Origin: a virus
DNA length: 29,381 nt
Direction: 5' to 3' (one strand)
Virus record (IMG/VR): IMGVR_UViG_3300043395_002445
Span: 1-29,381 of that record
Positions 1-29,381 of this stretch are shown one piece after another (the stretch's first letter is position 1; each line of letters starts with the position of its first letter). The notes under the pieces are model-generated. The model was not told the origin of the DNA and ran no database searches. It was given only the letters and a program-made list of their open reading frames with translations. The position numbers and the translations under genes were made by a program.

Positions 1-372
1 ACAGAAAATGATATTGGTGATAATTATGGATTTGTTTATGTTATCACCAATTTAGTAACCGGTAAAAAATATATCGGTAAAAAATTTTTTTACAGTTCTA
101 AAACAAAACAAGTTAAAGGTAAGAAGAAACGCATTAAGGTTTCTTCGGACTGGCAAACTTATTATGGTAGCAATGAGGTTTTGAAGAAAGATGTTATAAT
201 ACACGGAAAAGAAAAGTTCAAAAGAGAAATTCTACATTTGTGTTTGACCAAAGGCACAACAGGATATCTAGAAGCAAAAGAACAGTTCGTCAAAGGTGTA
301 TTAGAGAGTGATGAATATTACAATACCTGGATTATGGTTAGAGTAAGAGATTCACACATAAAAGGAATTTAA
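1..372 (+). CDS. GIY-YIG endonuclease-like protein (5' end outside window)
   Basis: The frame is open from base 1 to a TAA at 370-372 (123 residues visible, start outside). Near the N-terminus it reads YGFVYVITN...GKKYIGKK, the paired GIY and YIG strands of the GIY-YIG nuclease fold, then a basic segment (KGKKKRIKVSSDW), a YYGSNE turn and a KEKFKREIL helix, the usual order in T4-type phage members. Such proteins are homing or DNA-cutting endonucleases. The expected catalytic Arg/Glu residues cannot be assigned with certainty by eye. The next gene starts in the stop codon (TAATG), so the two are co-translated. A free-standing homing enzyme or a phage DNA-processing nuclease are both possible. 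Confidence 0.7.
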   Translation, partial: TENDIGDNYGFVYVITNLVTGKKYIGKKFFYSSKTKQVKGKKKRIKVSSDWQTYYGSNEVLKKDVIIHGKEKFKREILHLCLTKGTTGYLEAKEQFVKGVLESDEYYNTWIMVRVRDSHIKGI

Positions 373-716
373 TGTTAGAATATCTAAAGAATGTTAGTAA
401 CCAATTTGATACTTTATTTTTTCTTCCGGCAGAAGATGATGATGAAATACAAATTGTTACCAACACATACAAAAATCCTGGAATAAGGGATGTTGGTAAC
501 GATATTGGTGATTGGTGGCACATTTTGTTGTTTAAATGCAACGAAGAAAGTGGTGCAGTTGAAAACTTGGACCATTTTGATGCCATATTCTCGGATCCTA
601 GGGAATACATTTCAGACCTGATACCTTGTGGATGGTATGGATGTGTTGCCAAGAAAACTACCACATCCAAAACATTTTTAGATGATGCTCTTGACAGGTT
701 CAAAGAATTGATGTAA
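372..716 (+). CDS. Hypothetical protein, 114 aa
   Basis: Starts at the ATG overlapping the preceding stop (TAATG). The product is acidic, with a helical N-terminus (MLEYLKNVSNQFDTLFF), an Asp/Glu patch (EDDDEIQ) and a C-terminal helix (DDALDRFKELM). No signal peptide or membrane segment. I do not recognise the family. Its place between a GIY-YIG protein and the RNase H gene only suggests membership in the replication/processing operon. Confidence 0.65.
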   Translation: MLEYLKNVSNQFDTLFFLPAEDDDEIQIVTNTYKNPGIRDVGNDIGDWWHILLFKCNEESGAVENLDHFDAIFSDPREYISDLIPCGWYGCVAKKTTTSKTFLDDALDRFKELM

Positions 717-744
717 AATCTAGTCATGTATATTGAAAGACATT

Positions 745-1611
745 ATGATTCTCGTTGATTTAAACCAAGTATTGTTGGCAGGCCTCATGGCTCAGATTGC
801 CAACCAAAAACCAAAAGTCAAATTAGAAGAAGATTTGATTCGTCATATGGTTCTGAATATCATCAGAACACACCTAAAGAATTTCCGTAAAGACTATGGT
901 GAGGTTGTTTTATGTTCAGACAACCGAAAGTATTGGCGGAAAGAATTCTTCCCATTCTATAAGGCACACCGCAAAAAAGCACGTGAGAAGTCTGATTTGG
1001 ATTGGCACCTCATTTTTGATATGTTGGCCAAATTCAGAAACGAATTGAAAGAGAACTTTCCATATAAAGTTATTGATGTTGAAGGTGCTGAAGCTGATGA
1101 TATCATCGGCACACTAGCACCACGAGCCGTTATGCATGAGGATGTTATTATTATTTCCAGTGATGGAGATTTCCTACAATTACAGATGTATAACGGTCGT
1201 AGCCAATATACAATCAAACAATATAATCCAGCACAAAAGAAATTTGTTGTGTCGGAAGATCCTATTCGTGACCTGAAACAAAAAATCATTCAAGGTGATA
1301 AGGGTGATGGTATTCCAAACATTCTTTCACCGAGTGATACCTTTGTGCGTGAGATTCGTCAAAAGGTTATGACTGAAGCCAAACTTACAAAATTCATGGG
1401 ACAAGAATATGGTGATTATGACGATGAAAATGCTCGTATTGGTTTTTCACGCAATCAGACATTGATTGACCTGAGAAACATACCTAGTGATATACAGTCG
1501 AAAATCATAAATACATATGAAGAAACAAAACCTGCCCCAAAGGGCAAAATTTTAAACTATCTTATCAACAATAAGCTTAGAAACCTAATGGAAGTTATTG
1601 AGGAATTTTAA
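745..1611 (+). CDS. rnh: T4 RNase H-like 5'-3' exonuclease / flap endonuclease
   Basis: 288 aa, close to T4 RNase H (305 aa). In T4 this enzyme removes RNA primers and short flaps from lagging-strand fragments. Metal-binding acidic motifs of the FEN/5'-nuclease family appear in order: Asp in ILVDLN (residue 5), CSDNRKYWRKEFFPFYKAHR (about 57-76, Asp plus the basic helical arch), EGAEADDIIG (about 114-122), SSDGDF (about 138-142) and GDKGDGIPN (about 184-192, helix-hairpin-helix region). I chose ATG 745, with GAAAG five bases upstream; an in-frame TTG at 733 would add four residues. The next gene overlaps the stop codon. Confidence 0.93.
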   Translation: MILVDLNQVLLAGLMAQIANQKPKVKLEEDLIRHMVLNIIRTHLKNFRKDYGEVVLCSDNRKYWRKEFFPFYKAHRKKAREKSDLDWHLIFDMLAKFRNELKENFPYKVIDVEGAEADDIIGTLAPRAVMHEDVIIISSDGDFLQLQMYNGRSQYTIKQYNPAQKKFVVSEDPIRDLKQKIIQGDKGDGIPNILSPSDTFVREIRQKVMTEAKLTKFMGQEYGDYDDENARIGFSRNQTLIDLRNIPSDIQSKIINTYEETKPAPKGKILNYLINNKLRNLMEVIEEF

Positions 1612-2036
1612 TGAAACCACTTTATGAAGTTTTCGATGAATTTGAAATGTGTAAAAACAAAAAAGAACGAATGGAAGTGATTGGCCGAAATCTGTCTCAA
1701 CTTTTGGTCGATGTATTAAAATTAACTTATCATCCAAACTATAATTGGAAAATTAAGGAATTACCAGACACATACAAGATTCCAACAGACGTTTTACCTG
1801 GTATTACACACGATACCTTAAATCGTCAGTTGCGGAGACTCTATATGTTTCAGAGTGGCCATCCGACAGCGGAGAGACTTACGGAAGGTCGTAGGAAAGA
1901 ACTATTAGTCCAAATTTTAGAATCACTAGAACCAAGAGAAGCTGAAATCATTTTGGGTATTTTCAATAAAGATTTGGGTGTAAATGGTTTAGACTATAAA
2001 TTTGTAAAAGAGGCATTCCCAAAAATGTTGCCATGA
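1611..2036 (+). CDS. DUF6433-like T4-type phage protein
   Basis: 141 aa starting in the stop of the RNase H gene (TAATG). The pattern PLYEVFDEFEMCKNKKERMEVI, then a region on thresholds and tyrosines, then RKELLVQILESLEPREAEIILGIFNKDL and a final VKEAFPKMLP matches my memory of a conserved family of T4-like phages and cyanophages (DUF6433): an N-terminal helix, a central linker, a helical repeat and a terminal EAFP motif. Function unknown; position next to a replication nuclease suggests a DNA-metabolism role. The family name is from recall, not a search. Confidence 0.8.
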   Translation: MKPLYEVFDEFEMCKNKKERMEVIGRNLSQLLVDVLKLTYHPNYNWKIKELPDTYKIPTDVLPGITHDTLNRQLRRLYMFQSGHPTAERLTEGRRKELLVQILESLEPREAEIILGIFNKDLGVNGLDYKFVKEAFPKMLP

Positions 2037-2422
2037 CCAAAAAAGAAAATATATTTGTCGTAGCTGGTGAATTTGATCCTTTAACATATAATGAATTTAA
2101 ATTATTGAAAACATGTAAATCCAAATGTGATTTACTTATGGTAGGAGTTCACTCTGATGAATACATGCTTTTTAAAAATGGTGGCCAAACAATAACACAT
2201 GAACAAAGAAAAGAAATTATAGGAAGTTTTCCTTTCGTGGATGAAACATTTTCATTCAATGATATAGACGGAACTTCCTGTAATTTAATTAAATTAATCA
2301 AATTGTGTTATCCACTATCAAACATAACATTCGTGTCAGAAATAGATTTACACAATATGCCTGAATCCCGTATTCGAGGCATTACTTTCACAACATTCGA
2401 TATTATCAATCAAGGAGCTTAA
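2033..2422 (+). CDS. Cytidylyltransferase-fold protein with degenerate HxGH motif
   Basis: 129 aa, overlapping the previous gene by four bases (ATGA). The fold signature is clear: a beta strand (IFVVAGEFDPL), then a helix (EFKLLKTCK), then CDLLMVGVHSDEYMLFKNGG and THEQRKEIIGSFPFVDE, as in glycerol-3-phosphate cytidylyltransferase and related nucleotidyltransferases. The catalytic HxGH is replaced by TYNE (residues 18-21), so both catalytic histidines are missing. A distal SRIRG segment resembles the ISSTxIR region. It may bind a nucleotide without catalysis, or have changed chemistry. Confidence 0.75.
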   Translation: MTKKENIFVVAGEFDPLTYNEFKLLKTCKSKCDLLMVGVHSDEYMLFKNGGQTITHEQRKEIIGSFPFVDETFSFNDIDGTSCNLIKLIKLCYPLSNITFVSEIDLHNMPESRIRGITFTTFDIINQGA

Positions 2423-2427
2423 TTAAA

Positions 2428-2616
2428 GTGTCAAAATTTTCTGGAAAATTTCGTGATTACGATTACGAAGAAGAATATGAATTCACAACTAGAAAAAAGA
2501 AAAAGGATAATCATAAATCCCCAAGAAAAAAATCATATTTCGAGGAGGATGATTATTTCAGAGGTTACGAAGAATATCAAAAACCAGCTAGAAGAAAATC
2601 TAGACATTATAATTAA
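2428..2616 (+). CDS. Small charged Tyr/Lys/Glu-rich protein, 62 aa
   Basis: A GTG start lies 10 bases after an AGGAG. The protein is almost entirely charged or aromatic: RDYDYEEEYEF, RKKKKDNHKSPRKK, YFEEDDYFRGYEEY, ARRKSRHYN. This alternation of acidic-Tyr and basic blocks suggests a disordered, possibly nucleic-acid or protein-binding peptide. No recognised family. It is the last gene of the first operon; a hairpin follows its stop. Confidence 0.65.
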   Translation: MSKFSGKFRDYDYEEEYEFTTRKKKKDNHKSPRKKSYFEEDDYFRGYEEYQKPARRKSRHYN

Positions 2617-2620
2617 TTCC

Positions 2621-2640
2621 GTGTTGTAATTTAACAACAC
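2621..2640 (+). terminator. Stem-loop after first operon
   Basis: Perfect 7-bp inverted repeat GTGTTGT / ACAACAC with a 6-base loop, five bases after the stop at 2616 and just before the promoter at 2646. There is no U-tract, so it may be a weak terminator, an mRNA-stabilising end, or an operator for the next promoter. Confidence 0.4.
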
Positions 2641-2645
2641 ACATC

Positions 2646-2674
2646 TTGACAAGACACATGTGGTGGTGTATAAT
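2646..2674 (+). promoter_or_regulatory. Sigma70-type promoter
   Basis: TTGACA (2646-2651), 17-bp spacer, TATAAT (2669-2674): a perfect consensus, 26 bases upstream of the ATG at 2701. It probably drives 2701 to at least the CobT-like gene. The spacer contains a short ACAC...GTGT symmetry that could be an operator. Confidence 0.85.
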
Positions 2675-2700
2675 ACACACATTGCATAGGAGTTTTGTTT

Positions 2701-3039
2701 ATGATGATTTATGTCCGAACACCAAAGTCCAAGAAAAAACTTGGACCTAAGGCTGAACGAGAACAATATGAAGCTTGGTTGAAATCACACCAGGTTTCAA
2801 AATCCATTAAATACCAAAAACCGCAAAGCAATCAACTGGTATATAAGTTGTCGGTTCCTGCTGGCCGTGAAACAGTGCATCATCCATCACTGGATACTGG
2901 GATGGGCACTGCCACAAAAGCAGCACCGAAGGTTTATACTGGTGATAAAATGCTTGGAATTGCAACTTTACACAAATCAAACGCTGTTCCTGTGTTTAAC
3001 AGCATGGAAGCAGTAGAAATATCGAAAATGAGACGTTAA
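2701..3039 (+). CDS. Hypothetical basic phage protein, 112 aa
   Basis: The ATG at 2701 has AGGAG eight bases upstream; an in-frame TTG at 2695 is too close to it. The N-terminus is strongly basic (RTPKSKKKLGPKAEREQYEAWLKSH), the middle has a HHPSLDTGMGTATKAAPKVYTGDKMLGIATLHKSNAVPVF segment, which looks like a conserved extended motif of phage proteins, and the end is KMRR. No function can be assigned. First gene behind a consensus promoter. Confidence 0.75.
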   Translation: MMIYVRTPKSKKKLGPKAEREQYEAWLKSHQVSKSIKYQKPQSNQLVYKLSVPAGRETVHHPSLDTGMGTATKAAPKVYTGDKMLGIATLHKSNAVPVFNSMEAVEISKMRR

Positions 3040-3040
3040 A

Positions 3041-3178
3041 ATGAGCAAGAAAATCAGTTTTGTTGTAAAATTACAACGACCACACTGTCGGACACCGATA
3101 AAACCTTTACAGAAACATAAAAATGAGGTAAAATATGAACGAAAACCAAAACACCCAGCAAAAATCCTCGAAAATTGA
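3041..3178 (+). CDS. Small basic protein, 45 aa
   Basis: Starts one base after the preceding stop (TAAAATG), so translation is probably coupled. The product (MSKKISFVVKLQRPHCRTPI..., ending AKILEN) is very basic with several Pro and His and no hydrophobic segment. It overlaps the next small frame by 44 bases. Unknown function; the size and lack of a clear ribosome site keep confidence moderate. Confidence 0.5.
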   Translation: MSKKISFVVKLQRPHCRTPIKPLQKHKNEVKYERKPKHPAKILEN

Positions 3179-3299
3179 GTGGGAATCTGTTTGGGAAGTC
3201 ACCAAAAAATGGGCAGTAATGTCAGGATTCGAAAAGGACTTAGAAAATTATGAAAAACTCAGCGAAAGTATACAAAGCGGAGATGTTAGAAGCGAATGA
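3135..3299 (+). CDS. Small protein with WESVWEVTKKW motif, 54 aa
   Basis: ATG at 3135 follows GAGG (3125-3128) at good spacing. The product has an acidic/aromatic helix (IEWESVWEVTKKWAVMSGF) and an Asp/Glu-rich tail (EKDLENYEKLSESIQSGD). It overlaps the end of the 3041 frame and the first 50 bases of the AbrB-like gene in a different frame. Unknown function; the composition and ribosome site look real. Confidence 0.6.
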   Translation: MNENQNTQQKSSKIEWESVWEVTKKWAVMSGFEKDLENYEKLSESIQSGDVRSE

Positions 3300-3435
3300 T
3301 GGCACAGGAGATGGAATCTTACAGTTTCCTGACGAATTAATTGAAGAAACTGGCTGGAAAGAAGGCACGGTTTTGAATTTAATGGTTGAAGAAACACCTA
3401 CCGGCAATGTTTTGGTTATTACCGAGAAAAAATAA
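3250..3435 (+). CDS. AbrB/MazE (SpoVT-AbrB) fold protein
   Basis: 61 aa. The sequence follows the swapped-hairpin AbrB pattern: a strand (SAKVYKAEMLEAND), GDGILQFPDELIEETGWKEGTVLNLMVEET and a last strand NVLVITEKK. AbrB/MazE domains bind DNA as dimers and act as transition regulators or antitoxins. No toxin partner is visible. The stop overlaps the start of the CobT-like gene (TAATG), so it could regulate or be co-made with it. AAGGA at 3233 is 12 bases from the ATG, rather far. Confidence 0.75.
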   Translation: MKNSAKVYKAEMLEANDGTGDGILQFPDELIEETGWKEGTVLNLMVEETPTGNVLVITEKK

Positions 3436-5567
3436 TGGAATTACTTGAATCGAAGTCACTTTTGGCCAAATTGATGGCCACAGAAAATCTGGTTGTTGAA
3501 CAACGACCTGTCAGAACAGCTTCCTTTGATGTTAAAAATCGTATTTTGACATTACCGGTTTTAAATAAAAATCTTTCTTCCGACTTATATGACCTTTTTA
3601 CAGGACATGAAGTTGGCCATGCTCTCTACACTCCATTAGAAGGCATGATTAAAGTTAAAGCCGAAAAAATTAATCCAGATGTAGTTAATGTTGTTGAAGA
3701 TTCTCGTATTGAACGAAAAGTCAAATACAAATATCCTGGTTTGAAAAATTCTTTTGCTAGAGCTTATAAAGAATTGATGGACATGGATTTTTTCGATGTT
3801 AAAGGAAAAGATATCAACGAAATGAATTTCTTGGATCGAATTAACCTTCATTGTAAAGGCGGCGCTGGCCTGAATGTTCAATTCAATGACACTGAGAAAG
3901 AATTATTGGATGAAGTTGAAAATACCGAAACTTATGAAGAGGTGATTGAGACATCCAAAAAAATCATCGAATACATGAAACAACAAATCAAACAGCAACA
4001 ACAAAATAAAGTAAAAGTAAAATCTCAAAGTGAACCTGAAGAAGATGAACCGAATAATCCTCAGGATTATGAAGAAGTTGAATTTGATGATGATGGTGAA
4101 CCACTGAACGACAAACCTGATGATGCGCCTGGTAATCCTGAGAATGAACCTGAAGAAGAATCGGAAGAAGAAAACCAAAAAGGTCAAAAATCGGAAGATG
4201 GTGATGAAGAAGAATTGGACCAGAAGTTCGAGGAAGAAATTCGTTCACACACCAATGATTCTTATAAGAAAAATGAACAACAACTATTTGACACTTCAAT
4301 TTCAAATATCATTTATGTAAATATTCCAAATTATGATCCTAATCGGGTTAATGATTTTAAAGAAATTTGGTATCGTTACAAAAAAGACAATTATGGAATT
4401 GCAACACCACAATTTCTAAAAATTCGTAATGAGAGCAACAAAGTTGTTTCTTACTTGGTTAAAGAATTTGAATTGCGTAAAAACGCTGACCAAATGAAAC
4501 GAGCCAATGTGGCCAAAACTGGTGAACTGAATATGAGTAAGATTTATTCATATAAATTCAGTGAAGATATCTTTAAAAAGATTACAGTTGTTCCTGGTGG
4601 CAAGTCCCATGGACTGGTTATGTTTTTAGACTGGTCAGGTTCTATGGTTGAACACATTGGTAATACAATGAAACAACTTATCAGTTTGGTTCTATTCTGT
4701 AAAAAGATGAATATTCCATATGAAGTTTATGCCTTCTTGGAAGATACTGATAGAGAAATGATGTATGTAAAACCACAATACAAACAAAACGATTTGTATG
4801 GTAAAGATTATGCATTGATGAATCTGTTGTCATCAAGAATGAATAGTTCAGAGTTCACATATGCATGTTCAGCGTTGGTTCATATATCCGGTTTAGGAGA
4901 AACAACACGAATAAACCTTCCATATTGGTTGAGTATGCAAGGCACACCTTTAAATCAAGCAATCATTCATGCTATGACGATTGTTCCTCAATTTCAGAAG
5001 AACAACAAGTTACAAATTGTGAATACCATCTTTTTGACAGATGGTGAAGGTTCACATATGAATCGTTATTATGATGTTGACCCATCTAAAGGTTATCAAT
5101 ATTATGGTGATTACAACACCACATATATTAAATGTGACCGATTGGTGATGCGTGATACAGTAACCAAACATGAAGAACGAGTTGATTTGAAAGAACGTGA
5201 TGCACAAACAAATGCTTTAATTAAATTGTTGAAAGCTAGAACTAATTCTAATGTTATTGGTTTTTATGTAATCAGTGGTAGAGATTTCAATCGAAAGGTT
5301 TATCATTGGTATCAACCAGGAAAAGTAAAAGTCAATCACGAGGAACTCAAGTCAGATTTCCGTAAGAATCAATATGCTATCTTGGAAAACACGGGATACG
5401 ATGAATATTATATTCTTCGGTCATCGAGCCTAGATACCGATGATGAGGGTTTTGAGATTAAAGAGAACGCTACTGTTAAAAGCATCGCTACTGCATTTAC
5501 TAAGTATAATAGTAACAAACATAACAGTCGAGTTGTTTTGAATCGTTTTATTGGATTAATTGCTTAA
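3435..5567 (+). CDS. CobT-like protein: HExxH peptidase-like and VWA domain
   Basis: 710 aa. Residues 58-62 (HEVGH) match the zinc metallopeptidase HExxH motif, followed by VVEDSRIERK (about 86-95), as in CobT-type phage proteins. A long Glu/Asp/Lys/Gln-rich linker spans about residues 165-275, then a C-terminal von Willebrand A domain with a MIDAS-like DWSGS (residues 399-403) and a later FLTDGEGSH segment. CobT is the non-ATPase partner of CobS-like AAA+ ATPases in cobaltochelatase; T4-like cyanophages encode comparable proteins of unknown role. The probable partner is the ATPase at 22188. The true substrate is unknown. Confidence 0.85.
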   Translation: MELLESKSLLAKLMATENLVVEQRPVRTASFDVKNRILTLPVLNKNLSSDLYDLFTGHEVGHALYTPLEGMIKVKAEKINPDVVNVVEDSRIERKVKYKYPGLKNSFARAYKELMDMDFFDVKGKDINEMNFLDRINLHCKGGAGLNVQFNDTEKELLDEVENTETYEEVIETSKKIIEYMKQQIKQQQQNKVKVKSQSEPEEDEPNNPQDYEEVEFDDDGEPLNDKPDDAPGNPENEPEEESEEENQKGQKSEDGDEEELDQKFEEEIRSHTNDSYKKNEQQLFDTSISNIIYVNIPNYDPNRVNDFKEIWYRYKKDNYGIATPQFLKIRNESNKVVSYLVKEFELRKNADQMKRANVAKTGELNMSKIYSYKFSEDIFKKITVVPGGKSHGLVMFLDWSGSMVEHIGNTMKQLISLVLFCKKMNIPYEVYAFLEDTDREMMYVKPQYKQNDLYGKDYALMNLLSSRMNSSEFTYACSALVHISGLGETTRINLPYWLSMQGTPLNQAIIHAMTIVPQFQKNNKLQIVNTIFLTDGEGSHMNRYYDVDPSKGYQYYGDYNTTYIKCDRLVMRDTVTKHEERVDLKERDAQTNALIKLLKARTNSNVIGFYVISGRDFNRKVYHWYQPGKVKVNHEELKSDFRKNQYAILENTGYDEYYILRSSSLDTDDEGFEIKENATVKSIATAFTKYNSNKHNSRVVLNRFIGLIA

Positions 5568-5576
5568 GGAGTTATA

Positions 5577-5807
5577 ATGGAAATTTATTCTGAACATTAT
5601 GGCACAGGTCGAAAGGCCACTGTCACAAGATTGCGTAGAAGTCTGGATCCGTCTTTTGATGCTTGGGAAGTTGCTTTATATGTTGGTGAGAGGGTCGTTC
5701 AAAGAACAACTTGCCGCAGCAACCATGAAGCCGAAACTTTGGCAGAATCGTTCTGTCAAGGTGGTGATGGTAACCAAATTCTATTGAATGAGGTTATTAA
5801 TGGATAA
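5577..5807 (+). CDS. Hypothetical protein, 76 aa
   Basis: AGGAG sits just upstream of the ATG. The product has a compact beta-rich look (MEIYSEHYGTGRKATVTRLRRS, WEVALYVGERVVQRTTC) and a helix (NHEAETLAESFCQGG). No membrane segment or known motif. It overlaps the MazG-like gene by eight bases, suggesting coupled translation. Confidence 0.65.
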   Translation: MEIYSEHYGTGRKATVTRLRRSLDPSFDAWEVALYVGERVVQRTTCRSNHEAETLAESFCQGGDGNQILLNEVING

Positions 5808-6078
5808 AAAGACCAAAGAGATTTTCTGTATCACACAGGAAGAATGTGCCGAGGTGACACAGGCAATCTCAAAGATTTTCCGTTTCGGTTTCGACTCTGT
5901 GCATCCAGTTACAAATAAAAGTAACATGCAGAGTTTAGAAGAAGAAGTTGGTGACCTTCTGGCTATGATTGATATTATGGTAGAGAAATGTATTGTTTCT
6001 GATAGTAACGTTAACGCAGCCAGACAGGCCAAAAAAGAGAAGCTGAAAATCTGGTCTAATATTTACAAAGAGGTATAA
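5800..6078 (+). CDS. MazG-like nucleotide pyrophosphohydrolase
   Basis: 92 aa from ATG 5800 (GAGG six bases upstream; an ATG at 5788 would add four residues but has no ribosome site). Metal-binding pattern of the all-alpha MazG/dUTPase-like NTP pyrophosphatases is visible: EECAE in the first helix, and EEEVGDLLAMID in the later helix (ExxD). Such phage enzymes hydrolyse NTPs or ppGpp-type alarmones to monophosphates, which can keep host metabolism active. Substrate is not predictable from sequence. Confidence 0.8.
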   Translation: MDKKTKEIFCITQEECAEVTQAISKIFRFGFDSVHPVTNKSNMQSLEEEVGDLLAMIDIMVEKCIVSDSNVNAARQAKKEKLKIWSNIYKEV

Positions 6079-6079
6079 A

Positions 6080-6544
6080 ATGGAAGATTACGACTTTCAA
6101 AAATTTGAAGCATTGGTGGTAAAAATTCTCGAACATAGAGAATGGGACGATGAATTGGACTATGGTGAAGATATTTCACCTATTTCAGAAATCAAAATTG
6201 CGTTTGATGGATATGCAGATTTGGAAACTGAGGATGGTGAATACATTGAACATGGTGATACTGACCAAGAATCATATGCAATCTACATTCATAAAGATTC
6301 TGCAAAGCGTGGTTTTGTTTTTCCTGAACACACTGTATATTCATTCACATTTGGTAACATGATTCAACACCGTCCAGCAGAAGAAGTTTGTTTATATGCT
6401 TGGCATTCCAAAAACAAATTAGATGGTCAGTGGTATTGGGATGTGATTCCTTTGGAAGACAGACTTGATGCTGACAATAAAATGACTATTGGAGAAGTCA
6501 TGGACATTTTAGAAGTTCTTGTTAACAGATATTTTGCAGAATGA
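6080..6544 (+). CDS. Hypothetical acidic protein, 154 aa
   Basis: Starts one base after the MazG-like stop. Soluble, acidic, with an extended beta-like centre (ESYAIYIHKDSAKRGFVFPEHTVYSFTFGNM) and a helical C-terminus (IGEVMDILEVLVNRYF). No recognised motif. Its stop overlaps the next start (ATGA), so it belongs to the MazG operon. Confidence 0.65.
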   Translation: MEDYDFQKFEALVVKILEHREWDDELDYGEDISPISEIKIAFDGYADLETEDGEYIEHGDTDQESYAIYIHKDSAKRGFVFPEHTVYSFTFGNMIQHRPAEEVCLYAWHSKNKLDGQWYWDVIPLEDRLDADNKMTIGEVMDILEVLVNRYFAE

Positions 6545-6690
6545 CGGATGAACAGGCGTTAGCCATCTACAATAGAATGGTCGAAAAATACGGTGATAAC
6601 TTACCGAATCCTGACCATTGTCCCAAAACATTTGAATATCTTGTAAGATTGATGAAGTATTATGAACCGGAAATATTCAGAGCAGTATGA
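6541..6690 (+). CDS. Small protein, 49 aa
   Basis: ATG overlaps the previous stop by four bases and the frame runs into the next gene. The sequence (MTDEQALAIYNRMVEKYGDN, HCPKTFEYLVRLMKYY) is amphipathic, helical and compact. No function recognised. The tight nesting and the absence of other gene content support it. Confidence 0.6.
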   Translation: MTDEQALAIYNRMVEKYGDNLPNPDHCPKTFEYLVRLMKYYEPEIFRAV

Positions 6691-7150
6691 TGCTTATTAT
6701 GATGAACAGACCAACGAATGGTTGGAGGATATCTGTGATGATCCAGACTGTGAACTTTGTGTTGGCCGTCATGGAAGACCAGACAAACCACTAAGAGAAA
6801 TCTTTGTCTTTGGTTCGAACCTGGCTGGCCGGCATGGTGCTGGTGCCGCAAAGTTTGCTTTAGACAATCACAAAGCAATTTATGGTATTGGTGTTGGACT
6901 ACAAGGAGACTCTTATGGTATTCCTACTAAGGACCAGAACATTGAGACTTTGCCATTAACAACGATTCAATTATATGTGGACCAGTTTATAGAGTTTGCT
7001 AGACTTACACCAGACTTACTATTTAATGTTACTGCTATTGGTTGTGGCCTTGCTGGTTATATTCCTTCTCAGATAGCACCGATGTTTTCAAGCGCTTCCG
7101 GACTTTCCAATGTTCGGCTACCAGAGGAATTCCAAAGGATACTCAAATGA
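6662..7150 (+). CDS. A1S_2505-type phage protein, macro-domain-like
   Basis: 162 aa. After an acidic N-terminus with Cys residues (CDDPDCELCVGRHG), residues 45 on read REIFVFGSNLAGRHGAGAAKFA, YGIGVGLQGDSYGIPTKD and NVTAIGCGLAGY, matching the phage/bacterial family named after Acinetobacter A1S_2505. It resembles macro domains, which bind or hydrolyse ADP-ribose groups, with glycine-rich loops at the ligand sites. Role in phage unproven; interference with ADP-ribose or NAD-based host defences is one hypothesis. Overlaps the 6541 gene by 29 bases. Confidence 0.75.
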   Translation: MNRKYSEQYDAYYDEQTNEWLEDICDDPDCELCVGRHGRPDKPLREIFVFGSNLAGRHGAGAAKFALDNHKAIYGIGVGLQGDSYGIPTKDQNIETLPLTTIQLYVDQFIEFARLTPDLLFNVTAIGCGLAGYIPSQIAPMFSSASGLSNVRLPEEFQRILK

Positions 7151-7311
7151 ACTCTTTTTTTGATTGGCTCGTCATTCTTCTACTTTTCTTCCTATTTTGG
7201 GGAGAACCCGATGTTTGGGACAAGGCACATGCGTATGTGATAAACAACCTAGAATCCAATCAACCGAAAGATTGTCCGAAACCGACTGAGGGTCTAATCA
7301 AACACGATTGA
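7147..7311 (+). CDS. Single-pass small membrane protein, 54 aa
   Basis: The ATG overlaps the previous stop (ATGA). Residues 4-18 (FFDWLVILLLFFLFW) form a hydrophobic transmembrane helix, followed by a polar tail with Cys (DCPKPTEG). Orientation is not clear. Unknown role; likely a membrane-inserted accessory or regulator. Confidence 0.65.
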   Translation: MNSFFDWLVILLLFFLFWGEPDVWDKAHAYVINNLESNQPKDCPKPTEGLIKHD

Positions 7312-7318
7312 ATATATT

Positions 7319-7615
7319 ATGAGAGAAACGATAGATAAATTAATCCAAGAAAATTTCAGTTATCATTATATAACCGAACCAGACAAACTGAATCCTGGTC
7401 ATACCAGACAGGACTTAGAAAACTTCGCAGAATTGGTTGTAGATGTTTGTTGTGCTGAATTGTTGTTCATGGATGAAAGAGTAAATGGTAACCACAACTA
7501 CTACAAACATGCTGCGATAGAACTGAAAAGGAGATTCAGAGCAAAACATGTTTCACCTCCTGAAAAATCACTTCCAATCGTAAGTAGCTCCGAAAAATAT
7601 TTTCAAAATCCATGA
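7319..7615 (+). CDS. Hypothetical protein, 98 aa
   Basis: Starts seven bases after the preceding stop (TATTATG). Pattern MRETIDKLIQENFSYHY... then DLENFAELVVDVCCAELLFMDERVNGNHNYYKHAAIELKRRF resembles small phage proteins with a FAELVV-type helical segment, as in the 11682 gene. It overlaps the next gene by four bases. No function assigned. Confidence 0.6.
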   Translation: MRETIDKLIQENFSYHYITEPDKLNPGHTRQDLENFAELVVDVCCAELLFMDERVNGNHNYYKHAAIELKRRFRAKHVSPPEKSLPIVSSSEKYFQNP

Positions 7616-7842
7616 ACACTGATCCAGTTAAACATTGTGACCTGTATAAGGACGAAGGCTGTGCCCATGTAGATGGTTTTCTATGTGATTATGAAACCTG
7701 TGAAATGCGTCTGGATTACCACACTGAGAAAATCCTGAGAAAGGCTCTTCTAAGAAGTGGCAAGGTAATCCATAAAGGGTTCCTGAGGAAAAATCCTGAG
7801 GAGAAAAAAATTGAAAATCCTGATTTTGGCCCCAGAAAATAA
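7612..7842 (+). CDS. Small Cys-containing protein, 76 aa
   Basis: ATGA overlap with the previous gene. The N-terminal half has spaced Cys and His (KHCDLYKDEGCAHVDGFLCDYETCEMR), which could bind a metal, then a basic C-terminal tail (RKALLRSGKVIHKGFLRKNPEEKK). No recognised family. Last rightward gene before the strand switch. Confidence 0.6.
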   Translation: MNTDPVKHCDLYKDEGCAHVDGFLCDYETCEMRLDYHTEKILRKALLRSGKVIHKGFLRKNPEEKKIENPDFGPRK

Positions 7843-7942
7843 AAAATGGAAAAAAAGAGTTTGACCTGGTGGAGCTTTTTTAGCTAATCGCTTACCTACG
7901 GCGCCCCCACCCCATCGGCTAACAGCGATCCAGAGAGCAGCC

Positions 7943-7976
7943 AAAAAAAGGGAGACCAGCACCAGACTGGTCTCCC
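7943..7976 (-). terminator. Intrinsic terminator for the leftward genes
   Basis: A perfect 10-bp stem, GGGAGACCAG (7950-7959) and CTGGTCTCCC (7967-7976), with a 7-base loop. On the minus strand it is followed by seven T (A7 at 7943-7949), the classical intrinsic terminator layout, 47 bases past the stop at 8023. Read rightward there is no U-tract. Bases 7843-7942 hold no gene I can support. Confidence 0.9.
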
Positions 7977-8022
7977 AAACCCCCCATCCAGCCGAGCCTC
8001 AAGGGGGAGAGCGAATTCAATA

Positions 8023-8667
8023 TTAAGCAGCGACAGCCAACCGAATAACCTTGGCCATTTTCTTTCCGTGAGCAATGTATCCAATGACTGGCACCTGCTT
8101 ATCATAGCAAGCACGGCAGTCCAAGCATTTTCCGCCTTGCTGTGGTGCTTGGCATACAGTAACACCAGCAGGCACTGGTGCACCTTCGGGAATGATAGTG
8201 CTACCATGCACGCCTTTGGTGAAAGTGCCATCCACAGCATCGGAGCTAAAGCGCACCATTACATTGTCCAGTGCTTGCATTTTAGCAATGACGTCTTGGA
8301 ATTTTGGAAATTTAGCCATGCGGGTTGGCAACCAGTGCTTGGTGTTAGGGGTTGCTTCCATAACAGCGAGCATTTTATTTGCAAGCTCTAGGGAGTACAT
8401 ATCCCCAGAATCAAACCAACGGAAGTGCTTTTCTTTTTTCAGAGCAGCAACCATATCGCTGGTCCAACCTTCACGTTTGGCGTCCTGCTTATTGTCGAAG
8501 CGGACTTTTTTGGTATCGGGAAAATTGTAGCAACCAGTGGTAGCATAGCAACCAGAGCAAGCAGGCACCAGCTCACCGTCAGGACCAACCGAACCGGGGC
8601 AGGTTTCAACAGCTTGCAAGGACCAGCTCTTGGTGCCAAGCTTGGCGGTTTTGGATAATTTTAACAT
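8023..8667 (-). CDS. Cys-rich GP88-like phage protein
   Basis: 214 aa; CAGGAGCGAAAATG start context. Cysteine clusters: CPGS...CSGCYATTGCYN (about 23-48) and CQAPQQGGKCLDCRACYDKQVP near the end. A middle block SGDMYSLELANKMLAVMEATPNTKHWLPTRM recalls GP88 (mycobacteriophage gene 88) and DUF5131-type phage proteins. CxxCYA-like motifs suggest metal binding, possibly an iron-sulfur or zinc site, but there is no classical radical-SAM CxxxCxxC. Codon use is richer in G/C than the rightward neighbours. Function unknown. Confidence 0.75.
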   Translation of the reverse strand: MLKLSKTAKLGTKSWSLQAVETCPGSVGPDGELVPACSGCYATTGCYNFPDTKKVRFDNKQDAKREGWTSDMVAALKKEKHFRWFDSGDMYSLELANKMLAVMEATPNTKHWLPTRMAKFPKFQDVIAKMQALDNVMVRFSSDAVDGTFTKGVHGSTIIPEGAPVPAGVTVCQAPQQGGKCLDCRACYDKQVPVIGYIAHGKKMAKVIRLAVAA

Positions 8668-8696
8668 TTTCGCTCCTGTTTTTTACTATGGAATGG

Positions 8697-8724
8697 AGTA
8701 TACACGAACCAATGAAAATGGCAA
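8697..8724 (-). promoter_or_regulatory. Sigma70 promoter for the GP88-like gene
   Basis: On the minus strand: TTGCCA (8719-8724), 16-bp spacer, TATACT (8697-8702). AAAAAAGTATTAGG precedes the -35 and TGCTGGA lies further upstream, as at the other module promoters here. Leader to the ATG at 8667 is about 25 bases. Confidence 0.85.
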
Positions 8725-8751
8725 CCTAATACTTTTTTATTCCAGCAAACC

Positions 8752-8850
8752 TTATGGTCTCCAGTATACCATGTCCAACACCAACACCAACAAAGCGGCT
8801 ACGTATACCAAAGTGTACGCCCAAAATGTCACCTTATGAAAATCCAACAT
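8752..8850 (-). CDS. 32-residue single-pass membrane peptide
   Basis: A start preceded by AGGAGAG, 32 codons and a TAA. The product begins MLDFHKVTFWAYTLVY and continues through a hydrophobic helix (VAALLVLVLDMVYW) to RP. It has its own promoter and is followed directly by the next promoter. The short, coherent, hydrophobic frame with a good ribosome site is credible, but no family is recognisable. Confidence 0.6.
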   Translation of the reverse strand: MLDFHKVTFWAYTLVYVAALLVLVLDMVYWRP

Positions 8851-8878
8851 GCTTGCTCTCCTGATTTACTATGGGTGT

Positions 8879-8907
8879 ACTATATCAAAAACCGAACGGA
8901 CTGGCAA
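8879..8907 (-). promoter_or_regulatory. Sigma70 promoter for the 32-aa peptide
   Basis: On the minus strand: TTGCCA (8902-8907), 17-bp spacer, TATAGT (8879-8884), with the -10 and downstream bases (TTTTTGATATAGTACACCCATAGT) matching the promoter at 9672-9700 except for a few bases. It lacks the AAGTATTAGG upstream element. Confidence 0.8.
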
Positions 8908-8936
8908 CCATTGTCGACCAATCCGGTGGGTTATTT

Positions 8937-8977
8937 GGTCCCAATTTTGCAGGGACCGCCTTCGGGGATCCGATCCC
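8937..8977. repeat. Two consecutive inverted repeats downstream of the coiled-coil gene
   Basis: GGTCCC (8937-8942) / GGGACC (8952-8957) with a 9-base loop, and GGGATC (8965-8970) / GATCCC (8972-8977) around one base. They lie just past the stop of the leftward gene at 8984. No U-tract follows, so they may be transcript-end structures rather than an intrinsic terminator. Confidence 0.45.
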
Positions 8978-8983
8978 TCTGGC

Positions 8984-9346
8984 TTAAGCGCTTGCCTTTG
9001 CTTTGCGATCCATGATAGCCTTAGCAATGGCGTTATCTTCAGCACCGAATTTTGTAACCACAGCTTTGCTGGGACGCTTCGCAGCTTTGATAGCTTTCAC
9101 ACCTACAGGCGCTGCTTGTTTTTCGAGCAGCTTTTGCAGGCGGGCTTGTGTCTTAGCAATTGCTGCTTCACGTTTGACCTGAGCAGCTGCAGCTTTCGCT
9201 TCCTTGGCTACCTGCTTTTCTGCTCGCTTTTGCTCTCGTTCAACCTTAACACCAACAGCAAGGCGTTGGACCTCGAGCTTTGCATTAGCGAGAGCGATAC
9301 GGGCAGCTTTCAGAGAAGCTTCCAATTTTGAGGGAGATTTTGACAT
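8984..9346 (-). CDS. Lys/Ala-rich coiled-coil protein, 120 aa
   Basis: ATG 9346 has AAAGGA eight bases upstream; an upstream ATG at 9406 would lie inside the promoter and is rejected. The protein is a long amphipathic helix (SKLEASLKAARIALANAKLEVQRL, EREQKRAEKQVAKEAKAAAAQVKREAAIAKTQARLQKLLEKQ) with a basic C-terminus (KAIKAAKRPSKAVV). This is typical of coiled coils and of histone-H1-like DNA-binding tails. No family can be named. Codon use is more GC-rich than the rightward genes. Confidence 0.7.
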   Translation of the reverse strand: MSKSPSKLEASLKAARIALANAKLEVQRLAVGVKVEREQKRAEKQVAKEAKAAAAQVKREAAIAKTQARLQKLLEKQAAPVGVKAIKAAKRPSKAVVTKFGAEDNAIAKAIMDRKAKASA

Positions 9347-9377
9347 TTTTTGTCCTTTCAAATTCAACATGGGATGG

Positions 9378-9406
9378 AGTATAACCGAAAATTGCCGATT
9401 AGGCAA
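9378..9406 (-). promoter_or_regulatory. Sigma70 promoter for the coiled-coil gene
   Basis: On the minus strand: TTGCCT (9401-9406), 17-bp spacer, TATACT (9378-9383). AAAAAAGTTCTCAGG precedes it and TGCTGGAA lies upstream. The -35 overlaps the stop codon of the upstream leftward gene (TTGCCTAA), and a 5-bp inverted repeat TTGCC/GGCAA surrounds it. Confidence 0.85.
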
Positions 9407-9641
9407 CCTGAGAACTTTTTTCTTCCAGCATTTTGCTCAAGATATATTTGGCGATATTAATCTGCTGGCGTGCTTGGTTCTGGGTTTGAGCGGTATTGCA
9501 CGCCATGAGCTCTTGAGCATCCGACAGCACGCTCATAGCAACCATTTCCAAACCAGACAAGCGAGCGGTCAAACCGTTACAATATTCCTGCTCGATATCT
9601 GCTTGGCTCATACCGTAGCACTGCTTTTCGAATTCCGTCAT
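9399..9641 (-). CDS. Helical protein, 80 aa
   Basis: GGAGCGAAAATG start context, like the GP88-like gene. The sequence is helical and compact, with three Cys (CYGM, EYCNG, MACNT), a KQCYGMSQADIEQEYCNG opening and a C-terminal helix QARQQINIAKYILSKMLEEK. No membrane segment, no recognised family. It is the leftward gene nearest the divergent region. Confidence 0.7.
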   Translation of the reverse strand: MTEFEKQCYGMSQADIEQEYCNGLTARLSGLEMVAMSVLSDAQELMACNTAQTQNQARQQINIAKYILSKMLEEKSSQVA

Positions 9642-9671
9642 TTTCGCTCCTGTTCAATTGACTATGGGTGT

Positions 9672-9700
9672 ACTATATCAAAAACCTAGGCAATTGGCAA
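9672..9700 (-). promoter_or_regulatory. Sigma70 promoter of the 80-aa gene
   Basis: On the minus strand: TTGCCA (9695-9700), 17-bp spacer, TATAGT (9672-9677), preceded by AATAAAGTATTAGG and TGCTGGAGT. It fires leftward out of the divergent region and is almost the same module as the promoter at 8697-8724. Confidence 0.88.
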
Positions 9701-9740
9701 CCTAATACTTTATTACTCCAGCAGACCGGTCGACAATCGC

Positions 9741-9768
9741 TTGACGGATCCAGCAGGACGTGTATAAT
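9741..9768 (+). promoter_or_regulatory. Rightward promoter without a clear gene
   Basis: TTGACG (9741-9746), 16-bp spacer, TATAAT (9763-9768). Only a 19-codon frame (9795-9854) follows, so the transcript may be an untranslated RNA or a primer for the candidate origin. No intrinsic terminator is obvious downstream. Confidence 0.6.
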
Positions 9769-9808
9769 TGAACCATTCGAAAGCAGGACTGGGATGCACA
9801 CGGAGCCT

Positions 9809-9895
9809 GCACAAATGAAAACAAAAGCACTCAGCAACCAACAGGAATTGTAAACTTTTTTCTGACCGGGGCGCACAAATTGAAAACAAAAGCAC
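9809..9895 (+). repeat. Direct repeat pair (iteron-like)
   Basis: A 22-base unit at 9809-9830 (starts GCACAAAT, ends AAAAGCAC) recurs at 9873-9895 with one extra T, 64 bases apart. A shorter related string (ATGAAAACAAAA) appears at 10215. Such repeats are usual at replication or recombination sites. Confidence 0.55.
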
Positions 9896-10086
9896 ACAAA
9901 ATCACACGGAAATGCTCTGAGTTGCTCTGTAATGCTAAAAGATTATATGCCGCTCCCAAACTAAGTCCCAATTCTTACATGGACCTTGCGATTCATAATG
10001 CGAAATTATTACACTTTTTTGCACTTTTTAACACCAAAGCATTCCAACCAATTCCTAATACTTTTTTCTTATATCACACCAAAAAG

Positions 10087-10118
10087 TTATCCACAGCATA
10101 TCCACAGGTTTATGCACA
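10087..10118 (+). promoter_or_regulatory. Cluster of three DnaA-box-like 9-mers
   Basis: Two perfect matches to TTATNCACA (TTATCCACA, TTATGCACA) flank one that differs in its first base (ATATCCACA). All are in the same direction with about one helical turn between starts, which suits cooperative DnaA binding. Chance of such spacing in a 30-base stretch is low, but I have not computed it. Confidence 0.65.
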
Positions 10119-10179
10119 CCTCCAGGTGAGTGTATACTAAGGTTCTCAAGCATTTTGCTGTAATACTATAGCATTATGC

Positions 10180-10208
10180 TTGCCATTGTCTCTGCTTTTT
10201 GATATAGT
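10180..10208 (+). promoter_or_regulatory. Rightward early promoter with palindromes
   Basis: TTGCCA (10180-10185), 17-bp spacer, TATAGT (10203-10208); the spacer end and -10 (TTTTTGATATAGTACAC) are the same as at the leftward 8879 and 9672 promoters. Two near-identical palindromes, AGCATTTTGCT (10149-10159) and AGCATTATGCT (10170-10180), lie 21 bp apart just upstream and could be operators. Confidence 0.85.
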
Positions 10209-10238
10209 ACACGCATGAAAACAAAAAACGAGCGAAAC

Positions 10239-10382
10239 ATGAAAATGTATACTTTGGTATTCACTGAGGCGGAATTAGAACTAATTTATGACCAGTTGAA
10301 TATTGTAGAACTTTATGATGATTCTGAGGAAAACTTAGAACTTTGTAATTCAATTAATGATAAAATCGCAAAGGCAGAGTAA
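10239..10382 (+). CDS. Small acidic early protein, 47 aa
   Basis: First gene of the rightward early block. ATG 10239 follows GAGCGAAAC; an in-frame ATG at 10215 is so near the -10 that it would be nearly leaderless. Sequence MKMYTLVFTEAELELIYDQL with an acidic C-terminal helix (EENLELCNSINDKIAKAE). Unknown function. The next gene starts two bases after the stop. Confidence 0.6.
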   Translation: MKMYTLVFTEAELELIYDQLNIVELYDDSEENLELCNSINDKIAKAE

Positions 10383-10384
10383 AA

Positions 10385-10594
10385 ATGAAACAGTTTGTAT
10401 TACTTTTGGATAATGTAGATATTGAGTATACAGGATATTTCAAAAATGAGAAGGAATGTATTAAGTATACGAAAAAGCGTTACGGTTCTAGTGCGGATTT
10501 ACTACTAATTCGTGCAGTTTATCCAAAACTGGAAAATGTATACTTTTCAGTTAAAACAGGAAAGGTTGTTAATACGGAGGTTGTAAATGGGTAA
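10385..10594 (+). CDS. Hypothetical protein, 69 aa
   Basis: A short beta-alpha-beta-like protein (MKQFVLLLDNVDIEYTGYFKNEKECIKYTKKRYG, then LLLIRAVYPKLENVYFSV). Overlaps the next gene by eight bases. No recognised family; typical small early phage gene. Confidence 0.6.
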   Translation: MKQFVLLLDNVDIEYTGYFKNEKECIKYTKKRYGSSADLLLIRAVYPKLENVYFSVKTGKVVNTEVVNG

Positions 10595-10778
10595 AATGTC
10601 AGAAATTATTATTACTCTGGGTGAGTATGAGGAAAACCTGCACGCTTTTGGACATGGCGATCCGTTGGTTCAGGTGATGAAACGAGAACTTTTAGGTTAC
10701 GATATTCAAGATGTGAATGATATGGTTCGTGCTATTGACCTCGAATTTGATACTATCGTTTTCAATATGCACGGTTAA
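10587..10778 (+). CDS. Hypothetical protein, 63 aa
   Basis: The ATG has GAGG about six bases upstream (GAGGTTGTAAATG). Product MGKMSEIIITLGEYEENLHAFG... with acidic helix VNDMVRAIDLEFDTIVF. Soluble, unknown. Last gene before the 10859 promoter. Confidence 0.6.
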   Translation: MGKMSEIIITLGEYEENLHAFGHGDPLVQVMKRELLGYDIQDVNDMVRAIDLEFDTIVFNMHG

Positions 10779-10788
10779 TTCATAGGTT

Positions 10789-10817
10789 AGTATTCACTAA
10801 TTCGTAAGGTGAATACT
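10789..10817. repeat. 9-bp inverted repeat after the first early operon
   Basis: AGTATTCAC (10789-10797) and GTGAATACT (10809-10817) with an 11-base loop, followed by TTAG. It lies between the 10778 stop and the next promoter. Only two extra T follow, so it may be a weak terminator or an operator. Confidence 0.5.
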
Positions 10818-10858
10818 TTAGTTCTCCAGTCAGGTGCTAGAGTATTAAAGTATTCAGG

Positions 10859-10886
10859 TTGCCTTTTAGGTAGATTCTGGTATAAT
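10859..10886 (+). promoter_or_regulatory. Early promoter, repeated module
   Basis: TTGCCT (10859-10864), 16-bp spacer, TATAAT (10881-10886). Upstream reads TGCTAGAGTATTAAAGTATTCAGG, close to the leftward module TGCTGGAGTAATAAAGTATTAGG. Leader to ATG 10913 is about 26 bases. Confidence 0.88.
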
Positions 10887-10912
10887 TGATGTTTTATTGA
10901 TGAGGTAAAAAA

Positions 10913-11140
10913 ATGACAGTTCGCATTTTTACAGAAGCAGAAGCGTTTGAATCGTTTGACATTATGTTGGACGATTGTGAAGATGAGGTAACAATTTGCG
11001 GGTATACTTATTCAGCATCCGAAGCATTCAAGCGAGTTGATCCTATTGCATACCGTCAGGCAGCATTGGATTGGTTCGATTCTATGGCGGAAGATGGTGA
11101 ATATTTTGTCGAAGGTTATACCGATAGCGAGGTGCAATAA
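10913..11140 (+). CDS. Acidic early protein, 75 aa
   Basis: Sequence MTVRIFTEAEAFESFDIMLDDCEDEVTICGYTYSASEAFKRVDPIAYRQAALDWFDSMAEDGEYFV. Acidic and globular-looking, with a YTYSASEAFKRVDPIAYRQA segment that looks like a conserved small phage protein. Function unknown. The stop overlaps the next start (TAATG). Confidence 0.7.
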   Translation: MTVRIFTEAEAFESFDIMLDDCEDEVTICGYTYSASEAFKRVDPIAYRQAALDWFDSMAEDGEYFVEGYTDSEVQ

Positions 11141-11310
11141 TGCGTGAAATGATGGATTATGCTACAGGTAAAAGTGCTTTGATTGATGAGGTTATCGACC
11201 AAATCAAGCTGGATATTGCCAATGGCGATGTGACGGCATTAGAAGAAATGTTGGTATTTTTGGATAATAAAACTTTGCAAAACTATTTGCCTGAGGTGGA
11301 TAATGGATAA
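11140..11310 (+). CDS. Small early protein, 56 aa
   Basis: Begins in the preceding stop codon. MREMMDYATGKSALIDEVIDQIKLDIANGDVTALEEMLVFLDNK is a helical, acidic sequence; the LIDEVIDQIKxDIxxGDxTALEEML pattern is common in small phage proteins of unknown role. Overlaps the next start by eight bases. Confidence 0.65.
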   Translation: MREMMDYATGKSALIDEVIDQIKLDIANGDVTALEEMLVFLDNKTLQNYLPEVDNG

Positions 11311-11473
11311 AATTACCAAAGATAAATTGGTGCAAAAGTTGGAATATGCTCAGATGATATTGGCTGAGGTATACGATTATGCCTGCAAGAACGGTTTGGA
11401 TGAGGTAGAGCATTCACTGTCGGTCGCTGATAGTTGCATAATTGGTGCTTTGGATGTAATTGAGGTAAAATAA
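11303..11473 (+). CDS. Small early protein, 56 aa
   Basis: MDKITKDKLVQKLEYAQMILAEVYDYACKNGLDEVEHSLSVADSCIIGALDVIEVK; two amphipathic helices. GAGG lies a few bases upstream of the ATG. Unknown. Its stop overlaps the next ATG (TAATG). Confidence 0.65.
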   Translation: MDKITKDKLVQKLEYAQMILAEVYDYACKNGLDEVEHSLSVADSCIIGALDVIEVK

Positions 11474-11682
11474 TGGGTTGGAATAAAGATAATTCAACGG
11501 TAAAAGGTTTATATCTGGATGAATATCCAGTGACAGGTGTGGTTATTGAGTCCCGTGTAAAATACGGCGGCGATGTGTCCTATTGGATTAAATTGGATGA
11601 ACCATTATACCTTTTCCATACATTCCGTGATACCGTGTCATTGACGGAAAATCAAATAACCCACGATTTTGGAATAAAATAA
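11473..11682 (+). CDS. Small beta-rich protein, 69 aa
   Basis: Sequence GLYLDEYPVTGVVIESRVKYGGDVSYWIKLDEPLYLFHTFRDTVSLTENQ is strand-rich, SH3-like or OB-like in feel, but no family is certain. TAATG overlaps on both ends show tight coupling to neighbours. Confidence 0.65.
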   Translation: MGWNKDNSTVKGLYLDEYPVTGVVIESRVKYGGDVSYWIKLDEPLYLFHTFRDTVSLTENQITHDFGIK

Positions 11683-11951
11683 TGAATGAACGAATTAAAG
11701 AATTGGCTGTGCAGGCTGACTTGCTAATTAAAAAAACTAATGGTGATGAATTCCGATATGGTAATTTTGATCCAAAGTTTCAAAAGTTCGCCGAGTTGCT
11801 TATTCAGGAAATGCACAAAAAGGTAATCGCCTCTATTCTAATCACCGATGTAGTCATGGAAGAAAAAGGTCAAGTGCCGACCTCCGAAGATTACATCCGT
11901 GCTATTAACAACGATTTTGGAGTAATTGAAGATGCAAGCATATCTGGATAA
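11682..11951 (+). CDS. NERIKELA-type phage protein, 89 aa
   Basis: Opens MNERIKELAVQADLLIKK and has PKFQKFAELLIQEMHKKV, a recurring pattern (NERIKELA plus FAELI) in many phage proteins of unknown function, sometimes next to nucleotide-metabolism genes. C-terminus acidic. Overlaps the next start by 20 bases. Confidence 0.7.
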   Translation: MNERIKELAVQADLLIKKTNGDEFRYGNFDPKFQKFAELLIQEMHKKVIASILITDVVMEEKGQVPTSEDYIRAINNDFGVIEDASISG

Positions 11952-12246
11952 AATCACAACCTGTGGTATGGGATATTGGTCTGATGTAATCAAGGAAGTG
12001 AAAACTGTTGGTTATACGGTTGATGCCAGTTCCATTTATTTTGGTGAATTGCGTGTATATTTCGACACCAAAACATGGAATGTTGATGAGGACGGCCTAA
12101 TCTATACTGACGATGCCTTTTTGGAATCAATTCGTGTAGCATTTGGCACCAATGATATTGAATACTCTGAGCAGGGTATGCAAGGCGATGATTTTGTATC
12201 TTTTGATGTTGGCAGTGAATTTTTGAATATGTATGAAGGAGCATAA
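11932..12246 (+). CDS. Hypothetical protein, 104 aa
   Basis: I chose ATG 11932 because GGAG (11919-11922) is nine bases upstream; the TTG at 11926 lies too near. MQAYLDKITTCGMGYWSDVIKEVKTVGYTVDASSIYFGELRVYFDTKTW is an alpha/beta sequence, then acidic. No family recognised. Confidence 0.65.
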   Translation: MQAYLDKITTCGMGYWSDVIKEVKTVGYTVDASSIYFGELRVYFDTKTWNVDEDGLIYTDDAFLESIRVAFGTNDIEYSEQGMQGDDFVSFDVGSEFLNMYEGA

Positions 12247-12468
12247 ATGAAACGCAAATTGCCTTTTGATTGTATGATTTTGGACACCGAACCAGTAATG
12301 GTGAAAAACCCATTTTCAGGGGAGTCCTGTATGTTGGAACCTGATGCTGTTGCAGTATATGATTGCATCAGCGGTGCCAATATGATTGGTGATTATAAAA
12401 CCGTCCGCAAAGGTTTGGATTGGTTTAGAAAATTCTTCCCGCAAGAATATATGGTTTTGTTGGATTGA
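12247..12468 (+). CDS. Hypothetical protein, 73 aa
   Basis: Directly abuts the previous stop. MKRKLPFDCMILDTEPVMVKNPFSGESCMLEPDAVAVYDCISGANM, with YDCISGANMIGDYKTVRKGLDWFRKFFPQEY, looks like a compact conserved small phage protein. Function unknown. Confidence 0.65.
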   Translation: MKRKLPFDCMILDTEPVMVKNPFSGESCMLEPDAVAVYDCISGANMIGDYKTVRKGLDWFRKFFPQEYMVLLD

Positions 12469-12481
12469 TAAAAAAGGAAAA

Positions 12482-12676
12482 ATGATGGAAAATGTGAAAA
12501 ATGATTTTCAATGGGGTTTGATGATTGGTCATTTGCGTGGTATTCAATTCAATAATTTTGGATTGCACCAGATTGCTCAGTTGTCATGTGGTGAAGTTAC
12601 CGAAACACACCAATATCCATTGCTGACCAATCGGTTGTATACACCCACCGTGATGGAGAGATTTGCAGCAATGTAA
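12482..12676 (+). CDS. Hypothetical protein, 64 aa
   Basis: ATG 12482 is preceded by AAGGA about four bases upstream, so it is chosen over a longer in-frame frame starting at 12386 that runs inside the previous gene. MMENVKNDFQWGLMIGHLRGIQFNNFGLHQIAQLSCGEVTET. Soluble, unknown. Last of the 10.9-12.7 kb operon. Confidence 0.6.
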   Translation: MMENVKNDFQWGLMIGHLRGIQFNNFGLHQIAQLSCGEVTETHQYPLLTNRLYTPTVMERFAAM

Positions 12677-12719
12677 TACTTTTGTTTTCAAAAGACTCCT
12701 AGGTCGATCCTGACCAGCT

Positions 12720-12739
12720 GGATGAGCATGGACTCATCC
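12720..12739. terminator. Stem-loop after early operon
   Basis: GGATGAG (12720-12726) / CTCATCC (12733-12739) with a 6-base loop, plus a nearby CTTTTG/CAAAAG repeat (12679-12694). It sits 44 bases after the stop at 12676. No U-tract follows on the plus strand; a factor-dependent terminator is possible. Confidence 0.4.
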
Positions 12740-12809
12740 AAAACTGTCCAGCGATTTTGGTGTTAGAACTTTAGTATTACTACTGGAAAATGGAATACTT
12801 TTGTCTGAA

Positions 12810-12837
12810 TTGACAATAGGTCCAAAACCTGTATAAT
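12810..12837 (+). promoter_or_regulatory. Sigma70 promoter
   Basis: TTGACA (12810-12815), 16-bp spacer, TATAAT (12832-12837). The upstream DNA carries AGTATTAC (12772-12779) and AATACTTTTG, variants of the early-module upstream element. Drives the 12869 gene. Confidence 0.85.
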
Positions 12838-12868
12838 CCAACCATTGACATTGTGAAAGGAATATATT

Positions 12869-13399
12869 ATGGAATTCAACGCAAGCGGTAATCCTACCGT
12901 TTCAGCATTGTATTTGGTCGACCGTGCCAAACAAGGCAAAGCATACCGCTATTTTAATGCAGACACCAACCAATGGGGTATGTGTGGTTTTGATATGAAT
13001 GAAGCATTAGATAATAAAGACAATCATAGCACCTATGATATTGTCGGTTTCTTCCCTTGGGTTGGTCCTTTGACTGGTCCTAATTTCAAGGCAAAATCAC
13101 CTGTTCATGTTGTTGCTGAAGATGCACCAAAGCAACCAAAAGCAAAAAAGGTTGCCCGTAAGATGGCACGCCAGCGCACTGCTGAAGTTGCACCCAAAGT
13201 CGCAAAAAATGCTGCACCTAAGAGTGTGGACAAAGCTGCAAAAATTGTGCATCCTGATGGCACCGTGTTCTATCGTGCTGACCGTCAAAAGTGGATTGCT
13301 ATGGCAAATGGCAAACAAGAAGCGGCACGACCAACTGCCGAAGCGTGTTTGGCATTTTTGAAGAAAAAATACAATATTGATGGTATTGTTTTGAAGTAA
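12869..13399 (+). CDS. Lys/Ala-linker protein, 176 aa
   Basis: AAAGGAA precedes the ATG. An N-terminal region (about 1-70) with SALYLVDRAKQGKAYRYFNADTNQWGMCG is followed by an Ala/Lys/Pro linker (about 85-125; KQPKAKKVARKMARQ) and a C-terminal segment (FYRADRQKWIAMANGKQEAARPTAEACLAFLKKKY) with a compact conserved look. The layout resembles two small domains on a basic tether, perhaps DNA or RNA binding. No family recognised. Single gene between two promoters. Confidence 0.7.
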   Translation: MEFNASGNPTVSALYLVDRAKQGKAYRYFNADTNQWGMCGFDMNEALDNKDNHSTYDIVGFFPWVGPLTGPNFKAKSPVHVVAEDAPKQPKAKKVARKMARQRTAEVAPKVAKNAAPKSVDKAAKIVHPDGTVFYRADRQKWIAMANGKQEAARPTAEACLAFLKKKYNIDGIVLK

Positions 13400-13402
13400 T
13401 GG

Positions 13403-13433
13403 TAATAATGGGCTTGCCAATAGTCCATTGTTA
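13403..13433 (+). repeat. Imperfect palindrome around the -35 box
   Basis: Arms 13403-13414 and 13422-13433 match in 10 of 12 positions; the two mismatches would be G-U wobbles in RNA, making a 12-bp stem. The loop is TGCCAAT, containing most of the -35. Similar design at 23337-23367. Confidence 0.6.
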
Positions 13434-13442
13434 TCATATAAT
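13414..13442 (+). promoter_or_regulatory. Sigma70 promoter
   Basis: TTGCCA (13414-13419), 17-bp spacer, TATAAT (13437-13442), ahead of the 13479 gene. It is embedded in the palindrome, so it may be repressed by a symmetrical binding protein or double as the end of the previous transcript. Confidence 0.85.
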
Positions 13443-13478
13443 CATCGGTGTAGCCGGATCATTTAAGGAGATTATATA

Positions 13479-13871
13479 ATGGGTTTAGATATGTTTGTTT
13501 GGCGTGTCGCTGCCAATGATGCCATTGATGACCTGACCATTCGCTCAGAGGAAGATGGTCGTGAGCGTGAATTGGAAGAATTGTATTACTGGCGTAAACA
13601 CCACGACCTGCATGGTTGGATGGAAAAGTTGTATCGCAACAAAGGTGGCACAGCACAATCATTTAATTGTGTGCCCGTTCGGTTGCATCCGCATGATTTG
13701 GATGCCTTACAGTTTGACCTATTGAATAATTCATTGCCTGAAACAACTGGTTTCTTTTTTGGTGATAATCCACCAGATGATGAATCGCTGAGCAATGATT
13801 TGAAATTCATTCAAGCTGCTCGTGATGCCATTGCAGCAGGCGATGCTGTTTATTATGATTCATGGTGGTAA
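13479..13871 (+). CDS. MGLDM-type conserved phage/prophage protein, 130 aa
   Basis: AAGGAG lies upstream. The MGLDMFVWRV start, EELYYWRKHHDLHGWMEKL, PETTGFFFGDNPPDDE and ending YYDSWW follow a common phage and prophage family (MGLDMYL... YWRK...H.W...TGFFFG...YY.SWW). Function unknown. The conserved Trp/His/Phe residues suggest a folded binding domain. I recall this pattern; no search was run. Confidence 0.8.
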   Translation: MGLDMFVWRVAANDAIDDLTIRSEEDGRERELEELYYWRKHHDLHGWMEKLYRNKGGTAQSFNCVPVRLHPHDLDALQFDLLNNSLPETTGFFFGDNPPDDESLSNDLKFIQAARDAIAAGDAVYYDSWW

Positions 13872-13872
13872 T

Positions 13873-14100
13873 ATGATTGATATTGAAGAATTGGACGAAT
13901 ACCAATTGGAACGATTGGCATATGCTGAAGGTTTTGATGATGGTGAAAAAGGCGACAATTATAATCCATATGATTATGATTTGAAACCTGAACAATGGCG
14001 AGCATATGAAAACGGTTATATTCAAGGCGTTATGGCAGGATATGATGATGGTCAACCTGATGAAGCGCAAGAATGGCACGATTTTGATCCAGATTGTTAA
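13873..14100 (+). CDS. Acidic Tyr/Asp-rich protein, 75 aa
   Basis: ATG 13873 directly follows the previous stop (GGTGG nearby) and is chosen over an in-frame ATG at 13822 inside the previous gene. The product is very acidic: EELDEYQLERLAYAEGFDDGEKGD and AGYDDGQPDEAQEWHDFDPDC, with a YENGYIQGVMAGYDDG segment. A DNA mimic is conceivable but unproven. Confidence 0.65.
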   Translation: MIDIEELDEYQLERLAYAEGFDDGEKGDNYNPYDYDLKPEQWRAYENGYIQGVMAGYDDGQPDEAQEWHDFDPDC

Positions 14101-14117
14101 CCCACAAAGGAACCAAC

Positions 14118-14324
14118 ATGAATTATGAATTAGAACTTTCGTATGCACAGGATTTTGTCTTAGAATCCGCTCTCCGTTTCCTGAACGGTCAACCTTGGGT
14201 CATGGACAAGACCGTGCAGCGCCTATGTGACGCTGATGGACTCGATCCTGACCTGTTGGAACTCGCTCTGGCAGTCTTATTTGGACCTGCTGTAGTGTTT
14301 GTGGCGACTGGACGGACCGTATAA
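14118..14324 (+). CDS. Small hydrophobic-ended protein, 68 aa
   Basis: ATG 14118 has AAAGGA eight bases upstream; the longer frame from 14094 has none. MNYELELSYAQDFVLESALRFLNGQ..., with a C-terminal LLELALAVLFGPAVVFVAT stretch that is hydrophobic and might be an amphipathic or short membrane segment. Unknown. Confidence 0.6.
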   Translation: MNYELELSYAQDFVLESALRFLNGQPWVMDKTVQRLCDADGLDPDLLELALAVLFGPAVVFVATGRTV

Positions 14325-14329
14325 TAGTT

Positions 14330-14342
14330 GACCAAATTGGTC
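14330..14342. repeat. 13-bp palindrome upstream of early promoter
   Basis: GACCAAATTGGTC, a perfect palindrome around a central A, 18 bases upstream of the -35 at 14361. Could be an operator or a short terminator stem. Confidence 0.5.
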
Positions 14343-14360
14343 GAGAACTAAAGTATTAGG

Positions 14361-14388
14361 TTGCCATTACTACCAAAACCTGTATAAT
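14361..14388 (+). promoter_or_regulatory. Early promoter, repeated module
   Basis: TTGCCA (14361-14366), 16-bp spacer, TATAAT (14383-14388), preceded by ACTAAAGTATTAGG as at 8719, 9695 and 10859. Leader 29 bases to ATG 14418. Confidence 0.88.
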
Positions 14389-14417
14389 ACGCAGTATTGA
14401 TTGATTAGGAGTGATGA

Positions 14418-15296
14418 ATGATTGATGTGAAATTTGTGAATGGCAAGTATGTTGCTGTTATCAACGGCAAAACTGTGAAACGCTCCAAAAAAGAGCATAT
14501 GGATTATGTTATTCGCAAAGCAACTCAGGAATCTGCCGATTCGGCACCCGTCCAAGAATCACGCTTTACAATTAATGAGCGTTTTGGTTTTGTATCGGAT
14601 ATGGTTGCTATGTTGGCATCTGGCGCACAAGCATCCGTTGTTGTGACTGGTCCTGGTGGTCTTGGTAAATCTTATACTGTAACCAAAGCATTGGCAGATT
14701 GTGGAATGACCGATGTGTCATTGCTCGAGGATTTTGCTGTTGGCACGGTTCTCAAAACTGCTAAAACCTTCCGTGTCATCAAAGGTTATTCAACACCAAA
14801 GGGTCTATATCGCACCTTGTATGAAAACAAAGATGGCGTGATTGTATTTGATGATTGTGATTCCGTATTGAAGGATCCAGTATCATTGAACCTGCTCAAA
14901 GGTGCATTGGATTCCTATTCACGCCGTATCATTTCATGGCGTGCGGATATCCGTGATGAAGATTTGCCTACATCATTCGAATTCAAAGGTCGTGTGGTTT
15001 TCATTTCCAATCTATCATCATCCAATATTGACCAAGCAATTATCACCCGCTCGATGGCGGTTGATTTGTCCATGACCAACAAACAAAAAGTTGAACGCAT
15101 GAAGTTTCTGCTTGGTTCAGGTGAATTCATGCCTGAATTTGCCAAAGATATTAAGTCCGATGCTATGGATTTGATTGAACGCCTGCAAGACAAAGTTAAA
15201 GAGTTATCGCTCCGCACATTGATTCAGGTAACAAAAATCCGTAATAGTGCAGGTAAAAATTGGGCTAACTTGGCAGAATACACAATCTGTGGTTGA
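14418..15296 (+). CDS. P-loop AAA-type ATPase, 292 aa
   Basis: Walker A GPGGLGKS (residues 78-85) and Walker B VIVFDDCD (141-148), followed by a sensor-like VVFISNLSS and an arginine-rich region (ITRSMAVDL). The N-terminus (MIDVKFVNGKYVAVINGKTVKRSKKEH) is a short basic domain. The layout resembles phage ATP-binding proteins of unknown task and DnaC/IstB-type or AAA+ ATPases. No helicase motifs seen. A candidate remodeler of DNA or protein complexes. Confidence 0.8.
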   Translation: MIDVKFVNGKYVAVINGKTVKRSKKEHMDYVIRKATQESADSAPVQESRFTINERFGFVSDMVAMLASGAQASVVVTGPGGLGKSYTVTKALADCGMTDVSLLEDFAVGTVLKTAKTFRVIKGYSTPKGLYRTLYENKDGVIVFDDCDSVLKDPVSLNLLKGALDSYSRRIISWRADIRDEDLPTSFEFKGRVVFISNLSSSNIDQAIITRSMAVDLSMTNKQKVERMKFLLGSGEFMPEFAKDIKSDAMDLIERLQDKVKELSLRTLIQVTKIRNSAGKNWANLAEYTICG

Positions 15297-15298
15297 TT

Positions 15299-15448
15299 AT
15301 GTATCTGTTAATATTGTTAAATGTAATAATGTGCATTGTTTGTTGGAAGCAAGCTGACAATTATGAACCAGGTAGTTTATTTTGGTTATTGTTTATGTTT
15401 TGTTCTTCATGGAATGCCGTAGAAGTTCTTGATTTTTTAATGAGGTAA
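15299..15448 (+). CDS. Small membrane protein, 49 aa
   Basis: Starts two bases after the ATPase stop. Two hydrophobic stretches: YLLILLNVIMCIVCW (about 2-16) and SLFWLLFMFCSSW (about 26-38), separated by a short polar loop. Weak ribosome site; coupled translation is likely. Unknown. Confidence 0.6.
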   Translation: MYLLILLNVIMCIVCWKQADNYEPGSLFWLLFMFCSSWNAVEVLDFLMR

Positions 15449-15451
15449 TAT

Positions 15452-15670
15452 ATGAAAACTCCTGATTTGTTTATCACTGTTCTTGGTGCAATTGGTTTAT
15501 TGGCTATCTTCAGTTTCTTACTGAGTTGGCCAACTTATATGTTATGGAATGGTTGCTTGGTTGGTGCTGTCAACGGCGTTAATGAAGTTACTTGGTTGCA
15601 AGCATGGGGTTTAAACCTGTTGGTTGGTTTCATGTTTAAATCTGGCTTGAGCACAAGCAAAAAAGATTGA
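15452..15670 (+). CDS. Two-helix membrane protein, 72 aa
   Basis: GAGG precedes the ATG. MKTPDLFITVLGAIGLLAIFSFLLSWPTYMLWN and AWGLNLLVGFMFKSG give two predicted transmembrane helices. The pattern MKTPDLxITxLGAIGLL...WQAWGL...LF.S is a recurring small phage membrane protein of unknown role. The methyltransferase starts one base later. Confidence 0.7.
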   Translation: MKTPDLFITVLGAIGLLAIFSFLLSWPTYMLWNGCLVGAVNGVNEVTWLQAWGLNLLVGFMFKSGLSTSKKD

Positions 15671-15671
15671 C

Positions 15672-17234
15672 ATGGAATCGCAAGGCCACGGTGTGGCATT
15701 TGAAAATGATGTGATTAAATCAATCACAGGATTGAGCAAAGATGAATATCAATCCTTGTTGAATAACGCATACACCGCCAGCATGGACATTAAAAAGGAT
15801 GTCCATAGTGACCGCAATTATAGTATCAAGGCATCCAAAGATGGCCTTGGTATTGGTTGTGGAGATATTCTAAGATTTGTCCAACATTGTCGTGATGATG
15901 AATTCACAATCATTGTTGGTGCATGGAAACAATTAACAAAAGAAACCAAAGAATATTATGAAATTTATGAATTTGATATCACACCAAGTGATTATCAAAA
16001 ACTGTGGGGTGGAATCAATAAAGAACATTTAGAACCATTTGTTTTGTATGTTAAATCCATTCCTGAAGGCAAGAATGCTCAATTGGCCAATCGTGTATTG
16101 TGGAAAGATAAACGAAATGCCATTTATGATGCCTATGGCCAAGGCATAATGAGTATTGATGCCAAGATAGATAGTAAGAAACAACGCCGTGTTCAATGTG
16201 GTGTGAGCATCGTTGATTTGATTAATGCTGGTTTCAACTATCGGAAATATGTTGACAAATACCGTGATATTGTGTTACCATATAGGCAAGATAGTGAATC
16301 GAGAAAATTTAAGGACAAGGACTCAATGGCGGACAGAAAACTTACAGATATATTTGGTGTGCCACCAATTTCCGTTTTGGATATTAAACAGAAATATTGG
16401 AAAGATAAGAAGCGAGAGTGGTTGGCAATAGGCATACAAAGTGAATTGGGTCGTGGTGAGAACCTACTTGGTCATTCCAAATTGATGCAAAAGAAACACA
16501 ATGCAACTTCTGTATTTGATCCTGTATTGTGTGAAGCAATGTATAGTTGGTTCACCATGCAAGGTGATACAGTATTTGATCCGTTTGCCGGCGGCAGTGT
16601 GCGTGGTGTTGTTGCATCATTGATGAAGCGTGATTATGTTGGTGTTGATTTGCGTCCAGAACAAGTGCAACACAATCAAAAACAGGCAAATGATATTTGC
16701 AAATATAACACACCAACATGGTTGGTTGGTTCATCTGAAGATGTTACCATTGACCGTGAATATGATTTCTTCTTCACCTGTCCACCATACTATGATTTGG
16801 AAGTATATTCAGACAATGAAAAGGATTTGTCCAACCTTCCGCCGGATGAATTTGATAAGGTGTTTGAGAAAATAATTTCATTGTCGTTGAGCAAGTTGAA
16901 ACAAAACCGATTTGCTGCGATTGTTATTGGTGATGTTCGTGGTCAAGATGGATTCTATTTGAAGTTTCTATCCAAAACTATTGATGCGTTTGAAAAGAAT
17001 GGATGCCGTTATTACAACGATTTGATATTGTTACAAGAACCTGCCACTGCTGCAATGCGTTCATTTGGTTTTATGAACAAGTCAAGAAAGATTGCAAAGT
17101 GTCATCAAAATGTTTTGGTGTTTGTTAAAGGTGATGCAATTGAAGCAACGAAACGATTGCCTCAATTTTCTGATGAACAACAAGAATCGAATGAAACACA
17201 AGATGCAAATTCATTAGAAACTTTTTTTGAATGA
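15672..17234 (+). CDS. DNA methyltransferase with large N-terminal extension
   Basis: 520 aa. The C-terminal part has AdoMet motif I DPFAGGSVRG (residues 303-312), then VGVDLRPEQ, and a catalytic TCPPYYD (369-375), the N6-adenine/N4-cytosine (PPY) signature, with Cys replacing the usual D/N/S. The first ~250 residues are extra: FENDVIKSITGLS, then HSDRNYSIKASK (about 45-56) and GCGDILRFVQH, resembling a PD-(D/E)xK-like nuclease or a target-recognition domain. A restriction-modification fusion, or a self-protecting methylase, is possible. The C-terminal tail is acidic and Gln/Glu-rich. Confidence 0.8.
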   Translation: MESQGHGVAFENDVIKSITGLSKDEYQSLLNNAYTASMDIKKDVHSDRNYSIKASKDGLGIGCGDILRFVQHCRDDEFTIIVGAWKQLTKETKEYYEIYEFDITPSDYQKLWGGINKEHLEPFVLYVKSIPEGKNAQLANRVLWKDKRNAIYDAYGQGIMSIDAKIDSKKQRRVQCGVSIVDLINAGFNYRKYVDKYRDIVLPYRQDSESRKFKDKDSMADRKLTDIFGVPPISVLDIKQKYWKDKKREWLAIGIQSELGRGENLLGHSKLMQKKHNATSVFDPVLCEAMYSWFTMQGDTVFDPFAGGSVRGVVASLMKRDYVGVDLRPEQVQHNQKQANDICKYNTPTWLVGSSEDVTIDREYDFFFTCPPYYDLEVYSDNEKDLSNLPPDEFDKVFEKIISLSLSKLKQNRFAAIVIGDVRGQDGFYLKFLSKTIDAFEKNGCRYYNDLILLQEPATAAMRSFGFMNKSRKIAKCHQNVLVFVKGDAIEATKRLPQFSDEQQESNETQDANSLETFFE

Positions 17235-17235
17235 T

Positions 17236-17337
17236 ATGGATCCTTGGAAATTTAGAAAATGGTGTTTAGGTAGAATGTGCTTTCAATTGAAATGTGCATG
17301 GATTTATTTTGTTTGGTCTATAAGGGGAAAGAAATGA
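17236..17337 (+). CDS. Short basic/aromatic protein, 33 aa
   Basis: Overlaps the next start by four bases (ATGA) and follows the methyltransferase stop. MDPWKFRKWCLGRMCFQLKCAWIYFVWSIRGKK: basic ends with a Trp/Cys-rich hydrophobic centre, perhaps membrane-active. No clear ribosome site; support is from nesting only. Confidence 0.4.
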   Translation: MDPWKFRKWCLGRMCFQLKCAWIYFVWSIRGKK

Positions 17338-17576
17338 GTGGTTGGCGCAAACGTCAAATTTCGGACAAATATGATTATGATACAATCAAAGCTGAGTGTG
17401 ATAACATGCTGAAAGCAATGATTGGTTCGGATGAATTTGTAAAACAATGGTGGAATTCCTCCAATATGGCCTTTGAACTGAAAACTCCACAAGAACTATT
17501 TGAATCTGGTCGTGATGGACAATCAGAGGTTTATTCTTATTTGTCACACCATGCGTATGGTGGAGAATATAGTTAA
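17334..17576 (+). CDS. DUF2384/MbcA-ParS-Xre-type small protein
   Basis: 80 aa; ATG 17334 is preceded by AAGGGG, so the longer frame from 17277 is not chosen. The C-terminal part (WWNSSNMAFELKTPQELFESGRDGQSEVYSYLSHHAYGG) follows the antitoxin-like toxin-binding domain pattern (W..xN.AF...TP.ELF.sG....V..YL...yG). No adjacent toxin is visible, so it may act alone or neutralise a host toxin. Overlaps the next gene at TAATG. Confidence 0.7.
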   Translation: MSGWRKRQISDKYDYDTIKAECDNMLKAMIGSDEFVKQWWNSSNMAFELKTPQELFESGRDGQSEVYSYLSHHAYGGEYS

Positions 17577-17794
17577 TGCGTTGGAAAGATAAACCAATTC
17601 CCAAAATAGGCGACATAAGGGAACGATTCCCCTTCGCTTGGACACCCACCAGAGCAGGTGACTACACCGTATGGTTGGAACGATATTGGGTTAAGGAACA
17701 ATTGTCCCATGTGGTTGCGTTTGATGAGGGTTTTGTATACCCAGTCCAACAATGGGTGGAGATTGACCGTAACACTGCCATGTATTACTACTAA
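17576..17794 (+). CDS. Hypothetical phage protein, 72 aa
   Basis: MRWKDKPIPKIGDIRERFPFAWTPTRAGDYTVWLERYWVKEQL: Pro- and aromatic-rich, with a GDIRER...FAW.PT...VWLE pattern that recurs in phage small proteins. Unknown. Last of its operon before the 17825 promoter. Confidence 0.65.
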   Translation: MRWKDKPIPKIGDIRERFPFAWTPTRAGDYTVWLERYWVKEQLSHVVAFDEGFVYPVQQWVEIDRNTAMYYY

Positions 17795-17824
17795 AGTATT
17801 ACTGTTGTATTCCTGCAACAATGG

Positions 17825-17853
17825 TTGCCAAATGTCACAAAGTTTGGTATAAT
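17825..17853 (+). promoter_or_regulatory. Promoter for rIIA-rIIB-SPFH
   Basis: TTGCCA (17825-17830), 17-bp spacer, TATAAT (17848-17853). AAGTATTAC (17794-17802) and a TGTTG/CAACA repeat lie upstream. Leader about 33 bases to ATG 17887. Confidence 0.88.
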
Positions 17854-17886
17854 AGAGTCTTGATTTGATTGATAAAAGGTTTTGTA

Positions 17887-20046
17887 ATGATTCTGAATAA
17901 TGCACCTCAGGCAGAAGCAGTATTGTCTAATGTTGGTGAAATCGGTGAATTCCGTATCCGCAATTCTGCTAAGGCATTTAATATTCTATCTTCTGGTTTG
18001 TATGCCAATAAGATTAAAGCAATTATTCGTGAATTGTCGTGCAATGCGATTGATTCACACACTGCTGCAGGTACAGATAAACCATTTCAAGTCCATATTC
18101 CAACACAATTGGAACCTTGGTTTTCTATTCGTGATTTTGGAACAGGATTGAACCATGAGCAAGTATCTAACATTTATACAACATACTTTGAGAGCACTAA
18201 AACAGAGTCCAATGCCTTTATCGGGGCGTTGGGTCTTGGTAGCAAGTCTCCTTTTAGTTATACTGATAATTTTACAGTAACAGCCATTAAAGATGGTCAC
18301 AAAGGCATTTACTCTGCTTTTATTAATGACCAAGGTGTGCCTTCTATTGCACTGATGAGTGAAGAAGATACAACCGAACCAAATGGTGTTGAGGTAAAAT
18401 TCTCCGTCAATGACCGTTACGACTTCCACAAGTTTGAAGAAGAAGCTCGTTCCGTTTACAAATGGTTCAATGTTCAACCTGAAATCACAGGTGCATCCGT
18501 AATTGTAAGCAAAATGACTTATGATTCGGAGAATATTATTCCTGGTGTTCATTCGTCAGAACAACTCCGCCGCTCTATGGCTGTGATGGGTAACATTGCA
18601 TATCCAATTGAAGTGCCTCAAGCAGAAAATTCACTTGAAGGCCTGCATAAATTGTTGAATTGTGGTCTTGTGATGGAGTTTGGAATTGGTGAGTTGGATT
18701 TCCAAGCAAGTCGTGAAGGTTTGTCCTATATTCCATTGACTGTGGATTCCATTCGTAACAAACTGAAACAACTTAACAATTCATTGACCGATGTATTGGC
18801 CAAAGAAGCAAATGAAATTGATTGTGCTTGGTCTCGTTCACAATTTTTGAACAAACGCAAACGCAGCGATTTGTGGCAAAGTTCTGTTGTTCAGTATGTT
18901 AACAATACTGGTTTCAATTTGTGTGATGCACAAGACCGTTATTCAGGTGAATATTCAATCCAAATTCCTTCTAGTGCATTTGCTGATTTGAATATTTGCA
19001 TCCGTTCGTTCTATGCTGAAACAAATCGTCCATGCAGAACAAATAAACCAACAACAATATATGTTAATGGAACCGCAGGTCGTCAAGCAGTGGAACATTG
19101 GACTGTGCCTGTTTCTGACCGCACACATTTTGTTGTGAATGATTTGAAAGTTGGTGCTACAGAGCGTGCTAAGTATCATTACCGCAAGTCAACAATAACT
19201 CGTTGGCATGATGTTGTTTTTGTCTTGGAGAAAATTGACAAAACAAAACCAATGAAATTGGATGAATTCTTCCAAATGATGGAAAATCCACCAATGGCAC
19301 AACGATTGATGGCTTCCAGTTTGGATGAAAAGCCTCGTGCTGCAAGTAAAGGAATTGGTCGAAATGTAACCATCCTTCAACTTGAAGAGCGTGGCGGCAA
19401 CCGTAGTCATTCTGCTTCACATGATTTTGTATGGCGTGCAGGTGGCACATTGGATCAATTTGATGACAAGAAAACATACTATTATATTCCGTTGAAAGGC
19501 TTTGCTGTTCAATGGGATAAATTGACTGCAAATTTTTCCGTCAGTGAATTGTATTCTTTGTTGAAACGAACTCAAGTGGCAGAATTTAATGTGCCAGTAT
19601 ATGGTGTTCGTAAAACCGACATTGAAGCCATCAAGAAAAAGAAAAATTGGAAACCTTTTGATGGACATATATACGACACCTTGACCAATCTTACCACTAA
19701 AATTGGTATGGCTATGGTGATGGAAAGACTTGACAGGCAAGCCATTTTCGATTACAATATCCAAGAATTGTGTGATGGTATTGTATTGCAGAATAGTCCT
19801 GCCAAAGTCAGTTTGCAAAACTTTGCTGGACTTCCTAAAATGTCAGGTATTTCATGGTTGAGAATGTTAATGTCTCGTTTGAAAATGGAACCAACCGTGA
19901 ATGTTGATGCCTTGGTTGATGATTATAAAGGCAAATTGCGAAATTTGCACAATCGTTATCCTTTGGTGAGTAAATTAAGTTCCTATGCAGAGGAAGTTGA
20001 TGTGTGTGAGTATATTAATTTGATTGATAAAGTGAAAGGTGTTTAA
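17887..20046 (+). CDS. rIIA: rIIA-like GHKL ATPase
   Basis: 719 aa, close to T4 rIIA (725 aa). ATG 17887 with AAGG seven bases upstream; a TTG at 17869 is rejected. GHKL ATPase motifs: ELSCNAIDSH (residues 49-58, N box), DFGTGL (83-88, G1) and GALGLGSKSP (113-122, G2). In T4, rIIA and rIIB are membrane-associated early proteins that allow growth on lambda lysogens (Rex exclusion); biochemical activity is unsettled. The rIIB homologue starts eight bases after this gene... its ATG overlaps the region of the stop, so they are co-translated. Confidence 0.93.
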   Translation: MILNNAPQAEAVLSNVGEIGEFRIRNSAKAFNILSSGLYANKIKAIIRELSCNAIDSHTAAGTDKPFQVHIPTQLEPWFSIRDFGTGLNHEQVSNIYTTYFESTKTESNAFIGALGLGSKSPFSYTDNFTVTAIKDGHKGIYSAFINDQGVPSIALMSEEDTTEPNGVEVKFSVNDRYDFHKFEEEARSVYKWFNVQPEITGASVIVSKMTYDSENIIPGVHSSEQLRRSMAVMGNIAYPIEVPQAENSLEGLHKLLNCGLVMEFGIGELDFQASREGLSYIPLTVDSIRNKLKQLNNSLTDVLAKEANEIDCAWSRSQFLNKRKRSDLWQSSVVQYVNNTGFNLCDAQDRYSGEYSIQIPSSAFADLNICIRSFYAETNRPCRTNKPTTIYVNGTAGRQAVEHWTVPVSDRTHFVVNDLKVGATERAKYHYRKSTITRWHDVVFVLEKIDKTKPMKLDEFFQMMENPPMAQRLMASSLDEKPRAASKGIGRNVTILQLEERGGNRSHSASHDFVWRAGGTLDQFDDKKTYYYIPLKGFAVQWDKLTANFSVSELYSLLKRTQVAEFNVPVYGVRKTDIEAIKKKKNWKPFDGHIYDTLTNLTTKIGMAMVMERLDRQAIFDYNIQELCDGIVLQNSPAKVSLQNFAGLPKMSGISWLRMLMSRLKMEPTVNVDALVDDYKGKLRNLHNRYPLVSKLSSYAEEVDVCEYINLIDKVKGV

Positions 20047-20047
20047 A

Positions 20048-20806
20048 ATGAGTTTCCCGTTTTTGATTCAAGGTTCTAATGTTGTGGTTGTTATTGATAA
20101 TAAACCACACACTATTTCCAAAACGCACATCACCTACCAAAAAGTAGTTGATGCTATTAAGGCAGAGGATTGGGATGCTGTCCGTGATGTGATTGATCCT
20201 AAGAAAGTTGTTTTGAATTATGGTCAAGGCAATATTGAAGTCCAAGGCGAGAAATTGTTTTGGAAGGGCACAGAGATGCATGGTGCCATTGTCAAACGCA
20301 TGGTGCAAATGTTGCAAGATGGTTTCCCTATCAATCCATTGGTGTTGTTCATGGAAAACATGATGCAAAACCCATCGTATCGTTCAGTAAATGAATTGTA
20401 TGGTTTCTTGGAAAAGAATAACCTGCCAATTACACCTGATGGTCATTTCTTGGCATACAAAAAAGTCCGTGATGACTACAAGGATGTTTACTCTGGTAAG
20501 TTTGACAACTCTGTTGGTCAAATCGTGGAGATGGAACGCAACCAAGTTAATGATGACGCACGACAAACCTGCTCGGCTGGTTTGCACTTCTGTTCAGAAG
20601 GTTATCTTGGCCACTTTGGCGGTGCCCGTGTGATGATTCTTAAAATCAATCCTCGTGATGTTGTATCCATTCCAACCGATTATGACAATAGCAAGGGTCG
20701 TGCCTGCCGGTATGAAGTTGTTGGTGAAGTTGGTGTTGAACCAAAAGATGAGGTAGAATTTACCGCACCTGTGCAAGACAATGCTAACAGCTGGATGGAA
20801 CCTTAA
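20048..20806 (+). CDS. rIIB: rIIB-like protein
   Basis: 252 aa; ATG 20048 lies one base after the rIIA stop with AAAGGTG upstream. A GTG at 20039 would be a longer start inside rIIA. Conserved features: VVVVIDNKPHTISKTHITYQKVVDAIKAEDW, PLVLFMENMMQNPSYRSVNELYGFLE and HFLAYKKVRDDYKDVYSGKFDNSVGQIVEMER, ending CSAGLHFCSEGYLG...RACRYEVVGEV, a typical rIIB core. T4 rIIB is about 312 aa, so this copy is somewhat shorter. Confidence 0.93.
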   Translation: MSFPFLIQGSNVVVVIDNKPHTISKTHITYQKVVDAIKAEDWDAVRDVIDPKKVVLNYGQGNIEVQGEKLFWKGTEMHGAIVKRMVQMLQDGFPINPLVLFMENMMQNPSYRSVNELYGFLEKNNLPITPDGHFLAYKKVRDDYKDVYSGKFDNSVGQIVEMERNQVNDDARQTCSAGLHFCSEGYLGHFGGARVMILKINPRDVVSIPTDYDNSKGRACRYEVVGEVGVEPKDEVEFTAPVQDNANSWMEP

Positions 20807-20825
20807 TTAATTATTGGAGAATTTT

Positions 20826-21674
20826 ATGATTGGTATTTTTATTGGTTTGTTGCTTTTGGTTGCCGCTGGTGTTGCTGGTTGGTTGTTTGATAAACTTAAA
20901 ACTGGTTTAATTGCTGGCGTTGCACTATTTGTAATCGCCATCATTTTCGAATCATTCACCGTTGTGCCTGCTGGTTATCATGGTGTCCAAATTACAATGG
21001 GAACGGTAAACCCTACACCATTGACCAACGGTGTGCATTTTGTGAATCCAATTTCTAGTGTTCGTAATGTGAATATTCAAATGCAACGAGCAACCTATGA
21101 GGGTGCATCTGCTGGAACCAAAGATATGCAGCAAGTGCATACTGATATCACTGCCAACTATCGTTTGAGTGGTGACAAGGTTGCTGTCATTTATAAAGAC
21201 TTTGGTCTGAATGTTGTTGATAAAGTATTGGGACCATCATTGAATGAAGCGTTTAAATCTGTGACTGGTCATTATACTAGTGAAGAATTGATTACTAAGC
21301 GTGACCAAGTGTCGGAAGAAATTCTACAACGAGTAAAAGGCAAAGTATCACAATTTGATATTTCAATTGATTCTATCTCATTGGTAAATTTTGCCTTCAA
21401 TGCAGAATATCAAAAGGCAGTTGAAGCAAAAGTAATTGCAACACAACAAAAGCAAAAGGCCGAACAAGACCTTGAGCGTATTAAGGTCGAGGCGGCATCA
21501 CGCATTGCACAGGCTGAAGGTGAAGCGAAAGCGATTGCAATTCAAGCACAGGCTATTCAATCTAATGGTGGTCAACAATATGTTCAACTACAATGGATTG
21601 ACAAATGGGATGGTAAAATGCCTAACACCGTTGTGAATGGTTCTCAAGGCATGATGCTTAACCTAGGTAAGTAA
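20826..21674 (+). CDS. SPFH (stomatin/prohibitin)-family membrane protein
   Basis: 282 aa; ATG 20826 with GGAGA upstream. Two N-terminal hydrophobic helices (about 2-20 and 26-43), then the SPFH/band-7 domain (TVVPAGYHGVQITMGTVNPTPLTNGVHFVNPISSVRNVNIQMQ, LSLVNFAFNAEYQKAVEAKVIATQQKQKAEQDLERIKVEA) and a coiled, Ala/Gln/Lys-rich tail. Bacterial relatives scaffold membranes and regulate proteases such as FtsH. Immediately after rIIA/rIIB, it may form a membrane platform for them. Phage copies are recorded but their role is not settled. Confidence 0.88.
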   Translation: MIGIFIGLLLLVAAGVAGWLFDKLKTGLIAGVALFVIAIIFESFTVVPAGYHGVQITMGTVNPTPLTNGVHFVNPISSVRNVNIQMQRATYEGASAGTKDMQQVHTDITANYRLSGDKVAVIYKDFGLNVVDKVLGPSLNEAFKSVTGHYTSEELITKRDQVSEEILQRVKGKVSQFDISIDSISLVNFAFNAEYQKAVEAKVIATQQKQKAEQDLERIKVEAASRIAQAEGEAKAIAIQAQAIQSNGGQQYVQLQWIDKWDGKMPNTVVNGSQGMMLNLGK

Positions 21675-21871
21675 TGGGTGCATATAATTTCATGGTGGAT
21701 GCCTTCCAAGAAGGCAGAATCCATGATTTAGAACAAGAAGTTAAACAGTTGAAAAAAACTGTTGAAGTGACATGCAAATGGATTAATTATCTCAATGCTG
21801 AATTGGAGAAACTAAAAGATGAGCAACGAAGAACAAAAAATCAAACGATCCAAACGGATGTTAAAGGATGA
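21674..21871 (+). CDS. Coiled-coil protein, 65 aa
   Basis: TAATG overlap with the SPFH gene. MGAYNFMVDAFQEGRIHDLEQEVKQLKKTVEVTCKWINYLNAELEKLKDEQ shows heptad-like Leu/Val spacing and forms a probable coiled coil; a scaffold or SPFH partner is possible. No family. Confidence 0.6.
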   Translation: MGAYNFMVDAFQEGRIHDLEQEVKQLKKTVEVTCKWINYLNAELEKLKDEQRRTKNQTIQTDVKG

Positions 21872-22106
21872 AAATGCGGTAAAAAAACAAACCAAGATTG
21901 CAAAGTCACATGGTGTGGATGTTAGAGAACCACACAAATTCGCTAAGCACCACGCAATGGATTGTGGTAATCCTGAATGTGGTTTGTGTGGGAATCCTAG
22001 GCACTTACATAAAGATGGTCTAACCATCCAGGAAAAAAGGGCACACCAAGACCTGGAAATGGTCCGAGACAGACATAGTAATGGTATTGTTACTGGAGAT
22101 GAATGA
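21819..22106 (+). CDS. Zinc-motif-like small protein, 95 aa
   Basis: Overlaps the coiled-coil gene by 53 bases in another frame. MSNEEQKIKRSKRMLKDENAVKKQTKIAKSHGVDV is basic; residues about 46-63 read HAMDCGNPECGLCGNPRHLH, a possible Cys/His metal site (CxxxxCxxC, HxxxH). Similar small proteins are frequent in phages. Likely nucleic-acid binding. Confidence 0.7.
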   Translation: MSNEEQKIKRSKRMLKDENAVKKQTKIAKSHGVDVREPHKFAKHHAMDCGNPECGLCGNPRHLHKDGLTIQEKRAHQDLEMVRDRHSNGIVTGDE

Positions 22107-22124
22107 TGGTTGTTGCTTTAATAC

Positions 22125-22153
22125 TTGCCATTGAATTTGGAATCATGTATAAT
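22125..22153 (+). promoter_or_regulatory. Promoter for CobS-like ATPase
   Basis: TTGCCA (22125-22130), 17-bp spacer, TATAAT (22148-22153). AATACTTG precedes the -35. Leader about 28 bases to ATG 22188. Confidence 0.88.
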
Positions 22154-22187
22154 ACAAATATGTGGACAACATAACTGGAGTTTTTTA

Positions 22188-23324
22188 ATGTTGAATCGTA
22201 ATCAAACCGCTTTTGTTAAAGCTGCTGAAGAATTATATGGTGCAAATGCGGTTTTGAACCGTGACCAAATCAATCGTGTGGCGGAAGAAAACAGTATTTC
22301 TTTCCCCTATTGGTTTGTAACTAAAATGGAATATCGTGTTGGTCGTGGTGAATATAAATTGCCCAACATTGGTAGTAAAATGAAAACAAAACAACCTGAA
22401 CCTGAGATGGAAGTTGCTCTTGCTGCACAAGTCTTAGAATTCAAACAACCTAAACTTGTTGATGATTCTGATGTATCAATCCCTGTAAAGTATAAAGATT
22501 ATGTTCCATTTGGATTTTATAGAGACCTTACTAATATTATCAACTCTGATTCTTTTTATCCCGTATTCATTACTGGCCTATCTGGTAACGGTAAAACCCT
22601 TATGGTTGAACAGGTATGCGCTACGCTCGGGCGTGAGTGTATCCGAGTTAATATCTCGATTGAAACGGATGAGAGTGACCTTCTCGGTGGTCCTACCCTT
22701 GTCAATGGTAATGTGGTTAATCGTGATGGTCCAGTTATCACGGCAATGAAGCGTGGTGCCATTCTATTGATTGACGAAGTTGACCGTGGTTCTAATAAAT
22801 TAATGTGTTTGCAAGGTATCTTAGAAGGCAAACCATACTACAATAAGAAGAACGGTGAAATGGTTTATCCAAAAGATGGATTCAATGTGATTGCTACTGC
22901 AAACACTAAAGGTCGTGGCAGTGAAGAAGGTCGTTACCTATCACAGATTCTTGATGATGCTTTCTTAGAGCGTTTCCCTATTACAGTTGAACAGGAATAT
23001 CCTGATGTTAAGACTGAGAAGAAAATCCTTTCACCATTGATTGATGACCAGGATTTTGTTGAGAAGTTAACACAATGGGCCAGTATTGTGCGCCAATCAT
23101 TTGACCAAGGTGCTGTTGATGAAATTATTTCCACACGCCGTTTGGTCCACATTGCCAAGGCATATGGTATATTCAAAGACCGAATGAAAGCTGTTGAATT
23201 ATGTGTGTCACGGTTCGATGCAGACACCAAGACCGCTTTCCTCGACTTGTATTCCAAGGTTGATGTGAAGGTTAATCCTATGGAAGCCCCGCCGGTCAAA
23301 TCGTCCGAAGAAATTCCGTTCTGA
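22188..23324 (+). CDS. cobS: MoxR/CobS-type AAA+ ATPase
   Basis: 378 aa; ATG 22188 with GGAG seven bases upstream (longer frame from 22125 would start inside the promoter). Walker A GLSGNGKT (residues 130-137), Walker B LLIDEVD (193-199), sensor region VIATANTKGRGSEEGRY and an Arg-rich FLERFPITVEQEYPD match the CobS family of phage cobalt-chelatase-like ATPases. Partner: the CobT-like VWA/HExxH protein at 3435. The final residues SSEEIPF imitate the acidic tip of SSB (D-D-I-P-F), a known interaction tag for DNA-replication proteins. Confidence 0.9.
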   Translation: MLNRNQTAFVKAAEELYGANAVLNRDQINRVAEENSISFPYWFVTKMEYRVGRGEYKLPNIGSKMKTKQPEPEMEVALAAQVLEFKQPKLVDDSDVSIPVKYKDYVPFGFYRDLTNIINSDSFYPVFITGLSGNGKTLMVEQVCATLGRECIRVNISIETDESDLLGGPTLVNGNVVNRDGPVITAMKRGAILLIDEVDRGSNKLMCLQGILEGKPYYNKKNGEMVYPKDGFNVIATANTKGRGSEEGRYLSQILDDAFLERFPITVEQEYPDVKTEKKILSPLIDDQDFVEKLTQWASIVRQSFDQGAVDEIISTRRLVHIAKAYGIFKDRMKAVELCVSRFDADTKTAFLDLYSKVDVKVNPMEAPPVKSSEEIPF

Positions 23325-23336
23325 TGCAGGAAAACA

Positions 23337-23367
23337 ACACTAATGGTTGCCAACATACCATTAGTGT
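23337..23367 (+). repeat. 11-bp perfect inverted repeat around a -35 box
   Basis: ACACTAATGGT (23337-23347) and ACCATTAGTGT (23357-23367), loop TGCCAACAT, holding most of the -35 TTGCCA. It ends two bases before the -10. Could be an operator or the stem of a termination/attenuation structure. Confidence 0.75.
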
Positions 23368-23375
23368 GTTATAAT
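23347..23375 (+). promoter_or_regulatory. Promoter embedded in a palindrome
   Basis: TTGCCA (23347-23352), 17-bp spacer, TATAAT (23370-23375), ahead of the 23419 gene, which may encode a winged-helix-like regulator. Autoregulation by that protein is an attractive but unproven guess. Confidence 0.85.
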
Positions 23376-23418
23376 TAAATTGTTGGTATTTTTATTATGA
23401 AATTTGAAAGGACTTAAA

Positions 23419-23751
23419 ATGTCAAACACTATTCGAACCGGTCGTCAAAACCGCCATGAGAAAATTACCGTAACCCTCTTGTCAGGTAAACCTGTATCTC
23501 CCGATGAGATTAAAGCCTGTTTCAAAGGCACGGATCAGGAGGCGGTGTTGTATCGCCTATCAACCAACATTTATAATATCCGCAAAGATGGTGGTATTGT
23601 AAAAGTTCACAAAGAAGGCCGCAAAGTGTCGGCATATCAATTGGTTAACCACACAGAATTTAATGCTGAAGGTCGTTACATTGGACCACAAACAACTAAA
23701 CCTGTTGCAACAACCACAACTCAAGACACAACCGAAACATCTGAGGTGTAA
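23419..23751 (+). CDS. Winged-helix-like phage protein, 110 aa
   Basis: ATG 23419 follows AAAGGAC at seven bases. MSNTIRTGRQNRHEKITVTLLSGKPVSPDEIKACFKGTDQEAVLYRLSTNIYNIRKDGGIVKVHKEGRKVSAYQLVN: the helix-turn-helix-like PVSPDEIKACF...VLYRLSTNIYNIRKDGGIVKV plus wing-like strand looks like a common phage DNA-binding fold. A Thr-rich tail follows. Candidate regulator of its own palindromic promoter. Confidence 0.7.
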   Translation: MSNTIRTGRQNRHEKITVTLLSGKPVSPDEIKACFKGTDQEAVLYRLSTNIYNIRKDGGIVKVHKEGRKVSAYQLVNHTEFNAEGRYIGPQTTKPVATTTTQDTTETSEV

Positions 23752-23753
23752 AA

Positions 23754-23987
23754 ATGAATGATTGGGATCGTGACAATTTAGAATTTATTATGAATGTTAC
23801 TTCCGAGGATTTCGATATTTGGTTGGAACAAGCAGACTCCGATGATATCCAATATGCTATTGAATTAATTCGTATGCGTAAAAAAGAAATGATATCTGAA
23901 GAAATTGTTTGCAAAATGGAATTAACAGATGATGTGCCAGATGTAAGTCTTGCAGCATCTTTACTCAACAGGATCAAAAATGGTTAA
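23754..23987 (+). CDS. Small acidic protein, 77 aa
   Basis: GAGG and ATG two bases after the previous stop. MNDWDRDNLEFIMNVTSEDFDIWLEQADSDDIQYAIELIRMRKKEM is acidic and helical. FxxWLxQADxDDxxYAxELIR is a familiar small phage pattern of unknown function. Overlaps the lipoprotein gene. Confidence 0.7.
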   Translation: MNDWDRDNLEFIMNVTSEDFDIWLEQADSDDIQYAIELIRMRKKEMISEEIVCKMELTDDVPDVSLAASLLNRIKNG

Positions 23988-24222
23988 AACTTTGAGATAT
24001 ATTATGTTCACAATCCTTTTCATGGTTATTTCAGCATGTTCTACTCCAAAGCTTGATGGCTTTGAAAAAGCAAGAGTTATTGAACGAGCTGAGGTTATTC
24101 AAGCCTCAAAGGATTGTATCAATGCAAGGATGCGTCCTGTGATTCAATCTTTGCCACAGAAAACTGACCATGGAACAATCATGCTGCCAGTTTCCGTTCA
24201 ATGTGAGGTTTATACTCGTTAA
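23980..24222 (+). CDS. Small lipoprotein, 80 aa
   Basis: ATG 23980 (overlapping the previous gene by eight bases). N-terminal signal MVKTLRYIMFTILFMVISACSTP with a lipobox-like ISAC; Cys would be the lipidated residue. Mature part: STPKLDGFEKARVIERAEVIQASKDCINARMRPVIQSLP..., two further Cys. Spanin or cell-surface functions are possible, but no spanin-partner overlap is seen. Confidence 0.7.
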   Translation: MVKTLRYIMFTILFMVISACSTPKLDGFEKARVIERAEVIQASKDCINARMRPVIQSLPQKTDHGTIMLPVSVQCEVYTR

Positions 24223-24234
24223 TAGGTGTTTTAA

Positions 24235-24684
24235 ATGTATTCCGAAATCGTCAATGAATCTGGTCTTTCACAACACACACTTGAAATGGTTGTGATTGGT
24301 GGAATCGGAGTTTTTGTTCTTGGACTTGTTTTCTACCTTTGGTGGAAACAAATTGTTATTGGTGCCTTGGCCTTAACTGCTGTTGTTGTTTTGGCCAACC
24401 ACAAACCATCCAAACCAATAAAGGTTGAACAGGAACAAATCATTATCGAAAGTAAAGAGAAAACTACTCCTAAAGATGAGGAATCTCTAGAAGATGGTAA
24501 AATGTTTGTTGAAGATTGTTTGCATTTCACAGACTACAGCAAAGAACAATGTGAAGCCATCTGGACTAAACGTGAAGTTATCGAAGAAAAGTTATTGGAT
24601 GTCGATAATGTTGAATATAAAACCCGCCGTGCAGAAGCATTGAAAAAACCAAATGCTGTTGTTCTACACGCCACCTATCATTAA
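24235..24684 (+). CDS. Membrane protein, 149 aa
   Basis: AGGTG precedes the ATG. Two transmembrane helices: MVVIGGIGVFVLGLVFYLW (about 18-36) and IVIGALALTAVVVLA (about 40-54); then a long cytoplasmic or periplasmic charged domain (KVEQEQIIIESKEKTTPKDEES...CLHFTDYSKEQCEAIW). Two Cys in a DYSKEQCEAIW motif. Adjacent to the lipoprotein, possibly an envelope pair. Confidence 0.65.
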   Translation: MYSEIVNESGLSQHTLEMVVIGGIGVFVLGLVFYLWWKQIVIGALALTAVVVLANHKPSKPIKVEQEQIIIESKEKTTPKDEESLEDGKMFVEDCLHFTDYSKEQCEAIWTKREVIEEKLLDVDNVEYKTRRAEALKKPNAVVLHATYH

Positions 24685-24693
24685 GGAGTTAAT

Positions 24694-24972
24694 ATGGTTC
24701 AAGTTGTTAAATCGGAATGGCATCAAGTTGAAAAACGATACGGTATTGAAATTGACCGTGATTTATTTGGTGAAATTTATTCTGATATCGAAGATGAAGC
24801 TGAAATTGATTTGATGTATCTTCAGTTTGAAAATGGTCAATTATCAGTTGATGAAGTTATTGAGAAAGCCTGGGAAGAAGATGTTGACCTTGACTGGGAA
24901 TATCTTGATGAAGATGATTGGTGGACAGACCGCAAAGGTGGTTATGAAGTAACTTATGAGGTGCAAGAATAA
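24694..24972 (+). CDS. Highly acidic protein, 92 aa
   Basis: AAGGAG lies upstream. Sequence SDIEDEAEIDLMYLQFENGQLSVDEVIEKAWEEDVDLDWEYLDEDDWWTDRKGG shows an excess of Asp and Glu. Overlaps the next gene at TAATG. DNA-mimic or chaperone-like roles are possible but unproven. Confidence 0.65.
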   Translation: MVQVVKSEWHQVEKRYGIEIDRDLFGEIYSDIEDEAEIDLMYLQFENGQLSVDEVIEKAWEEDVDLDWEYLDEDDWWTDRKGGYEVTYEVQE

Positions 24973-25340
24973 TGTTAAAACTATATCGTGGTATTGTAGA
25001 TATTCTTACTGAACGATCCGAAGGTCTAACCTTGGCATTCAGAAACCATATTCGTGAATTTAATAGTGGCAATTCGGAAGAAAAAGAAGCAGCAACAGGA
25101 TTTTGGAATTTGTTGCTTGAAATTACATACATTCTTTATGTGAAATCATTTGTCGTGGTTGGATTGTTTATAACCACAATTTTAGCACTTGTGTTTTTTC
25201 CACTGAATATTCTTTACAAAGCATTTGGAATGTCATTCCAAGCAATGAAGTATGAACATCAACATCCGCAAAATTTTGTGGAACCACAATTGACTCAATC
25301 AGAGGAGAAAACAAATGGCAGTCTGGTCAGTAAAACCTGA
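24972..25340 (+). CDS. Membrane protein, 122 aa
   Basis: After an amphipathic N-terminus (LYRGIVDILTERSEGLTLAFRNHIREF), residues about 46-83 are strongly hydrophobic (LLLEITYILYVKSFVVVGLFITTILALVFFPLNILYKAF), giving one long or two short transmembrane helices. A polar tail follows (SQEEKTNGS). The next gene starts 26 bases inside its tail. Confidence 0.65.
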   Translation: MLKLYRGIVDILTERSEGLTLAFRNHIREFNSGNSEEKEAATGFWNLLLEITYILYVKSFVVVGLFITTILALVFFPLNILYKAFGMSFQAMKYEHQHPQNFVEPQLTQSEEKTNGSLVSKT

Positions 25341-25704
25341 ATGGAAAAAATCAATCATTGAACGCCAAGAATGGTTGAAAGGTGACAATCGTTTGATTGT
25401 TGAAACTGGTTGGCGGTGGGGTGAATTCACCGTATACACCGATGATGACAATCCACCAGAATTGGAACCAGGTGTTGATATGTTCAACTGTGGTTATGAA
25501 TCTGAAATGGTTGAAACAAGTGATGGTTGCTGGGAAGAACATGACATGGATGAATGTGATGATGAAACCCGTGAATGGTTGGAAGAATTCTTGGAAGAAA
25601 ATTCAGTATTTGACCTTGAAGAAGAAGGTTGGCTTCCAGGTGATACTGAAATGATTATTGATTGTGATATGACTATTGAAATGGTTGAACCAACAGGTGA
25701 TTAA
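25315..25704 (+). CDS. Very acidic protein, 129 aa
   Basis: AGAGGAG precedes the ATG. N-terminal MAVWSVKPEWKKSIIERQEWLKGDNRLIVETGWRWGEFTVYTDDDNPPELEPG is balanced; the rest (EEHDMDECDDETREWLEEFLEENSVFDLEEEGW) is extremely acidic. Trp-rich. A DNA mimic or protein-interaction scaffold is a guess. Its stop overlaps the next ATG. Confidence 0.65.
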   Translation: MAVWSVKPEWKKSIIERQEWLKGDNRLIVETGWRWGEFTVYTDDDNPPELEPGVDMFNCGYESEMVETSDGCWEEHDMDECDDETREWLEEFLEENSVFDLEEEGWLPGDTEMIIDCDMTIEMVEPTGD

Positions 25705-26021
25705 TGAAAATTGTAATCAACAAATGTTATGGTGGATTTGGTTTGTCTAAGTTGGCCCAAGAATTGTATGCAGACAAAAAAGGTTTGAACCTTGGTAAAT
25801 ACAATAAAACATGGGGTTATTATGAAGGTGGTGATTTCTATGACCGTGAAATACCTCGTGATGATGCCGATTTGGTTTCTATCGTTGAATCATTAGGATC
25901 AAAGGCCAATGGTTCCTGTGCAGACTTGCGTATCATCGAAATACCTGAAGGTGTTAATTGGCAAATCGAAGAATATGATGGTATCGAGTGGATTGCAGAA
26001 CAACACCGAACATGGGATTAA
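25704..26021 (+). CDS. KIVINKCYGGFGLS-type phage protein, 105 aa
   Basis: The opening MKIVINKCYGGFGLSKLAQELYADKKG is a recurrent phage motif with a Gly-rich turn. Later IEIPEGVNWQIEEYDGIEWIAEQHRTW forms a strand/loop with His. Function unknown, but the pattern is found across unrelated phages, suggesting a general accessory role. Confidence 0.75.
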   Translation: MKIVINKCYGGFGLSKLAQELYADKKGLNLGKYNKTWGYYEGGDFYDREIPRDDADLVSIVESLGSKANGSCADLRIIEIPEGVNWQIEEYDGIEWIAEQHRTWD

Positions 26022-26633
26022 ATGTTACAAATCAGATTAGCTAAAACCACCGAGGACAAAAAAATTGCTGATAATCTTGTAGTGCAACACCATTCATATG
26101 TTGCCACTGCTAGAACTGTTGGTCGTTGTCTGAAATATATCATCAGCCTCGATGGTGTTGATATTGGAACATTTTGGATTGGTAGTGGTTTCAAACCAAC
26201 ACCAAAGGCAATATTAAATTATTTCCACAAAAGCCAGAAAGAATATGATATAATGTTCAACACCGTAGCGGATAACAAACGATTTGCTATGGCGGTGAGA
26301 ATACCCAATCTAGGCTCACAAATTCTAAAAGAAATTAGGAACAGAGCTGCACAAGATTGGTATGATTCTTATGGAGATAATTTGATTGCTATCGTAACTA
26401 CAATTGGTGCCGATAAGAATGGTGCTGTATATCTTGCTGACAATTGGCAAAAAATAGGTGAGACTGCTGGTCTACCAGCGAAAAGAAAATCCGTTTCTAT
26501 GAAATGGGATGATAAAAATTCTATATCAGAAAAATTTGTAAAACCAACAGGTGAAAACAAGAAACTTATATTGATTACAACACGACTGAAAAAGAGGATT
26601 GAAAATGAAAATCAAAAAGACAAAACGATTTGA
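26022..26633 (+). CDS. Mom/DUF4338-like acyltransferase-fold protein
   Basis: 203 aa. TVGRCLKYIISLDGVDIGTFWIGSG gives a GNAT-like strand pair, then NKRFAMAVRIPNLGSQILKEIRNRAAQDWYDSYGDNLIAIVTTI and KNGAVYLADNWQKIGETAGLP. The V(R)IPxLxSxIL...DW...YG...ExxTxx...GxxYxAxNWxxIGxTxG pattern matches DUF4338 and phage Mu Mom-type proteins, of which Mom modifies adenine in DNA. Chemistry here is not shown. The next gene starts 29 bases inside its end. Judged from memory. Confidence 0.72.
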   Translation: MLQIRLAKTTEDKKIADNLVVQHHSYVATARTVGRCLKYIISLDGVDIGTFWIGSGFKPTPKAILNYFHKSQKEYDIMFNTVADNKRFAMAVRIPNLGSQILKEIRNRAAQDWYDSYGDNLIAIVTTIGADKNGAVYLADNWQKIGETAGLPAKRKSVSMKWDDKNSISEKFVKPTGENKKLILITTRLKKRIENENQKDKTI

Positions 26634-26826
26634 GAACATGCGATTCAATTACTATATTGATTATCGCCAAATGCAAATGAAAGCAATTGATGAGGAAGAT
26701 GGCAAAGTTTCTTTGGTTTTGGTTCATCGTGAAGTTGTGAAGTATTTTGAATTTCCGTTTTTCTTTGGAACACAAACACAATTTGGTCCTTGTTATGATA
26801 CCGCAGATTACTATCGTCAAGGATAA
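26605..26826 (+). CDS. Small protein, 73 aa
   Basis: ATG 26605 with AGAGGA upstream, chosen over TTG 26599. MKIKKTKRFENMRFNYYIDYRQMQMKAIDEEDGKVSLVLVHREVVKYFEFPFFF: a basic N-terminus and a beta-rich, aromatic C-terminal half. Unknown; overlaps the Mom-like gene. Confidence 0.6.
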   Translation: MKIKKTKRFENMRFNYYIDYRQMQMKAIDEEDGKVSLVLVHREVVKYFEFPFFFGTQTQFGPCYDTADYYRQG

Positions 26827-26828
26827 AA

Positions 26829-27050
26829 ATGACTGAAACAGAATTTGTAACGATGAATGAGGATTTCATAGATTTCTTAAACAAAATTGTGAGAAACTAT
26901 GATGTTAATTACCCACAACTCGCCGCTATGATTATGGCCAGAATGGTTTCTTTGGCCATTATTAGTAACAGCGAAGATGTGTTGTTGAAACTTCTACCTG
27001 AAATGGAAAAAAACTTAAATGACAACAACAGAATTGGACCAATCCACTGA
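26829..27050 (+). CDS. Helical protein, 73 aa
   Basis: Starts two bases after the previous stop. Sequence MTETEFVTMNEDFIDFLNKIVRNYDVNYPQLAAMIMARMVSLAIIS followed by an acidic tail (EDVLLKLLPEMEKNLNDNNR). A YPQLAAMIMARMVSLAI helix is amphipathic. Unknown. Overlaps the next gene by 32 bases. Confidence 0.6.
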   Translation: MTETEFVTMNEDFIDFLNKIVRNYDVNYPQLAAMIMARMVSLAIISNSEDVLLKLLPEMEKNLNDNNRIGPIH

Positions 27051-27615
27051 TACTGGATTCAATAAATTAGATATAGCCAAAATATTTGTAATCAAACAAC
27101 TTATTGAATACAAATTAACAGACTTTAATAATACCATTCGTAAACTTGGTCCTATGCACACACACTCATATTTTCTTACGGGTGGTGCAATAGGTTCTCT
27201 ATTACGAAGTGAACCACCAAACGATTGGGATATTTATTTTTTTGATGCAGCATACGCCAACACTATTTTCAACTTATATGAAAATGATCCTTCTTATCAA
27301 AAAGAAGTGGCTGTGTTGGACGAAAAGTATCGTAACATTCCAGGAAAAGACGGTGGTAAATTGATTACTGAAAATGCCACAACATTACAGAATGGTTTAC
27401 AACTCATTCGTAAACATTATGGTGAACCGAAGAATGTTCGAACAACTTTTGATTTCGTTCACTGTATGCCTTATTATGATTCTCGTGACAGGAAACTTTA
27501 CATTTCACAAGAACAATTTGAATTAAATGTGAATAAAAAGTTGAAATCGAATAACCCTATGTTTCAAAAACATCGGGAGGAAAAATTCTTGAAAAGGGGA
27601 TGGACATGGCTCTAA
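27019..27615 (+). CDS. Nucleotidyltransferase-fold protein
   Basis: 198 aa. TGGAIGSLL (residues 54-62) and PPNDWDIYFFD (66-76) form the GG...DxD signature of the polymerase-beta-like nucleotidyltransferase superfamily (ATP-dependent RNA or small-molecule transferases, and many phage copies). A third acidic site may be FDFVH around residue 148. Targets cannot be predicted. AAATGACA start overlaps the previous gene; GAAAAAAAC gives a weak ribosome site. Confidence 0.78.
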   Translation: MTTTELDQSTDTGFNKLDIAKIFVIKQLIEYKLTDFNNTIRKLGPMHTHSYFLTGGAIGSLLRSEPPNDWDIYFFDAAYANTIFNLYENDPSYQKEVAVLDEKYRNIPGKDGGKLITENATTLQNGLQLIRKHYGEPKNVRTTFDFVHCMPYYDSRDRKLYISQEQFELNVNKKLKSNNPMFQKHREEKFLKRGWTWL

Positions 27616-27932
27616 ATTATCCTGATCCTTGGGTATCATCCAAAAATTTTTGGGAAATGGAAAAACAAGTAAAAGATGAAGTGATACAGGGGCGAATGGT
27701 TACTGCTCAACATTGTATGACTGATTTACAATTTAGTGCAGCTTTGATATCACCAGATGCCATCAAAGATATATTATTACAAAAATTGGTTGAATCTATT
27801 AGAGGTGCCGGATTTGTGGAATTCACCAAAACTCAGGATCCCATAACTTTGGAACAATTGTTTCGTGCCAGGATTTTTGTTGTGCCTGACCAACAGGTGA
27901 GAATCCTACGACTACATGGATTTGACAATTGA
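27606..27932 (+). CDS. Hypothetical protein, 108 aa
   Basis: AAAGGGG (27593-27599) is six bases from ATG 27606; ATG 27600 would have no spacing. MALNYPDPWVSSKNFWEMEKQVKDEVIQGRMVTAQHCMTDLQFSAALISPDAIKDILLQKLVESI...RIFVVPDQQVRILR. Helical first half, strand-rich end. Unknown. The next promoter's -35 lies in its tail. Confidence 0.65.
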   Translation: MALNYPDPWVSSKNFWEMEKQVKDEVIQGRMVTAQHCMTDLQFSAALISPDAIKDILLQKLVESIRGAGFVEFTKTQDPITLEQLFRARIFVVPDQQVRILRLHGFDN

Positions 27933-27950
27933 CACCACATATGTTATAAT
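27922..27950 (+). promoter_or_regulatory. Promoter for metallophosphoesterase operon
   Basis: TTGACA (27922-27927), 17-bp spacer, TATAAT (27945-27950). A perfect consensus, with -35 overlapping the end of the upstream gene, and 24 bases before ATG 27974. Confidence 0.88.
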
Positions 27951-27973
27951 ATATCCAATAACTAGGAAAAAAT

Positions 27974-28900
27974 ATGAAAATTGCAGTTTGTTCGGATATT
28001 CACCTTGAATTTGGAACAATCTCTCTGGATAATACAGAGGGAGCTCGAGTGTTGGTTCTATCCGGTGATATTTGTGTTGCCAAAGATGTTATGGATAGGG
28101 ATGTATATGGCATTTTCGACCGTTTCGACCGCAATAGTACTGTTCACACGTTCTTTCAAGAATGCTGTGCAAGATTTCCTCATGTCGTGTATGTTGTTGG
28201 GAACCATGAACATTATCACGGTGATTTTGTTTCAACTATTGCAACTCTCCGTGATAGGTTGGGTTATCTACGCAATTTACACATTCTAGACCGAGAAATT
28301 TTTATTGTTGATGATGTTACATTCATCGGCGGCACATTGTGGACTGATATGAACAAGGAAGATCCTTTGACATTGCACCATATGACCAGTATGATGAATG
28401 ATTTCCGTTGTGTGGATAACTCCAATCACAAGGTAACATACAAAGTTCCCATCTACAAAAAAGATGAGAATGGTGATGTTGTGTATGAAGTAAAAGATGG
28501 TGTGAATCAATCAACGATTGTGTCATATGAATTCCGTGAAAAAAATGCAAGATTTTCACCGGCAGATGCTGTTGAAGAATTCAAAAAAATGACGGGTTAC
28601 ATCCAACAAATCATTGAAGGTAAATTTGATAGTAAATATGTTGTTTGTGGTCATCACGCACCGTCACGGCAATCTACTCATCCAAGATATCAAAATGACA
28701 CCATTATGAATGGTGGTTACAGTTCTTCTTTGGATGAATTCATCATGGATCATCCACAAATCAAATTGTGGACTCATGGACATACACATGAACCATTCGA
28801 TTACATGATTGGTGAAACTCGTATTGTTTGCAATCCTCGTGGGTATATCAACTATGAAGGCCGTGCAAATGAATTTGAATTGAAATTTGTGGAGATTTAA
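27974..28900 (+). CDS. Calcineurin-like metallophosphoesterase
   Basis: 308 aa. Motifs in order: DIH (8-10), SGDI (30-33), GNHEH (76-80), GHHAPS (about 225) and HGHTHE (about 266-270): the full two-metal set of the calcineurin-like phosphoesterase superfamily. Phage members act on nucleotides, RNA/DNA ends or phosphoproteins; substrate unknown. AGGAAA precedes the ATG. An unusual insert lies between about residues 115 and 200 (EDPLTLHHMTSMMNDFRCVDNSNHKVTYKVPIYKKDENGDVVYEV). Confidence 0.92.
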   Translation: MKIAVCSDIHLEFGTISLDNTEGARVLVLSGDICVAKDVMDRDVYGIFDRFDRNSTVHTFFQECCARFPHVVYVVGNHEHYHGDFVSTIATLRDRLGYLRNLHILDREIFIVDDVTFIGGTLWTDMNKEDPLTLHHMTSMMNDFRCVDNSNHKVTYKVPIYKKDENGDVVYEVKDGVNQSTIVSYEFREKNARFSPADAVEEFKKMTGYIQQIIEGKFDSKYVVCGHHAPSRQSTHPRYQNDTIMNGGYSSSLDEFIMDHPQIKLWTHGHTHEPFDYMIGETRIVCNPRGYINYEGRANEFELKFVEI

Positions 28901-29302
28901 ATGATTGATTGCATGGTTGTTGGTGATAGCATCGCTGTAGGCACTGCTGTATATCGACCTGAATGTGTTAGTTATAGTAGAGGTGGATGGAACAGTTGGC
29001 AATGGAATAGAGATTATCTTGACATTGCCAACCAAAAAAAGTATAATACTGTCATTATTAGTTTAGGTTCTAATGACCATGATGGTGTGCATACATTCAA
29101 AGAGCTGATGAAAATGCGTCAAAACATACAAGGTGCAAGAGTTTTTTGGATTATGCCGGCAGTAAAACCAAACATTCAAGAAATGATTAAAATTATTGCT
29201 GATAATTACAAAGATACAATCTTGCCAATTAAAGAATTGTCTAAAGATGGTATTAATCCAACAACTAATGGTTATAAAACATTAGCAAAGGACAGTAAAT
29301 GA
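28901..29302 (+). CDS. SGNH-hydrolase-fold protein with altered catalytic site
   Basis: 133 aa, abutting the phosphoesterase stop. VVGDSIAVG (block I with nucleophile Ser, residues 8-10), SYSRGGWNS (block II-like Gly), SLGSNDHDG (block III, GxND, 56-59) and DGINPTTNGY (116-125) follow the SGNH/GDSL esterase order. The catalytic His of the usual DGxHPxxxGY is Asn here (residue 119). Acts on esters or acyl groups in family members; this copy may be inactive or altered. Short for the family. Confidence 0.78.
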   Translation: MIDCMVVGDSIAVGTAVYRPECVSYSRGGWNSWQWNRDYLDIANQKKYNTVIISLGSNDHDGVHTFKELMKMRQNIQGARVFWIMPAVKPNIQEMIKIIADNYKDTILPIKELSKDGINPTTNGYKTLAKDSK

Positions 29303-29381
29303 ATAGACTATTGCTCACAAAATTGCAATTAAAAGCCGGCGGTTCACATTATCCGTCTATCAATCCACAAATGCAAGATTC
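29299..29381 (+). CDS. Start of a conserved phage protein (3' end outside window)
   Basis: ATG overlaps the SGNH stop (ATGA) and 27 codons are visible: MNRLLLTKLQLKAGGSHYPSINPQMQD. The K-AGGSHYP-INP pattern is a recurring N-terminus of a small conserved phage protein in T4-like phages. The gene is cut at the window end, so its size and role cannot be judged. Confidence 0.7.
   Translation, partial: MNRLLLTKLQLKAGGSHYPSINPQMQD

What the first reader, a model, noticed from the sequence alone, without database searches (positions are those of the whole stretch)
9809..10138. Candidate phage replication origin with DnaA-box cluster and iteron-like repeats
Between divergent gene blocks lies a gene-free stretch with a 22-base direct repeat (9809-9830, 9873-9895), a promoter with no clear gene (9741-9768), an AT-rich segment, and TTATCCACA, ATATCCACA and TTATGCACA starting 11 and 12 bases apart. 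T4-type phages normally use R-loop or recombination origins, so dependence on host DnaA would be unusual for this lineage. The promoter transcript could prime synthesis.
Basis: partly seen in the sequence, partly recalled or inferred. Interest (0 to 1): 0.8.

Follow-up and report, generated by a model that had tools for sequence, protein, structure and literature searches.

The report
Conserved DnaA-box site in T4-like phages
An uncultured group of T4-like phages carries one small, conserved non-coding control region that pairs an early promoter with a tight row of binding sites for the host's replication starter protein DnaA, most simply read as a replication origin that uses a host protein T4-type phages were not thought to need.

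Summary
At 10087-10118 lie TTATCCACA, ATATCCACA and TTATGCACA, starting 11 and 12 bp apart; no shuffle of the window reproduces such a cluster (0/400). The '22-base repeat' is weaker: a 15-nt core of early-gene leader type, not conserved in relatives. Comparison with 43 related contigs shows a composite element. Module A is a sigma70 promoter (9741-9768) plus a conserved leader (9775-9809), one copy per contig. Module B (9957-10003) is ACTAAG followed by NGCGA-N7-NGCGN. Module C is the DnaA-box array. Close box pairs occur in 27 of 43 module-A contigs, always downstream of A (43/43 places), and nowhere else in those contigs. None occur in seven cultured T4-like phages. Boxes are 41-fold enriched in the 700 bp after A. 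The element sits between divergent early genes. T4 replisome genes, gp59 included, are present. Best reading (0.6): an early-transcription origin carrying host DnaA boxes, analogous to T4 oriE and the lambda origin. Rivals are DnaA-controlled early transcription and DnaA titration. Against it: no genome-scale GC-skew inflection, 16 of 43 contigs lack box pairs (several keep A and B), no experimental data.

The parts
9741..9768 (+). Module A promoter: sigma70 type, TTGACG-N16-TATAAT, early-mode (no phage factor needed by consensus)
   Evidence: same promoter directly before the leader in nearly all relatives
9775..9809 (+). Module A leader ATTCGAAAGCAGGACTGGGATGCACACGGAGCCTG, at or just after the predicted transcription start
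   Evidence: one copy per contig; the reversed control pattern has no match
9816..9830 (+).
9881..9895 (+). Second copy of the same repeat core
9957..10003 (+). Module B: ACTAAG (9960-9965) then TGCGA (9987-9991) and TGCGA (9999-10003), 12 bp start to start
   Evidence: profile match E = 1.1e-7; found in relatives between module A and the boxes, also in several that lack boxes
10004..10086 (.). AT-rich, T-rich stretch (ACACTTTTTTGCACTTTTT), possible unwinding region
   Evidence: position of the AT-rich stretch varies among relatives
10087..10095 (+). DnaA box 1, TTATCCACA
10098..10106 (+). DnaA box 2, ATATCCACA
10110..10118 (+). DnaA box 3, TTATGCACA
9672..9700 (-). Leftward early promoter TTGCCA-N17-TATAGT (in arm of inverted repeat 9664-9700 / 10180-10216)
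10180..10208 (+). Rightward early promoter TTGCCA-N17-TATAGT of the gene starting at 10215
8023..8667 (-). Leftward gene, 214 aa, Pfam GP88 family (function unknown); landmark used to find relatives
9399..9641 (-). Last small leftward gene before the intergenic region
10215..10382 (+). First small rightward early gene after the element

Best explanation
The intergenic region is a composite replication origin of an uncultured T4-like (Kyanoviridae-related) phage clade. Proposed working: host RNA polymerase starts a short non-coding early transcript at module A; the transcript runs without a recognisable terminator through module B and the AT-rich stretch into a row of DnaA boxes; host DnaA bound cooperatively on the 11/12-bp spaced boxes, helped by transcription, opens the duplex; the transcript (T4 R-loop style) or the opened bubble then receives the phage's own gp59/gp41/gp61/gp43 machinery for the first rounds of copying, before recombination-dependent replication takes over. 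SHOWN by sequence: promoter, leader, module B, boxes, their order, spacing, uniqueness and enrichment, divergent genes, T4 replisome genes. INFERRED: that DnaA binds, that the region fires as an origin, and whether the transcript primes.
For: Box pairs occur only downstream of module A: 43 of 43 places in 27 of 43 contigs, none elsewhere in them, zero control matches. Single boxes: 38 seen against 0.92 expected in the 700 bp after A, log10 p about -46, still about -41 without the window and the contig also found by the box pattern. In a 174.5 kb relative the four boxes are the only cluster in the contig. Box number and sequence turn over (2 to 6 boxes, N = C, G, A or T) while the core consensus stays, as expected for binding sites under selection. 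The element sits at the switch between leftward and rightward early genes, as T4 oriE, oriF and oriG do (PMC3016281). No terminator-like site between promoter and boxes. The phage clade encodes gp43, gp41, gp61, UvsX and gp59.
Against: No genome-scale GC-skew inflection at the site in two relatives. 16 of 43 A-bearing contigs lack box pairs (some are short fragments), several keeping A and B, so DnaA cannot be needed clade-wide. In some contigs 1-3 kb with small genes is inserted between A and B/boxes, so A's transcript is not always a short primer. The AT-rich stretch is modest and not at a fixed place. The transcript has no unusual fold (z = 0.33). A phage with its own gp59 helicase loader has no obvious need for DnaA. 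No read-depth or nascent-strand data.
Confidence: 0.6

Rival explanations
1. The boxes are an operator: host DnaA (by level or nucleotide state) activates or represses the early promoters around them, so phage early genes read the host's replication state. No origin is involved.
For: The box arrays end tens of bases upstream of the next early promoter (window 10118 versus -35 at 10180; similar in L024, L030, G1). DnaA is a known transcription factor (PMC8203912). In some relatives the same slot carries a Fur-like palindrome instead or as well, which fits a slot for host regulators.
Against: Box to promoter distance is not fixed, and in several contigs box arrays lie 1.4-3.3 kb from A. An operator does not explain why the array is unique per genome and tied to modules A and B.
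Confidence: 0.2
2. Modules A and B are the functional origin (R-loop or phage-initiator type), and the 9-mers are bound by a phage protein or are a dispensable accessory.
For: A and B persist where box pairs are missing (G002, G008, L101, L143, L144). T4 oriF needs only a promoter and an unwinding stretch (PMC3016281).
Against: The 9-mers follow the host DnaA consensus TTATNCACA closely, free position included, and are tightly spaced on one strand.
Confidence: 0.1
3. DnaA titration: many phage copies of 2-6 strong boxes soak up host DnaA and stop new host replication rounds.
For: Boxes are near-perfect consensus and clustered. Titration of DnaA by extra boxes is known in E. coli (reference cited in PMC8203912).
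Against: Only 2-6 boxes per genome, with no clusters elsewhere; titration needs neither the promoter, nor module B, nor a fixed site.
Confidence: 0.08
4. Chance 9-mers in an AT-rich intergenic region.
For: The genome is AT-rich and DnaA-like 9-mers are common singly.
Against: 0 of 400 shuffles; 43 of 43 pair places downstream of A and zero control matches.
Confidence: 0.02

Closest known systems
Bacteriophage T4 oriE (early-promoter origin with iterons)
   Same: Early, host-sigma70 promoter; short tandem repeats of unknown role; near a switch of transcription direction; T4-type replisome (PMC3016281).
   Different: T4 oriE lies inside gene 5, and its surroundings hold no exact TTATNCACA; the whole T4 genome has no close box pair.
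T4 oriF/oriG R-loop origins
   Same: Promoter followed downstream by an AT-rich stretch.
   Different: Those use MotA-dependent middle promoters, and the T4 review names no DnaA sites; an R-loop was not testable here.
Phage lambda origin with DnaA-stimulated transcription
   Same: A phage origin region where host DnaA boxes lie next to origin promoters (PMC3985674).
   Different: Lambda uses O and P proteins and the host replisome; this phage has a T4-type replisome.
Bacterial oriC and DnaA-box plasmid origins
   Same: Consensus DnaA boxes closely spaced on one strand near an AT-rich stretch.
   Different: No initiator gene next to it, phage early-gene setting, conserved modules A and B not known to me from oriC.
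RNA-based prophage origins of mycobacteriophages
   Same: A phage origin built on a non-coding transcript (PMC7157519).
   Different: Temperate extrachromosomal prophages; that paper does not mention DnaA.

Membership tests
DnaA-dependent (oriC-like) origin | Cluster of consensus DnaA boxes, more than chance | tested here: met
DnaA-dependent (oriC-like) origin | Adjacent duplex-unwinding AT-rich stretch | tested here: inconclusive
   Modest in the window (5th percentile), variable in relatives
DnaA-dependent (oriC-like) origin | GC-skew minimum or switch at the site | tested here: not met
   No genome-scale inflection in G001 or G002; local switch only. Skew is a usual sign, not a strict requirement, in phages
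DnaA-dependent (oriC-like) origin | DnaA binding and autonomous replication | not testable with these tools
   needs footprinting and cloning
T4 R-loop origin (oriF/oriG type) | MotA middle promoter | tested here: inconclusive
   Promoter has good -35 and -10 sigma70 matches, i.e. early type; a MotA box was not scanned for
T4 R-loop origin (oriF/oriG type) | Stable R-loop downstream of the promoter | not testable with these tools
   needs R-loop mapping in infected cells
T4 oriE type | Early promoter plus tandem repeats near transcription divergence | tested here: met
   the repeats here are DnaA boxes, which T4 oriE lacks
T4 oriE type | Proven origin activity | not testable with these tools
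   needs nascent-DNA mapping
Kyanoviridae-related T4-like phages (lineage) | T4-type replication and structural genes with nearest named relatives in Kyanoviridae | tested here: met
   (the window's own rIIA gene hits Straboviridae best; no lineage tree was built)

The most novel reading that the evidence does not exclude
A whole clade of T4-like phages starts replication from one conserved three-module origin whose third module is an exchangeable slot for host regulators (DnaA boxes in most, Fur-like sites in a few), so the phage ties its first round of copying to the state of the host cell, and in box-bearing members truly needs host DnaA.
Probability: 0.2. Interest if true: 0.85.

Novelty: new variant of a known kind. 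Interest (0 to 1): 0.7.

Why it matters
T4-type phages are the textbook case of replication independent of the host initiator, and the T4 origin review does not mention DnaA. A conserved, genome-unique DnaA-box array joined to an early transcript in a T4-like clade would add a host-licensed route to origin firing, would give a sequence rule for finding origins in metagenomic T4-like phages, and bears on what the unexplained T4 oriE repeats do.

Tried and rejected
Iteron reading of the 22-base repeat: rejected, it is an early-gene leader sequence and not conserved at the site. Structured RNA: no Rfam family, fold no better than shuffles, and the leader's possible CAGG/CCTG stem is weak and inconsistent by eye. 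Short coding ORF from the promoter: no consistent ORF. GC-skew origin call: no inflection. G-rich R-loop leader idea: the window's leader is not strongly G-skewed, so dropped. Finding the element in cultured phages: none by blastn or by pattern in seven T4-like genomes. Host from the genome collection: a single match, in a metagenome-assembled genome contig labelled Bacteroidetes that has the same phage-like promoter and leader, probably a misplaced phage contig. A degenerate module B scan was too unspecific. The window itself is a 29.4 kb fragment, so genome-wide tests were made on relatives.

Full report
What was checked. The window is a 29,381-base viral record with T4 RNase H, rIIA-like and other T4-type genes, a cobS-like AAA protein, an SPFH/Band 7 protein and many small early genes. 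DNA of the region has no match among 50,697 phage records; by protein the nearest named phages are T4-like members of Kyanoviridae such as Pelagibacter phage HTVC008M, Methylophilales phage Melnitz and Synechococcus phages. The three 9-mers are present exactly as described. Single DnaA-like 9-mers are common in the window, but a cluster of three within 24 bp with two perfect ones was not produced by any of 400 shuffles.

Relatives. A scan of viral contigs for three spaced boxes found 18 stretches, one of them a true relative with the same flanking sequence; most of the others look like unrelated regions with many boxes. Independently, a search with the neighbouring 214-aa GP88-family protein gave 35 relatives. 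In L023, L024, L028 and L030 two to six boxes lie 1.4-1.7 kb upstream of that gene, at the place of the window's boxes, in otherwise different sequence. In the 174.5 kb contig G001 the four boxes at 139744-139804 are the only cluster in the whole contig.

Module A. Reading those regions side by side showed a conserved promoter and start: TTGNC...TATAAT, then ATTCGAAAGCNNGACTGGGNTGSAC. Scans with that leader found 30 stretches and, for a one-base-shorter form, 16. It occurs once per contig, with no match to the reversed control pattern. It is not in T4, Klebsiella phage KPV15, Synechococcus phages S-PM2, S-CAM1 and ACG-2014d, HTVC008M or Melnitz-3. Invariance inside the scanned pattern is a selection effect; the promoter hexamers and the CTG-ended half that follows were not part of the pattern and are nevertheless conserved.

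Module C is tied to module A. Searching whole contigs for two boxes 10-13 bp apart gave 43 places in 27 of 43 A-bearing contigs. Every place is downstream of A, most 0.2-0.7 kb away and a few 1.4-3.3 kb away where small genes are inserted, and nearly all on the same strand as A; the control pattern gave none, and seven cultured T4-like genomes gave none. Counting single TTATNCACA over 21 contigs (1.69 Mb), 38 lie in the 700 bp after A against 0.92 expected. The contigs were collected by the leader or the GP88 gene, not by boxes, except the window itself and G006 (which the leader and GP88 searches also find); leaving both out does not change the result. Related contigs are not independent, so the p-value is nominal.

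Module B. Between A and the boxes many relatives carry ACTAAG, about 20-35 bases, then NGCGA-N7-NGCGN with 12 bp between the two starts. A profile finds it once in G001, once in G002 and at E = 1.1e-7 in the window (the window was among the sequences the profile was built from). It stays close to the box array even when genes separate both from A (G043, G022), and it is kept in several contigs that have no box pair. In those, the slot holds T-rich repeats (CACTTTTTGACACTTT) or other sites, among them a perfect Fur-like palindrome in L099.

Setting and machinery. Leftward genes lie to the left of A and rightward early genes to the right in most contigs. No terminator-like site lies between the strong promoter and the boxes. 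All seven large contigs tested encode a T4 gp59 helicase loader, and G001 encodes gp43, gp41, gp61, UvsX and clamp-loader homologues, so the phage brings its own replisome.

Interpretation. The order promoter - leader - B - boxes, unique per genome, at a point of divergence, is what an origin looks like, and the T4 review describes T4 oriE as an early-promoter origin with tandem repeats of unknown role near such a point (PMC3016281). In lambda, DnaA sites next to an origin promoter are known (PMC3985674). I therefore favour an early-transcript origin that uses host DnaA (0.6). The chain DnaA binding - opening - loading of the phage replisome is inference. The main facts against it are the missing genome-scale skew signal, the 16 contigs without box pairs, and the inserted genes between A and the boxes in some. 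A DnaA-controlled early operon (0.2), an A+B origin in which the boxes are accessory (0.1) and DnaA titration (0.08) remain possible.

Known or new. No paper found in the open library describes DnaA boxes in T4-like phages (the T4 origin review and a comparative paper on 26 T4-like genomes do not mention DnaA). Subscription papers were not searched, so priority is not certain. I rate it a new variant of a known kind: phage origin regions with host DnaA boxes exist; a T4-type one with these conserved modules was not found described.

Noticed in passing
L099:12338, L106:9675, L110:3318 (= L129:4814): Fur-box-like palindromes (GAGAATCATTCTCAT, GCGAATGATTCTCAT) directly at module B or beside the boxes in several relatives; similar sequence by eye in L108. 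Suggests other host regulators may bind in this slot.
   Followed up: partly
L113, L121, L143, L133 (module B region): Other palindromes or repeats in the same slot (ACTGACTGGTCAGT; TTACTAACCAATCGGTCA twice; TAGTAAGCGCTTACTTA), resembling operator sites.
   Followed up: no
window 9664-9700 and 10180-10216: The two early promoters flanking the region are similar inverted copies (37 nt, 78%): TTGCCA-N17-TATAGT, part of a recurrent early-promoter sequence with AATACTTT upstream.
   Followed up: partly
L055 (1180-1266 from GP88 start), L053/L054 (758-909): More distant phages with the GP88-family gene also carry DnaA-box arrays upstream of it, in L055 four boxes at 20-bp spacing plus one inverted.
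   Followed up: no
L273 (CAIVQI010000123.1): Module A with the same promoter in a contig of a genome bin labelled Bacteroidetes; probably a phage contig placed in the wrong bin.
   Followed up: partly
G001, about 96-100 kb: The part of a 459-aa ORF that was scanned matches only the C-terminal half of the DNA polymerase profile (438-709), so gp43 seems to be split or interrupted in this relative.
   Followed up: no
L005-L012, L014-L022: Mostly unrelated viral or plasmid-like contigs with dense TTATCCACA arrays, found by the three-box pattern.
   Followed up: no
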